From Bacteroidaceae bacterium (GTDB lineage: Bacteria; Bacteroidota; Bacteroidia; Bacteroidales; Bacteroidaceae), in contig JAGBTN010000021.1 of NCBI GenBank assembly GCA_017631315.1, positions 62,001-126,000 on the forward strand: a stretch of 64,000 nt of DNA, written 5' to 3'. Shown here in pieces: positions 1 to 64,000 of this stretch. Below the pieces are notes generated by a model. The model saw only the letters and a list, made by a program, of their open reading frames with translations, did no database searches and was not told the DNA's origin. Both the position numbers and the translations under genes were made by a program. Each line of letters opens with the position of its first letter. Positions within the stretch are counted from its first letter, which is position 1.

Positions 1-323
1 GCAGCATTGAAGCATAACTCCATGAGTTGTGGATGGAAGAAGTCATCAGGGTCGAGAAAGAGTGTGTATTTCCCTTCTGCCTGTTCCATGGCAACATTCC
101 TCGCTTCGGATACGCCTTTGTTTGTCTGGTGTATGACCTTGAAGCGGCTGTCTCTGCTGGCATACTCGTCGGCAATGTTGCCACTATTGTCGGGGCTGCC
201 GTCGTCAACAAGGATGGCTTCCCAGTTTGTGTGGGTTTGTGCCAGGAGACTGTCCAGTGCACGGGCAAGGTATTTTTCTACGTTGTATATGGGTATGATA
301 ACTGATATGTCGTATGCTGCCAT
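1..323 (-). CDS. Family 2 glycosyltransferase, N-terminal part (cut by window edge)
   Basis: The reading frame starts at an ATG (323-321) and runs off the left edge, leaving about 107 residues. These are the GT-A nucleotide-sugar-binding half of a GT2 enzyme: the opening ISVIIPIYNVEKYL, the motif VDDGSPDNSG, and FLDPDDF, which holds the metal-binding Asp pair in this family. GT2 enzymes transfer a sugar from a nucleotide donor during surface glycan assembly. The start lies 4 bases after the stop of the upstream glycosyltransferase, and the two N-termini are closely similar, so this looks like a tandem duplicate in one operon. Donor and acceptor cannot be inferred. Confidence 0.9.
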   Translation of the reverse strand, partial: MAAYDISVIIPIYNVEKYLARALDSLLAQTHTNWEAILVDDGSPDNSGNIADEYASRDSRFKVIHQTNKGVSEARNVAMEQAEGKYTLFLDPDDFFHPQLMELCFNA

Positions 324-327
324 GCTT

Positions 328-1185
328 TTATAGTTTATCTTCTTTTTGTTTGAGTTTCTGCTCGAAGGGTTTCAAGAAGTGTTGTTCCCATGCTTGTTTT
401 TTTTCTGCCGGTGCATTACTGTAGATGAGTTTGCTTGCTTCTATGCCTTTCCTGATGCTTTCTGCTTTATGTTCCTGGTTTGCAGACAGGATGTAACTGC
501 GTGGGTTGGGGTAGTAGAAGTATAGTGGCAGGTTTAGTATGGTACATCGCTTGATGCGTAGCAAGGCCTCGCTCCACCAGGGGAAGTCTTCATAGTCAAT
601 GTTTTTGATGAATTCTATGTTGCTTACGGCGTATGTTTTGTACATGCATCGCCACACTTGGCAATGTTTTATGGCCCAACGCTTGTCGATGTCTTTAGGG
701 TGGGAGTGTTCTGTGGCATAGTCGAAGATGTTGTCTGTGACTATGTATTTGGGGTTGACATAGAATTTGTAGTGCGGTGTGGAGTCCGGGAGGCCAAGAA
801 AGTGTCTTATTATGTTGTGTGTGCGGTAGGCACGGTCGTAGGTAAAGGCAACGATGTCTGAGTTGTCTCGCATTATTGCTTCAAGGCAGAGGGCCATCAG
901 TTGCGGGTGCAGGAAGTCGTCGGCATCGAGGAAGATGAGAAATTCTCCGCGGATGTGTTTCATTCCGGCATTGCGTGCGTCGGAGCGTCCGCCGTTGGGT
1001 TTGTGTATGACCTTGAATCGATGGTCGTTTTTGGCGTATTCGTCGGCAATGTTTCCGCTGTTGTCTGTGCTGCCATCGTCCACGAGGATGGCTTCCCAGT
1101 CCTTGTGTGTTTGGTTGAGAATGCTGTCGAGTGCCCTGGGGAGGTATTTCTCGACATTATATATTGGTACGACGACGGAAATCAT
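328..1185 (-). CDS. Family 2 glycosyltransferase
   Basis: This 285-residue protein has the full GT2 fold. It starts ISVVVPIYNVEKYL, has VDDGSTDNSG near residue 36 and FLDADDF near residue 90 as donor and metal binding motifs, and ends in a Lys-rich helical tail. No signal peptide or membrane span is seen, so it is probably cytoplasmic and acts on lipid-linked or nascent glycan. It lies 12 bases downstream of the acyltransferase gene and 4 bases upstream of its own paralogue, so the three genes are probably co-transcribed. The acyltransferase neighbour suggests work on lipid A, a lipooligosaccharide or another lipid-linked glycan; that is inference. Confidence 0.92.
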   Translation of the reverse strand: MISVVVPIYNVEKYLPRALDSILNQTHKDWEAILVDDGSTDNSGNIADEYAKNDHRFKVIHKPNGGRSDARNAGMKHIRGEFLIFLDADDFLHPQLMALCLEAIMRDNSDIVAFTYDRAYRTHNIIRHFLGLPDSTPHYKFYVNPKYIVTDNIFDYATEHSHPKDIDKRWAIKHCQVWRCMYKTYAVSNIEFIKNIDYEDFPWWSEALLRIKRCTILNLPLYFYYPNPRSYILSANQEHKAESIRKGIEASKLIYSNAPAEKKQAWEQHFLKPFEQKLKQKEDKL

Positions 1186-1197
1186 GATGTGTTGGTT

Positions 1198-2082
1198 TTA
1201 TTCTGCAAGCTCCCATTTATACCACCGATTATGCGACCAGAGCCAGATTTCGGGCTGTTGGCGGATGTTTTGTTCGAGCAGTCGCCAGAAGCATCGTGAG
1301 TTTGGGAATGGTCCGTTTTGGTCTTCTTCTGTTTGTTGCATTTCGGTGAATGTCAGTCTGTAATGTCCTCGTGATGGTTTTTCTATGTTGAGGTATACGA
1401 GTTCTGCGTTGACCTTTTTGGCTATTTCTTCTGCGCCTGGTACGTACCAGGTTTGTTGGTTGAGGAAGTTGACGCTGTCTTTTGCTTTTATGTCGGGCCG
1501 TTGGTCTTGTATGAAGCCGCAGAGGAATGGTTCGCCTTGTGCGTTCATTTGCAGCATGGTGCGCACGGTCTGTCTCATTTCTATTTGTGTGGTGTTCCAT
1601 CGGCTGCGTACTTCGTGCATGAGTGAGGCGAAGTATGGGCTTCCTATTTGTTTGTATATTTCGCAGTTTTTCTTGGGGTTTTTGTAGTGTGTGCAGACTT
1701 CTTGTGCCCATTCCCAGCAGCCGCAGTGCCCCAGGAGCATGAAGACGTTTTTGCCTTTGGCTGCGATGCGTTCGGGCAGTTCTGCGTTGACGACTTCCAC
1801 TCGGCGGCGCATTTCCTGGTCTGTGATGTTGAGGCATTTGAAGGCTTCTATGAAGATGTCGCAGAGATTGCGGTAGAAGGCTTTTTCCAGGCGTATGATT
1901 TCCCGTGTGTTTTTCTCGGGGAAGGAGCAGGTGAGGTTTTCGCGGACGAGTCGGCGTCTGTACCTTATTATGTAATACATGATGGGGTAGGCGATGTCGC
2001 TCAGCAGGTAGAGTAGGCTTAGCGGCAGTCCGGCCAGAAGTCGCATGATGCGATGCTTCTTCTTTGTCCCGTTTTTGTTCAT
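1198..2082 (-). CDS. LpxL/HtrB-like lysophospholipid acyltransferase
   Basis: The protein has 294 residues from the ATG at 2082. An upstream extension stays open but would overlap the neighbouring sigma gene, and it lies upstream of a TAACTTTG promoter at 2118-2125, so it is rejected. The N-terminus has one membrane-associated hydrophobic stretch (LLAGLPLSLLYLLSDIAYPI). GHCGCWEW near residue 117 is the H-x4-E/D-type catalytic site of the LpxL/LpxM family, which adds secondary acyl chains to lipid A from acyl-ACP. Residues such as FIQDQRP and the late NRWYKWE match the family layout. It heads an operon with two glycosyltransferases. Confidence 0.88.
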   Translation of the reverse strand: MNKNGTKKKHRIMRLLAGLPLSLLYLLSDIAYPIMYYIIRYRRRLVRENLTCSFPEKNTREIIRLEKAFYRNLCDIFIEAFKCLNITDQEMRRRVEVVNAELPERIAAKGKNVFMLLGHCGCWEWAQEVCTHYKNPKKNCEIYKQIGSPYFASLMHEVRSRWNTTQIEMRQTVRTMLQMNAQGEPFLCGFIQDQRPDIKAKDSVNFLNQQTWYVPGAEEIAKKVNAELVYLNIEKPSRGHYRLTFTEMQQTEEDQNGPFPNSRCFWRLLEQNIRQQPEIWLWSHNRWYKWELAE

Positions 2083-2117
2083 TGTCTGGTTTGTTTCTGT
2101 GTGGTGTTTACCGAGGG

Positions 2118-2125
2118 CAAAGTTA
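2118..2125 (-). promoter_or_regulatory. Bacteroidetes -7 box, acyltransferase operon
   Basis: TAACTTTG on the minus strand matches the Bacteroidetes TAnnTTTG element. It lies 36 bases upstream of the ATG at 2082 and decides that start. Confidence 0.65.
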
Positions 2126-2192
2126 CGAAAAACTAATGGCAATGCAAAGAAAACGGTTATTTCTTTTTGCATTGCCATTGGTGTGTGTGGTG

Positions 2193-2801
2193 CTATGGGA
2201 GCCATGTGGTGAGGTAGTCGGCGAGGGGACGTTTGGCGAGGGCTGTGTTGAGTTTTTGCAGTGCTTGCAGGTGGAGTGCCGATGCGCATGCCTTGCTGAA
2301 TCCCATTGCTGCGGCTGCCTCGGCTATGCTGAGTGGCTGTGGTGTGCCGATGCCGTAGTAGAGTGTGACGATTTGCCTTTCTGTGGGTGTGAGGTCTGCC
2401 AGTGCGTGGTCTATGCGGCGCTGCTGTCCGGAGCGCAGTGTCTCTTCGTCTGCCACATCCTGCAGTGTGTCGGCGTTTGTTTCGGCAGTTGCTTTTTCCC
2501 GATGTATGGCTTTGAGTATCATCTTTTGGCACCAGTATCGGGCATACGTGGCGAAGCAGCACTGTTGGTTTTCATCGTAGCGCATGGCGGCTTCGCACAG
2601 CCCGATGCAACTTTCCTGCTGCAGGTCGTCCAGGCAGACGCCGCTGTTTTTTGCCTGCCATGCCATTGCGTATGCCAGAGGCATGTGGCTGGCCACGAGC
2701 CTACGATGGGCGTCGGTCAGTTTTCCTGTGTGTTTCTTACTCTTTTCGGGCAGGCTTTCTGCGAGTTCTGCCACTTGGTTTTTCTGAACATCTTGTCTCA
2801 T
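2193..2801 (-). CDS. Sigma-70 family RNA polymerase sigma factor
   Basis: This 202-residue protein has a region 2 core (LDDLQQESCIGLCEAAMRY, then FATYARYWCQKMI, which covers the -10 recognition helix area). It ends with a region 4 helix-turn-helix (LTPTERQIVTLYYGIG, then SIAEAAAAMGFSKACAS). It is shorter than the housekeeping RpoD of Bacteroidetes and longer than a minimal ECF factor because of a linker between the regions. No anti-sigma gene lies next to it. It has its own promoter-like site at 2872-2879. The promoter set it reads is not evident. Cys is unusually frequent around region 2. Confidence 0.85.
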   Translation of the reverse strand: MRQDVQKNQVAELAESLPEKSKKHTGKLTDAHRRLVASHMPLAYAMAWQAKNSGVCLDDLQQESCIGLCEAAMRYDENQQCCFATYARYWCQKMILKAIHREKATAETNADTLQDVADEETLRSGQQRRIDHALADLTPTERQIVTLYYGIGTPQPLSIAEAAAAMGFSKACASALHLQALQKLNTALAKRPLADYLTTWLP

Positions 2802-2871
2802 TTCTTCCGATGGATTGGGTTGTTTTTGAAAATGAGACAGCCGGCTGTCCGTTGTTTCTTGAATTCAAGTG

Positions 2872-2879
2872 CAAAGGTA
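2872..2879 (-). promoter_or_regulatory. Bacteroidetes -7 box, sigma factor gene
   Basis: TACCTTTG on the minus strand, 71 bases upstream of the sigma factor ATG. Confidence 0.6.
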
Positions 2880-3004
2880 GGCAGAGCGTGCCACTTGCAG
2901 AAGAGAATGCAAGTTTTACAAGTGCTTTTACAAACGAACAAGCCCGATGAGGGAAAAATGCAAGCGAGGCATACCCTTCTCGGTGGAAAGGTATGCCTCG
3001 TCTG

Positions 3005-3092
3005 GAAAAAGGGTTAACCATTATTGATGGAATGGTTAAGCATTATGGTCGGAAAGGTTAACCATTATTGCCAAAAAGGTTAACCATTATTT
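3005..3092. repeat. 22-base-period GGTTAACC array A (4 units)
   Basis: Cores start at 3012 (GGTTAACC), 3034 (GGTTAAGC), 3056 and 3078 (GGTTAACC), each exactly 22 bases apart. Spacers of 14 bases start ATT. The array abuts the stop codon of the U32 gene and lies about 130 bases upstream of the sigma gene promoter. It is one of eight related arrays in the window. Confidence 0.95.
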
Positions 3093-4358
3093 CTATGCCG
3101 ATGTGTTGTCTGCTATCTTCTTGATGACGAAGAGTTTATCTTTGGGGCGGACTTTTGCCGGAACGGGTATGCTGATGCGTTGCCCCTGGCGAGCCGTGTC
3201 GACCGGTTCCAAGTCGTAGCGAATCTCGCTCACCGTGGCACGCAGTGCTCCGGTGGTAGGGCCTGTGACGAGGATTTCGTCGCCTACATTGAGTTCGCAG
3301 GCTTCTATCTTGAACTCCGCCACCTGCAGTTTCGAGTAGTAGCGCACCGTGCATCCGCAATAAACCTTGCGTTCGGTGGCCTTCGAGCCGTGGCAGTCGT
3401 TCCACTCGGCAATGGTCTTGCCCAGGTAATAGCCGTCCCAGAAACCACGATTGAAGACACGAGCCAGCCGCTCGTCCCATTCGTCCAGTCTCGACAGGAA
3501 CGCCTTTCTGCCCAGTTCGGGGTCGGTCAGCGTGTCGATGGCTTCACGGTAGCAGCGCACCACCGTGTCCACATACTCCGGACCACGAGCCCTGCCTTCT
3601 ATCTTGAACACACGCACACCGGCATCCACCATCTGGTCGATGAAACGGATGGTTTTCAAATCCTTCGGCGACATAATGTAACGGTTCTCGATGTCCAGTT
3701 CCGTGCCCGTCTCCACATCCTGCACCGTGTAGCGCCGACGGCAGAGTTGCATGCACTCGCCACGGTTGGCAGAACGCCCCCAGTTGCTCTGGCTCAAGTA
3801 GCATTTGCCGCTGATGGCCATGCAGAGGGCGCCATGGCAGAACATCTCGATGCGCACCGGCTTTCCACTCGGACCGCAAATGCCGTCTCTTTCGATGGAA
3901 TCGTGGATTTCCGCCACCTGCTCCATGTTCAACTCACGTGCCAGAACCACCACATCGGCAAACTGCGCATAGAAACGCAAGGCCTCCGCATTGCTGATGT
4001 TCAACTGCGTGCTCAGGTGGACTTCCTGCCCAATCTGACGGCAATAAAGCATCACCGCCACATCGCTGGCAATGACAGCACTGATGCCAGCCTCGTGGGC
4101 AGCATCCAGAATCCTGCGCATCAACTCCAGATCCTCACCATAGATAATGGTGTTCACCGTCAAGTAACTCTTAATCCCGAAACGGCGCGTCTCCTCGGCA
4201 ATACGGCGCAAATCGTCGATGGAAAACGTGCTGGCAGAGTGCGCACGCATGTTCAGGTTCTCAATGCCAAAGTAAACACTGTCGGCACCTGCACGAATAG
4301 CAGCCGCCAGGCACTCGGGAGAGCCCACAGGGGCCATGATTTCAAAATCTTTCCTCAT
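3093..4358 (-). CDS. Peptidase U32 family protein
   Basis: This 421-residue protein has the U32 N-terminal barrel (APVGSPECLAAAIRAGADSVYFG) and the family signature EMFCHGALCMAISGKCYLS near residue 170. Further Cys at GECMQLC complete the set used for an Fe-S cluster or metal in this family. A C-terminal beta domain follows (about residues 330-415). Characterised U32 relatives (RlhA, TrhP) hydroxylate rRNA or tRNA bases rather than cut protein, so an RNA modification role is as likely as proteolysis. Its own promoter (4367-4374) leaves almost no leader. It is divergent from metK. Confidence 0.9.
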   Translation of the reverse strand: MRKDFEIMAPVGSPECLAAAIRAGADSVYFGIENLNMRAHSASTFSIDDLRRIAEETRRFGIKSYLTVNTIIYGEDLELMRRILDAAHEAGISAVIASDVAVMLYCRQIGQEVHLSTQLNISNAEALRFYAQFADVVVLARELNMEQVAEIHDSIERDGICGPSGKPVRIEMFCHGALCMAISGKCYLSQSNWGRSANRGECMQLCRRRYTVQDVETGTELDIENRYIMSPKDLKTIRFIDQMVDAGVRVFKIEGRARGPEYVDTVVRCYREAIDTLTDPELGRKAFLSRLDEWDERLARVFNRGFWDGYYLGKTIAEWNDCHGSKATERKVYCGCTVRYYSKLQVAEFKIEACELNVGDEILVTGPTTGALRATVSEIRYDLEPVDTARQGQRISIPVPAKVRPKDKLFVIKKIADNTSA

Positions 4359-4366
4359 AACAAGTG

Positions 4367-4374
4367 CAAAGTTA
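4367..4374 (-). promoter_or_regulatory. Bacteroidetes -7 box, U32 gene
   Basis: TAACTTTG on the minus strand, 8 bases upstream of the ATG, which predicts a very short leader or leaderless mRNA. Confidence 0.6.
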
Positions 4375-4437
4375 CGACTTTTCCCGCTTTAAGCAATTAT
4401 TTTCCCTTTTACATTTCTTCCTTTTTCAATTTCTTCG

Positions 4438-4445
4438 TACCTTTG
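4438..4445 (+). promoter_or_regulatory. Bacteroidetes -7 box, metK
   Basis: TACCTTTG about 150 bases upstream of metK. A transcript starting just after it would carry a leader of about 145 bases that includes the candidate SAM-II element. Confidence 0.65.
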
Positions 4446-4461
4446 CACCCGAAAACAACAG

Positions 4462-4513
4462 AATGTGGATAGATTTGGGCTGCTTGCAACCACAGAAAAA
4501 AATGCTAAAAAGA
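4462..4513 (+). ncRNA. Candidate SAM-II riboswitch in the metK leader
   Basis: A 5-base stem TGTGG (4464-4468) / CCACA (4490-4494) encloses a loop with GATTT and CTTGCAA. It is followed by an A-rich joiner and ATGCTAAAAAG. This order and the words GATTT, TTGCA and GCTAAAAAG match the SAM-II (metA motif) class. In that class the loop word TTGCA pairs with the downstream word (here TGCTA, with one U-U mismatch) to form the pseudoknot. The element lies just after the metK promoter and upstream of SAM synthetase, a logical SAM-repressed target. Only primary-sequence resemblance has been judged. Confidence 0.6.
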
Positions 4514-4595
4514 GGATAGATACCACTCACCTCATGCATTTGTAGCCGACTTCTCTCCCCATACATTATTAATACTTTATAAGATTAATTCAATT

Positions 4596-5852
4596 ATGGG
4601 TTATTTGTTTACATCGGAGTCAGTCTCCGAAGGCCATCCCGATAAGGTGGCCGACCAAATCAGCGATGCCGTACTCGACAAACTCCTTGCCTTCGACCCC
4701 GACTCGAAGGTGGCATGCGAAACACTCGTCACCACAGGACAAGTCGTCCTGGCAGGCGAAATCACAACACAAGCATACGTCGACCTGCAACGCATAGCAC
4801 GCGAAGTCATCAACCGCATCGGCTATACCAAAAGCGAATACATGTTCGAGGGCAATAGCTGCGGCGTACTCTCAGCCATACACGAGCAGAGTGCCGACAT
4901 CAACCGAGGCGTCGATCGGGCAGAACGCGCAGAACAAGGCGCAGGAGACCAAGGCATGATGTTCGGCTACGCCACCAACGAGACCGAAAACTACATGCCC
5001 CTCAGTCTCGACCTTGCACACCGTTTGCTCCAAACCCTTGCCGACATCCGTCGCGAAGGAAAGGTAATGACCTATCTCCGCCCAGACTCCAAAAGCCAAG
5101 TCACCGTAGAGTATAGCAACGAAGGCATACCCCAGCGCATCGACACCATCGTCGTTTCCACACAACACGACGAGTTCGACACCGACCAGGCCATGCAGCA
5201 ACGCATCACAACCGATGTGAAAGAAATCCTCGTGCCACGCATGCTCGAAGGAATACATTCAGAACGAATCCGCTCCCTCTTCAACGAAAAAATAAAATAC
5301 TACGTCAACCCGACCGGAAAGTTCGTCATCGGCGGACCACATGGCGATACAGGTCTCACCGGACGCAAAATCATTGTCGACACCTACGGCGGCAAAGGCG
5401 CACACGGCGGTGGAGCATTCAGCGGAAAAGACCCCTCGAAGGTAGACCGTTCGGCAGCCTATGCAGCACGACACATAGCAAAGAACATGGTAGCAGCCGG
5501 TGTGGCAGACGAAATGTTGGTACAGCTCAGTTATGCCATCGGTGTGGCAGAACCCGTCAGCATCTTCGTCGATACCTACGGAAAGAGTCACGTCAACATG
5601 ACAGATGGCGAGATAGCCGAAAAGATAAAGAGCATCTTCTCCCTCACCCCCTATGCCATCGAGCAACGACTCAAACTGCGTAATCCCATCTATGAGGAAA
5701 CGGCGGCATACGGACACATGGGTCGCGAACCGCAAACCGTTACTAAAAAGTACGAATCGCTCTATCACGAAACGAAGGAAGTGACAGTGGAACTCTTCAC
5801 ATGGGAAAAGCTTGATTATGTGGAAGAGATAAAGAAGTGCTTCTCTCTCTAA
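4596..5852 (+). CDS. metK: S-adenosylmethionine synthetase
   Basis: This 418-residue enzyme makes SAM from methionine and ATP. It shows the MetK signatures: [18 protein letters not shown] at the N-terminus (ATP site), the flexible-loop Asp/Lys region, [14 protein letters not shown], and the Gly-rich phosphate loop [14 protein letters not shown]. Its length fits the Bacteroidetes form, which is longer than the E. coli enzyme. The leader carries a candidate SAM-II riboswitch, which suggests feedback by the product. A LOG family gene follows after 28 bases. Confidence 0.98.
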
Positions 5853-5880
5853 AAGGAAAACACACAAATTAACGAAGGAA

Positions 5881-6462
5881 ATGGTACGCAGCATTGCAGT
5901 CTATTGTGCCAGCAGCATGCAGATAGACGACAGTTTCTTCCGCGATGCCCGACAGCTTGGAAGGCTGATGGGCGAAAAAGGCTTGACGCTTGTCAACGGA
6001 GCGGGCAACATGGGGCTTATGGCCGAAAGTGCAAATGGCTGTCTTGAAGCAGGTGGTAAGGCCATAGGCATCATCCCGACGTTTATGATAGAGGAGGGTT
6101 GGTGTCACGAGGGTATGACAGAAATCATCGAGACGACGGATATGCACGTCCGTCAGGCTAAGATGGCAGAGTTGAGCGATGCTGGTATTTTCCTTCCGGG
6201 CGGTTGCGGTACGTTTGCAGAGATGATGGAACTCATCACTTGGAAACAGCTGGGTTTGTATCTTAAGCCTATTGTTTTCTTGAATACGAATGGTTATTTC
6301 GATGCGATTGTTGAGGCTTTGAATCAGGCAATCCGGCAGAACTTTATGCGTCCGGTGCACGCTGATATATGGCGTGTGGCGTCTTCTCCGGAGGAAGCCC
6401 TCAGGCTTGTGCTGGAAACGCCGCTTTGGGATGCGAGCATCCGCCGTTTTGCCAAGATATGA
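5881..6462 (+). CDS. LOG family (TIGR00730) Rossmann-fold protein
   Basis: This 193-residue protein carries both family signatures: NGAGNMGLMAESANG (nucleotide-binding loop) and PGGCGTFAEMMELITW, the PGGxGTxxE active site. Characterised LOG proteins hydrolyse the N-glycosidic bond of cytokinin riboside or other nucleoside 5'-monophosphates, releasing base and ribose 5-phosphate. The old name 'lysine decarboxylase' is misleading. The stop overlaps the start of the DUF4271 gene (ATGA), so the two are translationally coupled. Confidence 0.9.
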   Translation: MVRSIAVYCASSMQIDDSFFRDARQLGRLMGEKGLTLVNGAGNMGLMAESANGCLEAGGKAIGIIPTFMIEEGWCHEGMTEIIETTDMHVRQAKMAELSDAGIFLPGGCGTFAEMMELITWKQLGLYLKPIVFLNTNGYFDAIVEALNQAIRQNFMRPVHADIWRVASSPEEALRLVLETPLWDASIRRFAKI

Positions 6463-7301
6463 GTTGCTGCGATTCGGTTTATTCGCCTGCGGTGACGACT
6501 CTTGGTGGCGTTTCGGTTGAGGAGTTGACGCCTTATGGGGATTTGAGTTTCTTTGGGGCTGACAGTTTGCTTCGTGCGGAGGTTCCTCTTCGTTCTTCGG
6601 GCTTTTCTGCTACGGCGACGCCTTATCGTTTGCGTCACGACGGGTGGAGCGGGCTGGTTTTGCTTGTCTGTTTGTTGCTTGCGGCTAACCTTGTGTTGCG
6701 ATTGGGTGGTGGTTTTCGCGATTTGATGCGGGACATGTTCTTTCCGATTGCCGGCAAGAAGGATGAACCGGTTGTGGATGATCCGTTGCGTTATTCAACG
6801 CGATTGGTTGCTGTGGCTTTGCTTTCTTTGTCGGCAGCCATGGTGTCGTTTGCTTATACGCAGCACGATGTTGCTTTTTATGTGTTTGGCGAGACTCCTT
6901 ATCTTCTTTTTGTGGCTTTCTTTTTGCTTTGGCTGGTTTATTTTTTGCTGAAGCGAATGATGGGAAGCTTTGTGGGATGGGTGTTTTTTAGCGAAGGAAA
7001 AATCTTTACATGGCGGCGGTCTTATACGTTGCTTCTGGTGTTGGAGGCGTGGTTGTCTTTTGCTTTGGCGCTAATGGTTGTGTATCTGCCTGTTTCTCCA
7101 CGAGTAATGTTTGATTTGGCTTTGTGGACGATTGTTTTTGTGAAGATATTGCACCTTTTTAAGATCTATCAGATATTTTTCCCGAATTTGTATGGCACTT
7201 TACATTTATTTGTGTACTTTTGCAGTCTCGAAATAGTGCCATTGCTTGTTTTGTGGCGTGTTCTGATGTATTCGGAACTGCTTTCGGTTGTTAAAATATA
7301 G
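6459..7301 (+). CDS. DUF4271-type multi-spanning membrane protein
   Basis: The 280-residue protein starts at the ATG that overlaps the stop of the LOG gene. A longer open frame from 6369 would overlap the LOG gene by about 90 bases and is not preferred. After a soluble N-terminus of about 85 residues come several strongly hydrophobic helices (LVLLVCLLLAANLVL, TPYLLFVAFFLLWLVYFLL, WTIVFVKILHLFKI, VPLLVLWRVLMY). This topology, and the position directly before hemD, is typical of Bacteroidales DUF4271 proteins, whose function is unknown. A role near the heme or membrane-insertion genes downstream is only suggested by position. Confidence 0.75.
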   Translation: MSCCDSVYSPAVTTLGGVSVEELTPYGDLSFFGADSLLRAEVPLRSSGFSATATPYRLRHDGWSGLVLLVCLLLAANLVLRLGGGFRDLMRDMFFPIAGKKDEPVVDDPLRYSTRLVAVALLSLSAAMVSFAYTQHDVAFYVFGETPYLLFVAFFLLWLVYFLLKRMMGSFVGWVFFSEGKIFTWRRSYTLLLVLEAWLSFALALMVVYLPVSPRVMFDLALWTIVFVKILHLFKIYQIFFPNLYGTLHLFVYFCSLEIVPLLVLWRVLMYSELLSVVKI

Positions 7302-7320
7302 CGAAAAATTACGACAGACG

Positions 7321-8064
7321 ATGATAAAGAAGATTCTGATTTCCCAGCCTGAACCGACTTCGGCCAATTCTCCTTACTTCGACATTATGAAGCGTCATAA
7401 TGTGGAGATAGTGTTTCGTCCTTTCATCAAGGTAGAGCGTCTTACGCCGAAGGAGTTCCGTGCGCAGAAGATTTCCATTCTTGACCACACGGCTATCGTG
7501 TTTACTTCTCGCCTTTCCATCGATAATTTCTTCCTTCTTGCTCGTGAGATGCGTATTGCTATCCCTGAGGAGATGAAGTATTTTTGTGTGACGGAGACGG
7601 TGGCTCAGTATATTCAGAAGTATGTTCAGTACCGCAAGCGCAGGGTTTTCTTTGGTGCTACGGGCAAGGTTGACGACTTGTTGCCGGTGATGTTGAAGCA
7701 CAAGACGGAGCGTTACTTTATTCCTTTGAGCGATGTTCACAATCCTGTGTTTGGCGAGATGCTGGACAGCAAGAGCATCAAGCACTCGGATGCTGTGATG
7801 TATCGTACTGTGAGCAATGATTTTGCCAAGGACGAGCCGTTCGACTATGATATGCTTATTTTCTTCAGCCCGAGTGGCGTTCAGTCTTTACAGAAGAACT
7901 TCCCCGACTTTGAGCAAGGCGATGTTGTCATCGGCACGCTTGGTCCGGCTACGGCGAAGGCTGTGCGCGATGCCGGTTTGCGTCTGGATATTGAGGCTCC
8001 TTCGCCTGAGTATCCCAGTATTTCGGCTGCCATAGACGACCATCTGCGTAAGGCAAATGGATAG
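7321..8064 (+). CDS. hemD: Uroporphyrinogen-III synthase
   Basis: The protein has 247 residues from the ATG at 7321; an in-frame ATG at 7288 overlaps the previous gene and is less likely. HemD closes and inverts hydroxymethylbilane to uroporphyrinogen III in heme synthesis. The two-lobed fold is recognisable from ISILDHTAIVFTSRLSIDNFF in lobe one and from DMLIFFSPSGVQSL, VVIGTLGPATAKAVRDAGL and the C-terminal AIDDHL in lobe two. Sequence conservation in this family is low, but the hemD-rnpA-yidD order is characteristic of Bacteroidetes. The stop overlaps rnpA by 8 bases. Confidence 0.88.
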   Translation: MIKKILISQPEPTSANSPYFDIMKRHNVEIVFRPFIKVERLTPKEFRAQKISILDHTAIVFTSRLSIDNFFLLAREMRIAIPEEMKYFCVTETVAQYIQKYVQYRKRRVFFGATGKVDDLLPVMLKHKTERYFIPLSDVHNPVFGEMLDSKSIKHSDAVMYRTVSNDFAKDEPFDYDMLIFFSPSGVQSLQKNFPDFEQGDVVIGTLGPATAKAVRDAGLRLDIEAPSPEYPSISAAIDDHLRKANG

Positions 8065-8440
8065 TGAGGGCACACATATTTTTCCTAAGTGCGAGCGTTT
8101 GTGCAGTCGCAAGGCGCTCGACGATTTGTTCAAGGGCGGACATCGTTCGGTGTCGGCATATCCCATAAGGGCGGTTTTCATGCGTAGCGAGTGCGAAGGT
8201 GTACGTGTGATGATGTCTGTTTCCAAGCGTCACTTCAAGCGTGCCGTGATGCGCAATGCCGTCAAGCGTCAGTTGCGTGAGGCTTATCGTTTGCAGAAGG
8301 AGTTGCTTCTGCCTTTGGATGGTGGTTTGGACATTGCCTTTTTGTGGACGTGCAACGAGTACATGCCTACGGAGATGGTGTTCCGAAAGATGCAGACCCT
8401 GCTGTTGCGTATCCATGAAAGTGCGTGTTCTAATACATAA
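8057..8440 (+). CDS. rnpA: Ribonuclease P protein component
   Basis: This 127-residue basic protein binds RNase P RNA and helps cut 5' leaders from pre-tRNA. The family RNR region is clear: [25 protein letters not shown] near residues 54-78. The N-terminal [19 protein letters not shown] is also typical. It overlaps hemD upstream and yidD downstream, so the three genes are translationally linked. Confidence 0.95.
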
Positions 8441-8663
8441 ACTCTCGTTGTTGCTGGTGCGGATGCTTGTTTTGCCCATCCGTTTCTATCAGCGTTTCAT
8501 TTCTCCGCTGTTTCCTCCGGCGTGTCGTTTTACGCCCACGTGCAGCCAGTATGCTGTAGAGGCGTTGCAGAAGCATGGTCCGCTGAAGGGGCTTTGGCTG
8601 GCCGTACGCCGTCTGCTGCGCTGCCATCCGTGGGGCGGAAGCGGTTACGATCCGGTGCCGTAG
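8415..8663 (+). CDS. yidD: Membrane protein insertion efficiency factor YidD
   Basis: The 82-residue protein starts at the ATG at 8415 inside the end of rnpA. It has the full YidD pattern: an amphipathic N-terminus, [44 protein letters not shown], and the terminal GGSGYDPVP. YidD aids YidC-dependent membrane insertion at the inner face of the membrane. A 22-base-period array follows, marking the end of this cluster. Confidence 0.95.
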
Positions 8664-8720
8664 AACAGGCTCGGAGTGAGAGGCTTATGCCTTGTTCTCT
8701 CGTGCCGCATGGCATCCCTC

Positions 8721-8806
8721 CAAAAACCCTTAACCATTATTGGCAAAACCCTTAACCATTATGCCACGAAAGGTTAACCATTATTGCCCGAAAGGTTAAG
8801 CCTTCT
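8721..8806. repeat. 22-base-period array B (4 units)
   Basis: Cores start at 8728 and 8750 (CCTTAACC), 8772 (GGTTAACC) and 8794 (GGTTAAGC), exactly 22 bases apart. The array lies between yidD and the TatD gene. Confidence 0.95.
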
Positions 8807-8859
8807 GGCGAGACACCTCAGGGCCGATGCAAAGACTGATTGCAGAAACGAACCGGACA

Positions 8860-9495
8860 ATGCTTTATATCGACTTCCATACCCACCACTTGCCGACGGA
8901 AAACGGCGTTGTTGCCGTCGTGGACGGGCGTGACACCTGGGGCATCCACCCCTGGAGAGCCTACCCCCAACACCTCCCTGAAGAGAGGGGAGAAAGTAAG
9001 TCCTTCCCTTTAGGGGAGGATTTAGGAGAGGCTTCCCGCTGTCTTGCCATCGGAGAATGTGGGCTCGACGCTCTGCGAGGGGCTTCGATGGAACGGCAGG
9101 AGGAAGTCTTCTTGCAACACATCGCCCTGAGCGAACGGCTTGGCAAGCCACTCATCGTCCACTGCGTGAAAGCCCTCGACCGCCTGCTGCGCCTGCGTCG
9201 AGAACAAAAACCCACAATGCCATGGATGCTTCACGGCTTCCGCGGCAAACCACAACAACTGCGCTCGCTCCTCGATGCGGGCTTCTACATCGGCTTCGGC
9301 TTCCGCCATAATGCCGAAAGTCTGCGCCTCTGTCCTGTCGAAAGGCTCCTCCTCGAGACCGACGACCAACCGCAATCCATAACTTTACTCTATAGAAAAG
9401 TGGCAGAGGAGCGAGGCATCGAAGTAGCCGATTTATGCGATGAAATGGGCAAAAATTACCGAAAATTCTTCTCCCGACACCCCCTTCCCCTGTAA
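8860..9495 (+). CDS. TatD family metal-dependent hydrolase
   Basis: The 211-residue form starts MLYIDFHTHH; an in-frame start at 8827 would add 11 residues. Motifs of the TatD phosphodiesterase family are present: HTHH (metal), GIHPW, IGECGLD (bridging Glu), VHC, LHGF and the late ETDD. Relatives are 3'-5' nucleases acting in DNA repair or RNA turnover. The segment between GIHPW and IGECGLD is roughly 10-15 residues longer than I expect for the family. At DNA level it is a pair of GC-rich inverted repeats (8974-9020), so it looks like a palindromic element inserted in frame. Confidence 0.88.
   Translation: MLYIDFHTHHLPTENGVVAVVDGRDTWGIHPWRAYPQHLPEERGESKSFPLGEDLGEASRCLAIGECGLDALRGASMERQEEVFLQHIALSERLGKPLIVHCVKALDRLLRLRREQKPTMPWMLHGFRGKPQQLRSLLDAGFYIGFGFRHNAESLRLCPVERLLLETDDQPQSITLLYRKVAEERGIEVADLCDEMGKNYRKFFSRHPLPL
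8974..9034. repeat. Palindromic element inside the TatD gene
   Basis: Two adjacent inverted repeats: CTCCC (8974-8978) with GGGAG (8988-8992), and TCCTTCCC (9001-9008) with GGGGAGGA (9013-9020), 8 pairs including one G-T. They code for the extra peptide between two conserved TatD motifs, and the frame stays open. Confidence 0.6.
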
Positions 9496-9556
9496 TTCCT
9501 CCGGCGATGTGAGTAAAAAGTAGCGCAGAAAGGTCGGAAAATCCAAAAAAAAATTG

Positions 9557-9564
9557 TACCTTTG
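9557..9564 (+). promoter_or_regulatory. Bacteroidetes -7 box, CoA transferase
   Basis: TACCTTTG 28 bases upstream of the ATG at 9593; it excludes the longer open frame from 9554. Confidence 0.65.
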
Positions 9565-9592
9565 CTCGCAAAATATAAAACACAACACATCA

Positions 9593-11104
9593 ATGGATTT
9601 CAATAGAATTACAGCTGCCGAAGCCGCAGCCCTCGTCCAGAACGGACAAACCATCGGCCTGAGCGGATTCACACCCGCAGGCGCACCCAAGTGCACACCA
9701 GCAGAAATCGCCAAAAAGGCAGAAGCAGAACACGCTGCAGGAAGACCCTTCAAAATCAGCATCTTCACCGGTGCCAGCACAGGACAAAGCTGCGACGGCG
9801 AACTCTCCAATGCCAACGCCATCGACTTCCGTGCACCATACACCACAAACGCAGACTTCCGCAAACACGTCAACCAGAATCAACTCAACTACTTCGACTA
9901 TAACCTCTCCAACATGGCCACACAAATACGCCAAGGTTACCTCGGAGAAGTCAACTGGGCCATCATCGAAGCATGCGCCATCGAGAAGGTAGGCAACAAA
10001 GCACACATATATCTCACCGCCGCAGGCGGCATCAGCCCAACCGTGTGCCGCCTCGCCACAGAAGGCATCATCGTGGAGCTCAACGCATTCCACAGCCCTA
10101 ACAGCAAAGGCATACACGACGTCTACGAAATAGAAGACCACCCCTTCCGCCAGCCCATCATGATAACCAAGGCAAGCGACCGCATCGGCAAACCCTACAT
10201 CGAAGTCGATGCCGACCGCATCGTAGGCGTAATCGAATGCAACGTCCCCGACGAAGCACGCGCCTTCAAAGACGCCGACCCCATCACAACACAGATCGGA
10301 CAGAACGTGGCCGACTTCCTTCTGCTCAACCTCAAGAAAGGACTCATACCAAAAAGCTTCCTCAATCTGCAGAGCGGCGTAGGCAGCGGAGCAAACGCAG
10401 TGCTCGGCGCACTCGGACAATGCCCGGAAGTACCCAACTTCAACATCTACACAGAAGTCCTTCAGGACGCCCCCGTCGGACTCATGAAACAAGGACGCGT
10501 CCTCTCAGCATCAACCTGCTCACTCACCGTAACCAACGAATGTCTCCTCGACATCTACGATAACATCGACTTCTTCAAAGACAAACTCGTGCTGCGACCT
10601 TCCGAAATCAGCAACAGCCCCGAAGTAATCTCACGCATCGGTGTATGCGCACTCAACACAGCCATCGAGTGCGACATCTACGGCCACGTCAACAGCACAA
10701 AGATTTGCGGCACAAAGATGATGAACGGCATCGGCGGCTCAGCCGACTTCGCTGCAAACGCATACCTCACCATCTTTACCTGCGGCTCAACAACAAAGGG
10801 CGGAGCCATCTCCAGCATCGTACCCTTCGTCAGCCACATCGACCATACAAACCACTACATCGACGCAGTTATCACCGAATACGGCGTGGCAGACCTCCGT
10901 CATAAGAGCGACATGCAGAAGGCAGCCGAACTCATCAAAGTGGCACACCCCGATTACCGACCCATGCTGCAGGACTACATGCGATACGCAGAAAAACGCG
11001 GCGGACAAACACAACACGAACTCTCTGCCGCATTCGCCATGCACGACACATTCATCCGCAAAGGAGACATGCGTCTCACCGACCTGGCAGAATACATTAA
11101 ATAA
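9593..11104 (+). CDS. Acetyl-CoA hydrolase/transferase family (succinate-type CoA transferase)
   Basis: The 503-residue protein belongs to the Cat1/AarC class I CoA-transferases, which move CoA between succinyl-CoA, acetate and related acids. N-terminal LSGFTPAGAPK is the start of the CoA-binding half. The C-terminal half has GIGGSADFAANAYLTIF, and the run ending DAVITEYGVADLR contains the Glu-Tyr-Gly-Val-Ala-Asp signature. In anaerobic Bacteroidales such an enzyme fits succinate, propionate and acetate fermentation. Third positions are strongly biased to C and A. It has its own promoter; recJ follows after 21 bases. Confidence 0.92.
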   Translation: MDFNRITAAEAAALVQNGQTIGLSGFTPAGAPKCTPAEIAKKAEAEHAAGRPFKISIFTGASTGQSCDGELSNANAIDFRAPYTTNADFRKHVNQNQLNYFDYNLSNMATQIRQGYLGEVNWAIIEACAIEKVGNKAHIYLTAAGGISPTVCRLATEGIIVELNAFHSPNSKGIHDVYEIEDHPFRQPIMITKASDRIGKPYIEVDADRIVGVIECNVPDEARAFKDADPITTQIGQNVADFLLLNLKKGLIPKSFLNLQSGVGSGANAVLGALGQCPEVPNFNIYTEVLQDAPVGLMKQGRVLSASTCSLTVTNECLLDIYDNIDFFKDKLVLRPSEISNSPEVISRIGVCALNTAIECDIYGHVNSTKICGTKMMNGIGGSADFAANAYLTIFTCGSTTKGGAISSIVPFVSHIDHTNHYIDAVITEYGVADLRHKSDMQKAAELIKVAHPDYRPMLQDYMRYAEKRGGQTQHELSAAFAMHDTFIRKGDMRLTDLAEYIK

Positions 11105-11125
11105 GACATCGCCACCGGCAAATAA

Positions 11126-12847
11126 ATGAACTACGACTGGAGTCATATCCCGCCTTCCGAAGCAGAAACCAAGCTTGCAGGAGAAATGGCAGCAGAGCTG
11201 AAAATCAGCCCTGTACTGGCTCGTGTGCTCATAAGGCGCGGCATAGAAAGCGTACAAGACGCACGCAAATTCTTCCGCCCACAACTCACCGACCTGCACG
11301 ACCCATTCCTCTTCCAAGACATGCAGAAGGCAGTAGACCGCCTCAACGAAGCCCTCGGACGAAAAGAACGCATCCTCGTCTATGGCGACTACGATGTCGA
11401 CGGATGCACAGCCGTAGCACTTGTATACCGATTCCTACAGCAATTCTACAGCAATCTCGATTACTATATCCCCGATCGCAACGAAGACGGCTACGGCGTC
11501 TCACGCAAAGGCGTAGACTATGCCTATGAAACAGGAGTAGGACTCGTCATCGTTCTCGATTGCGGCATAAAGGCAACCGAAGAAATAGCCTATGCCAAAG
11601 AAAAAGGCATCGACTTCATCATCTGCGACCATCATGTGCCCGGGCCGGAACTGCCCCCAGCCGTTGCCATCCTCAACGCCAAACGACACGACAACACCTA
11701 TCCTTATGAACACCTCTGCGGATGCGGCGTAGGATTCAAACTCATACAAGCCTTTGCCATAAGCAACAGCATAGAGTTCTCACAACTCATACCCTTGCTC
11801 GACCTCTGCGCCATAAGCATCGCTGCAGACATCGTGCCAATCATGGGAGAAAACCGCATACTTGCCTTTCACGGCCTTCGGCAGTTGAACAGCGCACCAA
11901 GCGTTGGCGTCAAAGCCCTCATGGAGATATGTGGCTTGCAGGACAAGGAAATCTCTCTGGGCGACATTATATTTAAGATAGGACCGCGCATCAATGCTTC
12001 CGGAAGAATGCAAACCGGCAACGAAGCCGTAGCACTCCTCATAGAAAAGAACCTCGCTGCAGCAAAAGAAAAGGCAGAACGCATCAATGAATACAACGAG
12101 CAACGCAAGGATTTGGACAAGTCCATGACAGAAGAGGCGAACCGCATCGTCAAAACCCTCGAACACCGTCACGAACACAAATCCATCGTCCTTTTCAACG
12201 AAGAGTGGCATCGTGGCATTATCGGCATCGTAGCATCTCGCCTGACAGAAGTCTTCTATAAACCAAGCGTCGTTCTTACTTGCAACGAAGACGGAATGGC
12301 AACGGGGTCGGCACGCAGTGTTCCCGGATTCGATGTCTATAAGGCAATCGAAAGTTGTGCAGACCTTCTCGTGAATTTTGGAGGACATACTTATGCTGCA
12401 GGCTTGAGCTTGCCGGCACAAAACATTCCGCTTTTCCGTCAACGATTCGAGCAATATGTAAAGGAACACATACGGCCGGAACAAGTGAACGCGGTGTTGT
12501 GCATTGATGCAGAAATAGACTTCCGCGACATAAACCGTCGTATGGCATCCGACATCAAACGCTTTGCTCCGTATGGTCCGGATAATAGCAAACCGCTTTT
12601 CTGTACCCGTCAAGTTTATGACTACGGCACAAGCAAGGTGGTTGGACGCGACCAGGAACACATCAAACTGGAGCTTGTTGATTCAAAGAGTAGCAATGTG
12701 ATGAACGGCATTGCCTTTGGGCAGAGTTCTCAGGCACGTTATATTAAGACGAAGCGTGCCTTCGATATTGTTTATCATATTGAGGAGAATAGTCACAAGC
12801 GCGGCGAGGTACAATTGCAGATAGAGGACATCAAGCCGAGGGAGTGA
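11126..12847 (+). CDS. recJ: Single-stranded-DNA-specific exonuclease RecJ
   Basis: This 573-residue 5'-3' ssDNA exonuclease acts in recombination and repair. DHH phosphoesterase motifs are present: VYGDYDVDGCTA, DCGIKA, CDHHVPG (the DHH) and the cap-side motif GGHTYAAGLSL (DHHA1). An oligonucleotide-binding-like C-terminal domain follows. The next gene is recQ; RecJ and RecQ work together in gap repair. Base use changes inside the gene: C/A-rich synonymous positions up to about 12.3 kb, then G/T-rich. Confidence 0.97.
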   Translation: MNYDWSHIPPSEAETKLAGEMAAELKISPVLARVLIRRGIESVQDARKFFRPQLTDLHDPFLFQDMQKAVDRLNEALGRKERILVYGDYDVDGCTAVALVYRFLQQFYSNLDYYIPDRNEDGYGVSRKGVDYAYETGVGLVIVLDCGIKATEEIAYAKEKGIDFIICDHHVPGPELPPAVAILNAKRHDNTYPYEHLCGCGVGFKLIQAFAISNSIEFSQLIPLLDLCAISIAADIVPIMGENRILAFHGLRQLNSAPSVGVKALMEICGLQDKEISLGDIIFKIGPRINASGRMQTGNEAVALLIEKNLAAAKEKAERINEYNEQRKDLDKSMTEEANRIVKTLEHRHEHKSIVLFNEEWHRGIIGIVASRLTEVFYKPSVVLTCNEDGMATGSARSVPGFDVYKAIESCADLLVNFGGHTYAAGLSLPAQNIPLFRQRFEQYVKEHIRPEQVNAVLCIDAEIDFRDINRRMASDIKRFAPYGPDNSKPLFCTRQVYDYGTSKVVGRDQEHIKLELVDSKSSNVMNGIAFGQSSQARYIKTKRAFDIVYHIEENSHKRGEVQLQIEDIKPRE

Positions 12848-12898
12848 TGCTTCTTGTTGGTTCTTCTTGTTGGAGGAGGATTAGTTATTATTTAGGAG

Positions 12899-14797
12899 AT
12901 GCGGTACCTTTCAATTCTTCGACAATACTGGGGCTATGATGATTTCCGTGGCATTCAGCGTGAGGTCATTGAGAGTATAGGTGCGGGTCGTGATACGCTT
13001 GGTCTTATGCCTACGGGTGGAGGCAAGAGTATTACGTTTCAGGTGCCTGCTCTTTCTATGAAGGGTCTGTGTCTTGTTGTGACGCCTCTTATTTCTCTTA
13101 TGAGGGATCAGGTGGAGGCTTTGCGACGGCACGACATTAAGGCTGCGTACATTAACAGTAACATGTCGCACGAAGAGGTGTTGACTGTTCTGGACAACAG
13201 TATTTTTGGTGCTTATAAGTTCCTTTATGTTTCTCCGGAACGTTTATCCAGTTCTTTCTTTATGGATAAGTTTCGTCGCATGAAGGTTTGTTTTGTTACG
13301 GTTGACGAGGCGCATTGTATCTGTCAGTGGGGTTATGATTTTCGTCCGTCTTATTTGGGTATTTCTGCTATTCGCGAGGTTTTTCCTCAGTGTCCTATTC
13401 TTGCTTTGACGGCTACGGCTACGCCTGCTGTGGTTGATGATATTCAGCAGAAGCTTGGTTTCCGAGAGAGGAATGTTCTGAAGATGAGTTTCGAACGAAG
13501 GAATTTGGCTTATGTGGTGCGAAGGACGGATAGTGTTCAGGATTCTCTTCTTCATGTTCTCGACTCGGTTCAGGGTTCCTGTATTATTTATGCGCGCAAT
13601 CGGATGAAGTGTTGTGAAATGGCTGAGCAGTTGGAGGGACTTGGCTATTCGGCAACATTCTACCATGCGGGTTTGCCTATTGTTAAGAAGAATGAGAATC
13701 AGGAGCGTTGGCGGCGTGGCGAGAAGCGTATTATTGTGGCGACCAACGCTTTTGGTATGGGTATTGACAAGCCGGATGTTCGCCTTGTGATTCATGTTGA
13801 TATGCCCGATTCGGTTGAGGCTTATTTTCAGGAGGCAGGTCGTGCGGGTCGTGATGGCGAGCGTGCTTATGCTTTGTTGCTGACCGATGGCAGTGAGCGT
13901 CAGCGCATTGCGAGTCGGATGGTGCAGCAGTTCCCTAAGATTGACTATGTTCGCAATGTCTATGAGCACTTGTGTTATTACTTCGGCATTGCCATGGGCG
14001 ACGGTATGCTTGTGACGCGCGAACTGAACATCAATGTTTTCTGCCGTGCGTACGGCTATTATCCGGCGATGCTTGGCGGTGCTCTCGATTTGTTGGACAA
14101 GGCCGGTTACATTGAGTACAGCGACGAGGACGATTCGTCCAGCCGTCTGCGTATTGATGTTTCGCGTAACGAATTGTTCCGTTTGCTGTATCCTTCCGAG
14201 GAACGTCTTGTGTTGTGTGTGTTGCGCCGCTATGGTGGGATTTTTGTTGACTATGTGTTTGTTGACGAGGACATGCTGTGTGCGGAGGCGGGTATTTCTG
14301 CCGAAGAGTTTTATCAGGTGATGCTTCGTTTGAGCCAGAATCATGTTGTTTCGTATATTCCGCGCAAGCATTTGCCGCGTGTCACGTTCCGTTGTCGTCG
14401 TGTGGACAAGGAGGATGTGATGCTTCCGTATGCTGTTTACCACGAGAGGCACGACCGTTATGTGGAGCGTGCCGAGGCGATGTTGCGTTATGCGGATGCG
14501 GATTCCGATTGTTGTCGCAGCCGATTGTTGTTGGAGTATTTTGGCGAGGAGGCTGAGAAGGATTGTGGCATTTGCGATGTTTGCTGCAGGAAGAGGTCGG
14601 AGCAGAGGGCTACGAACGAGAAGGCGGCGTTGCGTGCGCATATTCTTCGCCAGCTTCAGGATGGTCCGCGCAATAGTTATGAGCTCGACCTGGCGGGTTT
14701 CCGTCCCGATGGTCTGGAGGAGGTTATCGATGCCATGCGTGCTGCGGGCGATATTGTTCTTGAGGGTCCGCTCATGAAGGCTGTTGTGCGCCAGTAG
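12899..14797 (+). CDS. recQ: ATP-dependent DNA helicase RecQ
   Basis: This 632-residue SF2 3'-5' helicase shows motif 0 (WGYDDFRGIQREVI), Walker A MPTGGGKS, DEAH with the aromatic-rich loop CICQWGYDFRPSY, SAT-like TATATP, and QEAGRAGRDG (motif VI). A zinc site (CGICDVCC near residue 560) and C-terminal winged-helix and HRDC-like regions follow. It unwinds recombination and replication intermediates. The start is preceded by TTTAGGAG, a close ribosome binding site. It lies 51 bases after recJ, a functional partner. Confidence 0.97.
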   Translation: MRYLSILRQYWGYDDFRGIQREVIESIGAGRDTLGLMPTGGGKSITFQVPALSMKGLCLVVTPLISLMRDQVEALRRHDIKAAYINSNMSHEEVLTVLDNSIFGAYKFLYVSPERLSSSFFMDKFRRMKVCFVTVDEAHCICQWGYDFRPSYLGISAIREVFPQCPILALTATATPAVVDDIQQKLGFRERNVLKMSFERRNLAYVVRRTDSVQDSLLHVLDSVQGSCIIYARNRMKCCEMAEQLEGLGYSATFYHAGLPIVKKNENQERWRRGEKRIIVATNAFGMGIDKPDVRLVIHVDMPDSVEAYFQEAGRAGRDGERAYALLLTDGSERQRIASRMVQQFPKIDYVRNVYEHLCYYFGIAMGDGMLVTRELNINVFCRAYGYYPAMLGGALDLLDKAGYIEYSDEDDSSSRLRIDVSRNELFRLLYPSEERLVLCVLRRYGGIFVDYVFVDEDMLCAEAGISAEEFYQVMLRLSQNHVVSYIPRKHLPRVTFRCRRVDKEDVMLPYAVYHERHDRYVERAEAMLRYADADSDCCRSRLLLEYFGEEAEKDCGICDVCCRKRSEQRATNEKAALRAHILRQLQDGPRNSYELDLAGFRPDGLEEVIDAMRAAGDIVLEGPLMKAVVRQ

Positions 14798-14820
14798 TAG
14801 CGGTGCTTCCGGTTTGTTTT

Positions 14821-16065
14821 TCAGTAAGGTTTTTTGCGGATATTGAGCATGGCGTTCCAGTTGGACTCCGAGGCGGTGTAGATGTCGGCCTTGTGGAGGA
14901 TGGTCCAGAGTGGCCTGTGGCAGAGGTCGGCGCGTATGTGTTTGTCGGCCACCCAGAGGCTGACGAGTCGTGTGATGTCCGAAGGCTTTTTCCCTTCGGC
15001 GAGCATCAGGAAGTTGAGTGCCTTGGTGGTGTTGCCGTAGAAGGCTGGTGCCAGTTGCAGAGCGAGTTGTTGCTGTCGTTCTTCGGCTGCGTTGTCTGCT
15101 GTGCCGGTTTGCAGTCCTAATTGTTGTCGGAGCAGTTGCCGGAGTACGATGGCAGAGAGTAGCATGACGAGTTTCCGGTGTGGTATGTCGAGGTAGAGCA
15201 GTCGGTGCAGGAGCCTGTCGAAGCGGTCTGTCTGGTAGTAGAGGTCGGCAGGCAGCAGGCGCAGGTTGGCTTCTATGTTTTCCAACTGGTGTATGACGGT
15301 TGGTTTCCACAGTTCGGGATTGCCGAGTTTGCCGACGTTGGCACGGCACCAGAGGTTGTGCATCTGTTCTGCCTCGGTGCTTTTGCAGAGTTGTGGCAGG
15401 TAGATGTCTCGAAAGTCTTTGGCACGTTGTCTGCTGCCCAGTGCGCTGAGGCTGTGCCGAAGCATGGGGGCAAGGGCTCGCACGTCGTTGTCCGGGTGGC
15501 AGCCTACCAGTCGTCGTATGGTGCCGAGCTGCTGTTGTGTTTCGCTGCTGACGTCCCAGTTGGCGAGTTGCAGTATGACGTTGAGGTGTTCGAGCAGTGT
15601 CTGTTTGTTCACGCCCCTGTGCTGCTGCAGTTCTGCCGAAGCGATTTTCAGGCTGATGTCGAGGCGTCGTTCTTCCGGATTGCTGTCCATGAGGGGTGCA
15701 CCGGTCCATTGCCAGTTGTCCCAGAGGCTTGGGGCGTTTGCGGCAGAGGTGTTGGGGGTGGGGTAGTTGCCACAGACGGAGATGCTGAAGCACCGCCCTT
15801 CGCTGTTTGTTTCCGCCACTCGTCCCACGAGTACCGGTGTGTTGTCGTGCTGCATCATGCCCAGCGTCTGCTCCAGGTCGAAGCGGCTCACCACGCCGCA
15901 ACTGCGGGTGCCGGTCAGTGCGCGCACCACGATGCCGAAGTCGTTGGTTTGTTCCTTGACGAGCAGCACTTCGGGTCGCTGCTCTTCCAGTTCTGCTATC
16001 AGTGTGGCCACGTCGGTGCCTTCACAGGCGTATTGCAGGCCGGTTATCTGTATAAGTGTTTCCAT
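14821..16065 (-). CDS. Uncharacterised protein, possibly with a HIRAN-like N-terminus
   Basis: This 414-residue protein starts METLIQITGLQ; a start 22 codons upstream is possible. I do not recognise the family with certainty. Residues 1-90 have a beta-rich pattern (EVLLVKEQTNDFGIVVRAL, then CGVVSRFDLEQTL) that recalls HIRAN DNA-end-binding domains. The rest is alpha-helical and Leu/Gln-rich, without signal peptide, membrane span or enzyme motif. It is convergent with recQ. A DNA-associated role is only a guess. Confidence 0.5.
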   Translation of the reverse strand: METLIQITGLQYACEGTDVATLIAELEEQRPEVLLVKEQTNDFGIVVRALTGTRSCGVVSRFDLEQTLGMMQHDNTPVLVGRVAETNSEGRCFSISVCGNYPTPNTSAANAPSLWDNWQWTGAPLMDSNPEERRLDISLKIASAELQQHRGVNKQTLLEHLNVILQLANWDVSSETQQQLGTIRRLVGCHPDNDVRALAPMLRHSLSALGSRQRAKDFRDIYLPQLCKSTEAEQMHNLWCRANVGKLGNPELWKPTVIHQLENIEANLRLLPADLYYQTDRFDRLLHRLLYLDIPHRKLVMLLSAIVLRQLLRQQLGLQTGTADNAAEERQQQLALQLAPAFYGNTTKALNFLMLAEGKKPSDITRLVSLWVADKHIRADLCHRPLWTILHKADIYTASESNWNAMLNIRKKPY

Positions 16066-16115
16066 GATTGACAGTGTAAAGCAAGAAGTGTTCGGTGCCC
16101 GCAGGTGGCGGTGTC

Positions 16116-16200
16116 GATAATGGTTAACCATTCTGTCGATAATGGTTAACCTTTCCGCCCATAATGCTTAACCTTTCGGGCAATAATGGTTAAGCATTTC
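16116..16200. repeat. 22-base-period array C (4 units)
   Basis: Cores start at 16122 and 16144 (GGTTAACC), 16166 (GCTTAACC) and 16188 (GGTTAAGC), exactly 22 bases apart. The array lies between the S24 repressor 3' end and the 5' end of the downstream minus-strand gene. Confidence 0.95.
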
Positions 16201-16209
16201 TGGAGCATA

Positions 16210-16230
16210 CGCCGGGAGGTCTTCCCGGCG
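16210..16230 (-). terminator. GC-rich hairpin after the S24 repressor gene
   Basis: CGCCGGGA (16210-16217) pairs with TCCCGGCG (16223-16230) over a 5-base loop, 19 bases past the repressor stop. There is no clear U-run, so the terminator role is uncertain. Confidence 0.4.
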
Positions 16231-16248
16231 GCCTTTGGCAAAGGTTGG

Positions 16249-16980
16249 TCAGATGTCTCTCATGACCATGATGACACGGTAGGCTGCGCGGAACTCGCTC
16301 TTGGCGAGTCGGCCGCCGTCGGCAAGCTGGTAGTTCGGATTCTCTGTGCTGAGCAGCAGGAAGGGCGAGTGCGGACCGGGGTCCTGCACCATCTTCACCA
16401 TCAGGCGGCCGTCGGTGGTCTGCACCAGATACGGCACATCCTTTCGGAAATCCTCGTAGCGTCCCAGCGCTTCGCCTACGCCTACGTAGTCGCCATCCTG
16501 TATGCGTGGCAACATACTGTCGCCGTGACACTGGAAGACATACTTGATGTCGCGCCGTGGCATCTGTAGAGGCACAAGGCCTTCCATGGCGTCGGGCTGC
16601 TGCACATCGCCCAAAGACGGCTGAATGCCCGACACGAAAAGTGCCGAACGGCTGCTCTCCTGGGCAGGCTTCGCCGAAGACGGCTCCCAGCGCGATGTGC
16701 CGCTTGCGCTGACCGCATAAGGCATGTCGTCATCGTCGTCGTCCTCATCCTCCGGCAGGGGCAGCGGGCCGTGCGACAACGACACGCTGCTGCCGCGCAA
16801 CCACTCGAGGTCCACCTGCGGAAAGCGCGACATGATGGCATCGATGCCACGGCGAGGAATGTGGTCGCGGTACACCCAGTTGTTCACAGTCTGTGGCGTT
16901 ACGCCCAACATCTCCGCCAAGTGCGAACGGTTTCTGCAGTAGCGGTCCACCAAAACTCCAATCTTTTCTTCTGTTGTCAT
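16249..16980 (-). CDS. LexA-like/phage-type repressor (HTH plus S24 peptidase domain)
   Basis: The 243-residue protein starts at the ATG at 16980, just after the promoter at 17004-17011. Residues 1-60 form a helix-turn-helix of the Bacteriophage CI type (HLAEMLGVTPQTVNNWVYR). A linker carries an acidic run of eight or nine Asp/Glu. Residues 130-243 are an S24 domain with the nucleophile motif CHGDSMLP and a Lys in LMVKMV as the general base. S24 repressors cut themselves when RecA-ssDNA forms and so release SOS or prophage genes. No obvious Ala-Gly or Cys-Gly cleavage site was found in the linker. No prophage genes lie nearby. Confidence 0.85.
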   Translation of the reverse strand: MTTEEKIGVLVDRYCRNRSHLAEMLGVTPQTVNNWVYRDHIPRRGIDAIMSRFPQVDLEWLRGSSVSLSHGPLPLPEDEDDDDDDMPYAVSASGTSRWEPSSAKPAQESSRSALFVSGIQPSLGDVQQPDAMEGLVPLQMPRRDIKYVFQCHGDSMLPRIQDGDYVGVGEALGRYEDFRKDVPYLVQTTDGRLMVKMVQDPGPHSPFLLLSTENPNYQLADGGRLAKSEFRAAYRVIMVMRDI

Positions 16981-17003
16981 ACCTTTTGTTTTAATTCTTG
17001 GCA

Positions 17004-17011
17004 CAAAGTTA
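17004..17011 (-). promoter_or_regulatory. Bacteroidetes -7 box, S24 repressor
   Basis: TAACTTTG on the minus strand 24 bases upstream of the ATG at 16980; the longer open frame from 17034 would begin upstream of it. Confidence 0.6.
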
Positions 17012-17113
17012 ACACAAAAACACAAAACCAACAAAAAATAAGCCTTGTTTTTTAAACAAAAGGTGCGAAACCATATAAATTAAAACAAAAGAGGTGAGAA
17101 AAACACGAGGCAG

Positions 17114-17145
17114 TTTGTTCCGCTCGCATATATTCGCTATCTTTG
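17114..17145 (+). promoter_or_regulatory. Bacteroidetes promoter with -33 and -7 boxes, PfkB gene
   Basis: TTTG at 17114-17117 and TATCTTTG at 17138-17145, 20 bases apart, match the full -33/-7 arrangement. Confidence 0.7.
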
Positions 17146-17165
17146 CAGAGTAAGTGAAGCATAAA

Positions 17166-18080
17166 ATGGAAAACAATAGAAAAGTAATCGGTGCGGGGGA
17201 GACCATTCTGGACATTCTCTTTCGCCAGGGGCAGCCGGTGGCAGCAGTGCCCGGTGGCAGCACCTTCAACAGTATCATCAGTGTGGGACGTTCCGGTGTG
17301 CCGTGTGCCTTTGTGGGTTACACGGGAAGCGACAGCGTGGGGCAGCAGACGGCAGACTTCCTGAGGGACAATGGTGTGCAGACGGAGCATTTCCTGCTGC
17401 GACAAGGCGAGAAGAGTGCCATCAGCCTGGCCTTTCTTGCCGACAATGGCGATGCCAACTACCTGTTTTACAAGGAGACGCCTCGTGTGGTTTCCGGCTG
17501 GACGCTGCCCCGTCTGGAGCATGGCGATGTGCTTATCTATGGTTCTCACTTTGCCGTTTGCGACGGGATGCGTCCCCTCATCACACAACTCCTCGAGCAG
17601 GCAGAGCAGTCGCAGGCCATTGTTTACTACGACCTCAACTTCCGCAAGAACCATGCCGACGAGTTGGACCGCCTCATGCCTGCCATCGTTCAGAACTTCA
17701 GCCACAGCACTGTTGTGAGAGGCAGCACCGACGATTTCGAAGTTCTCTATGCCACTCGCGACGCGCGCGATATATATAATAGGTATATCCGTCAGCATTG
17801 CCCCTACTTTATCTGCACATCCGGGGCGGAAAACATCACCGTCTGTACGCCCGACGGCTGCCACGAGTTTCAGGCTCCGCCAGTGCCGGATGTCGTCAGC
17901 ACGGTTGGTGCCGGAGACAGCTTCAATGCCGGTTTTGCCTGTGCCCTGATATGGGAGAAAATCATGCCCGAGGATATCGCCAAACTCGACCGCGAAGGCT
18001 GGCAACGCTTCGTTTCTACGGCCTGTCGTTTTGCTGCCGAAACGTGCAGAAGCACAGAGAATTACATCGGCAAGCGTTGA
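17166..18080 (+). CDS. PfkB family carbohydrate kinase
   Basis: The 304-residue protein starts at the ATG at 17166; a GTG at 17154 would be almost leaderless. It has both PfkB signatures: GGSTFNSIISVGRSGVPCAFVGYTGSD near the N-terminus and the ATP-site motif STVGAGDSFNAGFACAL, with the catalytic Asp in GAGDS. The family phosphorylates sugars such as fructose, ribose or 2-keto-3-deoxygluconate. The exact sugar cannot be told from sequence, though fructokinase is a common annotation for this size. It is a single-gene unit closed by array D. Confidence 0.9.
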   Translation: MENNRKVIGAGETILDILFRQGQPVAAVPGGSTFNSIISVGRSGVPCAFVGYTGSDSVGQQTADFLRDNGVQTEHFLLRQGEKSAISLAFLADNGDANYLFYKETPRVVSGWTLPRLEHGDVLIYGSHFAVCDGMRPLITQLLEQAEQSQAIVYYDLNFRKNHADELDRLMPAIVQNFSHSTVVRGSTDDFEVLYATRDARDIYNRYIRQHCPYFICTSGAENITVCTPDGCHEFQAPPVPDVVSTVGAGDSFNAGFACALIWEKIMPEDIAKLDREGWQRFVSTACRFAAETCRSTENYIGKR

Positions 18081-18180
18081 GCCAAAAACGACAACAGAAG
18101 AAGCCTTCCGAATCACCTTGCCGGGGATGTTTTTCCGCAGCCTCTGTGGCTCGTAAAACACCCCATGCAGAAGCCCTCCG

Positions 18181-18241
18181 GAAAGGTTAACCGTTATTGC
18201 CAAAAAGGTTAACCATTCTGCGCAGAAAGGTTAACCGTTTC
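18181..18241. repeat. 22-base-period array D (3 units)
   Basis: GGTTAACC cores at 18185, 18207 and 18229, exactly 22 bases apart, between the PfkB gene and the promoter of the next operon. Confidence 0.95.
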
Positions 18242-18353
18242 AGGAGAGCAGCCCTTGAGGGTGGCAGACAGGAAAAGCAGCAGGGGAAGTGTGAATAATG
18301 TTGAAATTTTCTGTTTTTTAGTCCTGAAAGGCTCAAAATCCGATATTTATTGC

Positions 18354-18361
18354 TAACTTTG
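18354..18361 (+). promoter_or_regulatory. Bacteroidetes -7 box, GNAT-parE-coaD operon
   Basis: TAACTTTG; the transcript would start at about 18368, which favours the downstream ATG at 18400. Confidence 0.6.
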
Positions 18362-18399
18362 CGCGACTAATGCATACAAAAAACAGCAACAAAAGCGAT

Positions 18400-19596
18400 A
18401 TGTCCAACATAACAGTCACCCAGATATCCACCCCAAAGGAGATGCGAACCTTCGTACGCTTCAACTACGAACTGTATAAGGACTGTCCGTATGCTGTGCC
18501 CGACCTTCTCGAAGACACGCTCGAGACACTCGACCCCCACAGCAATCCCGCCTTCCGCTTCAGCCGGGCAGCCTACTTCCTGGCGCACAAGGACGGCAAG
18601 GTGGTAGGCCGTGTGGCAGCCATCATCAATACCCGAGCCAACGAACGCTGGAGACAACAGGACGTACGCTTCGGCTGGATAGACTTCATCGACGACATAG
18701 AAGTGAGCCGCGCACTGCTCCGCGCCGTAGAACAGTGGGGACAATCGCAAGGAATGGAACGCATCGTCGGTCCGCTCGGCTTCACAGACCTCGACCCCGA
18801 AGGCATGCTTACCGACGGATACGACCAGCTCTCCACACTCTGCACCATATATAACCACCCATATTACCCCGAGCACATGGCACGCCTCGGACTGGAAAAA
18901 GAAACAGGATGGGTGGAACGCAAAGTGTTTATCCCAAGGGGAGAACACGCCGCAAACAACACAAAATACTTCCGCATAGCAGAAATGGCAAAGAAACGCT
19001 ACGGCTTTCGCGTACGCCACTTCAACAATAAAAAAGAAATACAAAAAGGCGGATACATCCAAAAGATACTCGGCGTGGTCAACAAAGCCTACGCAGAACT
19101 CTATGGCTACAGCGAACTCGACGAAAACCAAATGGCATGGTATGCCAAACGCTTCATCATGATGCTCGACTGCCGCTTCCTCACCGTCGTGGAAAACGCA
19201 GAAGGCGAAATCATAGGCATCGGCGTATGCATCCCAAGCCTCAGCCGAGCCGTGCAGAAAGCAAAAGGCAAACTCTTCCCGTTCGGATGGATTCACATCG
19301 CAAACGAACTCTGGCTCAAACGCAAACACCGCATTCTCGACATGCTCCTCGTAGGCGTTCTGCCCGAATACCAAGACAAAGGAGCCAATGCACTCTTCTT
19401 TGCCGACCTCATACCGCACGGCATCAGCTGCGGATACGAATGGGCAGAGTCGCATCCACAACTGGAAGACAACACCGCAAGCCAAATGCAATGGAAAAAC
19501 CTCGACTGCACCATACATAAACGCCGCGCAGTCTTCGCCAAAACAATAAACACCAATCCGGACAATCCGGACAACAACGACATACAAAACCAATGA
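18400..19596 (+). CDS. GNAT-like N-acetyltransferase family protein
   Basis: The 398-residue form starts [10 protein letters not shown]; an ATG at 18370 lies almost on the predicted transcription start. The protein resembles the YghO-type family of long GNAT-fold proteins: an N-terminal half with [24 protein letters not shown] and [14 protein letters not shown], and a second GNAT-like half with [23 protein letters not shown]. Substrates are unknown. Its stop overlaps the start of the topoisomerase gene by 4 bases (ATGA), so it is translationally coupled to parE and coaD. Confidence 0.75.
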
Positions 19597-21578
19597 ACTC
19601 TCCACAATACAGCGAAGATAATATACGCCACCTCTCCGATATGGAGCACATCAGAACGCGTCCCGGTATGTATATCGGACGCCTTAGTGATGGCTCACAA
19701 GCCGAAGACGGTATCTACGTTCTCCTGAAGGAAGTCATCGACAACAGCATCGATGAATTCAAAATGGGGGCAGGCAAACGCATCGAAGTCGACATAGAAG
19801 ACAACCTCCGCGTCAGCATTCGCGACTACGGACGAGGCATCCCTCTTGGCAAACTCGTTGAGGCCGTCTCCATGCTCAACACAGGCGGCAAGTACGACTC
19901 CAAGGCCTTCCAGAAGAGCGTCGGCCTCAATGGCGTTGGCCTCAAAGCAGTCAATGCCCTCAGCGCACGCTTCGAAGTGCAGAGTTTCCGCGACGGACAG
20001 ACACGTCGCGCCGTGTTCAGCAAGGGCATCCTGCAAAGCGATGTGACCGAAGCAACACAGGACGACGAAAACGGAACAGCAGTCTTCTTCGAACCGGACG
20101 CTTCCCTTTTCAAGCACTATGCCTTCCGAAGCGAGTTCATCGAAGTGATGCTTCGCAACTATACCTACTTGAACACTGGTCTGACCATTGTCTTCAATGG
20201 CCGTCGCATACTGTCGCGCGACGGATTGAGCGACCTCCTTTCCGACCGAATGGACTACGAATCGCTCTATCCCATCGTACATCTTCGCGGACAGGACATA
20301 GAGATTGCATTCACTCACACCAAGCAAAACGGCGAGGAATACTATTCTTTCGTCAATGGCCAGAACACCACTTTGGGCGGAACGCATCAGGCTGCTTTCA
20401 AGAAGTATATTGCCGAGGTCATAAAGGACTACAGCGGTAAGAACTACGAGTATGCCGACATTCGCAATGGCATAGTGGCTGCCATCAGCATAAACATACA
20501 GGAGCCGCTCTTCGAGAGCCAGACAAAGGTGAAACTTGGCAGTACTACCACGGAGCCGGAGGGTGGCATTTCCATCGATAAGTTCATTGGCGATTTTGTT
20601 AAGGAACAGGTGGATAACTATCTTCACAAGAATACTGACGTTGCGGACATCATCTTGCAGAAGGTTGCGGAGAGCGAAAAGCTGCGCAAGGAAATGGCCG
20701 GTGTGGCGAAGAAGGCCAGAGAGATGTCGAAGAAGGCCAATCTGCACAACCGTAAACTGCGTGATTGCAGGGTGCATCTGACTGACGTGAAGGGTACGCT
20801 CCAGGAGGAGAGCAGCATTTTCATTACGGAGGGTGATTCGGCAAGCGGCAGCATTACGAAGAGTCGCGACGTGAATACTCAGGCTGTATTCAGTCTGCGA
20901 GGCAAACCTTTGAATTGTATTAACCTGACGAAGAAGGTTGTTTACGAGAACGAGGAGTTCAACCTTTTGCAGGCTGCGCTTAATATTGAGGACGGACTGG
21001 ACGGTCTTCGTTACAACAAGGTGATTGTTGCTACGGATGCCGACGATGATGGTATGCACATTCGTCTGCTGATGTTGACGTTTTTCCTGAAGTTCTTCCC
21101 CGATCTTGTGAAGAAGGGTCATGTGTTTATCTTGCAGACGCCTTTGTTCAGGGTGCGTGCCCGCAAGGCGAAGCTTGGCAAGACGAAGGTGAATGCTCTT
21201 GAGGCGGAACTGGCTGCGCGCAACGATGCGGAGGATGTTTCTTCGTATAGCGACGGCAAGCGTCCGCGCCATTTGAGTATTTCGAAGGATTTTGTGACGC
21301 AGTATTGTTATACGGACGAGGAGCGCCAGAGTGCGATTGACGAGTTTGGCCCGGAGCCTGAGATAACGCGCTTTAAGGGTTTGGGTGAGATCAGTCCCGA
21401 CGAGTTCCGCAACTTCATTGGCCCCGACATGCGTCTCGACCAGGTTATTCTCCAGAAGTCCGACCAGGTGGCTGAGCTTTTGGACTTCTACATGGGCGAC
21501 AATACTATGGACCGCCAGAACTTCATCATCGACAATCTTGTCATCGAGGAGGACTTGGCAGAGGGAAGCCCGATATGA
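19593..21578 (+). CDS. parE: DNA topoisomerase IV subunit B (ParE-type)
   Basis: This 661-residue ATPase subunit belongs to a type IIA topoisomerase. The GHKL ATPase site is seen in [22 protein letters not shown] and [14 protein letters not shown]. The TOPRIM part has [10 protein letters not shown] and the metal-binding [20 protein letters not shown]. Length and the RTRPGMYIG start fit ParE-type subunits of Bacteroidetes. The A subunit is outside the window. Codon use shifts from C/A-ending to G/T-ending near 20.2-20.4 kb. It overlaps coaD by 4 bases. Confidence 0.93.
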
Positions 21579-22015
21579 TTTCCGCCGTTCTCTTCCCCGG
21601 TTCTTTCGATCCCTTTACCAAGGGTCATGCCGACATTGTGCGTCGGGCGTTGCTGATGTTCGACGAGGTGGTTATCGGCGTTGGCTATAACGGGAACAAG
21701 GCTGGTGCTGCGTCTCCGGAGGAGCGTGTGGAAAAGATTGGCAAACTCTATGCCGACAATCCGCGTGTAAGGGTGGACTGCTACAGTGGGCTGACTGCTG
21801 ACTTTGCCAAGGCAAACGGGGTGGTGGCCATTGTGCGTGGAGTCCGTTCGTTTGCCGACTACGAATACGAGATGCAGATGGCGGATGTGAATCGTCAACT
21901 CTTTGGCATTGAGACGATAATCTTGCCTGCCACTCCCGAGTTGGCTGCCCTGAGCAGTTCTGTTGTGCGTGAGCTTTCGCACTTCGGCCACGACGTTTCC
22001 GACCTCTTGCCGTAG
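21575..22015 (+). CDS. coaD: Phosphopantetheine adenylyltransferase
   Basis: This 146-residue nucleotidyltransferase joins ATP and 4'-phosphopantetheine to dephospho-CoA, the fourth step of CoA synthesis. The family motif [16 protein letters not shown] (T/HxGH site) is at the N-terminus, followed by [23 protein letters not shown] and the late SSSVVREL. It overlaps parE by 4 bases and is closed by array E. Confidence 0.97.
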
Positions 22016-22049
22016 GGCGCTCCAAGACACCCTTTGGGTGATACGAAAA

Positions 22050-22132
22050 AAAGGTTAAGCATTATGGCAATAATGGTTAACCTTTCGGGCAATAATGGTT
22101 AACCTTTTCTGTAATAATGGTTAACCTTTTTT
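22050..22132. repeat. 22-base-period array E (4 units)
   Basis: Cores start at 22053 (GGTTAAGC), 22075, 22097 and 22119 (GGTTAACC), exactly 22 bases apart. Here spacers read TTT...AAT, the reverse orientation of those in array A. The rest of 22133-22250 is AT-rich and holds nothing else I recognise. Confidence 0.95.
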
Positions 22133-22252
22133 GTAATTGTCCTTTTGTGGTTATTATTTGCAATACTGTCCTTTTGTTCTGGTGCTATTTTGCTTTATTC
22201 GGGGCTTCTGTGCTATGTTTTTACCCGAACTGTGTGATTTTTATATAAATCC

Positions 22253-22283
22253 TTTGAGTAAATGAAAAAAATATTTACCTTTG
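22253..22283 (+). promoter_or_regulatory. Bacteroidetes promoter, giant secreted protein
   Basis: TTTG at 22253-22256 and TACCTTTG at 22276-22283, 19 bases apart. The leader would be about 85 bases. Confidence 0.7.
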
Positions 22284-22372
22284 TCAAGAATATGTGCGTA
22301 TTTTTACAAGTAAAATCCACCGACCTATTAAACCAAATTATTAACTTTATTTATTAACCAAAACAAACAATC

Positions 22373-25300
22373 ATGAGAAAAAAACTACAGAAACTGTGTT
22401 TGTCCGCAATGATGTTTGCGGCCTCCACAGCTGTGTGGGCACTTTCCGAAGTGGGAGGTGTCTATCAGATTGCTTCGGCAGAAGACCTGAAGGCCTTTGC
22501 CGAACTCGTGAATGCTGGTAATCCCGGTCTCAATGCGGTCTTGACGGCTGACATTGACAGAGGCCTCGATGGCACAATGATCGGTTGCGCCAGCGTCGAC
22601 TATCAGGGTGTTTTCGATGGTCAGGGACACACCATTACCATCAACACCTTCAACGACGAGTCTAAGGGTACAGCCCTTTTCCGCAACGTAGGCGGACGTG
22701 CGCTCATTAAGGACGTGAAGGTGCAGGGTACAATCACAACCAACCAGCAGCATGCCGCAGGTATCGTTGTTTGGAACAGAGGTGTCATCCGCGGTTGCTA
22801 CGTTGACCTCACCATCCAAAGCTCCTTCGCAGGCGACGCCACACACGCAGGCATCGTAGCAGTGGCTCATAGAGGTTCAATCGTTGAAAACTGCTTGTCA
22901 AAGTTTGTCATCAACGGCGCCACCACACAGAACTGTGGCGGTATCGTAGGTTGGGCAGACAATGAAAGCAACATCATGAACTGCTTGGTTATCAACGACG
23001 GCAGCAACTTCGACTTTTCCAATGGCGGCAGTAACAATATCGCCCGTAACGACGGTAATGTTCGCATCGTAGAATTGGAAAAATATCTCGACGAAACACA
23101 AAATTGGACTCCCCAAGGTGCCAACTATAACAACTATGTTACCACCCAATGGGGTACCAACAAGGCCACAACCGTTGTGCCTTACGACAACCTCGCCGAC
23201 GGCCGCATCTGCTATCAGTTGAACAACGACCAGAGCAACATCGCCTGGAAGCAGACCATCGGCGTTGACCCCTTCCCCGTGCCCGCAGCATTCGGCGAAT
23301 CACAAGTGTACGCCTCTGGCGCAACAGGTTGTGACGGCAAGAGCGAAGACGAGCTCACATTCTCCAACGAGGGCGTGGCTCAGGCCGATGCACACACATA
23401 CGACAAGTTCGGCATCTGTACCACTTGCGGTTGCTTCAACACCCAGTGCCTCGAACTCGACCCGACAGACGGCTACTACCTCCTCAGCAGTGCGGAAGAC
23501 ATCGACCTCGCCGAAGGTTTTAACCGCGTTCAACAAGGTGCGCAGTTCAGCCTCAAGATGACCAACGACATCACATACGTTGCCGAACCCGGTAAGTACA
23601 TCTTCAACACAAGCAACTGGTTCGACGGCAATTTCAACGGTCAGGGACACACTCTCACCATCGAAATGAGCGAAATGGGCAACGATGCATCATTCATCCC
23701 CCAGTTCACCGGTACGTTCGAAAACGTTATCATGCACGGCTCAATCTCTACCTCTGGACAGTACGCAGCGTCAGTAACCTCACATACACGCAATGACCTC
23801 GTAAAAATCCGCAACGTCTTCTCCGACATCGAGATTAACTCAAACAAGGTGGCCGACAATACATCAGCCGGTATCATTGGTGTTGCAGACTCAAAAGCCA
23901 ATGTGGAAAACGTAATCTACGCAGGTAACATCAACGGTATCGAAGGTTCAGAGTGTCTCGCAGGTCTCTGCGGTTGGGCAGGAAACCAAACCTATTTCAC
24001 AAACTGCGCCTTCCTCGGCACTATCAACAACGGTGTTGGCGACTCAAAGACCATCTCACGTAACCAAAGCAACATCGTTTGCAACAACGTATATTCACTC
24101 ACAGACTATGGCTACGGAGACAGCGAAAAGTTCACCCTCTATGAAAACTACGAAGGCGTAGAAAACGGCGAACTGGCATTCTACCTCAACAGCATGCAGG
24201 CAGGCCTGGACCGCTTCTATCAGAAGATTGGCGTTGACCTCTTCCCCATGCCTATCAAGCAGGAAGGCGCACTCGTCTACACCGCAGCCAGCGACTACCG
24301 TTGCGACGGCATGCCTCTCGGCGAAACCATCTACACCAACACACCTTCCGGCTCTACAGTTATTCCTCCCCACGAATTCGAAGAAGGCTTCTGCACCGTC
24401 TGCGGTTCTTTGCAGGAAGACTACCTGACTCCCGTCGACGGATGGTACGAGATCAGCAATGGCGCAGAACTGCTGTGGTGGAACCACTACGCATCCAAGA
24501 ACCTCCACGTCAATGCACGTCTCACCGACAACATCGACATGGATGGCTATAGCGACCGCTGGACTGCTGTCGGAACAGAAGCCAAACCATTCTATGGTAA
24601 CTTCGATGGTCAGTACCACATCATCAGCAACCTCATCGTAGATATGCCCGAAACCAATGGTGTCGGCCTTATCGCAGTAATGAACAGCTTGCCCTCTAAG
24701 GGCTACGGCGGCCTCAGCGACGAGGAAGCACGCAATGCAGAAGGCGTATTCATTAAGAACGTTGTTCTCGACGAAACCTGCTCCCTCCGCGGACACGGTT
24801 ATGTCGCTCTCGTTGGTATGACAGCCGGTTGGGCAGGTCACGTCAACATCTCCGGCGTCATGATGTGCGGCGACGTATCAGCAAACGGTGGCCCCAATGC
24901 AGCCGGCGTATTCGGTTGTGTTATGAGCTCAGCATGTCGTGTTACCATCGACAGATGCGGTATGGTCGGCAACGTATATGGCGAAAAAGAAAACGGTTCG
25001 TTCTCAGGCTGGCTGGGCGACTGGGCAGAAGTAACAAACTGCTTCGCCGTAGGTTCAGTTGAGGGCATAGAAAACAACGATCGCTACTTCGCTCGTTATG
25101 GTAACGACCGCGTTAAGCAAGCAATGACCAACTGCTACGCACGTTATGGTACTCAGGTGCCCACTGTTAGCGAAGAGGACTTCGAGAGCGGTGCATTGGC
25201 ATGGCGTGCCAATGGCAGTCAGTTCCGCACTCCATACTGGTATCAGACCATCGGCGAGGACCTGTATCCTTATCCCGATCCTTCTCATGGTACAGTCATC

Positions 25301-28300
25301 TATGCTGCTGAACAATACTTCTCTATTGTAGACGAAGCAGACATCGACGAAGTATCAGGCGCAATCCAGACCCACGAAGAAGAAACTCATGCAGACGTAA
25401 TCGCAACACAGTCTGTGCTCGACGACTTCATGGAGAGCGTTGCAGCATTGGCCGATGCAACAACCATTCTCGAGTTTGCCGATGCCATCGACTCTGTTAA
25501 TGCCAAGAAAGATTCAGTTGCAGTCAATGCATCTGTCTATAAGGCATACATTGAAAAGTGCGAAGAGATTAAGGCTCGCCTCGAATCAGACGACAGCTTC
25601 AGCGGCGAAATCCGTGAGGCTCTCGAATACTATCTCGCAGAGACTGACGAACCCACAGAAGAGAATCCTCTCGGTACATATAACTATATTGTAGATGTAC
25701 ACACCGCAACAGCCGCAGAGATTAAGAAGGAGACAGACCGCGTAGCAGAATGGCTCGCTAAGGCTATTGCCGAAGACTATGCTCCTGGCACTGATATCAG
25801 CGGTATGATTCTCAACGGCGACTTCTCTGAAGGTGCAAACGAAAAGTGGACTGATGGCTTTGCAACAGGTACAGGCACCCTCAAGAGCGAAGATCCTGCA
25901 ATCAATAAGATTGTTGGTGTTGAGGCTTGGGACGTAACAGGTGACATGTATCAGACAATCGAAGGCTTGAAGCCCGGTTATTACCTCGTAGGCACTCATG
26001 CTGCCTTCCGTCCCAGCAACAAACGTTACAGCACAAACTATGCTGCAGGTATCTATGCAAACGGCACATTCAACTACTTCCCAACTGTTGTTGAGGATTA
26101 TGTTGCTGCCGACGATACTCTCGATCAGGTTAACTGTAACTTGCATGGCGATGGTGCTCTTGACCTCGAAATCTATGACGACAATGAATCTGAGGATAAG
26201 GAAACTGCTGAAAGCCTTGGTTCTACTCTCCTTGGTTATGCTGTTCATGGTCCTGGTGGTATGGCAGCTGCTGCCAACGACGACCGTTACAAGGTTTACA
26301 CACTTGCAAAGGTTACTGAGGACGGTATGCTTACTATTGGTATTAAGAACCCCGGCACGAAGTATGGTAGCGACTGGACTGGTTGGTCTGCTATTAGCCT
26401 GAAGTATCTTGGCGAGGACGCTGAAACTGCCGACGAAGGCATAAGCATGGTTGTTGACAACATGACCTTGCGTGCTCAGACCATTATGGATTACATGTAT
26501 GACGAGATGACTTATGAAGCAGCTCCTAACTTCCCCGAGGAATTGAGAACTGAGTTGGCAGCACTTGCCGAAGGCGGTTCTGGTTTGTCTGCCGAAGATG
26601 TTGTTGCTGGCTTCTCTGATGTCTTCCAGAAGATTTACGATGGTAAGCAGGCTTACATTAAGCTTGGTGCTGCTGGTAACTACCTTGCTAACCTCGAAGG
26701 TGCAAACCTTTCTTTGGTTGAGAAGGATTTGGAGACCGGCGAATGGGTTGAGACCGGCGAATGGCTCTTCAATGAAGACGAGACATATAATATGTATGAG
26801 GTTTCTTCTGCTATGCTTGATGGATACCTGATGGGTTCTTACAGCACAGAAGAGGCTCTTGCTGCTGCTGAAATGAATGATCCGCTTCTTGAGGGTATTG
26901 TTGCTCCTCGCGACGAAGAGGGTTACTTCTTGCTCAGCACTCCCAAGCATCTTGCATTCTTCCGTGCGGTTGCTGGTTTCTGCGATTACACTGTTAAGGC
27001 TAAGCTTACTGCCGACATCGACATGACGGGTATTGCTATGCAGCCCATCAACCGTGCCGACTACTCTTACCGTGGCGTATTCGACGGTCAGCGCTTTGCT
27101 ATTAATAATGTATATATGAACTTGCCTGAGGAGCGTTGCAGCTTCTTCAATACTACTGACGGTGCTACTATCAAGAACTTGAAGTTGACAGGTGAGTACT
27201 TCTCTGACCAGAAGTTCATGGGCGGTCTTACCGGCTATGCTTACAACACCAAGTTCCAGAACTGTGAGGTTGCTGTTACTTTGAACTCTTCTATTGAAGG
27301 TGATGGTACTCATGGTGGTCTTCTTGGTAACAATGCCGGCGACGGTACAGTGGTTGAGAACTGTATTGTTAACGCTCAGATTCTTGGCGAGCTTACCAAC
27401 TCTTGCGGTGGTGTCTGCGGTTGGGCAGGTTCTAAGATTGAGATTAAGAACACTTTGGTTCTCTCTTCTTACACTGTTGGTGCTGACGGTTCTAATGCTG
27501 TGAGCCGTGGTGACAACAACACTATCAGCAATGTCTTCTATGTGAACAGCCTCGGTGGCTCTCATGGCACAAAGGCTACTAAGGAGATGTTGGCAAGTGG
27601 TGAAGTTGCTTACAAGATGAATGGCAGCAAGAGCGAAGGTGAATTGGCATGGTTCCAGACTATTGGTGTTGACAGCATTCCTTGCTTGTTCGAGGGTGAT
27701 GTTGTTTACTTCTACGGTGGTCAGTACATGAACGAGAAGCCCAATCCTCAGCTCAATGCTTTTGCTTACGATGTTCAGGCTAACTTGAAGGGCAGCAATG
27801 TTGTTGTTGAGTTCAAGCTGAATGCTGAGGCAGAGGCTGCTGCTGTTAAGTTCTACGATGGTGAGACATTGGTTTACACCGAGAGTGTTTCTGAACTTGC
27901 TGCCGGTGCTAACTCTGTAAGTGTTGCCGCTGCTAACCTTGGTTCTGAGCCTACTGCTCTGAGCTATGAGGTTGAGGTTAAGGGTAAGGGTTCTCTCGAC
28001 TTCCTCAAGGTGGGTGAGAGCATTAAGTTCAACTCTCCTTATGGTTTGGCTACGAACAACAATCCTGCAAGCAAGGGCTTCGGTCAGGTGCTTGTTACCG
28101 AGTCTCGTCCTACGGAGGATCCCGAAGGCATGTTCTCTACCGGCACTCCTGGTGCTCTCTTCGCATTCGATGCAATGCTTGACTCTGTTGGTGCTTACTA
28201 TGGTGGTCTCGATGTTTTGACTAAGACTCCTCTCATGGTTTCTGGCGACAACAACAAGTTCGACCTTAAGGATCTCCGCTTCTCTAAGGACGGTCGTCTC

Positions 28301-29248
28301 TTCGTTGGTCGTGCTTCCGGTACAAGCAACAGCTCTGTTTACGAGATTAACCCCGACAACCTCGAGGAGGACTGGAAGCCTGTCTTCACAGGTGGTGAGC
28401 TCGACGAGGCTACCGGTATCACTTATGTTGGCGACGAGGAACAGAACCGCATGGCAGTAGGCCTTGCTTTCAACGGCGAGGGTGAAGACCTGCAGATGTA
28501 CGTTCTTGGTGCTCAGCGCAGCAATGGTGAGAACAATACTACCGACTACACTTGCTCTGTTTACAACCTCGGCACTGCTACCGAGTGGGCTGCTGCTCCT
28601 TCTGCTACCTACGAGCCTCTGAATGGCGTTTACGTCAACACTCCGAGCCACGTTGGTATCCACGAGGATGGCATGGGCGGTCTCTGGTTCATCCAGTACA
28701 GCTCTAAGCCTTCTGCCGAACTGCCTTCTATCAAGCACTTCGATGCTGAGGGCAATGAGGACTACAGCGATGTTACTACTTCTACCCACAGCGGTAAGTT
28801 GGCAGTAACCACAGACGGCAAGTACCTTGCTATTCCTATGGGCGAAGGCAAGCTGGTTATCTACGAAACCAACTATGTTCCCATGGCTAACGGTAAGATT
28901 TACTTGAACCCTGTTTACAACATCTCTCTCACCGAGTCTCAGATTACAGGTCTTGCATTCGACTATGCTAACAACCTCTATGTTGCTTCAAGCGGCAGCA
29001 AGACTCTGAGCCGTTATGTGATTCCCAGCTGGAACAACAACACTGTTGTTACTCCTGGCAACGCTATCGGTGTTGCAACAGCGAATGGCGACATCAACGG
29101 TGACGGTTCTATCGACATTGCCGACGCAGTTTCTGTATTGAACATCATGGCTGCAGGCGGTGCAGACACAACTGCCGACGTTAACAACGACGGTTCTGTG
29201 GATATCGCCGACTTCGTAACCATCCTGAACATGATGGCTGCACAGTAA
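22373..29248 (+). CDS. Giant secreted multidomain protein with C-terminal dockerin-like repeats
   Basis: 2291 residues. A signal peptide (MRKKLQKLCLSAMMFAASTAVWA) is followed by three modules of about 300 residues, each opening with a phrase such as YQIASAEDLKAFAELV and a ...GVFDGQGHTITI core, then Gly/Asn/Cys-rich repeats that suggest a beta-helix. CxxC motifs (GICTTCG near 345, GFCTVCG near 675) end two modules. A helical stretch (about 985-1130), a carbohydrate-binding-like segment opening NGDFSEG, a fourth module (about 1520-1780) and a propeller-like region follow. The last 55 residues hold two EF-hand-like repeats (DINGDGSIDIADAVSVLNI, DVNNDGSVDIADFVTILNM), the type I dockerin pattern. 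No catalytic motif is recognised; adhesion or glycan binding is inference. Codon use changes near 25.6-26.1 kb. Confidence 0.8.
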   Translation: MRKKLQKLCLSAMMFAASTAVWALSEVGGVYQIASAEDLKAFAELVNAGNPGLNAVLTADIDRGLDGTMIGCASVDYQGVFDGQGHTITINTFNDESKGTALFRNVGGRALIKDVKVQGTITTNQQHAAGIVVWNRGVIRGCYVDLTIQSSFAGDATHAGIVAVAHRGSIVENCLSKFVINGATTQNCGGIVGWADNESNIMNCLVINDGSNFDFSNGGSNNIARNDGNVRIVELEKYLDETQNWTPQGANYNNYVTTQWGTNKATTVVPYDNLADGRICYQLNNDQSNIAWKQTIGVDPFPVPAAFGESQVYASGATGCDGKSEDELTFSNEGVAQADAHTYDKFGICTTCGCFNTQCLELDPTDGYYLLSSAEDIDLAEGFNRVQQGAQFSLKMTNDITYVAEPGKYIFNTSNWFDGNFNGQGHTLTIEMSEMGNDASFIPQFTGTFENVIMHGSISTSGQYAASVTSHTRNDLVKIRNVFSDIEINSNKVADNTSAGIIGVADSKANVENVIYAGNINGIEGSECLAGLCGWAGNQTYFTNCAFLGTINNGVGDSKTISRNQSNIVCNNVYSLTDYGYGDSEKFTLYENYEGVENGELAFYLNSMQAGLDRFYQKIGVDLFPMPIKQEGALVYTAASDYRCDGMPLGETIYTNTPSGSTVIPPHEFEEGFCTVCGSLQEDYLTPVDGWYEISNGAELLWWNHYASKNLHVNARLTDNIDMDGYSDRWTAVGTEAKPFYGNFDGQYHIISNLIVDMPETNGVGLIAVMNSLPSKGYGGLSDEEARNAEGVFIKNVVLDETCSLRGHGYVALVGMTAGWAGHVNISGVMMCGDVSANGGPNAAGVFGCVMSSACRVTIDRCGMVGNVYGEKENGSFSGWLGDWAEVTNCFAVGSVEGIENNDRYFARYGNDRVKQAMTNCYARYGTQVPTVSEEDFESGALAWRANGSQFRTPYWYQTIGEDLYPYPDPSHGTVIYAAEQYFSIVDEADIDEVSGAIQTHEEETHADVIATQSVLDDFMESVAALADATTILEFADAIDSVNAKKDSVAVNASVYKAYIEKCEEIKARLESDDSFSGEIREALEYYLAETDEPTEENPLGTYNYIVDVHTATAAEIKKETDRVAEWLAKAIAEDYAPGTDISGMILNGDFSEGANEKWTDGFATGTGTLKSEDPAINKIVGVEAWDVTGDMYQTIEGLKPGYYLVGTHAAFRPSNKRYSTNYAAGIYANGTFNYFPTVVEDYVAADDTLDQVNCNLHGDGALDLEIYDDNESEDKETAESLGSTLLGYAVHGPGGMAAAANDDRYKVYTLAKVTEDGMLTIGIKNPGTKYGSDWTGWSAISLKYLGEDAETADEGISMVVDNMTLRAQTIMDYMYDEMTYEAAPNFPEELRTELAALAEGGSGLSAEDVVAGFSDVFQKIYDGKQAYIKLGAAGNYLANLEGANLSLVEKDLETGEWVETGEWLFNEDETYNMYEVSSAMLDGYLMGSYSTEEALAAAEMNDPLLEGIVAPRDEEGYFLLSTPKHLAFFRAVAGFCDYTVKAKLTADIDMTGIAMQPINRADYSYRGVFDGQRFAINNVYMNLPEERCSFFNTTDGATIKNLKLTGEYFSDQKFMGGLTGYAYNTKFQNCEVAVTLNSSIEGDGTHGGLLGNNAGDGTVVENCIVNAQILGELTNSCGGVCGWAGSKIEIKNTLVLSSYTVGADGSNAVSRGDNNTISNVFYVNSLGGSHGTKATKEMLASGEVAYKMNGSKSEGELAWFQTIGVDSIPCLFEGDVVYFYGGQYMNEKPNPQLNAFAYDVQANLKGSNVVVEFKLNAEAEAAAVKFYDGETLVYTESVSELAAGANSVSVAAANLGSEPTALSYEVEVKGKGSLDFLKVGESIKFNSPYGLATNNNPASKGFGQVLVTESRPTEDPEGMFSTGTPGALFAFDAMLDSVGAYYGGLDVLTKTPLMVSGDNNKFDLKDLRFSKDGRLFVGRASGTSNSSVYEINPDNLEEDWKPVFTGGELDEATGITYVGDEEQNRMAVGLAFNGEGEDLQMYVLGAQRSNGENNTTDYTCSVYNLGTATEWAAAPSATYEPLNGVYVNTPSHVGIHEDGMGGLWFIQYSSKPSAELPSIKHFDAEGNEDYSDVTTSTHSGKLAVTTDGKYLAIPMGEGKLVIYETNYVPMANGKIYLNPVYNISLTESQITGLAFDYANNLYVASSGSKTLSRYVIPSWNNNTVVTPGNAIGVATANGDINGDGSIDIADAVSVLNIMAAGGADTTADVNNDGSVDIADFVTILNMMAAQ

Positions 29249-29305
29249 TCCGACAACTCCCATGGCAGCCATAGCCGCTCCGGCGACTGTGGCTACCATA
29301 CAGAA

Positions 29306-29345
29306 AAATCTCCCTGCGGACAGTGTCCGTGGGGAGATTTCTTTT
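29306..29345 (+). terminator. Strong intrinsic terminator after the giant gene
   Basis: AAATCTCCC (29306-29314) pairs with GGGAGATTT (29332-29340). An inner CGGAC/GTCCG stem extends it and CTTTT follows, 58 bases past the stop codon. Confidence 0.75.
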
Positions 29346-29424
29346 GCCCTTCTCTCTGCCGGCATAGCCTGCTGCGGCAAAGGTCTTTCAGCCAGCCGGA
29401 AATGGCCTCTGTGGCTCTGCAAAA

Positions 29425-29530
29425 TAAAGGTTAACCTTTCCGGAAATAATGCTTAACCTTTCTGCCCATAATGGTTAAGGGTTTTTGCAAAAAGGGTTAA
29501 CCATTCTGCCGATAATGGTTAACCCTTTGA
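29425..29530. repeat. 22-base-period array F (5 units, longest)
   Basis: Cores start at 29429 (GGTTAACC), 29451 (GCTTAACC), 29473 (GGTTAAGG), 29495 and 29517 (GGTTAACC), exactly 22 bases apart, between two convergent genes. Confidence 0.95.
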
Positions 29531-29563
29531 AATGATGCCCCCGATGGCGGGGGAGAATGTCGT

Positions 29564-30658
29564 TCAGGAGAACTGCTTCAGATACTCGTCCAACTTGATG
29601 CCTTCTATCTTCAGGAAGCAGGATCGCACCGTCTGCAGAGTGCCGAATCCAGCGTTCAGTGTGTCGCCCAGAGCCTTCACTTCGCCTCGGCTTATCATGC
29701 GTTTCAGTTCCTCAATGCGGAAGCTGCTGATGTAGTCGTGCACGTTGTTGAAGCCCTGGCTGCGTACGCTCTGCAAGACAAGATGGCGGTTCAGCCCCAC
29801 CTCCTGGCAGAGGCGGTCGCGGCCGAACGTGCTGTCCTTCCACTCCTCCTTGTGTGTCTGCATCCAGAAGTTGATGCGTTCAAAGCGATGCAAGTTCGCC
29901 TCGTTGAAGTCATCCTGGTCCGATTCCTTGCTCTCCTCCGCCTGAGCCTCCGTCACCTCCTTGATGACAGGGCGAGGCAGTTCCAGAGCCAGCGACTCGA
30001 GGGTGCGGAGCGTCAGGTAAAGATTCAGCACCGTGAAGAGAACCACATAGGCAGCCAGCAGCCTGACGTCGAAGTCTATGGCAACATACGTGTAGAACAC
30101 CACCGACAGACCCATGAAGAAACAGTAGCCCAGCAAGTAGTGCGGCACGTTGGCATGCCGCGCCATGCGGCGAGGCAGCAGGAAGATGTTCACAATGTAG
30201 AGCAGGCTGAGCCCCAACGCACAAAGGCGCAGCAGAATGTCGCTGCTGAGAATGTTCTCCAGAAGGTCACCCACCGAGTAGATATACACAATGCGACTCC
30301 CCATGGCTGCCGCAACAATATAAATGGCAAGCAACACCAGAATGGGGCGGGCATAACGCCACATACGCTCCCATTGCAGGAAGCCCGGCATGGAAATGTT
30401 CAGCGGATAGATGCTCTGCAAGTAGCACGTGCAGAGCAAAGCCAGCAGCATGGCGGGGTGCAGGATGCCCGGCTCACCGTTGACAATCATGCGGCTGAAG
30501 AACGAAGCAACGATTGCAGAACAGCAGAAGATGCCGTTCACCCACGCCAAACACAAGTATTGCACCCTATGGCGTGCAAACAAACCCATCACACACGTTG
30601 TGACAAAATGGACAACAGCAGAACTACCCAGCGTTATAAAAAGAACCGTTTCATTCAT
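29564..30658 (-). CDS. Membrane-anchored AraC-type transcriptional regulator
   Basis: The 364-residue protein has about six or seven hydrophobic segments in residues 1-225 (VLFITLGSSAVVHFVTTCVM, MLLALLCTCYL, PILVLLAIYIVAA, LLRLCALGLSLLYIVNIFLL and others). A charged linker and a C-terminal AraC-like helix-turn-helix region follow, with DRLCQEVGLNRHLVLQSVR and FRIEELKRMI. Such proteins are common in Bacteroidales and presumably sense a signal at the membrane. Targets are unknown. The -7 box at 30681-30688 lies 23 bases upstream. The neighbouring giant gene is convergent, which gives no operon link. Confidence 0.8.
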   Translation of the reverse strand: MNETVLFITLGSSAVVHFVTTCVMGLFARHRVQYLCLAWVNGIFCCSAIVASFFSRMIVNGEPGILHPAMLLALLCTCYLQSIYPLNISMPGFLQWERMWRYARPILVLLAIYIVAAAMGSRIVYIYSVGDLLENILSSDILLRLCALGLSLLYIVNIFLLPRRMARHANVPHYLLGYCFFMGLSVVFYTYVAIDFDVRLLAAYVVLFTVLNLYLTLRTLESLALELPRPVIKEVTEAQAEESKESDQDDFNEANLHRFERINFWMQTHKEEWKDSTFGRDRLCQEVGLNRHLVLQSVRSQGFNNVHDYISSFRIEELKRMISRGEVKALGDTLNAGFGTLQTVRSCFLKIEGIKLDEYLKQFS

Positions 30659-30680
30659 GATGCTCAGATTTTTTCGCCAG

Positions 30681-30688
30681 CAAAGTTA
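30681..30688 (-). promoter_or_regulatory. Bacteroidetes -7 box, AraC-type gene
   Basis: TAACTTTG on the minus strand 23 bases upstream of the ATG at 30658. Confidence 0.6.
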
Positions 30689-30788
30689 TGCCTTTTCAGT
30701 CAAACAACCCACCTTTTCCGTCATTTTTATCTGCCAAAACGCACCATTCCTCCTCACATATAGCCACCAAAACTACAAGACAACCACC

Positions 30789-31337
30789 CTAATAGAGCCT
30801 CAGATACTCATATTTGTTGCCCAATGTTGCAAGATAACGCTCGAAGTCCGTCAGCGAAATCACCACCGTTCCGCGGCAATCGTTGGGGTGAAACGAGAGC
30901 GTCTTGCAGTCGGGATTCCTGTAGTTCCCGTCGTCGAGCAAAGCCGCATCAAGGAAAAGTTGCACATGATGTTCGCAGTCGTTGATGAGGCCGAAGGGCG
31001 AAACACTTCCAGGCTCAAGGCCAAGATACCTCATCATCCGTTCGGGCGAAGCAAAAGAAAGCTTTCCGCACGAAGGTTTGCCCTGCGACTGCAGCGCCTC
31101 CTTCAGGCGAGCCTCCAGGTCGTGGATGTCCAGGTCGTGGTCGCAATGGAAGCAAATCAGGTAGTGCTGATTGCCTTTGTGGTTGCGCATGAAGATGTTC
31201 TTGCAGTGCACAGAACCATCGTCCTTCCACCACCGCTTAGCCTCCTCAATGGTTTTGCCCTCGGGGTGGTTGTAACAAGTGAAGGGAATGTCGTGCTCTC
31301 GCAAATAGGTAAGGACAGCTTCTTGTCGTTCAGACAT
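30789..31337 (-). CDS. YbaK/ProX-type aminoacyl-tRNA deacylase
   Basis: The 182-residue protein starts MSERQEAVLTYL at 31337; upstream open frame has no domain and lies beyond the promoter. The fold of the YbaK/ProRS-editing family is seen from YNHPEGKTIEEAKRW, CKNIFMRNHKGNQHYLICF (the catalytic-loop Lys is in CKNI) and GSVSPFGLINDCEHHVQLFLD. ProXp-type members hydrolyse mischarged Ala-tRNA(Pro) in trans, a proofreading step. The -7 box at 31428-31435 leaves a leader of about 85 bases. Confidence 0.85.
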   Translation of the reverse strand: MSERQEAVLTYLREHDIPFTCYNHPEGKTIEEAKRWWKDDGSVHCKNIFMRNHKGNQHYLICFHCDHDLDIHDLEARLKEALQSQGKPSCGKLSFASPERMMRYLGLEPGSVSPFGLINDCEHHVQLFLDAALLDDGNYRNPDCKTLSFHPNDCRGTVVISLTDFERYLATLGNKYEYLRLY

Positions 31338-31427
31338 AAAATTCGTTGTTAGTGAAACATCAGAACCCGTTCTGGAAAACAAAAGCCACAATACACTCTT
31401 GTGCGGTTCGCCGTCGGGTTCCTGCCA

Positions 31428-31435
31428 CAAAGGTA
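31428..31435 (-). promoter_or_regulatory. Bacteroidetes -7 box, deacylase gene
   Basis: TACCTTTG on the minus strand upstream of the deacylase gene. Confidence 0.5.
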
Positions 31436-31550
31436 AGCATAATAATCCAATACAGCCGTATGCAGGCAGACGAAATGTCTGTCCGGAACAGCAAATTAAC
31501 ATTTCCGTATAATTTTCAAGGCAATGGCATCAACTTATCTCAAAAAACCT

Positions 31551-31558
31551 TATCTTTG
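31551..31558 (+). promoter_or_regulatory. Bacteroidetes -7 box, small secreted protein
   Basis: TATCTTTG lies 23 bases upstream of the ATG at 31581 and rules out the longer open frame from 31524. Confidence 0.6.
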
Positions 31559-31580
31559 CAAACGAAACAATAAGATAAGG

Positions 31581-31967
31581 ATGATTGCAGGCAAACTACT
31601 AAGGTATTTCATACCGATAATACTGCTGACCGCAGTCGTTTTCGCCGTCAATGCAGAGAACAACGACAGCACAGCCGCAGAGTGTCAGCCGTATGCCTTG
31701 GTTGCCGAACTGGATTACCACAACTGGGAAACATCCCTATCGCATACCGATCTCCATCTGCCATGCCAGATGTCTGCCGCAAACGTCTTCCGTTTGCAGA
31801 GCACAGGCAAGCGCACAGGCAAGGCATACAAGAGTGTTGCCGACTTTCTGAAAGCAGGCAAGGCAGTCAGAGTTGCCGCTTTTGTAAAAAAAGAACTTCC
31901 ACGCAAGCATTATTCCTTTGTCAAGCCTTTTCACAGACTGATAAGTCTTGGCAGACTCATCATTTAG
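31581..31967 (+). CDS. Small putative secreted protein, unrecognised
   Basis: 128 residues from the ATG at 31581, preceded by AAGATAAGG. The start MIAGKLLRYFIPIILLTAVVFAVNA is a signal peptide or N-terminal anchor. The mature part is basic, with a helical segment around KSVADFLKAGKAVRVAAFVKKE, and shows no motif I know. It stands alone between divergent and downstream genes, with its own promoter and a hairpin after the stop. Coding status rests on promoter, start and signal peptide. Confidence 0.6.
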   Translation: MIAGKLLRYFIPIILLTAVVFAVNAENNDSTAAECQPYALVAELDYHNWETSLSHTDLHLPCQMSAANVFRLQSTGKRTGKAYKSVADFLKAGKAVRVAAFVKKELPRKHYSFVKPFHRLISLGRLII

Positions 31968-31994
31968 CCAGGCAGTACAACCATAAGTTGATGC

Positions 31995-32025
31995 GGCAAT
32001 GTCTTCTTCTTTTCAAGACAATGCC
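31995..32025 (+). terminator. Hairpin after the small secreted protein gene
   Basis: GGCAATGTCTT (31995-32005) pairs with AAGACAATGCC (32015-32025) with one A-A mismatch and a pyrimidine-rich loop, 28 bases after the stop. No U-run follows. Confidence 0.4.
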
Positions 32026-32127
32026 ACACACCGCTTGCTGTGTATGCAAGCATCAAACAAAACCACTAAATGACAGTGTCGGCTGTATGGGTACAGCCAA
32101 CCGGGAATAAATGTAATCAATCAAGAT

Positions 32128-33072
32128 ATGGAGTATATAATACTGATTGTGTCCTTAATAGGCATAGTCTTCAGTGCCGACCTTTTGGTCGGTGGGGCAG
32201 TGTCCATTGCCCGGAAGTATAAGGTGTCCGATTTCGTCATCGGAGCCGCAATAGTAGGAGTGGGAACATCAATGCCGGAGTTTGTGGTGAGCTTTCTTGG
32301 CGCACTGAACGGCAATGCAGATGTGGCGATAGGCAATGTCGTTGGCTCCAATATATTCAATGTGTTAGGTATTTTAGGCATTACAGCCATCTTCTTTCCC
32401 ATAGCGGTGGACAGGAAGAACATGAGGTTTGAACTACCTTTATGTATATTCGTCTCGGTTCTCCTCCTGCTTCTTACGTTCAATTGTTTCAATGGTTCTG
32501 CTTCGTCGCTGGCTCGCTTGGACGGCATTTTGCTGTTGCTTGTCTTTGCACTTTACATGCTCTATTCCTTCGCTCGCGACAGGAAGGAAGCCACTGTGGC
32601 AGCAGACAACGGCGATGGCGGTTCGTTGTGGAAGGCTGTTCTCAAGGTTGTTGGCGGACTGGCACTGCTCATTACGAGTTGTGACTTCTTTGTGGACAAC
32701 GCCGTTTCCGTAGCCAAGTCTTTTGGTGTGGACAATGCCTTCATCTCGCTCACACTTATAGCCTGCGGCACATCGTTGCCCGAGTTGGCGGCTTCTGTTG
32801 CGGCAGCGGTAAAGAAGAACACAGACATGGCACTTGGCAACATCGTCGGTTCGAACATCTTCAACATCACACTCATCCTGGGTCTTAGTTCTCAAGTGAT
32901 GCCATTGACGTCCTCCGGCATCACATACATCGACTACATCGTGATGATTGCTGCAGCCGTGTTGCTCTTTGTGATAGGGTTGTTTGGCAGAATAGGCAGA
33001 CTGAGCGGACTGTTGATGTTCATCTGTTTTGTTCTTTACAACTGGTATCTTGTTTCAAATCAAATGGCATAA
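32128..33072 (+). CDS. Calcium/sodium antiporter, CaCA superfamily (YrbG-like)
   Basis: The 314-residue inner-membrane exchanger has the two inverted alpha repeats of the CaCA superfamily: GAAIVGVGTSMPEFVVS near residue 38 and LIACGTSLPELAASV near residue 208, each with the ion-binding Glu. A third conserved stretch, GNIVGSNIFNITLILG, mirrors GNVVGSNIFNVLGILG in the first half. About ten hydrophobic helices are visible. It probably exports Ca2+ in exchange for Na+. The Na/Pi-type transporter gene starts 7 bases after its stop. Confidence 0.92.
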   Translation: MEYIILIVSLIGIVFSADLLVGGAVSIARKYKVSDFVIGAAIVGVGTSMPEFVVSFLGALNGNADVAIGNVVGSNIFNVLGILGITAIFFPIAVDRKNMRFELPLCIFVSVLLLLLTFNCFNGSASSLARLDGILLLLVFALYMLYSFARDRKEATVAADNGDGGSLWKAVLKVVGGLALLITSCDFFVDNAVSVAKSFGVDNAFISLTLIACGTSLPELAASVAAAVKKNTDMALGNIVGSNIFNITLILGLSSQVMPLTSSGITYIDYIVMIAAAVLLFVIGLFGRIGRLSGLLMFICFVLYNWYLVSNQMA

Positions 33073-33079
33073 TACGACA

Positions 33080-34813
33080 ATGGGAATACTTCAACTTTTC
33101 ACTTTACTTGGAGCATTGGGAATGTTCCTGTATGGAATGAATTTGATGAGTTCGGGACTTCAGAAGGTTTCCGGCGACAGATTGCGCAACTTCCTTTCTG
33201 CCATGACATCGAATCCCTTCAAGGGAGTCATGACGGGACTTGGAATAACGTCAATCATCCAATCGTCTTCCGCCACGACGGTGATGGTGGTGAGTTTTGT
33301 CAATGCAGGTCTTCTTTCGCTTTCGCAGGCCATTGGCGTCATTATGGGTGCAAACATCGGCACGACCGTTACGGCGTGGCTTGTGTCGTGGCTTGGCTTC
33401 AAGTCCGACATCTCCGTCCTTGCCGTGCCTCTGATGGCGTTTGGTTTCCTGTTTTCCAATTCAAAGAAGAATCAGCGACAGAACATCGGCGAACTCATTG
33501 TAGGCTTCTGTCTGTTGTTCCTTGGCTTGTCCTTCATGAAGGAGTCTGTGCCGGACTTGAATGAGACGCCTCAGGTTTTGGACTTTGTCAAGACGTGGTC
33601 CAACTATGGTTTCGGTTCAGTGTTGATATTCCTTGCCTTTGGCACTGTTCTGACCTTGGTGCTTCAGTCCTCATCTGCCACGATGGCCATCACGCTGATT
33701 ATGCTCAGCATGGGTTGGATACCGTTCGACATGGCCTGTGCCATGGTGCTTGGCGAGAACATAGGTACAACTATCACAGCCAACATTGCAGCCTCTGTGG
33801 GCAATACGCTTGCCAAGCGTGCGGCTATGTCGCATACGATATTCAATGTGTTTGGCGTGTGCTGGGCGTTGCTTTTCTTCGAACCATTCCTTGCGTTGGT
33901 AGGTTCGGTGATAGAACTCTTTGGTTTGCCCAATCCTGCAGCCGAAGGTTTTGTCGTTACGGCCTCTACGGCTCCGAGTGGTACGGCTGCGCTTTATGGT
34001 CTTTCCATGCTGCACACGTTGTTCAACACCTTCAACACGTTCATCCTGATATGGTTCATAAAGTACATAGAGCGTGCGGTGACCTACATCATCAAGGCGC
34101 CTAAGAACCAGGAGGACGAAGCATTCAAGTTGAGGTACATCTCTGCAGGGCCGTTGGCAACTCCCGAGCTTGCAACAGAGCAGGCATTCGATGAAATCGT
34201 CAATTTTGCCCAGGCTTCCAGAAAAGGACTTGGTTATGTGAGGTCTGCCATTGCCGAAAAGAACGATGAGGCTTTCGAGGAACTGCGTGCCAAACTGGTG
34301 GGCAACGAGGAGAACTCCGACAAGATGGAGTACGAGATTGCCGCTTTCCTGAATGCACTCTCGGCAGGCGACATCAGTACGGCCACTTCTGTAAGGGTAA
34401 AGGCCATGTACAAGATTATTGGAGAACTGGAGTCGCTGGGTGATTCCGGCGAGGCCATCAGCCGTATTCTCTCGCGCAGGAACATCCACCGCAAGAGTTT
34501 CGACGACGCCACCATCAAGAAACTTCAGGATATGACCGATGCTGTGGATGCAGCCTATGCCGCCATGCTCCACAATCTCGAAGCGGCTCACAACGGCACA
34601 CTTACAGACATCACCAATGCCTACAATGCCGAGGAACGCATCAATCGCCTGAGAAGCAACCTGCGCGATGCTGAGATAGAGGAGTTGGAGAACGACGGCA
34701 GATACTATCAGACCAGCGTTTACTACATGGACATACTGAATGCCTTGGAGCGTATGGGCGACTTCATCATCAACATCTCCCAAGACTTGGAGCGTGCCTA
34801 TGGTGTGAAGTAG
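33080..34813 (+). CDS. Na/Pi cotransporter family protein with PhoU-like domain
   Basis: The 577-residue protein starts MGILQLFTLLGALGMFLYGM; an upstream open frame would overlap the antiporter gene. The membrane half has the two QSSSATT/QSSSATM motifs (SIIQSSSATTVMVVSF and LVLQSSSATMAITL) that mark the NptA/PNaS inverted repeats. GANIGTTVTAWL and GENIGTTITANIA match too. Residues from about 370 onward form a PhoU-like helical domain. It imports phosphate with Na+. It lies 7 bases after the Ca/Na antiporter gene, so both likely share an mRNA. Confidence 0.92.
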   Translation: MGILQLFTLLGALGMFLYGMNLMSSGLQKVSGDRLRNFLSAMTSNPFKGVMTGLGITSIIQSSSATTVMVVSFVNAGLLSLSQAIGVIMGANIGTTVTAWLVSWLGFKSDISVLAVPLMAFGFLFSNSKKNQRQNIGELIVGFCLLFLGLSFMKESVPDLNETPQVLDFVKTWSNYGFGSVLIFLAFGTVLTLVLQSSSATMAITLIMLSMGWIPFDMACAMVLGENIGTTITANIAASVGNTLAKRAAMSHTIFNVFGVCWALLFFEPFLALVGSVIELFGLPNPAAEGFVVTASTAPSGTAALYGLSMLHTLFNTFNTFILIWFIKYIERAVTYIIKAPKNQEDEAFKLRYISAGPLATPELATEQAFDEIVNFAQASRKGLGYVRSAIAEKNDEAFEELRAKLVGNEENSDKMEYEIAAFLNALSAGDISTATSVRVKAMYKIIGELESLGDSGEAISRILSRRNIHRKSFDDATIKKLQDMTDAVDAAYAAMLHNLEAAHNGTLTDITNAYNAEERINRLRSNLRDAEIEELENDGRYYQTSVYYMDILNALERMGDFIINISQDLERAYGVK

Positions 34814-34835
34814 CCGACGAAGTTGCAGCCTCTCG

Positions 34836-35285
34836 TCACTTCAGACGTTCGAGCAGGCAGCGGCAGCCCTCAAGAACATCGCGCCACGTAGCGTCGAAAT
34901 CACCTGTGTACCAAGGGTCGGCAACATCGCCCGGCCTGTCTGTAAGGTCGAGCAGGCGTACAATCTTGCCATCTGTGTCATCGACGCAGATGGCTTTCAT
35001 GTTGCGTATATTCCAGGAGTCCATGCCCACGAGCAGGTCGAAGCGGTCGTAGTCCTTGCGTGTCATCTGTCGAGCCCTTTTTCCATTGTAGGCAATGCCA
35101 TGCTCGGCAAGTTTTCTGCGAGTGGCAGGATAGACGTCGTTGCCAATCTCTTCCGTCGATGTGGCAGCCGATTCTATGTAGAACTCAGCCTCCCTTCCGG
35201 CTTTTTTTACAAGGTCTTTCATCACAAATTCAGCCATCGGACTGCGGCAGATATTGCCGTGGCATACAAAAAGAATCCTTACCAT
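34836..35285 (-). CDS. Low molecular weight protein-tyrosine phosphatase
   Basis: The 149-residue protein has the active-site loop VCHGNICRSP (Cys8, Arg14) at the N-terminus and the general acid in DVADPWYTGDF near the C-terminus, both essential in this family. It removes phosphate from protein tyrosine; in Bacteroidetes such genes often act on capsule-synthesis kinases, but none is nearby. It is convergent with the transporter gene. The promoter box is at 35311-35318. Confidence 0.94.
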   Translation of the reverse strand: MVRILFVCHGNICRSPMAEFVMKDLVKKAGREAEFYIESAATSTEEIGNDVYPATRRKLAEHGIAYNGKRARQMTRKDYDRFDLLVGMDSWNIRNMKAICVDDTDGKIVRLLDLTDRPGDVADPWYTGDFDATWRDVLEGCRCLLERLK

Positions 35286-35310
35286 TTTGTTTACATGATG
35301 TCTTTATGTG

Positions 35311-35318
35311 CAAAGATA
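35311..35318 (-). promoter_or_regulatory. Bacteroidetes -7 box, phosphatase gene
   Basis: TATCTTTG on the minus strand 26 bases upstream of the ATG. Confidence 0.6.
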
Positions 35319-35362
35319 TGAAAAAGTTTATAGTGTATGACTTATGGTATGTGTTTTTTTTG

Positions 35363-35370
35363 TATTTTTG
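35363..35370 (+). promoter_or_regulatory. Bacteroidetes -7 box, PI-PLC-like gene
   Basis: TATTTTTG 30 bases upstream of the ATG at 35400. Confidence 0.5.
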
Positions 35371-35399
35371 CGTCATAACAATAAGAAATACTTTACACA

Positions 35400-37616
35400 A
35401 TGAAACATTTTTTTACTTTTGCTTTGCTTTTGCTTCTTACTTCGTCTCTTCGTGCCGAGAACTGGATGAAACGTCTGCCCGACGATGCTTATGTGGCCAA
35501 TCTCTCTATTCCTGGCAGCCACGATACGGGCACAGGCAATGGTTTTCCAGGCATTACGGTTTCCATCTACGGACCTTTCGGTGAGAAGTTTGCCCGCACT
35601 CAGGATATCAGTTTCGAGGAGCAGTGGAACATCGGTGTCCGTGCTTTCGACATGCGTCCGGCAGTGAAGGGGGACTATCTCAACGACAATCATGGCATCA
35701 TGCCCACTAAGTTGCGCTTCGACGATGCACTCTATTTCCTCAGGGACAAACTGATAGAGAATCCGTCGGAGTTTGCCATCATACATGTTCTCCATGCTTC
35801 TGCCGGCGACGACAACGCAAGCAATTATGGCGAGATGTTGCTCGAACTGGTTAATCGCGATGATCTGAAGGACTTTTTTATCGACTTCAAACCAAGCCTC
35901 ACGGTAGGCGAGATGCGCGGAAAGATTCTGATGATGAGTCGCGACCAGTATGCCGACAAACCCGTTGGAGGCTTCTTCCAGAACTGGACTGGTCAGCTCG
36001 ATTGGAATGCTCAAAGGAATGGTAAAATCGTGGGAGCCAGCGGCACGGCAGGAACGCTCTATATGCAGGACTTTGCCGAGACTTTCAGAGAGGGCGACCT
36101 CGACCGCAAGGTGGCTGCTATCCGCCAGTTGCTCGACTACAGCACGAAGCACAAGACAACTACCGAATCGAGCATCGTCTGGGTCTATAACTTTGCTTCT
36201 GCCTACTCGAAGACAGACAGGCTCTACATTCCTTTTGTCGTAGACGAGCAAATCTCCTCGAGCGATGGCTACAGAGACAATGCCGCTCACACCAATGCCG
36301 CCATCATCGACTATCTGAACGACCCGTTGAATACGGCTGGTCCCACTGGCATCATTCTGGCCGACTACGTGGGTGTGAACGCCAGCAACGGCTATAATAC
36401 GCGGGGTCAGGAACTCGTCGATGCCGTCATAGCCAACAATTTCCGTTACCTCAAGGATATGTATCAGGTTGTGGAGAGCGATGCAACCTATCGTAAACCA
36501 CTCGACATGAGCGCACGCATTGCGAGTCCCAGTTTCAACAGCAACTTGCGTCAGGGCTGGGAGGGCGACCAGTTCGGGGTAACTAATCCCAAGGAGAATG
36601 CCGAACACCTCGACTGCAATTTCAATACTTACCAGACGATAACCAATCTTCCCAACGGCGTCTATGCCATCGGGTGCAAGGCTTTCTACCGTGCCGGCAA
36701 TGCACAAGAGTCGAACAACCATTTCCGTGCGAAGGACAGAGCCTTGCGCAACGCCTGCCTCTACACGACCGTCGGCTCCGAAACACTCACGTTCCCCATC
36801 GTTTCGCCATTCTCCAAGAGCGTGACAAAAGCAAAGGGCGTTGGTCTGGAGATTTCAGCAAAGCAAGGAACGGCAAGCTACTTCATTCCGGACGACATGG
36901 TCGCCGCCGAGTATTACATGCACGCCCTGGACGCTTACGACAATGTCATTTTTGCAGCAGTCAATGACAGTACACTCACTTTTGGCGTCAGAAAAGACAA
37001 ATCTGCCGGCACAGACTGGTGCGTCTTCGATGATTTCACACTCACCTACTACGGCGACCAGCCCACCGCATACAAGCAATGGCTCACAGAGATGAGGAAA
37101 AAGAAACTCAGCTACACCTCCGTAACGGTCAGTAAGAACTATCTCGACACCTACAACAATGCCTTTACTGCCACTGCCACCAACAGAGACGAAGCCATCG
37201 CAGCCATGCGAGCCATAGATGCAGCCTGGGAGGAAATAGCCCTCAATGCAGAGCTCTGGGCAGAATACAAACAGGTGGGCAAGGAGGCAGAAGCCATGCT
37301 CAACAGCGACCTCTACAGCGAAGAGGCCAAATCATTCCTGCGCACCTACTACCAGTCTGCCTATCTTGCGAACACAGCATCGCTTGCCCTCACCAACGAA
37401 GAACTGCCCGAAGCCATTGCCGAACTGCGCGAATACATGGACCTGGTAAATACCGGCGAATGGACAGGCATATCCTCTGTTCCATCGGATAATGCTCAAT
37501 GCTCAGTGTTCAATGTTCAATATTCGGTAGATGGCAAGAAAGTCAGCACACTGCAACAGCCAGGCCTCTACATCATCCGCAGTAGCAACGGCACAGTCCG
37601 CAAGATACTTCGCTAA
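35400..37616 (+). CDS. Secreted PI-PLC-like phosphodiesterase with C-terminal sorting-like tail
   Basis: 738 residues with a signal peptide (MKHFFTFALLLLLTSSLRA). Residues 25-330 match the phosphatidylinositol-specific phospholipase C X-domain: LSIPGSHDTGT (His41), GVRAFDMRP and NDNHGIMP (His98), the two catalytic histidines of bacterial PI-PLC. A beta-rich middle (about 370-560) may be carbohydrate-binding, then a helical region follows. The last 30 residues (YSVDGKKV, then PGLYIIRSSNGTVRKILR) resemble a type A C-terminal domain for type 9 secretion, which would place it on the cell surface. Just before this tail lies a run of five 7-base repeats (37491-37525). Confidence 0.85.
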   Translation: MKHFFTFALLLLLTSSLRAENWMKRLPDDAYVANLSIPGSHDTGTGNGFPGITVSIYGPFGEKFARTQDISFEEQWNIGVRAFDMRPAVKGDYLNDNHGIMPTKLRFDDALYFLRDKLIENPSEFAIIHVLHASAGDDNASNYGEMLLELVNRDDLKDFFIDFKPSLTVGEMRGKILMMSRDQYADKPVGGFFQNWTGQLDWNAQRNGKIVGASGTAGTLYMQDFAETFREGDLDRKVAAIRQLLDYSTKHKTTTESSIVWVYNFASAYSKTDRLYIPFVVDEQISSSDGYRDNAAHTNAAIIDYLNDPLNTAGPTGIILADYVGVNASNGYNTRGQELVDAVIANNFRYLKDMYQVVESDATYRKPLDMSARIASPSFNSNLRQGWEGDQFGVTNPKENAEHLDCNFNTYQTITNLPNGVYAIGCKAFYRAGNAQESNNHFRAKDRALRNACLYTTVGSETLTFPIVSPFSKSVTKAKGVGLEISAKQGTASYFIPDDMVAAEYYMHALDAYDNVIFAAVNDSTLTFGVRKDKSAGTDWCVFDDFTLTYYGDQPTAYKQWLTEMRKKKLSYTSVTVSKNYLDTYNNAFTATATNRDEAIAAMRAIDAAWEEIALNAELWAEYKQVGKEAEAMLNSDLYSEEAKSFLRTYYQSAYLANTASLALTNEELPEAIAELREYMDLVNTGEWTGISSVPSDNAQCSVFNVQYSVDGKKVSTLQQPGLYIIRSSNGTVRKILR
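37491..37525 (+). repeat. Heptanucleotide tandem repeat inside the PI-PLC-like gene
   Basis: Five consecutive 7-base units of the form AATGYTC (one AGTGTTC, one AATATTC). Seven is not a multiple of three, so gain or loss of one unit would change the frame of the C-terminal tail. Confidence 0.8.
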
Positions 37617-37710
37617 ACAAAACCGCCCGTCCCGTCGAGGAGGACGCAAAAAACAACAGGTTCAACGCAGAGGCGGAATAGGGAAACCCCCAGGCCCGAT
37701 TCCACAACCA

Positions 37711-37758
37711 GCAGTCCACTTGCCCAAACGGACGCGTCCATTTTGCCAAGTGGACTGC
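37711..37758. repeat. 48-base near-perfect palindrome in a convergent intergenic region
   Basis: GCAGTCCACTTG (37711-37722) is the exact reverse complement of CAAGTGGACTGC (37747-37758). The inner 24 bases continue the pairing with a few mismatches and centre on GGACGCGTCC. The 342-base gap 37617-37958 separates two convergent genes and otherwise holds only the hairpin at 37834. Confidence 0.8.
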
Positions 37759-37833
37759 AGGGGCAAAAATCTGCCACTCGTCGGCTTGTAAAACTTCTCG
37801 TGAGTAATTGACAAACTTCTGCAGAGAAGTTGC

Positions 37834-37855
37834 CCGACTTCACAGCAGAAGTCGG
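37834..37855. terminator. Hairpin in the convergent intergenic region
   Basis: CCGACTTC (37834-37841) pairs perfectly with GAAGTCGG (37848-37855) over a 6-base loop. Without a U-run, its role for either convergent gene is uncertain. Confidence 0.45.
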
Positions 37856-37958
37856 CGAAGTTCTCTCGTGTGTTTTCTTAACCTCCCGCAAGGAGGTTGT
37901 GTTTCTTGCTTTTGGGGCATGGATTCCTTTTCAAAGAAGTGCGGATGTTTCCTGCAGG

Positions 37959-39506
37959 TTACACCCCACGTTCTGCCCAGTCGCTGCGGTCGAGGCTACG
38001 GTAGCCGATGGCTTCGGCTATGTGGTGGCTTTGGACTTTTTCGCAGCCTTCCAGGTCGGCAATGGTGCGTGCCACCTTCAAGATGCGGCTATAGGCACGG
38101 GCACTGAGTTTGAGACGTTCCATAGCCATGCGTAGCATATCCATGGATGCTGCATCGGGTTCGGCAAAAGTGTGGAGCATCCTTTCCGTCATCATGGCAT
38201 TATTGTGTATACCGGGATAGGGACGGAAACGTTCTTCTTGTATCTTCCGGGCTCTGACAACCCTCTCCCGAATAACAGCACTCGGTTCGCCCGGCTGCAT
38301 CTGCGACAGTTGTGCGAAGGGCACAGGCTGTATCTCGCAATGTATGTCGATGCGGTCGAGCAGCGGACCACTGATTTTGTTCAGGTACTTCACGATTTGT
38401 CCGGGTGTGCAGCAGCAGTGTTTGTCGGGATGGTTGTAGTAGCCGCAAGGACAGGGGTTCATCGAGGCGATGAACATGAAGGAGCAAGGATAGTTGATGG
38501 TATATTTGGCTCGTGAGATGTTGATGGTGCGATCTTCGAGTGGCTGGCGAAGCACTTCGAGCACGGAACGTTGGAATTCGGGCAACTCGTCGAGGAAGAG
38601 CACACCATTGTGCGCAAGGCTTATCTCGCCCGGTTGCGGGTTGGAGCCGCCTCCCACAAGTGCCACTTGCGAGATGGTGTGGTGGGGCGAGCGGAAAGGC
38701 CGTTGTGCAATAAGCGAACAGTTGCTTTTCAGTTTACCTGCCACAGAATGAATCTGCGTCGTCTCCAGACTTTCGTGGAGCGACAGAGGAGGCAGAATGC
38801 TCGGCAGACGCTTTGCCAACATGCTCTTGCCACTTCCTGGCGGACCTATCATGATCAGGTTGTGTGAACCTGCAGCCGCAATCTCAAGGGCTCGTTTTAC
38901 TTGCTCCTGACCTTTAACATCTGCGAAGTCGAACTCAAACTGACTTTGATGGGCAAAGAACTCTGCCCTAGTATCAATTACGGTCGGTTTCATCGGCTCT
39001 ATCCCGTTCAGGTGACCAATGACTTGGCTGATGTGGCGTGCGCCATAGACATTAAGGTTGTTCACCACTGCAGCCTCACGAACATTGGCTTCAGGAACGA
39101 AAAGTCCCTCGAACCCTAACTCGCGTGCCTTGATGGAGATGGGCAGTGCACCCCTGATGGGTTGCAGAGAACCGTCGAGACTCAATTCGCCCACCATCAT
39201 GTATCGGTTCAGTTTCAGCGTGTCCACATGACCGCCCGTTGCCAGAATGCCAATGGCCATAGGCAGATCGAAGCCTGAGCCTTCTTTCCTGACGTCGGCA
39301 GGTGCCATGTTGATGGTTATCTGTCGTGTGGGAAATTCATAGCCGCTGTTCTCTATAGCGGCAGTGATGCGCTCGTAACTTTCTTTTACGGCACTGTCGG
39401 GAAGGCCTACCAGAGCGAAGCGGACACCGCGTGTGGCGTTCACTTCTACGGTGATGCCTGTGGCTTGAAGGCCTTGAACACTGGCACTGAACGTTTTGAC
39501 TAACAT
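37959..39506 (-). CDS. YifB/ComM family Mg-chelatase-like AAA+ ATPase
   Basis: 515 residues. The N-terminal Lon-like fold (VEVNATRGVRFALVGLPDSAVKES) precedes the AAA+ core with Walker A GPPGSGKSMLAKRLPSILPP, Walker B GVLFLDELPEF, and the C-terminal Mg-chelatase region. A Cys-rich insert (NPCPCGYYNHPDKHCCC) is typical of YifB. ComM is a branch-migration helicase that widens integration of incoming DNA in transformation, so this may be a recombination helper. It lies 39 bases upstream of the methyltransferase gene on the same strand. Confidence 0.94.
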   Translation of the reverse strand: MLVKTFSASVQGLQATGITVEVNATRGVRFALVGLPDSAVKESYERITAAIENSGYEFPTRQITINMAPADVRKEGSGFDLPMAIGILATGGHVDTLKLNRYMMVGELSLDGSLQPIRGALPISIKARELGFEGLFVPEANVREAAVVNNLNVYGARHISQVIGHLNGIEPMKPTVIDTRAEFFAHQSQFEFDFADVKGQEQVKRALEIAAAGSHNLIMIGPPGSGKSMLAKRLPSILPPLSLHESLETTQIHSVAGKLKSNCSLIAQRPFRSPHHTISQVALVGGGSNPQPGEISLAHNGVLFLDELPEFQRSVLEVLRQPLEDRTINISRAKYTINYPCSFMFIASMNPCPCGYYNHPDKHCCCTPGQIVKYLNKISGPLLDRIDIHCEIQPVPFAQLSQMQPGEPSAVIRERVVRARKIQEERFRPYPGIHNNAMMTERMLHTFAEPDAASMDMLRMAMERLKLSARAYSRILKVARTIADLEGCEKVQSHHIAEAIGYRSLDRSDWAERGV

Positions 39507-39545
39507 ATTCTGTTGATGGTGGTTTTTGGTGATACGATGTGACGT

Positions 39546-40715
39546 TTATAGTTGTCGGCAGCGAAGCAATGCGTGCGAACCGTCGCAGAGTGTCGTGGCA
39601 AAGAGATAGCAACTTCCGCCCTCCCGCAGTTTTAGACGTTTGCGAAGCTCGGCAACAGTTGCGGGGAAGTTACGGATGGTCAAGTTGCACTGGTCGATAC
39701 CTGTCAGCAGACGTTTGGTGTCCTTTTTCGAGAAGCCGCAATAGTCTTCGATGGCAAAGGAACGACCAGGAAAATCTTCGATGAAATGGGAAGAAACGAA
39801 CAAATGGCTGAAGGGATGCAATTTGCGAACATCATAGGCTTCGCACAGTGCATCCTGAATGCCGGCTTTCAAGATAGAGGCATTAGGTTCGTACAGATAT
39901 TGTTCGGGAAGTGAGGCAATAGCAGGCTCCGCTTCTCTCGTTTCTGTGCAGAATGTTTGTGTTTGTGCTGCGATGTTTGTAGTGAAATAACGCACGGACT
40001 CTTTTTCCTTACGGCAAAGTACCAACAAAACCTCTTTGCACTCGCCATCCACACTTACAACATGCACTTCGCAGACATGAGGCAGACGACGCAGCGCGTC
40101 AGGAATGTCCAGCATGGGCGAAAGTTTGACGATTACAATAGGAGCGTGGTCGAGCAACTTGTCTTGCAAGGCCTCCGTGTCGGGGGAGCAGTCGTTCAGC
40201 GCAACAACTTTTCTGCCTGCATCGTCTCTTCGGCTCGGGTCGAGGTAGATAAGGCAATAATTGCCCATTTCATCGGTGAAACTCTCGCATGTCTTGTTGT
40301 GAACCGTTGCTTTTGGCAGGCCGAGAATGCCGAAGTTGTGACGTGCTATTTCGCATAGTTGTTTGTTCCGCTCTACATAGTCCGCCTCGTCGAACAGTTG
40401 TGCCAGATATGAGAAATCTATACCGAAGCCACCTGTCAAGTCTGCCATGTTGTGCCTATCTGCAGGCAGCAACCGCTTCACCAGTTGTTGCTTATAAAGA
40501 GCAGTCTTTTCGCTACTGCATTGCTCCATCGAGATTTTCGGCGGGAAGATAATGCCTTCCCTGTTTGCCCACGACGGTAGTTTCCGCTCTGCTGCTTGCA
40601 TGCCTGCTATCTGTTGCAGGCAAAAATGAATGTCGATGCCTTCAGGGGTCTTGCTCAATGCCAAACGATGAACGTCAGCCTGCCTGTTCAGTGCTATGAA
40701 TTCCTCGTTCGTCAT
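39546..40715 (-). CDS. Class I SAM-dependent methyltransferase, THUMP-like (PG_1098 family)
   Basis: The 389-residue protein starts at the ATG at 40715, which overlaps the stop of ribF (ATGA). The Rossmann methyltransferase core is at MADLTGGFGIDFSYLAQLF (motif I) and YLIYLDPSRRD (motif IV region). A C-terminal ferredoxin-like or THUMP-like region follows, as in the Porphyromonas PG_1098 structure. The layout suggests RNA as substrate, but the target is unknown. Coupling to ribF is conserved in many Bacteroidales as far as I recall. Confidence 0.82.
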   Translation of the reverse strand: MTNEEFIALNRQADVHRLALSKTPEGIDIHFCLQQIAGMQAAERKLPSWANREGIIFPPKISMEQCSSEKTALYKQQLVKRLLPADRHNMADLTGGFGIDFSYLAQLFDEADYVERNKQLCEIARHNFGILGLPKATVHNKTCESFTDEMGNYCLIYLDPSRRDDAGRKVVALNDCSPDTEALQDKLLDHAPIVIVKLSPMLDIPDALRRLPHVCEVHVVSVDGECKEVLLVLCRKEKESVRYFTTNIAAQTQTFCTETREAEPAIASLPEQYLYEPNASILKAGIQDALCEAYDVRKLHPFSHLFVSSHFIEDFPGRSFAIEDYCGFSKKDTKRLLTGIDQCNLTIRNFPATVAELRKRLKLREGGSCYLFATTLCDGSHALLRCRQL

Positions 40716-41605
40716 ACAAAATGGCAAATCAAGTTCCTGGCGGAAATTGCATCAAGTGAGAGTTGGTGTTGCAAGGCTTCGAGCGACGGAAACTGTTTCT
40801 CTTCGCGTATTTTATCGATGAAATCGACGTAAATGGATTTGTCGTACAAGTTTCCGTCAAAGTCGAAGATGTGTACTTCTACGCTGATTTCACCATCCTT
40901 CTCCAATGTTGGACGATGACCGATGCAGAGCATTCCGCCTTTTTTTGTTTTGTCGGGCAGAACAACCTCAACCGCATAGACACCGCATTGCGGCAAAAGT
41001 TTTTGCTTTGGCAAGGAAAGGTTGGCAGTGGGGAACCCAATGCGATGACCTATCTGCTTGCCTCCGACAACGGAACCATTGAGGAAATACCGATGGCCAA
41101 GCATAGCGTTTGCCTCTTTTATTTCTCCATGACTGATTAGACTTCTAATCCTGCTGCTGCTCACCTTCTCACCTTCGAGAGCCATTGCCGTGTTTACGAA
41201 GATGCCGTTTTCTTGCCCCCACATCACATAGTCTTCAGGACTTCCGCCACCACGGCCGAACCGGTGGTTGTAACCCATCAGCAAAAGTTTGGTGTTCAGT
41301 TTTGTGCGCAATATGGAGTGCATGAATTCTTTTGCCGTCAGGGCACATAGCTCTTGGGTAAATGGCAGAACAACAACTTCGCCATCGAAGTTGGATGTAA
41401 GCAAATCGAGTTTTTCTTCCAGAGTTGTCAATAGCGAAGGTGCTGGGCTATTTCCTATGATGCACTTGGGGTGTTGGTCAAACGTTATGGCAACAGCCGA
41501 TAAGCCTTCTGCTTCAGCAAGTTCTTTCAACTGTTGAAGCAGAAAACGATGCCCTCGATGTATGCCATCGAAGAAGCCAATAGTCACAGCGCATGCGTTC
41601 TTCAT
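40712..41605 (-). CDS. ribF: Bifunctional riboflavin kinase/FAD synthetase
   Basis: The 297-residue protein starts MKNACAVTIGFFDGIHRGH; an ATG 4 codons upstream is less likely. The N-terminal FAD synthetase half has GFFDGIHRGH and the late SSSRIRSLI. The C-terminal riboflavin kinase half has IGFPTANL, the GVYAVEV strand and VHIFDFDGNLYDKSIYVDF. It makes FMN and then FAD. The promoter box at 41615-41622 would give a very short leader. Confidence 0.96.
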   Translation of the reverse strand: MKNACAVTIGFFDGIHRGHRFLLQQLKELAEAEGLSAVAITFDQHPKCIIGNSPAPSLLTTLEEKLDLLTSNFDGEVVVLPFTQELCALTAKEFMHSILRTKLNTKLLLMGYNHRFGRGGGSPEDYVMWGQENGIFVNTAMALEGEKVSSSRIRSLISHGEIKEANAMLGHRYFLNGSVVGGKQIGHRIGFPTANLSLPKQKLLPQCGVYAVEVVLPDKTKKGGMLCIGHRPTLEKDGEISVEVHIFDFDGNLYDKSIYVDFIDKIREEKQFPSLEALQHQLSLDAISARNLICHFV

Positions 41606-41614
41606 AACATTATG

Positions 41615-41622
41615 CAAAATTA
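41615..41622 (-). promoter_or_regulatory. Bacteroidetes -7 box, ribF operon
   Basis: TAATTTTG on the minus strand just upstream of the ribF ATG. Confidence 0.45.
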
Positions 41623-41720
41623 CTCAAAACTCCGTGCAATGCCAAATTTTTCCTCTTTTCATTTGCATAATTCGGCAGAAATGTCTAATTTTGCAGCCGA
41701 TAAGCCAAAAGCATATCACT

Positions 41721-41794
41721 GGACTTGTAGCTCAGTTGGTTAGAGCAACAGACTCATAATCTGGAGGTCCTTGGTTCAAGCCCAAGCTGGTCCA
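41721..41794 (+). tRNA. tRNA with CAT anticodon (elongator Met or lysidine-modified Ile)
   Basis: The 74-base cloverleaf has an acceptor 5' strand GGACTTG, D arm GCTC/GAGC, anticodon stem CAGA/TCTG with CAT at 41755-41757, T arm CTTGG TTCAAGC CCAAG, and discriminator A. CCA is not encoded. A CAT anticodon serves Met or, after lysidine modification, Ile (AUA). The gene sits at the left edge of the AT-rich island and may be its attachment site. Confidence 0.95.
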
Positions 41795-41806
41795 CTTTAA
41801 AAATGA

Positions 41807-41833
41807 AGCAGTTACGATCGTAACTGCTTTTTC
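41807..41833 (+). terminator. tRNA terminator, perfect 22-base palindrome with T-run
   Basis: AGCAGTTACGA and TCGTAACTGCT form an uninterrupted inverted repeat (41807-41828) followed by TTTTTC, 12 bases after the tRNA. Confidence 0.8.
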
Positions 41834-41841
41834 TTTATCTG

Positions 41842-41861
41842 CGTAAACAATACGTAAACAA
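41842..41861. repeat. Direct repeat CGTAAACAA x2 beside the tRNA
   Basis: CGTAAACAA at 41842-41850 and again at 41853-41861, an 11-base period. Its place next to the tRNA at the island edge suggests a leftover recombinase arm site, but no integrase gene or matching copy at the other edge was found. Confidence 0.35.
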
Positions 41862-41976
41862 ACTGCTTGAGTTAGAGGATGCTACTTAATAATACTCACT
41901 AAGATTCTATATTCATTTGTATTCTCAAACGAGCTGTCTATTAGCAATATTATTCTTATCCTCTGGCTTTAATTTT

Positions 41977-42270
41977 CTAATCAACAGCTTGTAGCATTTT
42001 TGTTTGGGCTACTTTAATAGCCTCTAACTTAAACTCATCTTCTCCTACAACAGCATCCATGACTTTATCCGCGACCCAAAGGGTGAGAAGTTCTTTTTCG
42101 TCAATATTGAAATAGTTAGCGATTTGAATAACTTGCGTACGTTTTGCACGTCTATCACCTCTTTCGATTTTTGAAAACATGGGAGTATCTATTTCCAGAA
42201 GAGAGGCTAATTGTCTTTGTAATACACCATTCTCTAACCTTAGTTCTTTTATCTTTTGTCCTAACAACAT
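41977..42270 (-). CDS. XRE-family transcriptional regulator
   Basis: The 97-residue protein has an N-terminal helix-turn-helix (GQKIKELRLENGVLQRQLASLLEIDTPMFSKIERG) and a short C-terminal helical tail. It is the last gene of the six-gene minus-strand run of the island, 25 bases after the AlbA_2 gene. In Bacteroidetes islands such small XRE proteins are often autoregulators or control adjacent restriction or defence genes. No operator was identified. Confidence 0.85.
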   Translation of the reverse strand: MLLGQKIKELRLENGVLQRQLASLLEIDTPMFSKIERGDRRAKRTQVIQIANYFNIDEKELLTLWVADKVMDAVVGEDEFKLEAIKVAQTKMLQAVD

Positions 42271-42295
42271 CTTATGTTCTTTTTTAATGGTTAAA

Positions 42296-43861
42296 CTATC
42301 CTATAATTTCCCAATGACCTGTTTTATCAGAACCAACACGCTTTATGATGCCTTGTTCTTGAAGTCGCTTCATTGTTTCAGCAATCCAACTTCTTGAATA
42401 ACCTGTTTGCTTTGCTAGTTCTGTCAAGGTATATTGTGGGTTGATGTGTATTTTTTCCAATATTTTGAGTGCACTTTTCGGTACACTTTGCAGTCTACTT
42501 TCGAGTCCACTTTGTAGTCCAGTTTTGAGTACACCTCGTTTTGAAGCTTTCAGTGAACCATCTTTATGTGCAATGTCAGCAATAATATTTCCTGCTGCTT
42601 CGTGACAAGGAATAGTTATTCTAAAGAAAGTACGTTCATCGTCTGTAACTACTGTAGCCCTGGGTGAACCATTGTTTTCTAAAACATTTTGGATTGTTGG
42701 AATACCAGTACTGCGACCTTCTGTCAAATCCAGTTCTTTCAGATATTCGCCAAGTCTGCGATTACGATAGCGTTTGGACACAAGAATCTCACATTTTGAA
42801 ATATCAGCAGCAGAAATACTTCTATCAGGACCACCTACATTCTGAATGGTAATTCCTTGAGGTTCTACTGTGATAACCACAGGCTCCCATTCACGATAAT
42901 CTCTATGATAAAGAGAATTTGTCACACTCTCCTCCAATGCTTGGTATGGATAGGTAAAGAACTTTTGGCTTCTGCTACTATCTTTAAGTTTAATTATCGT
43001 CTGCATCACAAGCATGCGATTCAAGTATTCCAATGTCCTATCAATTATCTGGGTGATGGAACCCTTAATTATAGGGCCTTCATATAAGTTGTTGGGATTG
43101 TTTAACCGCCCTTCAGGAAAATATACCACTTCAACTTGTGTGCGCTTAAAGAATTTGCTAGGGTCTTCACAGAACATCATAGCTGCTACATTTCTGAGCA
43201 TACGATTTTCCTTAGGGCCAACATACAGATCCATTTGCTCTAATAAACTTTCGAGAGGTTTTGTATATAGTTCATTGGCAAGTTTGCTACCTACCTTCAC
43301 CAAATATTCTCGTAACAATAGCGTTGAAATATCCTCTATCTTAATATCTGGATTTCCACGTTCATCAAATGGCACACGACTTGCCAATTCACGAAGTTCG
43401 TCAAGGACTTCACCCTTAGCAATAATGCTGCTCGTGCCACTACGAACATAGAAATATTCCTTTGTGTTACTCTTGGCTGTTACGTTCTCTGGTACAGAAT
43501 ATGGGCGGTTGATTCCTGCTGGACACCATATTACAAGCACATACTTCCCATCCACCTCCTCAACGCTAGTGCGAGGCATATAGTAAGGTGAAATCTTGTT
43601 GTTGTAACCTACCATATCTTGAAGGATGCCATCTATCTTTTCTGTAGGTATGCCTTCAACCGGACGAATAGCAACTCCTGTTGCCTCGTCTGTATCAACA
43701 CCAACTACGATGTAACCACCTCCAAGATCGTCAAAGTCATTAGCGAAAGCACATAAGCTATGGTATATACTCGCTGGATTCCAACCCTTCTTGAATTCAA
43801 TCCGGTTGGATTCTATCTTTTGCTTGTTCAGCAGGTCATTTATGTTTATTGCAAGTGCCAT
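42296..43861 (-). CDS. AlbA_2/Schlafen-like, RecG-like divergent ATPase protein with winged helix
   Basis: 521 residues. Residues 1-150 are an AlbA_2 (Schlafen-like) domain: ESNRIEFKKGW, FANDFDDLGGGYIVVGVDTD. Residues 250-410 match the HATPase_c_4/RecG-like region (EESVTNSLYHRDYREWEPVVITVEP, then GRSTGIPTIQNVLENNGSP). The C-terminus is a winged helix (TLTELAKQTGYSRSWIAETMKRL). A linker at about 445-465 is made of 4-residue repeats (GLQS GLES RLQS). These proteins are common in mobile and defence loci; a nucleic-acid-sensing or regulatory role is inferred. It is 36 bases downstream of the DprA-like gene. Confidence 0.85.
   Translation of the reverse strand: MALAININDLLNKQKIESNRIEFKKGWNPASIYHSLCAFANDFDDLGGGYIVVGVDTDEATGVAIRPVEGIPTEKIDGILQDMVGYNNKISPYYMPRTSVEEVDGKYVLVIWCPAGINRPYSVPENVTAKSNTKEYFYVRSGTSSIIAKGEVLDELRELASRVPFDERGNPDIKIEDISTLLLREYLVKVGSKLANELYTKPLESLLEQMDLYVGPKENRMLRNVAAMMFCEDPSKFFKRTQVEVVYFPEGRLNNPNNLYEGPIIKGSITQIIDRTLEYLNRMLVMQTIIKLKDSSRSQKFFTYPYQALEESVTNSLYHRDYREWEPVVITVEPQGITIQNVGGPDRSISAADISKCEILVSKRYRNRRLGEYLKELDLTEGRSTGIPTIQNVLENNGSPRATVVTDDERTFFRITIPCHEAAGNIIADIAHKDGSLKASKRGVLKTGLQSGLESRLQSVPKSALKILEKIHINPQYTLTELAKQTGYSRSWIAETMKRLQEQGIIKRVGSDKTGHWEIIG
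42470..42529 (-). repeat. 12-base tandem repeat in the AlbA_2 gene
   Basis: Five 12-base units of the form TCCACTTTGTAG (plus strand) code a 4-residue repeat in the linker before the winged helix. Copy changes would keep the frame. Confidence 0.75.
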
Positions 43862-43897
43862 ATATTAAATAATTTCAACTCTACATAATGCATGTTA

Positions 43898-44860
43898 CTA
43901 AAAAGGGAAACAGCCATTAACGTCTTTCTTCTTTAGTTCATTTATAATAATATCGTAATCTTGTAAAGAATGAATGGGAATCAACTTCTTTATATAAATG
44001 GATGTGTTTTTTTTAACGTCACACATCTTGGCAACACCTTCTATACCTAGCATATCAAAAGTTCGGTTTGCAGAAAAATTTATGTCTGAATCATATTCTT
44101 TATTACCAGTAAAAGAAATATAACCAACGATTCTATTAAGTTTTGAAAAGGCTTTAATTGTATATTTAGAACCACCGTCAATTGAACTTTGAATAAGTAT
44201 CAAGGCCGAAGATAGGCCAGCTTGAATACGACTCGCTTTACTGCCAGAAAACAGATCTTCTTTTTTATCAGGTTCGACTTCGGAAATAAGCAAACCATCT
44301 TCTTTCAAAACTTTTTCAGCTAACTCACATGTTATCCTAGATGATGTATGACGGAAATTAAGTCCTCCAGACAATATCCCTATGGTATTTCTAAATACTG
44401 TATCTCCATTTTCAACAGAATGTCTATCTATGCCATCGACAAGACCGTTACAAAGAGCATTATTAATAGAAAAGTACGCGCCAACTTTATTTGCAATACT
44501 ATTTGCTAGAGTCGTAGATTTTCTTGTCCCTATTAATGATATTATATCCTTATTTAGCAATGACATATTTCCTCGCAGATATAACACTGCAGGCGGATTG
44601 CTTAGTTCTCGAAGTTTACTTGGGTATTCAGTATGATATATAGGGAGTATGTGAATGTCTAAATCTTGACATCTTTGTATTACCCTATCAGCCCACTCCA
44701 AGTGTTCAGAAACTAATTCCTTCGTGATTTTATCATTGATTTTTACAAGATAATTTATAATCTCATCTGTATTATTTGAGTTGAATACTGAAACATTCTT
44801 TTTTATAAAAGCATCAGCTATTCCAGAAATCTTGCTTAAAGCTAATAATATCCGTATCAT
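43898..44860 (-). CDS. DprA/Smf-like Rossmann protein (candidate ShosA-like component)
   Basis: This 320-residue protein resembles DprA: a pre-domain ending YPSKLRELSNPPAVLYLRG (79-97), the SLOG/Rossmann start ISLIGTRKST (107-116), GLVDGIDRHSVENG (139-152), GILSGGLNF (161-169), LISEVEP (191-197) and RIQAGLSSALILIQ (211-224). The canonical basic ssDNA-binding residues of housekeeping DprA are partly changed (VSGxARGID is here NGLVDGID). It lies 1 base from the HAD-phosphoribosyltransferase gene. A DprA-like protein next to a phosphoribosyltransferase is the layout of the ShosTA toxin-antitoxin/defence pair, where the DprA-like protein is the antitoxin. The gene is very AT-rich. Confidence 0.8.
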   Translation of the reverse strand: MIRILLALSKISGIADAFIKKNVSVFNSNNTDEIINYLVKINDKITKELVSEHLEWADRVIQRCQDLDIHILPIYHTEYPSKLRELSNPPAVLYLRGNMSLLNKDIISLIGTRKSTTLANSIANKVGAYFSINNALCNGLVDGIDRHSVENGDTVFRNTIGILSGGLNFRHTSSRITCELAEKVLKEDGLLISEVEPDKKEDLFSGSKASRIQAGLSSALILIQSSIDGGSKYTIKAFSKLNRIVGYISFTGNKEYDSDINFSANRTFDMLGIEGVAKMCDVKKNTSIYIKKLIPIHSLQDYDIIINELKKKDVNGCFPF

Positions 44861-44861
44861 A

Positions 44862-46145
44862 TTAATCTATGTTTTCTATATAACCACATCCGTCTCCACC
44901 AAATTGCGGTGGTTGGCATGAATAAAATTTAGAACCTTTTCTCCTGTTAGTTTTAATTACTAAAGGTTTTCCGCATCTAGGACAGATTTTATCATCTAAA
45001 ACTAATAGTGTCATATAGAACAATGTCACAATCAAGATATTTCCAACGTTTTGTTCTTCTAATTTCTTCCTAATTTCAAAAGCTGTTGCTCCTGTAGTTA
45101 ATTGATCGTCCAAAACTATTATATTTTTTCTTTCTAAAGAAGTGTCAAAATTCTTTATGTGAAGATGAGAGCGAATGAAAGACTGTCTTGCCTGGTAGTC
45201 TTTTTCATTTCTAAGAGATGAAGTCATATTTTCATCCCATTCAAACAACTTTACTTTAGGTATAGATGTGCTTATTAAATCAAATATTTCTTTTAACTTG
45301 TTAGGCGGAGTTGTTGAAGACTTATCTGACACATAGGTAAAATAATCCCACTTATAAGAATTAATTTGTTGTAGCCCTTGTAAGTAGTTCTCAACACCTT
45401 TTGCCATAATTGTTAAATCTTCATTTTTCCTTTGGGGATTATCTATCTGATAATACAAATCGGCTTTTGAGAATTTGTCGCAAGAACCGTTTTCTTGTCT
45501 AGCCAAGCACCGAAAGGCAACAATCCGTTGATGTTCCCTATCTCTATAATCCCAAAATTTGACAGATTTACACGTGATTCCACCAATAGATGCGGCTTCG
45601 ATGGATAATAAATTCCCCTGTCTGTTTGAGACAATATTTAGAAGTTCTTGATAACTTTTCGTAATAAATGTCGGGCCATATTTTATAATGCTTCGATAAT
45701 CACCGATACCATCAGTTTCCGAGAATTCACCTTCTGTATATAACTGAATATACGAAGTAAGTATTTTTAGTTTACGTCCTAATTGTATATCTAAAACGCT
45801 ATCGCCAATAATCATAAAATCTTCTTTATTAGTCTTATATAAATTATCAAGATTTACATCTGATTGAATGAATGATAACGTCTTTGCAGTATTTGGTTTG
45901 TCTGCTAAATATAAATATTCTACATTGAAATAGTATTCAACAATAGGACGTACATATTTGGGATGAGAATCAGACAGGATAATAACTCTATGTCCTTGAT
46001 TTTTCAATGTTGAAATAAAATCTACCGAACCATGGAACAAAGGAATTTGAGTTGGATTAAAATCCCGCAACCCATCTTTAAATTCCTTGTACTTCACATC
46101 AGCTGTGTGAGTTAATGTGCCGTCTAAATCTACAAAAACTATCAT
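44862..46145 (-). CDS. HAD phosphatase-phosphoribosyltransferase-zinc ribbon fusion (candidate ShosT-like component)
   Basis: 427 residues in three parts. Residues 1-130 are a HAD domain with catalytic DLDGT (6-10), Ser58 of motif II in ILSDS and GDSVLD (114-119). Residues about 180-380 are a type I phosphoribosyltransferase domain with the PRPP-binding loop VLDDQLTTGATA (344-355). Residues 388-420 are a zinc ribbon with Cys388, Cys391, Cys410 and Cys420, like topoisomerase C-terminal zinc fingers. All key HAD and PRPP residues are present, so both activities are plausible. Next to a DprA-like gene this fits a toxin or effector working on nucleotides or nucleic acid; the substrate is unknown. 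Confidence 0.85.
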   Translation of the reverse strand: MIVFVDLDGTLTHTADVKYKEFKDGLRDFNPTQIPLFHGSVDFISTLKNQGHRVIILSDSHPKYVRPIVEYYFNVEYLYLADKPNTAKTLSFIQSDVNLDNLYKTNKEDFMIIGDSVLDIQLGRKLKILTSYIQLYTEGEFSETDGIGDYRSIIKYGPTFITKSYQELLNIVSNRQGNLLSIEAASIGGITCKSVKFWDYRDREHQRIVAFRCLARQENGSCDKFSKADLYYQIDNPQRKNEDLTIMAKGVENYLQGLQQINSYKWDYFTYVSDKSSTTPPNKLKEIFDLISTSIPKVKLFEWDENMTSSLRNEKDYQARQSFIRSHLHIKNFDTSLERKNIIVLDDQLTTGATAFEIRKKLEEQNVGNILIVTLFYMTLLVLDDKICPRCGKPLVIKTNRRKGSKFYSCQPPQFGGDGCGYIENID

Positions 46146-46159
46146 TTTTAGATTTATTA

Positions 46160-47944
46160 TTAAGACGTTAATAATTTGTCAATATTACTCTCGATAATAT
46201 TTTTATTTCCTAAACCATGTTCTGTGTCAGGTATATATATACTCTTTTCTTGTTTCAGCATTTCTAAATACTTTCTTACATTCTTATCAAGAGTGTAACA
46301 ATCTAAGACATACTTGTCTACAATGATGATAGTGTGTTCTTTTGCACGACTTGTAGCAACATTAAATAGATGTGGTTCTAGTGTTCTAATGTAGGAATAG
46401 TCCGGTACAAAAAAAATTGTTATATCCGTTGTCAATCCTTGTACTCTAGCAACTGTATCTACTATAAGATTCTTTTTGCTTCCTACTTTTTGAGTTATAG
46501 CCATCTGTAGGGCGCGAGCCGTCTTTTTCATACAAGATAAAACAGCAATGTCTTTATTCGGAGAATCATTTAATATACTTGCCACAATGTATGATGCCAT
46601 ATATGTTGCAAATTGAGGAGTACTATCACCAGATGGCATATCTGTTAGAATAAGGGTAGGTCCTCCTTTATTGCTCAATATTTTGCACATTGACGGCAAA
46701 TCATTAAATCTTTTAGATTCATTAGACACAAGAGAGTCGTTGTAGAAAACACCTGTATAGTTCGCACTTCTTTGTCCAAATCTATAAGTGGTTGTTAATT
46801 GATAGATTGGGGATGAACTATTATCTGCCAATAATTTTAGTCCTTCTACCAAAGGCTTGTAATTACAAAATTTAATTCTATCTTGATTCAATATGACTAT
46901 TGGAGATAATTGGTGGATATCACCAACCCATAAATTCTTTTTACCAATTTTGCGACTTGCTGCAAACATGGGAAGTATAGCTTGGCTTGCTTCGTCCATT
47001 ATAACAAAATCAAAAGGTTGTTCAACTGTCAAATCTGCCGCATATCCACTTGTGATGAAATAAGTGGACATCACCAAACATCCTGGCATTGGAGCAATAG
47101 ATTTGATTGTTCCCAAATCTTTGATTTCTCTCAATTCATCAATTGCGATATTTGTTTTAAATATCTTGTGATTATGTAGTAATGGTTTGACTGCAGGCTT
47201 TTCTGCAATTTCCGTTAAGGCTCGATTGGTTAAGGCTGTAACTAACACTGAATGCCCCTCTGCACATAGTCTTGCACAGAGTTCTGCAATCATATATGTC
47301 TTGCCAGTTCCAGGAGGACCTTCCAAGATCATTGTGTCCGTCAATGTCATCTGTGAATACACAAAGCCGGAAACATTATCTTGTTTTATAAGGATTGGCT
47401 CCCAATCTTTTGTCTGGTAGTTAGCATCAAGTACAGAAGCAACTCCTTTGCTATATTTATCCTCTACAACCTTTTGTAAGTTCATAATATAGTCAATAGG
47501 AGGACGTTGTGGAGCAAAGGTCAATACGATATTTGGTGTCTCTTTGATATAATTTGCAAAATCAACACTTACCTTAGAGAAACCTACTAAAGAATATCGA
47601 GGGTCATTGGCTGGAGAATCCCAAATACATACGCATTCGGTAGAATTATATCGTGCGTTATACAAATCACGATATGTCTTGTCTCCCCAATTACGGTAAT
47701 CTTGTAATTCTGGTGGAAGAACCATACATACTAGGAAATCACCCTTTCTCGGTAATGCGCGCGAAATAGGGAATTTCATTATCATTTCTCCATCCTTAAA
47801 AGAAATGAACTGAGCCACATACATCTCCTGACTTGTTTTAAGCAAGGAGATGGCTGTGGTTAAGTATGTCTTTTTGAACTCCTCTGTTTCAGCTTTAAGC
47901 TCATCTTCGAGGAATTGCCAATGCTTTTTTCTATCGATATTCAT
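46160..47944 (-). CDS. SF1 (DNA2/Upf1-like) helicase
   Basis: 594 residues. An N-terminal domain of about 190 residues precedes the helicase core: Walker A GPPGTGKT (209-216), VTALTNRAL (Ia), Walker B VIMDEASQ (Asp317, Glu318), GDIHQLSP (motif III, 341-348), ARVQGLTTDI (motif V) and VATSRAKEHTIIIVD (motif VI). This is the Upf1-like group that opens DNA or RNA. It lies 7 bases after the giant ATPase gene and 14 bases before the HAD-phosphoribosyltransferase gene, so it is probably part of the same operon. Confidence 0.9.
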   Translation of the reverse strand: MNIDRKKHWQFLEDELKAETEEFKKTYLTTAISLLKTSQEMYVAQFISFKDGEMIMKFPISRALPRKGDFLVCMVLPPELQDYRNWGDKTYRDLYNARYNSTECVCIWDSPANDPRYSLVGFSKVSVDFANYIKETPNIVLTFAPQRPPIDYIMNLQKVVEDKYSKGVASVLDANYQTKDWEPILIKQDNVSGFVYSQMTLTDTMILEGPPGTGKTYMIAELCARLCAEGHSVLVTALTNRALTEIAEKPAVKPLLHNHKIFKTNIAIDELREIKDLGTIKSIAPMPGCLVMSTYFITSGYAADLTVEQPFDFVIMDEASQAILPMFAASRKIGKKNLWVGDIHQLSPIVILNQDRIKFCNYKPLVEGLKLLADNSSSPIYQLTTTYRFGQRSANYTGVFYNDSLVSNESKRFNDLPSMCKILSNKGGPTLILTDMPSGDSTPQFATYMASYIVASILNDSPNKDIAVLSCMKKTARALQMAITQKVGSKKNLIVDTVARVQGLTTDITIFFVPDYSYIRTLEPHLFNVATSRAKEHTIIIVDKYVLDCYTLDKNVRKYLEMLKQEKSIYIPDTEHGLGNKNIIESNIDKLLTS

Positions 47945-47951
47945 TATTCAG

Positions 47952-50900
47952 TTAATCAATAAATGATGTACCAACTGATGGTGCCTGTGTATCATTTGCA
48001 GGTGCATCGAATATGTCGCGTGCGTTACCTTCATTAACAGCTTCCATTGCAAGAGAATAACCAACAGTACTTTTTACAGGAGGTATGTTCCTTCCATAAT
48101 TGTACATGTTAGCAATTTGAGGAATGTTTTGATCACACACCTCTTTTATAGACGTAATGCATTTGCCCAGTTTCTCAGGAACATAGTCAAATAGGATAGG
48201 AGGATCCTCCTCCTTGAATCCATGTGGCATGTTGTTACCAAATTCAAAGCTCAACGTTGAATACTGTTTACTAACTGCAGCCAATGTGAGCAATGCTGCT
48301 CTGTTCTCGTTTGACATGTCATTGCTGATTGAAATATTGATGTTACGAACAGGAAGAGCATACAAGGGAATATTTTGCAAACCTGTTACTGTGAGGACAA
48401 ACAGCATAGAACCTTTCAGAGAAAGCAGTTGCCAGTCATACCAGTTAAGGTCAAAATATCTATACTGAGGACCTTTGTAACTGTGTACAACAATAGGAAT
48501 CATATTACCATGACGATCGGAGATACCATAGAGCTGGCTATATGAATGTCTTGCAATTTTTTCGTTGTCAAATTGCAAGCCCAAATCATGTTTTTTATCC
48601 AATTCTCTGAAATACTTAACCACAGCGTCTTTGGCTTCTCCAACATAGCGTTCAATCTCCTCCAGAGAAAGACCTGCATATTGATCCTGATCTGCTCTTA
48701 CGATATGAGTATGACCTTCGAAATCCACAACTTCTTCAATTTCATGGGTCTTAGGTACAATGACAAGATCAGTAGAATCTTCACCTCCAGCAGATGCTTG
48801 CTCGCTTGCAAATTTGTTGACAATATCCTTAACTTGGTCAAGTTTATCAGGTGGACAGTTCTTTAAGACTGCATTAAGATTTTTCAAGTCCTCGACAGAC
48901 GTTTCTACAAGGAAATCCTTAACCGCTCTGATTTTTTCATCTCCCTGTTGTACGATTGCACCTACGAGATCCAATGTTTCACCTTCTCCCAAGGACCACA
49001 CGATAAGAGAGTTCTTTGTTTCTTTGAAGTACTTCATAATATCTTCAAGTCCTGCAACATTATTGCAGAGCTTACCGACAGTAAACACGAGTGAACGGAA
49101 ATCGTTATCTTGTTTATTACCATCATACTCTCTAATCTTAGTATCAATAAACTCACCTATTTCTGAAAGAGTGATAGGTTCTGTCTCTAAGTATGAAGCA
49201 TATTGTGAGTCCAAAGTGAACAGAGATTCTCTAAAGTCATGATTAACATGACAATTAGTAGCGGCAATGTCCTTAATCTCTGGTGGAATATTGTCATCCC
49301 TTCTAACGTCTTGGAACTTACAGAAATTATTGTTCTGATTGAGCCATATTCCAATGCCAGAATCTTTATCTTTTATAATGCCCCAATACTTCTTGCCCTT
49401 ATAGCTATGCAGAAAATCAATCAAAGAATCAATCCAGTGAGTTAACTCGACCTCACTGCAACTAGCAAATGCGCTGTTGAGTCCTTTGAAATTCTGTATA
49501 TTTTCGGAATAAGCTATTCTATTGCATATATACTTGATGTAAAACTCTTGTGCAAAACCCCAGTTGAATCCAGAGTGATTCTCTACATATTTTGCTTCGC
49601 CAAACGTATGGTCAGATATGCTTTTTGCAAAATTATAAAGTTTATTCTCTTCTGGCTCACAGTTTTCTTGACGAATAAGAATTGATATTGTATGACGAGC
49701 AATAGCTTCCTTGGTGCTATCGTTTGCTTCGTCAAATCTCTTTTTTGTATATTCGTATATATCCTTTATTGACAACGGATTCTGCTGCTCGTAGCCCTTT
49801 ATCGTTCTATGGATTAACTGATGACGATATACATCGACAGGGCTAAATGGATTATATGCAACATTCGCCAAGTCTTTGAACTCTTCAGGAATGTCATTGT
49901 CATAACGTAATTCTGAAAGCTTCTTCAGGTTTAGCTGCTGATTTGGGAAAACATCCTGCTCCTTAATCAAATCGCCATGAGAATGGTCGCGATAGAATTG
50001 GATGTATTTATCCAGCCAAGATAATGTTTCATCATCAGTCTTTGCTGTTGTAAAGAAAGAAGATGCAACATTTGCTACAGTACTCTTAGAAGATATACCT
50101 GTATAACTATTGTTGAACCAATAATTATCAGACTCTTTCCACAAATCCAATTCTGTTGTATCAATAAGTGTATATTGGCTCATTGTTCTATATGCCGAAC
50201 AGAAATCATAAATTGATTTTCTGTTGTTAAGCACAGTTGCATCTGTGGTATTTGGGTATAATGCTAAGATGCTATATGCTACCTTTGAACGTACGTCAAG
50301 ATAAGAACCATTCTTATATATATTAGTACCATTTTTAACATATTCATTCAACTTGTCAATCATCTCTTTCAAACTGAAAGATCGAAGTGTATTTCCAAAT
50401 ACAGTGGCTTCAACATCTGCATCCATCAGCACATGTTGTACTGTAGCGTTGTCTTGGTTTACAGAGTTGTATATATCTTTGAGTATAGCTGGAATACGAG
50501 AACTATGGTCAGAATAAAGTTCCTTCAGTAGTTTAAAGTCACCTCGCTGATTTGGAATGATGGCATAATTGTCGAATTCAATGAGCATATTTTGATCAAC
50601 GAGGAACTTGTAAACCTGATTAAGCCAAGTAATTGTATCTTCGCGTGTTTTTCCTATCTTTGAAGTAAGAGTATTTAAATTCTGAAGATCTGATAAGTCT
50701 TTCAGAAAATCTTCTTTCTCATACTTTAGTTTAGTACCCCATGCATCATATTCAGGACGAACTACATCAAGCCATCCATGAAGATGCTTGAGCACAGGCA
50801 GAACACCACGACCAATGTATTGGCCATGTAACAAGTTATAGAAGGTTTCATTAACCTCCTTTGTCGATGTAGGCGTGAATGAAGGAACAGACAGGTTTAC

Positions 50901-52166
50901 CAGCAAATCTGTTCCATTGTCTGTTTCTACAAGTCTTTCCTGGAGTAGTTGTCTTCTCCAGTTAGTTTGCAGATTCTTGATCCAAGGTGCAGCTACGCTT
51001 TCGCTGTATTCTTCTGAAGATTTAGGGATTCGAGAAGATGCCAACAAATATCTGTTGGTTGCATTCTTTGAAATCAGCCATTCGTTAAACTTCAAAACTG
51101 CATCGACAGCCTTATCAACGATAATTCTATTCGCAATACAGTTTGGATGGTCTGCACTATTGAGAAGGAGTCCATTACGTCTCTCTGTAGGATTGAACTC
51201 AAATCCATTAAGAGTGTAAGGAAAATAGAATTTTTCCGAACCAATCAGAGGAAAATCACGATACAAAACAGGCTGTTTGCTGTCTCGTTTGATAATTTCG
51301 TAGATACCATCCTCTATGTTTACTTCTGTTGTAAGAGCTACCTCATCAGTTATGTAACTCAGATATTTCTTTGTAATATCATCAATTTTTACAACTGACA
51401 ACTGAACATTGTCCCCAAGAGAGGTCGAATCGCAGGTGTAAACCACATTAGTGCCTTTTACACGATCAATTACACGTACTTGCTTAATCTTCTTAGACTG
51501 AGTAACCAGTGTAATTGGCATTGTGTTTATCAGGTCTTCAAGACCGGCAACAGCAGATTCCTGTTTCTCCTGTGTGGTTAAATGATATGTGAATACAGTG
51601 TCAAATGACTGTTCTGTTCGATTCAGCTCATAATTGTTGACAACCTCATAAGCTGTTTCGATATGACGGAGTTCTTCAAGGGTTGTTTCTATTCTTGGAA
51701 GTAGGTCTTCTGAACGATAACCACTTCTATCAAGTACAATCTTGAAGCGTCTATCGATGCCCATATATCTAACAATACCCTCTACATCAATGATGTCAGA
51801 CAATAAGTGTGTACAGATAAAGCCTGTACCAAACTTACCTGTCTGACCTTCAAGATTCTGTGAATCCTTTGAACTTACTTGCTGAACAAGTCCGGTAATA
51901 TTCTTTGTGCTGAAACAATCTCCATTGTGTCGGAATTTCAGTGTGTCTTGGGAAACCAGCTCGATTTCAACTGACACTTTTCCAAAACGGTTAGGAACGT
52001 CTTTAGCATTCTGCAAAAGCTCCCATACCCAACGCTTAGCGGAAGCAGATGGTTCTTCACTAATTTGTGAAAGTAATTGAAAAATCTTATCAGCAGTAAG
52101 TTTATAATTGTTATACGCAATTTCGTCATCTACTGTCATTGGCTTAGTTGTATCCTTCATATACAT
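47952..52166 (-). CDS. Giant sacsin-like GHKL (Hsp90-type) ATPase
   Basis: 1404 residues; the ATG at 52160 is an equal start candidate. Residues 20-230 form a GHKL ATP-binding domain: WELLQNAKD (48-56, the N box with the metal-binding Asn53), FRHNGDCF (the D-x-G box equivalent) and GQTGKFGTGF (107-116, the lid glycines). This arrangement is found in sacsin-type N-terminal ATPases. The remaining 1150 residues are mostly helical with no motif I can name, apart from a conserved-looking ending near YSQLYGISDRHGN. It is the first gene of the operon, with a promoter box at 52204-52211. Large GHKL ATPases of this type occur in several defence loci; a sensor or scaffold role is inferred. Confidence 0.85.
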   Translation of the reverse strand: MYMKDTTKPMTVDDEIAYNNYKLTADKIFQLLSQISEEPSASAKRWVWELLQNAKDVPNRFGKVSVEIELVSQDTLKFRHNGDCFSTKNITGLVQQVSSKDSQNLEGQTGKFGTGFICTHLLSDIIDVEGIVRYMGIDRRFKIVLDRSGYRSEDLLPRIETTLEELRHIETAYEVVNNYELNRTEQSFDTVFTYHLTTQEKQESAVAGLEDLINTMPITLVTQSKKIKQVRVIDRVKGTNVVYTCDSTSLGDNVQLSVVKIDDITKKYLSYITDEVALTTEVNIEDGIYEIIKRDSKQPVLYRDFPLIGSEKFYFPYTLNGFEFNPTERRNGLLLNSADHPNCIANRIIVDKAVDAVLKFNEWLISKNATNRYLLASSRIPKSSEEYSESVAAPWIKNLQTNWRRQLLQERLVETDNGTDLLVNLSVPSFTPTSTKEVNETFYNLLHGQYIGRGVLPVLKHLHGWLDVVRPEYDAWGTKLKYEKEDFLKDLSDLQNLNTLTSKIGKTREDTITWLNQVYKFLVDQNMLIEFDNYAIIPNQRGDFKLLKELYSDHSSRIPAILKDIYNSVNQDNATVQHVLMDADVEATVFGNTLRSFSLKEMIDKLNEYVKNGTNIYKNGSYLDVRSKVAYSILALYPNTTDATVLNNRKSIYDFCSAYRTMSQYTLIDTTELDLWKESDNYWFNNSYTGISSKSTVANVASSFFTTAKTDDETLSWLDKYIQFYRDHSHGDLIKEQDVFPNQQLNLKKLSELRYDNDIPEEFKDLANVAYNPFSPVDVYRHQLIHRTIKGYEQQNPLSIKDIYEYTKKRFDEANDSTKEAIARHTISILIRQENCEPEENKLYNFAKSISDHTFGEAKYVENHSGFNWGFAQEFYIKYICNRIAYSENIQNFKGLNSAFASCSEVELTHWIDSLIDFLHSYKGKKYWGIIKDKDSGIGIWLNQNNNFCKFQDVRRDDNIPPEIKDIAATNCHVNHDFRESLFTLDSQYASYLETEPITLSEIGEFIDTKIREYDGNKQDNDFRSLVFTVGKLCNNVAGLEDIMKYFKETKNSLIVWSLGEGETLDLVGAIVQQGDEKIRAVKDFLVETSVEDLKNLNAVLKNCPPDKLDQVKDIVNKFASEQASAGGEDSTDLVIVPKTHEIEEVVDFEGHTHIVRADQDQYAGLSLEEIERYVGEAKDAVVKYFRELDKKHDLGLQFDNEKIARHSYSQLYGISDRHGNMIPIVVHSYKGPQYRYFDLNWYDWQLLSLKGSMLFVLTVTGLQNIPLYALPVRNINISISNDMSNENRAALLTLAAVSKQYSTLSFEFGNNMPHGFKEEDPPILFDYVPEKLGKCITSIKEVCDQNIPQIANMYNYGRNIPPVKSTVGYSLAMEAVNEGNARDIFDAPANDTQAPSVGTSFID

Positions 52167-52203
52167 ATTATTTTAGTAAAATTGAATTGTCAGATTTTGA
52201 ACA

Positions 52204-52211
52204 CAAATTTA
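52204..52211 (-). promoter_or_regulatory. Candidate -7 box for the island operon
   Basis: TAAATTTG on the minus strand, 38 bases upstream of the first ATG of the six-gene run. Confidence 0.5.
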
Positions 52212-52303
52212 TAAAAAGGATTTGCAGAATCACGAAGAAAACTCCGAAAATCTGTAATTCTCTTGTGAAAAAGTTCGTTTTCTTATTTGTCTACGACCAG
52301 TTG

Positions 52304-53635
52304 TCACCGTTTTCGTCTAGGGGTAGTCAGATTATTATCATTCTTCTTCTCTCCCCATGGCATATCAGATGATGAACCACCTCCACCTGTTCCAACATGA
52401 GTTTGTGTAGGGCCACCTGAAAGCATCTCAAATGTGGCCCCGAGAAGCAGGGCTTGAATCTGGCTCACTTGATCAAACGGCTCAAGGATTTCATTGACTA
52501 GTTCATATTCGGTAAGCTCACCATTCAGATACTTTTGTATAACAGGATTGTACCACTCGAAATACTTCGCCTCCTCAAAGGTCTCATTTCCCACCTTAGT
52601 TTGAATGTGAAGGCTTGGTATGTTTGAATGGCGAGGCGACATGCGAATACCTGTGAGCGTTGCACCTGATGACAGGCGATATCGATGCGGATTGGCCTTT
52701 CTGTCAAGTGTGTCAATACGCTGTTTCTGTTTTTCTATGCTAGCTTCGTGAGCAATGTTCTTTCGCTCGGCAACTTCAGCTCGTTTGATAGCCTTGTCAA
52801 TCTCCTCCATATAACCATTGCGATATTTCGCTAGTTCTGCCTTATGTTGCTCCTTTAGTTGTAGTAGTTCTTGTTCTAATTGAGCTATGCGTTGCTGTAA
52901 CTTTTCTATCTGCTTGTCCTTATCCGATAGTTTTTTCTTTGCTTCGGCCAAATCTCCCGTACCGAAGAATGACAATATCTTTGAACGTCCTTCACGTGCC
53001 TTTTCAACTTCTGCCTGCAATCTCTCTATATCATCTTCGTATTTCATCATCTGCTCACGATAGTGTTGGCTGTTAGTCTTATGTCTAGCAGTAGAACCTA
53101 CTACACCACGTTGCAATCCGAAAGGCTTCATAGCAATTGCATAGGTGTTTTGATAATGGAACAATTTGCCACGAGCCATCACGTCATCTGCGGATAATCG
53201 TGGTCCACTTTTGGTTGCATATTTCTTGTCACCCTCACGCTCCTTGCGTCTGCGCTCTGTGGTCACGATAGGTATAATGGTGGCATGTAGGTGGGGTGTC
53301 TTCTCATCCATGTGCAGCACACACGATACTAGGTTCTCTTCGCCGAATGTATCTTTGAGCCATGATAGATTGGCCTTGATCCATTGGTCAAGTTTACCTT
53401 CACGCTGAAGCTTCATCATCTGCTCATGCGTTCCTGTCAAGATGATACGTATAGTCTTGGTCTGATTCTTACCGACCTTTCGGTGTAAACCTGCATGGTC
53501 TATACGATACTGAATAGCCTCGGTTCTGTTAGCAACTCCTTGCGAAAATTTTATCAGTTCCCGATTCAGGTGTGTCCGCTTTGCATCGGCATTATCCGAC
53601 TCGGTAGCCCAAAGGTGTGGGGAGTCTATTAATTT
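52304..53635 (-). pseudogene. MobV-type relaxase, 5'-truncated remnant
   Basis: The open frame has the MobV signature HMDEKTPHLHATIIPIV (His-x-Asp-Glu-x-Thr-Pro-His-x-His) and a long coiled coil rich in Lys, Glu and Gln. In frame upstream of the first TTG start the protein continues ESDNADAKRTHLNREL, the usual sequence about 30-40 residues into Bacteroides MobV proteins, back to about 53608. There it stops: the start codon and the first conserved stretch are missing and the fucosidase gene begins. The gene is therefore cut at its 5' end by the island junction. MobV nicks oriT for mobilisation; without its N-terminus it is probably inactive. Confidence 0.8.
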
Positions 53636-56044
53636 TTATCGGGCACAGGTAATGGTTTTTCTTTTGTTGGCTTTCATTGTGAGGGTTTGTGTTGTTCCGT
53701 TGTAGTGTAATGTTGTGGTGCCGCCTTTTCGGGAGGTGATGCTGATTTGGGTGGCTTTTCCTTCTTTCCATGTGATATCTACTACGAATCCGCCTCGTGC
53801 GCACAGTCCGCTGACTGAGCCTTCTTGCCATTGTTGGGGCAGGGCGGGCAGGATGTGTATGTCTGTCATGGTTGATTGTATGAGCATTTCTGCTATTCCT
53901 GCGCAGCCTCCGAAGTTGCCGTCTATCTGGAATGGTGCGTGTGCGTCCAGCAGGTTGGGGTATGTTCCGCCGCCTCGCTTTGCGTCTTTTCCTTTATATT
54001 CGTCGGGGCTTACGTAGCGCAGGAGTTTCTTGAAGATGCCGTAGGCGTGTGTGTTGTCTCGCAGGCGTGCAAAGAGGTTGACGCGCCAGCCTGCGCTCCA
54101 TCCGGTTGTTTCGTTGCCTTTTATTTCGAGTGTTCGTGCTGCTGCTTGTGCGAGTTCGGGTGTTGTGTGGATGGTGATGTGGTGTCCGGGGTATAGGCCG
54201 AAGAGGTGTGACTGGTGTCGGTGTCGTGGGTCGCTGTCTTTCCAGTCGTGATACCATTCCTGGAGGTTGCCTTCTTTGCCGATTCTGTAGGGGAGCAGGC
54301 GGTTGAGGGCTTGTTCCATTTTTGCTGTCAGTTGGTGGTCTTGGTTCAGTTCTTTGGCTGCCAGGATGGCATCGGTCATACATTCGCGCACGATGGCTAT
54401 GTCTGCGAATCCGCCGTAGAGTGCTGCTCCGTGGTATCCGTCGGGGGTGATGTATGAGTTTTCGGGTGATGTGGCGGGTGCGGTCAGCAGGTGTCCGTCT
54501 TTTTCCACGAGCCATTCGAGGCAGAATTGTGCTGCTCCTCGCAGGTAGGGGTAGTGTTGTTGGAGGAATTTGGTGTCTTTGGTGAACATGTATCGTTCCC
54601 AGATGTGTGTTGCCACCCATGCTCCTCCCATTGTCCAGTTTGCCCATGTGATGCCTCCGGTGTGTAGTCCTACGGGGTTTGTCATGGCCCAGATGTCTGA
54701 GTTGTGCCCCATGCACCATCCGTTTTGTACACCGTAGTATGCTTTTGCCGATTGTTCTCCGGTTTTGCTGATGGCGGCTATGAAGTCCATCAGTGGGTTG
54801 TGCATTTCGCTGAGGTTTGTGAGTTCTGCTGCCCAGTAGTTTTCTTCGAGGTTGATGTTTGTGGTGTAGTTGCTGCTCCAGGGTGGCAGTGTTTTGTTGT
54901 TCCAGAGTCCTTGCAGGTTGGCTGGTACGCCTGGTGTGCGTGAGCAGGCTATGAGGAGGTATCGTCCGAACTGGAAGTAGAGTTCTTCGAGGTCGGGGTT
55001 TTGTTCGTTTGTTTCGGTGTATCGGAGCAGTTGTTGGTCGGTGGGGAGTGCTGAGATGTCTGCTGCTGTTTGTCCGAGGTCGAGGCTTACGCGGTCGAAG
55101 TATGTGGTGTAGTCTTTGATGTGTGCTTTGAGGAGTGTGTTGTAGGACTTTCGGGTGAGTCTGTTCAGGCGTTTGTTTGCGAGGTGTTTGTATGGTTTTC
55201 CTTCTTTTGCGGGGTCTTTGTCGAAGCCGTTGAAACTGGTTGCGTTGACGATGAGGAGGAGTGCTTCTTGTGTGTTTTGCAGTTGTATTTGTCCGTTGGG
55301 CAGGGTTTGTGTTTTGCCGTCTTGTGTGATGATGTGTATGATGGTGCGGAAGTGTATGCCGCGATTGGGGTCGTAGTAGTGTGATTTGCCGTTGGGGATG
55401 TAGTAGTTGGGGTAGGAGTGGTAGGCTGCGTAGCCGTCGATGGTGATGGTGTTGCCTTGTGCTGTTGTTTCTGTGGGCAGTGGTGAGGTGAAGTGTATGC
55501 GTGCGTTGATGGGGGTTTCGGATTGCAGTCGGACGATGATTGCCGAGTCGGGTGCTGAGGCGAAGTAGTCTGTCTGGAAGTGTTTGCCGTTTCGCTGGTA
55601 TTGGTTGTGTGCGGTTGCGTTGGAGATGTCCAGCCATCGTTTGTAGTTTCCGATGGTTTGTGGCTGGTCGTAGTCGATGAGGAGTTCGCCCAGTGGCTGG
55701 TAGTTTTGGCTGTAGTGCCCTTGCACTTGTCGCAGGTCGTCGTTCACTCCGCGGTAGTCTTCTGCGAAGAGTCGTTTGCGTATGGCTGGGATGTACTTGT
55801 GGGCATCGGGGCTTGTCACTTCTTTTTCCGGTTCGCCTGTCCACAGGGTGATGTCGTTCAGTTGGATTTTCTCTTGTTGTGTTCCTCCGTAGATGGTTGC
55901 TCCCAGTGTGCCGTTGCCTATTACGAGGGTTTCTTCGAAGTAGTCTGCCGGCCGATTGTAGTGCAGTTGCAGGTTTTTGTTGTCTGCGTGGTTTTTCGGG
56001 GTGATGCAGGTGAGTGCGCAAAGAATGAGGATGAGGTGTTTCAT
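53636..56044 (-). CDS. GH95 family alpha-L-fucosidase
   Basis: 802 residues with a signal peptide (MKHLILILCALTCITP). It follows the GH95 layout: N-terminal beta domain opening YNRPADYFEETLVIGNGTLGA and LNDITLWTGEP, then an alpha/alpha barrel with SSNYTTNINLEENYW (the catalytic Asn pair), SPENSYITP, and HRHQSHLFGLYPG, and FQIDGNFGG, which holds the late catalytic Asp. GH95 enzymes remove alpha-1,2-fucose (some alpha-L-galactose) from host mucin or plant glycans by inversion. It has no SusCD neighbours here. Its stop codon touches the island junction. The promoter box is at 56068-56075. Confidence 0.93.
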   Translation of the reverse strand: MKHLILILCALTCITPKNHADNKNLQLHYNRPADYFEETLVIGNGTLGATIYGGTQQEKIQLNDITLWTGEPEKEVTSPDAHKYIPAIRKRLFAEDYRGVNDDLRQVQGHYSQNYQPLGELLIDYDQPQTIGNYKRWLDISNATAHNQYQRNGKHFQTDYFASAPDSAIIVRLQSETPINARIHFTSPLPTETTAQGNTITIDGYAAYHSYPNYYIPNGKSHYYDPNRGIHFRTIIHIITQDGKTQTLPNGQIQLQNTQEALLLIVNATSFNGFDKDPAKEGKPYKHLANKRLNRLTRKSYNTLLKAHIKDYTTYFDRVSLDLGQTAADISALPTDQQLLRYTETNEQNPDLEELYFQFGRYLLIACSRTPGVPANLQGLWNNKTLPPWSSNYTTNINLEENYWAAELTNLSEMHNPLMDFIAAISKTGEQSAKAYYGVQNGWCMGHNSDIWAMTNPVGLHTGGITWANWTMGGAWVATHIWERYMFTKDTKFLQQHYPYLRGAAQFCLEWLVEKDGHLLTAPATSPENSYITPDGYHGAALYGGFADIAIVRECMTDAILAAKELNQDHQLTAKMEQALNRLLPYRIGKEGNLQEWYHDWKDSDPRHRHQSHLFGLYPGHHITIHTTPELAQAAARTLEIKGNETTGWSAGWRVNLFARLRDNTHAYGIFKKLLRYVSPDEYKGKDAKRGGGTYPNLLDAHAPFQIDGNFGGCAGIAEMLIQSTMTDIHILPALPQQWQEGSVSGLCARGGFVVDITWKEGKATQISITSRKGGTTTLHYNGTTQTLTMKANKRKTITCAR

Positions 56045-56067
56045 TTGAATGGTATTTTATTCTCCTA

Positions 56068-56075
56068 CAAAGTTA
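56068..56075 (-). promoter_or_regulatory. Bacteroidetes -7 box, GH95 gene
   Basis: TAACTTTG on the minus strand 24 bases upstream of the ATG. Confidence 0.6.
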
Positions 56076-56169
56076 GTGAATTATTTTGTCCGCAGGCTCT
56101 TTTTGATGGACTTTTATGTGGTTTTCGGGACGAACGTGTGGGATGTCGGCGGACATCTACTGCCAAGTT

Positions 56170-56212
56170 GCCCGGAATGGTGTGGCTTTCGGGCAATAAT
56201 GGTGTGGCTTGT
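56170..56212. repeat. Degenerate 22-base-period pair H
   Basis: Two copies of AATGGTGTGGCTT with cores at 56179 and 56201, 22 bases apart, separated by TTTCGGGCAATAAT, a spacer identical to one in arrays C and E. The cores read GGTGTGGC instead of GGTTAACC. Confidence 0.7.
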
Positions 56213-56251
56213 TGGCCAACGAGGCAGTAGATGTTTTTGGGCGCGACGGCA

Positions 56252-56289
56252 GCAGTCCGCCGGCGAGGGTTTCCTTGCGGGCGGACTGC
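56252..56289 (-). terminator. Hairpin after the CusCBA-type operon
   Basis: GCAGTCCGCC (56252-56261) pairs perfectly with GGCGGACTGC (56280-56289), 39 bases past the TolC-type stop. The U-run is weak. Confidence 0.55.
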
Positions 56290-56327
56290 GTTGTGGGGTG
56301 GGGTCTGGGTTTGCTTTATGTTGTTGC

Positions 56328-57506
56328 CTACAGGGTGTAGGCGGTCAGTTCTGCACAGAGGTGTGCCAGGTCTTTTTCTGCTTCGGCCTGTTTCTGCTGG
56401 CAGTCGTAGATGTATTCCATCTCGAGGAGGTATTCCAGCAGGGTGAGTTCGCCTTTCTCGAAGGCCTTCATTAGCAGCGATTCGTTGCTGTTCTCTTTGA
56501 GCGACGAGGTGTAGAGGGCGACGCATTGCTGCAGGCCGATGGCCTGGTTGTGGAGGCTTTTCAGGTGGTGGTAGTACTGCAGGCGGTTGTCTTCTGCCGT
56601 TTGGGCAGAGGCAATGGCTGCTGCCTCGGCTTGCTTCACGCGGTTCTTGTTGTGCCACAGGGGAATGGACATCCCTACGGAGATGCCCTGGAAGTGTTCG
56701 CTGCCGACGAATTCTCCCATGTATCCAACCGACATCTTTGGCAGCCCCTCGGCTTGCGACACCTTGACTTGTCGTCTGGCAACTTCCACTTGCGAGCGCA
56801 GGTATTGCAGCGCAGGGTTGTTGGCCTCGGCTTCGAGAAACCATTGTTCGAAATCGGCAGCCAACGGCTGGGCAGCGTATTCGGTCACGTCGAAGGCGAT
56901 GGCTTTGCCGCCGTTCAGCGCAGCAAGTCTTGCCAGCAGTTGCTCCCTCTCGAGTTCCGTCCGGCGGAGTTCCTCTTTGGCAGTGGCAAGGTTCAAGCGG
57001 GCTTTGTTGTACTCCATGCGGTTGGTTTCGCCGCTTTGCAACATCTTTTCGTACGCCTCGACGATTCTCTCGGCATTGTGTAACTGGCGGGTGTACATCG
57101 CCTTCATCTTGTTCCGGTAGATAAGGTCGATGCACAAATCCTTGGCCGTCAGCAGCAGTTGCATCCGTTCGGTGCGGAAGTGCCACTCCGTGCTGTTGTT
57201 CTGCAATGCAGAAAGTTTGCCGCGCTGCACGTAGGCCGTGGGGAAGTCGAACGACTGGCTGATGCCCACATCCTTGCGAGTGCCTATGGCGGCAGGCGAA
57301 CCCCACAGGTATCCGAACTCCACCTCGGGGTCTTCCGGCGTCAGCCCCGTCTTGTTTTGCAGCTTCTCCGCCTCCATCTGCTGACGCAAGGCTTGCAGCG
57401 CAGTGCTGCTCTGCTCTATCTGTTGCAGCACAGGGGCAAAGACATCTTGCGCCAAGCACGCAAACGAGCCGGCAAACAAAGCAAGGCTCACTATGATTTT
57501 CTTCAT
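56328..57506 (-). CDS. TolC family outer-membrane efflux protein (CusC-like)
   Basis: 392 residues with a signal peptide (MKKIIVSLALFAGSFACLAQ). Two long helical repeats typical of TolC are seen, the first around AKDLCIDLIYRNKMKAMYTRQLHNAERIVEAYEKM and the second around AAAIASAQTAEDNRLQYYHHLKSLHNQA. Beta strands between them (VGISQSFDFPTAY, ISVGMSIPLWH) form the outer-membrane barrel. It provides the exit duct for the RND pump. Its start overlaps the stop of the pump gene by 4 bases. Confidence 0.9.
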   Translation of the reverse strand: MKKIIVSLALFAGSFACLAQDVFAPVLQQIEQSSTALQALRQQMEAEKLQNKTGLTPEDPEVEFGYLWGSPAAIGTRKDVGISQSFDFPTAYVQRGKLSALQNNSTEWHFRTERMQLLLTAKDLCIDLIYRNKMKAMYTRQLHNAERIVEAYEKMLQSGETNRMEYNKARLNLATAKEELRRTELEREQLLARLAALNGGKAIAFDVTEYAAQPLAADFEQWFLEAEANNPALQYLRSQVEVARRQVKVSQAEGLPKMSVGYMGEFVGSEHFQGISVGMSIPLWHNKNRVKQAEAAAIASAQTAEDNRLQYYHHLKSLHNQAIGLQQCVALYTSSLKENSNESLLMKAFEKGELTLLEYLLEMEYIYDCQQKQAEAEKDLAHLCAELTAYTL

Positions 57507-60500
57507 AAAGTATCCTCCTTTCTCAGTTGACGCTTAGCATACCATTCGTAGATGATAGGCATCACGTAGATGTTAAGTAATGTAGAAGTAAGCAGTCCGC
57601 CCAGAACAACCACAGCCATCGGGCTCTGTATCTCGTTGCCGGGCTTGTCGCCATTCAGCACCAGCGGAATAAGTGCCAGTGCCGAAGTCAGCGCCGTCAT
57701 CAGTATCGGGTTCAAACGGTCAACGGAGCCACGCACCATAGCCTCGTGCAAAGGCAGACCCTTCTCCTGCAGACGCTTGTACTCCGACACCAGAAGAATG
57801 CCGTTTCGGGTGGCCACACCAAAGAGCGTGATGAAGCCAATGATGGACGGAATACTGATGACACCCGACGAAGAGAACACCGCCAGCACACCTCCAATAA
57901 GAGCCAATGGCAACGAACATAGCACAATGCCCGACAACGAAGCACTGTGAAACTCGCCATAAAGCAACAGGAAAATCAACAATAAGGAAATAGCCGTGGC
58001 AAGAGTCAGCGTGCGAGAAGCACTCTGGGCACTCTCGAACTGACCGCCATACTCTATGCGATAACCCTCCGGTAACACAATGCTCTGCTCAATCTCGCGC
58101 CGTATGTCGTCCACAACACTCTTGATGTCCCTGCCTGTAGCATTGGCAGAAACCACCAGTTTGCGTTGCACATTCTCACGCGTAATACTGCTCGGACCAC
58201 CGGCAGACACAATCTCCGCCACCTCTTCCAGCGGCACCTTGCCTCCATTGCCAGTGTCAATCAACGCCTTCCTCACACCATCAATGTCGCTGGTGTACTC
58301 CTTGTTCAGCCTAAGAATTACGTCGAAACTGCGTTCACCCTCATAAATATAGGAAAGTTTCTCGCCCGAAAAAGCCAAATCGACAAACGCATTGAACTCA
58401 TCAATACCGATGCCATATCTCGCCAAGGCAGCACGATTCGCCCTGATCTGCAACTGAGGCGTCTCTGTCTGCTGCTCCACAGAAACATCCACCAGACCCT
58501 CGATGCCCTCAATGGCAGACTTAATCTGGTTGCCAAGCATAAACATCTTGCTCAAATCCGTACCGAAAAGTTTTATCGCAATGGCAGCACGCGTGCCGGA
58601 AAGCATATGGTCTATGCGGTGACCCAATGGCTGCCCCACCATCGTCACAACCCCCGGAACACCAGACAACCTTTCACGCATATCGTTGAACACCTCGTCG
58701 CGACTGCGTTCGCCCAACACAAACTGAACATCCAGTTCCGCACCATTAGTAGATTGTGAGTGCTCGTCCAGTTCACCACGACCGGTGCGGCGGGCAGTAC
58801 TCACTACTTCCGGAATCTTCAGCAACTCCCTCTCCATCAAATTGCCCAACTCATTGTTCACCTCAAGCGAAACTCCAGGCTTGGCAACAGCAGAGATCGT
58901 AGCCGAACCCTCGTTGAATTCCGGCAGAAAACTCTGTCCCATCGTGAAAAACAAAGCAACAGAACAGACAAGCAAGGTCAGCGTGAAAAACATCACCTTC
59001 CTTTTGTTTCCAAGAACCCAGTCAAGCGACAAACCATAAGCGACAGAAAGTTTCCGCGTCAGCCAACTGTCTTTCTCGTTCTTGCGGAGATACTTCTCGC
59101 CCGACAACATCATCCTGCAAAGAAGAGGCGTAACAGTCATCGCCACAATGAGCGACATGAAAAGCGAAATAATATAAGCAATGCCAAGAGGCTTAAGCAT
59201 ACGTCCCTCCATCCCGGAAAGGAAGAAGAGCGGAACAAAAGCCACCATAATTATGAATGTAGCATTAAGAATAGAGGCACGAATCTCCTTCGAAGCCTCA
59301 AACACCACACTGAACACACTCTGTCTTTCCGCTTTCGGAAGGGCATGATTCTGCTTCAAACGCTTGTAAACATTCTCAACATCAATGATCGCATCGTCAA
59401 CCAAAGAACCAATGGCAATGCACATGCCGCCCAAAGTCATCGTGTTGATATTCATTCCCAGCAAATGCAGCACTATGAGGGTTCCAAGTAGAGACAAGGG
59501 TATGGCCACAATGGAGATGATGGTTGTTCTAAAACTATTTAGGAAGACAAACAATATGATGATGACAAAGATGGCTCCCTCTAATAAGGCCCGACCAACA
59601 TTGTTCACTGATGTTTCTATAAAGTCGGCCTGTCGGAATATCTTGGTGTCCATTCGTACATCTGGGGGCAACGATTTCTTTATTTCTTTCAGGTTGTCTT
59701 CAATCTTTTGGGTTACCTCCAGAGTATTTATGTTTGGTTGTTTGGATACGGAGAGGATGACGGCCGGTTGGGCATTCTGCGATGCGTGTCCCATCTTAAG
59801 TGCGCTCCCGATGACTACTTCTGCTACATCGGACAAGACGATTGGTGTGCCGTTGATTTCTTTGATGAATGATGCTCCGAGTTCTTCTATGTTGTTTGTT
59901 CTGGCTATTCCGCGCAGGGCGTATTCGTTGCCAAAGTCTCGGATGACGCTTCCGTCGGAGTTTGAGCTGAGACTTTTGCCGATGTGTTCCAATTCGGCCA
60001 TGGTGACGCCGTAGGCACTCATCTTTTGTGGGTCTGCGAGTATTTGGTATTGTTTGTAGTCTCCACCGATGATGGTTACTTGCGATACGCCTCCTGTGGC
60101 GAGTATGGCGGGTTTGATTACCCAGTCGGCAAGGGTGCGCAGTTCCATCATTGTGGTGCTGTCGGCTTGTAGTCCAACGAAGAGTATTTCTCCCATGACG
60201 CTTGATTGTGGTGCCAGTGTGGGTGTGATGCCTTCTGGCAGGGCGTCGGCGAGTGCGACCATCTTTTCGCTTACGATTTGTCGTGCTTTGAAGATGTCTG
60301 TTCCCCAGTCGAATTCTGTCCACACGAAGGAGAATCCGAAGGTGGATGCTGAGCGTACTCGGCGTACGTTGGTGGCTCCGTTGACGGCTGTTTCGATGGG
60401 GAATGTGACGAGTCGTTCTACTTCTTCGGTTGCCATGCCGTGTGCGTCTGTCAGGATGACTACGGTTGGTGCGGTGAGGTCTGGGAAGACGTCGATGTCC

Positions 60501-60607
60501 ATCTTCTGGGATGAGTATATTCCTCCGAGGATGACGAGTGCTGCTCCGAGTATGACGAGGAGCCGGTTCTTCAGGGAGAACTGTATGATGTTATTGATGA
60601 TATTCAT
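57503..60607 (-). CDS. CusA/CzcA family heavy-metal RND efflux pump
   Basis: 1034 residues with the 12-helix RND layout. The start (IIQFSLKNRLLVILGAALVILG), DVFPDLTAPTVVILTDAHG, GALKM-type docking region and the helix-4 segment GMCIAIGSLVDDAIIDVENVYKRL carry the Asp-Asp-Glu-type proton relay of heavy-metal pumps. It uses the proton gradient to expel metal ions (Cu/Ag or Zn/Co/Cd); the ion cannot be fixed from sequence. Strand composition flips inside the gene near 59.5-59.7 kb. It overlaps the TolC gene and lies 18 bases after the adaptor gene. Confidence 0.95.
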   Translation of the reverse strand: MNIINNIIQFSLKNRLLVILGAALVILGGIYSSQKMDIDVFPDLTAPTVVILTDAHGMATEEVERLVTFPIETAVNGATNVRRVRSASTFGFSFVWTEFDWGTDIFKARQIVSEKMVALADALPEGITPTLAPQSSVMGEILFVGLQADSTTMMELRTLADWVIKPAILATGGVSQVTIIGGDYKQYQILADPQKMSAYGVTMAELEHIGKSLSSNSDGSVIRDFGNEYALRGIARTNNIEELGASFIKEINGTPIVLSDVAEVVIGSALKMGHASQNAQPAVILSVSKQPNINTLEVTQKIEDNLKEIKKSLPPDVRMDTKIFRQADFIETSVNNVGRALLEGAIFVIIILFVFLNSFRTTIISIVAIPLSLLGTLIVLHLLGMNINTMTLGGMCIAIGSLVDDAIIDVENVYKRLKQNHALPKAERQSVFSVVFEASKEIRASILNATFIIMVAFVPLFFLSGMEGRMLKPLGIAYIISLFMSLIVAMTVTPLLCRMMLSGEKYLRKNEKDSWLTRKLSVAYGLSLDWVLGNKRKVMFFTLTLLVCSVALFFTMGQSFLPEFNEGSATISAVAKPGVSLEVNNELGNLMERELLKIPEVVSTARRTGRGELDEHSQSTNGAELDVQFVLGERSRDEVFNDMRERLSGVPGVVTMVGQPLGHRIDHMLSGTRAAIAIKLFGTDLSKMFMLGNQIKSAIEGIEGLVDVSVEQQTETPQLQIRANRAALARYGIGIDEFNAFVDLAFSGEKLSYIYEGERSFDVILRLNKEYTSDIDGVRKALIDTGNGGKVPLEEVAEIVSAGGPSSITRENVQRKLVVSANATGRDIKSVVDDIRREIEQSIVLPEGYRIEYGGQFESAQSASRTLTLATAISLLLIFLLLYGEFHSASLSGIVLCSLPLALIGGVLAVFSSSGVISIPSIIGFITLFGVATRNGILLVSEYKRLQEKGLPLHEAMVRGSVDRLNPILMTALTSALALIPLVLNGDKPGNEIQSPMAVVVLGGLLTSTLLNIYVMPIIYEWYAKRQLRKEDTL

Positions 60608-60625
60608 GTTTGGTGCCTCCTTGTG

Positions 60626-62128
60626 TTAGTGTACGTGTCCGGCGTGTGCGTCGAGGGTGTTGGTTGTTTGTGCCAGTTTTACGAGGATTGCTCCTTTGCT
60701 GACTATGCGTTCTCCTGTTTTGATGCCGTTGAGGATGGCTGTTCGTTTGCCGTCGGTGGTTCCTGCCTTGACTTCTCGTTTTTCGAAGTACTCGGGTGTG
60801 AGTTGTACGTACACGAAGTAGTTGCCCATTTCTTCTACGAGTGCGGTGTTTGGGACGGTGATGTTTTCTTCGGTTCCTGTGGTTTTGATGTAGAGTTCTA
60901 CGAAGGTTCCGGGCAGGAAGTCTGCGTTGTTTTTTATTTGGTATACGACGGGGAGCAGTGGGTTGTCTGCGGAGATGGTTTTTCCGTATGAGATGAGTCG
61001 TCCGTCGAGTTCTTCGAGTGTGTATGTTTTATTGGAGTTTGTTTGTCGGAAGTTGGCGGAGGTGGCGTTTTTCAGTGCGTGGTAGTTTCTGGGTTGGAGT
61101 TGTGCTTTTACGTAGAGGGTGTTGTTTTTTGTGATGACTGCCAGTGTTTGTCCTGTTTCTACGTATTCTCCGTTGCGCACCATGAGTTGTTCTATGTATC
61201 CTTCTGTTGGTGTGGATATGGTTTGTTGGTTGTTGGCGAAGGTGCGTTTCAGGTTGTTGTATGAGGCTTCGGCTGTGTCGAAGTTGTGTTTTGCCTGTAG
61301 GAGTTCGCTTTCCGAGACGATTTGTTCTTCGAAGAGTTGGCTTTTGCGTTCGTATTCTTTCTTGGCGAGGTTGTAGTTGCTCTCTGTTTCTTGGTATCGG
61401 AGGGCGAGGTTGTTGTCTGCCAGGTCTCCGCCGGAGATGTGGAAGAGTGTTTGTCCTTTGGCTACGGATGTGCCTTCTGTGATGTGTTTGTTGTTGGTGA
61501 ATGTGACGATGCCGCAGCCTTTTGCGCTGATGATGTGTTGGCCGCTTTGGGTGGGTTCTATGCGTGCCATTGTGCGGATGGTCTTGCCCAGGAGTTCTTT
61601 TCGGCATTCTTCGGTGGCGAAGTCCACTTTCCAGCTCATTTCTTTGCTGAAGGCTACGCCGTTGCTGCTTGTGGCTGTCTTGCTGGCGGCGTCGTGGTTG
61701 GCGTCGTGTTCATTGTCGAAGACGCGGATGTTGTCGATGGTGAGCCGTGATGTTCCGCTGTCGGTTTCCACGTCGAGGCACATCTTTGCGTTGCCTTTGG
61801 CTGTGGGTGTGATGGCGAGGCTGTATATGCCGGGCTGCGATGGGGTGTCGGCGGTTTGGCTGACGCTGTGGTTTCCGGTGTTGAGGCTGAGTGTTACTTT
61901 GCCTTTCTGCAGAGGTTTGAAGTTGTCGAGGTGTGTGAGGTGGACCAGAATGTTGCTTTCTTGTCCCACCACCAGCGGTGTTGCTTCGGCATAGGCTTCG
62001 AGCCTGTCGTTGTAGGCCGTCAGTTGCAGTTTGTCCTCGTGGGTGTGTGTGTCGTGCGTATGCGTATGGGTATGTACGCATGCCGTCAGTGCTAGCAGTG
62101 TCAGTGCCAGCATGATTGTTCTGTTCAT
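60626..62128 (-). CDS. Lipoprotein RND adaptor (CusB-like) with His-rich ends
   Basis: 500 residues. The lipobox LTAC puts the lipid on Cys17 and is followed at once by an alternating His-Thr run (VHTHTHTHDTHTHED). The C-terminus ends DAHAGHVH, so both ends can bind metal. A domain of about 100 residues (VGQESNILVHLTHLDNF) precedes the adaptor core, with a lipoyl-like half (GCGIVTFTNNKHITEGTSVAKGQTLF), a helical hairpin and beta-barrel parts. It links pump and outer-membrane duct and may deliver metal. It shares an operon with the pump. Confidence 0.92.
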   Translation of the reverse strand: MNRTIMLALTLLALTACVHTHTHTHDTHTHEDKLQLTAYNDRLEAYAEATPLVVGQESNILVHLTHLDNFKPLQKGKVTLSLNTGNHSVSQTADTPSQPGIYSLAITPTAKGNAKMCLDVETDSGTSRLTIDNIRVFDNEHDANHDAASKTATSSNGVAFSKEMSWKVDFATEECRKELLGKTIRTMARIEPTQSGQHIISAKGCGIVTFTNNKHITEGTSVAKGQTLFHISGGDLADNNLALRYQETESNYNLAKKEYERKSQLFEEQIVSESELLQAKHNFDTAEASYNNLKRTFANNQQTISTPTEGYIEQLMVRNGEYVETGQTLAVITKNNTLYVKAQLQPRNYHALKNATSANFRQTNSNKTYTLEELDGRLISYGKTISADNPLLPVVYQIKNNADFLPGTFVELYIKTTGTEENITVPNTALVEEMGNYFVYVQLTPEYFEKREVKAGTTDGKRTAILNGIKTGERIVSKGAILVKLAQTTNTLDAHAGHVH

Positions 62129-62233
62129 GGTTGTGATGTTTTTTGTTGATTTACCAGTGTTGTTTACAAGAAGATACGCCTTTCTGCATCAGAGGCTCGC
62201 GGGGAGTCTGATGGGCGATGTGGCATGGGTAAA

Positions 62234-62686
62234 TCAACAATGTGGCGGAGCGCGGAGCCCGTTGGAAAGAATACAGGCACGGGGCAGACGGTCAGCCTGC
62301 TTGCAACAGGTGTCGGTCGGTTTTTTGGGTAGCCGTGGAGCCTCGAAGGCTTGGCCGGCAGCGTCGCAGACGAACAGCGTGATGTCGTCCACGCCTTGGT
62401 CTATGGAGCATTGTCCCGGTCCTTTTTCGCGAAACGACACCAGCAGCGTCTCGTTCAGCAGGCAGTCTTCCGACTGGTGGCTGTAGCAGTGGCAGCCGTA
62501 GTCGTCGTTTCCGTACTGGTGATGCAGGTGGGGGTGGCAATGCGAATGTTGCTCGTGGCCGAAGATGCCCATGAGGCCGAAGATGGCAACCACCTTTTTG
62601 TCATGATGATGATGGGGAATGACAGCATGTGCCAACAAACAGATGTTGGCAAGGATTATAAAGAAAAGAGCTGCAGTTTTTCTCAT
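62234..62686 (-). CDS. His/Cys-rich small secreted protein (DUF6769-like)
   Basis: 150 residues with a signal peptide (MRKTAALFFIILANICLLAHA). The mature part begins VIPHHHH and has HEQHSHCHPHLHHQYG and CHCYSHQSEDC, a strong metal-binding signature. The C-terminal third has further Cys (CDAAG, TCCKQ). It is the first gene of the efflux operon, 105 bases upstream of the adaptor. A periplasmic metal chaperone or sponge is a sensible guess; the family has no proven function that I know. Confidence 0.75.
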   Translation of the reverse strand: MRKTAALFFIILANICLLAHAVIPHHHHDKKVVAIFGLMGIFGHEQHSHCHPHLHHQYGNDDYGCHCYSHQSEDCLLNETLLVSFREKGPGQCSIDQGVDDITLFVCDAAGQAFEAPRLPKKPTDTCCKQADRLPRACILSNGLRAPPHC

Positions 62687-62706
62687 CTATCCGTTTAATG
62701 ACCCTG

Positions 62707-62714
62707 CAAAATTA
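62707..62714 (-). promoter_or_regulatory. Bacteroidetes -7 box, metal efflux operon
   Basis: TAATTTTG on the minus strand 21 bases upstream of the His-rich protein ATG. Confidence 0.5.
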
Positions 62715-62873
62715 CTAATAATAGCCGATACTGCAAAGCCGGGAACAATAAAAAATGTTAATCTCCTCCGTTTGAAATGCAGACTCCTCCCGAAGCCATC
62801 AAAACAGAGAGGCAGCCCCGTGGATTCGTCTGTCAGTAAGGCTCTTGCATACGCCCCAAACCATCTCACCAAA

Positions 62874-62955
62874 ACTGGTTAACCATTATTGCCAAAAGGG
62901 TTAACCATTATCGATGGAAAGGTTAAGCATTATTGCCCGAAAGGTTAACCATTCC
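62874..62955. repeat. 22-base-period array G (4 units)
   Basis: Cores start at 62877 and 62899 (GGTTAACC), 62921 (GGTTAAGC) and 62943 (GGTTAACC), exactly 22 bases apart, just beyond the terminator of the tRNA pair. Confidence 0.95.
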
Positions 62956-63002
62956 GGCGGACATCGTCTGCGGGGGCTCAGAAAGAGGTTGCGGGTAAAA
63001 CA

Positions 63003-63031
63003 AAAAGGACCTCGCATTGCGAAGTCCTTTT
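63003..63031 (-). terminator. Intrinsic terminator after tRNA-Ser/tRNA-Glu
   Basis: AAAAGGAC (63003-63010) and GTCCTTTT (63024-63031) with an inner TCGC/GCGA stem; read on the minus strand it is followed by a T-run, right after tRNA-Glu. Confidence 0.8.
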
Positions 63032-63032
63032 G

Positions 63033-63104
63033 TAGCGCCTACGGGAATCGAACCCGTGTTCCATGCGTGAGAGGCATGTGTCCTAGCCGCTAGACGAAAG
63101 CGCC
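63033..63104 (-). tRNA. tRNA-Glu (CTC)
   Basis: A 72-base cloverleaf on the minus strand. The anticodon stem CATGC/GCATG encloses CTCTCAC with anticodon CTC; the T arm is CGGG TTCGATT CCCG; discriminator A. CCA is not encoded. It is second in a pair with tRNA-Ser. Confidence 0.95.
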
Positions 63105-63117
63105 ATCAAAATGTTTG

Positions 63118-63204
63118 CGGAAGCTGGGGGATTCGAACCCCCGGTACGGTAACCCGTACGTCAGTTTAGCAAACTGGTGGTTTCAGCCACTCACCCAAAC
63201 TTCC
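63118..63204 (-). tRNA. tRNA-Ser (GCT)
   Basis: An 87-base class II tRNA on the minus strand: acceptor GGAAGTT/AGCTTCC, anticodon loop with GCT, a long variable arm (GTACGGGTTACCGTAC) and T arm GGGGG TTCGAAT CCCCC. Discriminator G, the serine identity base. Confidence 0.95.
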
Positions 63205-63262
63205 TTCCAGTATAAAAGACCGAAGCAGCCTCGAAAACGCCCTCCGTTCTCTTGTTGCGGTG

Positions 63263-63270
63263 CAAAGGTA
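63263..63270 (-). promoter_or_regulatory. Bacteroidetes -7 box, tRNA pair
   Basis: TACCTTTG on the minus strand 59 bases upstream of tRNA-Ser. Confidence 0.55.
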
Positions 63271-63312
63271 GAGTTTTTTTGCGAACCACGCAAGCATTTG
63301 CGGATTTTTTTG

Positions 63313-63320
63313 TAACTTTG
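63313..63320 (+). promoter_or_regulatory. Bacteroidetes -7 box, sugar isomerase gene
   Basis: TAACTTTG 19 bases upstream of the ATG at 63339. Confidence 0.6.
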
Positions 63321-63338
63321 TGCAGAAAAACTTGAAAA

Positions 63339-63791
63339 ATGTGCCCTGATACATCAATCCGGCTCCCCAAAGGATGCTCCATCGTACAGCTGCCAAACAT
63401 TTCCGACACACGCGGAAGTCTCGCCTTTGCCGAGGCAGAACGACATGTGCCGTTCGCCATCCGACGCATCTTCTGGACCTACAAGGTGCAGAACAACAGC
63501 CTGCGCGGCGACCACGCACACCGCACCTGCGAAATGGTGCTCTTCCCCATCGGAGGAAGTTTCGATATCGAACTGGACGACGGCACAAGCAAAGTGCTCC
63601 TCCACATGGACGATGCCAGCCGGGGCGTTTATATCCCCCCCCTGGTGTGGTGCAGATTGATGAACTTCACAGAGAACGCAGCCTGCATCAGCCTCGCCTC
63701 CGAAGAATATTCGGCAGAGGACTACATACACGACTACAACGAATTCAAGGCCTTGGCCAGCGCAGAAGACACAGCACAACAAAGGCAGTAA
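63339..63791 (+). CDS. FdtA/QdtA-like sugar 3,4-ketoisomerase (cupin)
   Basis: The 150-residue cupin has the WxcM-like family pattern: FAIRRIFWTYKV, RGDHAHRTCEMVLFPI with the active-site histidines, FDIELDDG, and YIPPLVWCRLMNFT. Relatives isomerise dTDP-4-keto-6-deoxyglucose to the 3-keto sugar, on the way to 3-amino-3,6-dideoxyhexoses of surface polysaccharide. The downstream acyltransferase-like gene fits an acylated amino sugar. The rest of the pathway lies beyond the window. Confidence 0.88.
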   Translation: MCPDTSIRLPKGCSIVQLPNISDTRGSLAFAEAERHVPFAIRRIFWTYKVQNNSLRGDHAHRTCEMVLFPIGGSFDIELDDGTSKVLLHMDDASRGVYIPPLVWCRLMNFTENAACISLASEEYSAEDYIHDYNEFKALASAEDTAQQRQ

Positions 63792-63818
63792 CACATCTTC
63801 CTTCAGTCAGCATACAGG

Positions 63819-64000
63819 ATGATAACCATAATACCTTATTCCATAAACAGGAAAGAAACCTGGGATGCGTTCGTCGAAAGTTCCAAAAACGGAACATTCC
63901 TCCTAAAACGCAACTTCATGGACTACCACAGCGACCGCTTCTTCGACTGCTCACTACTCGTCTATGCCGGCATCTCGCCAGACGGAGAGTTCAAGGAAAG
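63819..64000 (+). CDS. GNAT/FemAB-like acyltransferase, N-terminal part (cut by window edge)
   Basis: An open frame from the ATG at 63819 runs off the right edge and covers 60 residues, starting MITIIPYSINRKETWDAF and containing GTFLLKRNFMDYHSDRF and CSLLVYAG. This opening is typical of Bacteroidetes GNAT/FemAB-like proteins in polysaccharide clusters. It lies 27 bases after the isomerase gene on the same strand. The family call rests on the N-terminus only. Confidence 0.65.
   Translation, partial: MITIIPYSINRKETWDAFVESSKNGTFLLKRNFMDYHSDRFFDCSLLVYAGISPDGEFKE

What the first reader, a model, noticed from the sequence alone, without database searches (positions are those of the whole stretch)
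41977..52166. Six-gene island operon not matching a known defence system
Seen: a sacsin-like GHKL ATPase, SF1 helicase, HAD-phosphoribosyltransferase-zinc ribbon, DprA-like protein, AlbA_2/ATPase-winged helix protein and XRE regulator lie on one strand with gaps of 7, 14, 1, 36 and 25 bases. The block is AT-rich beside the flanks: the line at 44761 has 16 G+C in 60 bases, the line at 10201 has 36 in 60. It is bordered by a tRNA and a broken relaxase. Known: each family recurs in anti-phage or mobile loci. Inferred: a composite anti-phage or stress system, with the giant ATPase and helicase as sensor or processor and the DprA-phosphoribosyltransferase pair as effector and control.
Basis: partly seen in the sequence, partly recalled or inferred. 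Interest (0 to 1): 0.85.

Follow-up and report, generated by a model that had tools for sequence, protein, structure and literature searches.

The report
Stacked bacterial defence gene cassette
This is a cluster of probable anti-virus genes in a Bacteroidales bacterium, built from separate modules, whose main part pairs a giant Hsp90-like protein with a helicase, and in related genomes the giant's front part appears to be swapped while its tail stays with the helicase.

Summary
The six genes, coordinates, gaps and AT-rich island are confirmed. They are not one conserved six-part system but three modules in one apparent transcription unit.

(1) A giant sacsin-type GHKL ATPase plus SF1 helicase. 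In 16 of 16 loci with a full-length helicase of this family (window included) the helicase directly follows such a giant; all 16 giants match TmtA (Tiamat) models.
(2) HAD-phosphoribosyltransferase-zinc ribbon plus DprA, a ShosTA-type pair known from a plasmid and a Pf phage; lowest G+C; in 1 of the 16 loci.
(3) AlbA_2/ATPase/winged-helix protein plus XRE regulator; in 3 of 16.

New in module 1: across the 16 loci the giant's C-terminal domain tends to be inherited with the helicase, while the ATPase front is exchanged in several lineages (trees conflict). The domain is in 6 of 6 helicase-paired giants outside its training set and 3 of 36 others, all three beside an AAA_21 ATPase. It may be a dead PD-(D/E)xK fold (weak evidence).

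My reading: an exchangeable sensor docked to a fixed helicase, with an inserted ShosTA cassette. Anti-phage function is inferred, not shown.

The parts
48915..52166 (-). GHKL giant, residues 1-1084: sacsin N-terminal ATPase (aa 44-128) and variable middle; the proposed exchangeable front
   Evidence: NF047352 70.7 bits, PADLOC TmtA 4e-165 over aa 11-675; identity to L133 about 50% in the ATPase region and about 28% at aa 551-1080
47952..48914 (-). GHKL giant, residues 1085-1404: C-terminal domain that tends to be inherited with the helicase; possibly an inactive PD-(D/E)xK-like fold
46160..47944 (-). SF1 (Upf1/IGHMBP2-type) helicase, partner in module 1
   Evidence: AAA_11/AAA_12; nearest solved chains by sequence DNA2, SMUBP-2, UPF1; directly 3' of a GHKL giant in 16 of 16 loci
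44862..46145 (-). HAD - phosphoribosyltransferase - C4 zinc ribbon protein, ShosT-type
   Evidence: same architecture as a Psychrobacter plasmid protein, 26% identity; a Pf phage homologue of that protein (35.5%) is labelled ShosT by its depositor
43898..44860 (-). DprA-like protein, ShosA-type
   Evidence: PF02481 9e-30, ShosA 8.5e-34
42296..43861 (-). SLFN_AlbA_2 - HATPase_c_4 - winged-helix protein
   Evidence: an AlbA_2/HATPase_c_4 protein, only 22-23% identical, holds the place directly after the helicase in L133 and L137
41977..42270 (-). XRE regulator of a family found in many Bacteroidales genomes, often in front of restriction-type genes
   Evidence: 66-67% identity to the XRE of L133 and L137; contexts
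52304..53635 (-). MobV relaxase remnant, N-terminus missing
   Evidence: NF041497, frames upstream; related Mob genes in front of the giant in L133 (58%) and L137 (31%)
41721..41795 (+). tRNA-Met(CAT) at the island edge, with a terminator-like hairpin readable on both strands at 41805-41830

Best explanation
The island is a remnant of a mobilisable element carrying three stacked modules read from one strand. The core is a two-gene unit: a giant Tiamat-like GHKL ATPase and an SF1 helicase. I propose that the front of the giant (ATPase and variable middle) senses infection and is swapped between lineages. Its C-terminal domain, possibly a dead nuclease-like fold, docks the helicase that stays with it. 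ATP-driven closure of the giant then licenses the helicase to act on invader DNA or RNA. Between helicase and AlbA_2 a ShosTA-type cassette (HAD-PRTase toxin restrained by DprA) has been inserted as a second-line growth-arrest module. The AlbA_2 and XRE genes act as operon regulators or accessory parts. Shown here: gene order, recurrence of the giant-helicase pair, tree conflict between front and helicase in several relatives, the C-terminal domain following the helicase in those cases (one of them undecided), the different composition of the cassette. Inferred: sensing, docking, helicase target, toxin action, insertion event, anti-phage outcome.
For: 16 of 16 loci with a full-length helicase have it directly 3' of a giant, and so does L257 from the giant-side census. 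All 16 giants carry the sacsin ATPase and match a TmtA model. Helicase identity correlates with C-terminal-domain identity (rho 0.45, Mantel p 0.001), not with ATPase identity (rho 0.02, p 0.40). Trees: the helicase groups L134+L056 (100/98) and L139+L140 (100/100), both rejected by the ATPase (p-AU 5e-66, 3e-6). The ATPase groups L137+L138+L140 (100/99), rejected by the helicase (1e-5) and the C-terminal domain (3e-5), and L136+L056 (99/99), rejected by both (0.015, 0.001). C-terminal domain in 6 of 6 helicase-paired giants outside its training set; in 3 of 36 giants without the helicase, all three beside an AAA_21 ATPase. L133 and L137 have helicase-AlbA_2-XRE with no cassette between; cassette G+C 0.324-0.325, the lowest of the island. 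HAD-PRTase+DprA pairs on a Psychrobacter plasmid and a Pf phage. The PRTase of RqlH is toxic and restrained by DprA-like RqlI (PMC4670107, abstract and passages); DprA+PRTase protects against T7 and lambda (PMC9122126, passages).
Confidence: 0.55

Rival explanations
1. One integrated six-gene system: giant ATPase and helicase sense, the DprA-PRTase pair executes, AlbA_2/XRE control.
For: Tight spacing on one strand; the only - strand terminator-like sites lie inside the giant gene (48198-48214) and past the last gene; shared AT-richness.
Against: HAD-PRTase+DprA was not found in the other 15 helicase loci (L134 and L140 are cut soon after the helicase) and occurs without the giant elsewhere. 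L133 and L137 run helicase-AlbA_2-XRE without it. The cassette has the lowest G+C.
Confidence: 0.1
2. Independent defence systems piled up in an island and sharing a promoter, with no coupling even between giant and helicase beyond co-transcription.
For: Defence islands commonly stack systems (general knowledge). The XRE family stands in front of many other genes, and giants exist without the helicase.
Against: Helicase-giant adjacency in 16 of 16 loci, and a giant domain whose ancestry follows the neighbouring gene in several cases. A fused giant-helicase exists in L282.
Confidence: 0.17
3. The C-terminal domain tracks the helicase only because recombination tracts happen to end there (gene conversion or hitch-hiking), not because the two proteins dock.
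For: In the window/L133 pair the near-identical block starts abruptly at about residue 1100 and runs to 46 bases before the helicase stop, as one recombination tract would.
Against: The pattern recurs in separate pairs (L134/L056, L139/L140), and the domain is found with the helicase and rarely without it.
Confidence: 0.13
4. The unit serves the mobile element itself (stability, entry exclusion or DNA maintenance) rather than protection against phage.
For: Mob relaxase genes stand before the giant in the window, L133 and L137.
Against: The giant and the DprA/PRTase pair match catalogued anti-phage families, and a DprA+PRTase system was tested against phage (PMC9122126 passages). A type I restriction R subunit gene follows the helicase in L145 and a TOTE-conflict gene follows XRE in L133.
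Confidence: 0.05

Closest known systems
Tiamat (TmtA)
   Same: The giant matches PADLOC TmtA (4e-165) with the same sacsin-type GHKL head.
   Different: The best match covers only aa 11-675 of 1404 (model 7-657 of 1063). This branch has a distinct C-terminal domain and an adjacent SF1 helicase; Tiamat as I recall it is a single gene. A paper passage lists Tiamat among systems of unknown mechanism (PMC10482375).
ShosTA / DprA-PRTase / RqlHI / PsyrTA
   Same: HAD-PRTase-zinc ribbon next to DprA, as on a Psychrobacter plasmid and on Pf phage PfAC02a, whose depositor names them ShosT and ShosA.
   Different: Embedded in a larger operon behind a GHKL-helicase pair; only 26-31% identity to the plasmid pair. 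In RqlHI the PRTase is fused to a RecQ-type helicase (PMC4670107).
Mokosh (MkoA)
   Same: The helicase core resembles MkoA (1e-22).
   Different: No second Mokosh gene was recognised; the neighbour is a GHKL giant. The composition of Mokosh is recalled, not tested.
GHKL giant + AAA_21 ATPase (+ TOPRIM-like) loci
   Same: Giants with an adjacent AAA_21/AAA_15-type ATPase (L064, L065, L066, L069) carry, in 3 of 4, a distant relative of the C-terminal domain.
   Different: The partner ATPase is SMC/OLD-like instead of a helicase.

Membership tests
Tiamat | TmtA-type GHKL ATPase | tested here: met
   PDLC03967 4.4e-165; NF047352 above cut-off
Tiamat | Full-length TmtA architecture | tested here: inconclusive
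   Best stretch covers aa 11-675 of 1404 and 7-657 of 1063 model positions
Tiamat | Acts as a single gene (recalled definition) | not testable with these tools
   A helicase is directly adjacent in 16 of 16 loci of this branch, but whether it is needed requires an experiment
Tiamat | Protects against phage | not testable with these tools
   No assay
ShosTA | PRTase toxin-type protein (ShosT) | tested here: met
   ShosT 1.7e-6 (weak), PRPP-loop stretch LDDQLTTGAT read in the sequence (motif recalled); HAD-fused ShosT named on PfAC02a
ShosTA | Adjacent DprA-like ShosA | tested here: met
   8.5e-34, gap of 1 base
ShosTA | Toxin-antitoxin behaviour and phage protection | not testable with these tools
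   Only literature on relatives
Mokosh | MkoA-type helicase | tested here: inconclusive
   1.1e-22, best stretch at model 784-1099 of 1112
Mokosh | Mokosh partner domain or gene (recalled) | tested here: inconclusive
   No other protein of the island matched a Mokosh model at E <= 0.01
Conserved six-gene system | The six genes recur together in order | tested here: not met
   HAD-PRTase+DprA in 1 of 16, AlbA_2+XRE in 3 of 16 helicase loci
PD-(D/E)xK fold (C-terminal domain) | Core fold | tested here: inconclusive

The most novel reading that the evidence does not exclude
Bacteroidota carry a two-gene innate immune system with plug-in sensors. Giant Hsp90/sacsin-type ATPases are exchanged between genomes as whole recognition fronts, while a C-terminal dead-nuclease adaptor and its SF1 helicase stay together as the constant signalling half. 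More generally, Tiamat-type giants are sensor hubs that couple through their tails or neighbours to different partners (SF1 helicase, AAA_21 ATPase, AlbA_2 proteins with TIR or HEPN domains), so 'single-gene Tiamat' would be an incomplete description.
Probability: 0.42. Interest if true: 0.78.

Novelty: new variant of a known kind. Interest (0 to 1): 0.55.

Why it matters
A passage in the literature I read lists Tiamat among systems of unknown mechanism (PMC10482375). This locus and its relatives give a testable partner and a testable docking domain, and split the giant into an exchangeable half and a constant half. That turns an orphan giant ATPase into a sensor-effector problem open to chimeras, pull-downs and cryo-EM. 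It also suggests that ShosTA cassettes can be added inside an existing defence operon.

Tried and rejected
Single-protein searches of viral contigs with the HAD-PRTase and with the helicase found no relative; the helicase alignment found one distant helicase (L213). The HAD-PRTase had no plasmid match and only partial matches in two phage records. Its search of 247 Bacteroidales genomes gave 6 with a match including its own; the other five were partial.

Empty-site test: ribF-side flank homologues in G251 and G254, but the G251 contig ends at the tRNA and in G254 different genes follow. The glycosidase matched in 11 of 12 same-genus genomes at paralogue-level identity (up to 40% near full length; one 203-residue piece at 50%). 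The insertion is therefore not proved by an empty site. No convincing att-like direct repeat. Bacteroides-type promoter pattern (recalled consensus): 9 matches in the window, of which one inside the giant gene and two between ribF and the tRNA, none in front of the operon. Sigma-70-type scan: 40 found, 43 expected. Rfam: only the tRNA.

The structure model of giant residues 1-1084 has pLDDT 46 and was not used. P0003 has no match in solved structures at E <= 0.01. Foldseek on the C-terminal model gave nothing at E <= 0.001. Families missing from the VIA list are not excluded.

Rows dropped before counting. 'Full-length helicase' means a match covering the family profile from its N-terminus. 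Left out of the 16: three order-search helicases (L060-L062) that match the motor part only and have no giant next to them; fragments L142 and L143, also without an adjacent giant. The other 67 of the 80 genome-contig loci gave no full-length hit to the family profile, which was built from the 16 themselves; their neighbourhoods were not read. L136 carries its helicase in two frames; only the first piece was used, unjoined. L257 is a 17th full-length case from the giant-side census, and L270 a contig-cut one; neither is in the 16. Of the 36 giants without the helicase, several are short or contig-cut, so absence of the tail domain there is a weak negative. Small loci returned by the genome search (L001-L055, L072-L121, L214-L255, L285-L314) were not read one by one.

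On re-checking the calls I added the congruent tree pairs and the low C-terminal identities in the Against line, and lowered the main confidence from 0.58 to 0.55, the novel case from 0.45 to 0.42 and interest from 0.56 to 0.55, raising the recombination-tract rival from 0.10 to 0.13.

Literature: searches (open-licence PMC only). In the titles, abstract starts and passages I saw, no helicase partner of Tiamat is named; the listed papers were not read through. Passages were read from PMC9122126, PMC3710099, PMC4670107, PMC12629846 and PMC10482375. The original Tiamat/Mokosh/ShosTA system paper is recalled, not read.

Full report
Observation. The six reading frames exist exactly as described, on one strand, with gaps of 7, 14, 1, 36 and 25 bases, in an AT-rich block of 0.33-0.40 G+C. 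On one side is a tRNA-Met(CAT) at 41721-41795. On the other is a MobV relaxase whose frame is open back to 53635, directly behind the stop codon of a glycosidase gene, so its N-terminus is missing. The window lies in a 2.68 Mb draft genome. No clean empty site could be shown.

What each gene is. Pfam, NCBIfam and PADLOC give: a giant with a sacsin-type GHKL head, matching TmtA (Tiamat) at 4e-165 over aa 11-675; an SF1 helicase of the AAA_11/AAA_12 type, weakly MkoA-like, whose nearest solved relatives by sequence are DNA2, SMUBP-2 and UPF1; a HAD-PRTase-zinc ribbon protein (ShosT 2e-6); a DprA-like protein (ShosA 9e-34); an AlbA_2-HATPase_c_4-winged-helix protein; and a small XRE regulator. 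Likely ATPase motifs are kept: E49, N53, G110, G113 and G115 of the giant are invariant in 16 giants, and GPPGTGK and EASQ of the helicase in five aligned relatives. Among solved structures the giant profile finds sacsin and TRAP1 (Hsp75) ATPase domains.

Does the six-gene block recur? Not in what I could search. An order-wide search of 247 genomes found four more full-length helicase relatives, in G163, G215, G158 and G035; the tally of 60 of 247 at E <= 0.001 includes many partial motor-domain matches. Three motor-only helicases (L060-L062) have no giant beside them and are counted as another family. A profile scan of genome contigs kept 80 loci, of which 11 hold a full-length helicase (L133-L141, L144, L145). 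With the window that makes 16 loci. In all 16 the helicase lies directly 3' of a giant. All 16 giants match the sacsin ATPase model and at least one TmtA model; 3 of 16 also match S1 RNA-binding domains. After the helicase, AlbA_2+XRE follow in 3 of 16 (window, L133, L137) and HAD-PRTase+DprA in 1 of 16 (window); L134 and L140 end soon after the helicase. L133 is the nearest relative (helicase 87% overall) and runs Mob, a short ORF, giant, helicase, AlbA_2, XRE, then a TOTE-type primase-helicase.

The cassette. HAD-PRTase-zinc ribbon next to DprA is a recurrent pair: on a 6.2 kb Psychrobacter plasmid (same architecture) and on Pseudomonas phage PfAC02a, where the depositor labels it ShosT and ShosA. 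A HAD-type gene lies next to DprA on a Priestia plasmid and on rhizobial plasmids. A PRTase follows DprA in phage phiOH2. On enterobacterial plasmids HAD matches fall on genes annotated as DprA or RecQ-type helicase. In the window the pair has the lowest G+C of the island (0.324-0.325). I read it as a ShosTA-type cassette inserted between helicase and AlbA_2. In E. coli RqlHI the PRTase domain is toxic and DprA-like RqlI restrains it (PMC4670107, abstract and passages). A DprA+PRTase system protects against T7 and lambda (PMC9122126, passages).

The striking part. Against L133 the giant is about 50% identical in the ATPase region, about 28% at residues 551-1080, then about 90% from residue 1101 to the end; DNA identity stays near 85% from there through nearly all of the helicase. 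The same shape appears in two more pairs: L134/L056 (about 20%, then 55% in the last 200 residues, helicase 66%) and L139/L140 (mostly 17-41%, then 55-57%, helicase 53%). Over the 120 pairs of the 16, helicase identity correlates with the C-terminal 220 residues (rho 0.45, Mantel p 0.001) and not with the ATPase (rho 0.02, p 0.40) or the middle (rho 0.07, p 0.31). ATPase and middle go together (rho 0.47); ATPase and C-terminus correlate weakly (rho 0.21, p 0.02).

Trees. The helicase joins L134+L056 (100/98) and L139+L140 (100/100), both rejected by the ATPase (p-AU 5e-66, 3e-6). The ATPase joins L137+L138+L140 (100/99) and L136+L056 (99/99); the helicase rejects these at 1e-5 and 0.015, the C-terminal domain at 3e-5 and 0.001. 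The C-terminal tree supports L139+L140 at 100/100 but does not decide L134+L056 (p 0.39) or L134+L135 (p 0.24). Against a general rule of exchange, window+L133 and L137+L138 are sisters in all three trees, and L145+L058 in the ATPase tree and weakly in the helicase tree. So exchange of the front is shown for some relatives, not for the window's own pair. Also, when helicases are only 45-56% alike, the C-terminal domain is often near 20-25%. The clades were picked after seeing identities.

Other partners. In a class sample (30 of 395 genomes over the family cut-off) I fetched 29 loci beyond the window and one already held. Two have the helicase next (L257, L270); in two the giant overlaps an AlbA_2 gene, fused to HEPN in L261 and to TIR in L265. 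The XRE family is common in Bacteroidales (58 of 247). In 15 of 17 fetched contexts my gene calls recovered it, in many in front of genes whose starts look like methylases or other restriction genes; that reading is by eye.

Mechanism proposed. (a) The front of the giant senses infection: inferred from variability and exchange. (b) ATP-driven closure is passed to the helicase through the C-terminal domain: co-inheritance shown in part, contact inferred. (c) The helicase acts on invader DNA or RNA: inferred; S1 domains in three giants hint at RNA. (d) The ShosTA cassette arrests growth if DprA meets foreign single strands: inferred from relatives. (e) AlbA_2/XRE regulate: inferred.

Verdict. 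Real and composite, with signs of mobility; not a new six-gene system. The pair in its core is a new variant of a known kind (Tiamat-like), with a modular sensor/effector split that I did not see described in the listings and passages I saw.

Noticed in passing
L064:8282-13590, L065:773-5770, L066:5842-11441, L069:3-5394: GHKL giants followed by an AAA_21/AAA_15-type ATPase and, in three of the four, a further small protein (weak DUF4276 or OLD-like TOPRIM match in the two scanned); OLD- or PARIS-like partners (recalled comparison) for Tiamat-type giants.
   Followed up: partly
L261:5311-8915 and L265:8744-12516: GHKL giants overlapping an AlbA_2 gene that is fused to a HEPN domain (L261) or a TIR domain (L265): AlbA_2 may be a recurrent adaptor of these giants.
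   Followed up: partly
L282:3810-9293: An 1827-aa protein fusing a sacsin-type ATPase with an SF1 helicase.
   Followed up: partly
L137:4431-9995, L138:4412-9994, L140:462-5537: Three of 16 helicase-paired giants match S1 RNA-binding domains, hinting at an RNA-linked trigger; the scan did not name which, and these three are my reading of their N-termini.
   Followed up: no
L133:13611-16749: The XRE gene is followed after 10 bases by a TOTE-conflict primase-helicase, so XRE may head the next module; in the window that next module would be missing.
   Followed up: no
L134:3266-3898 and L135:2608-3798: DuOB-domain genes shortly upstream of the giant in two loci, behind genes that by eye look like DUF488 (not scanned).
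   Followed up: no
L128:5127-7759: Deinococcus plasmid: one gene matching HAD at its start and DprA further on, behind two helicase genes and a hypothetical gene; another shuffling of the same parts.
   Followed up: no
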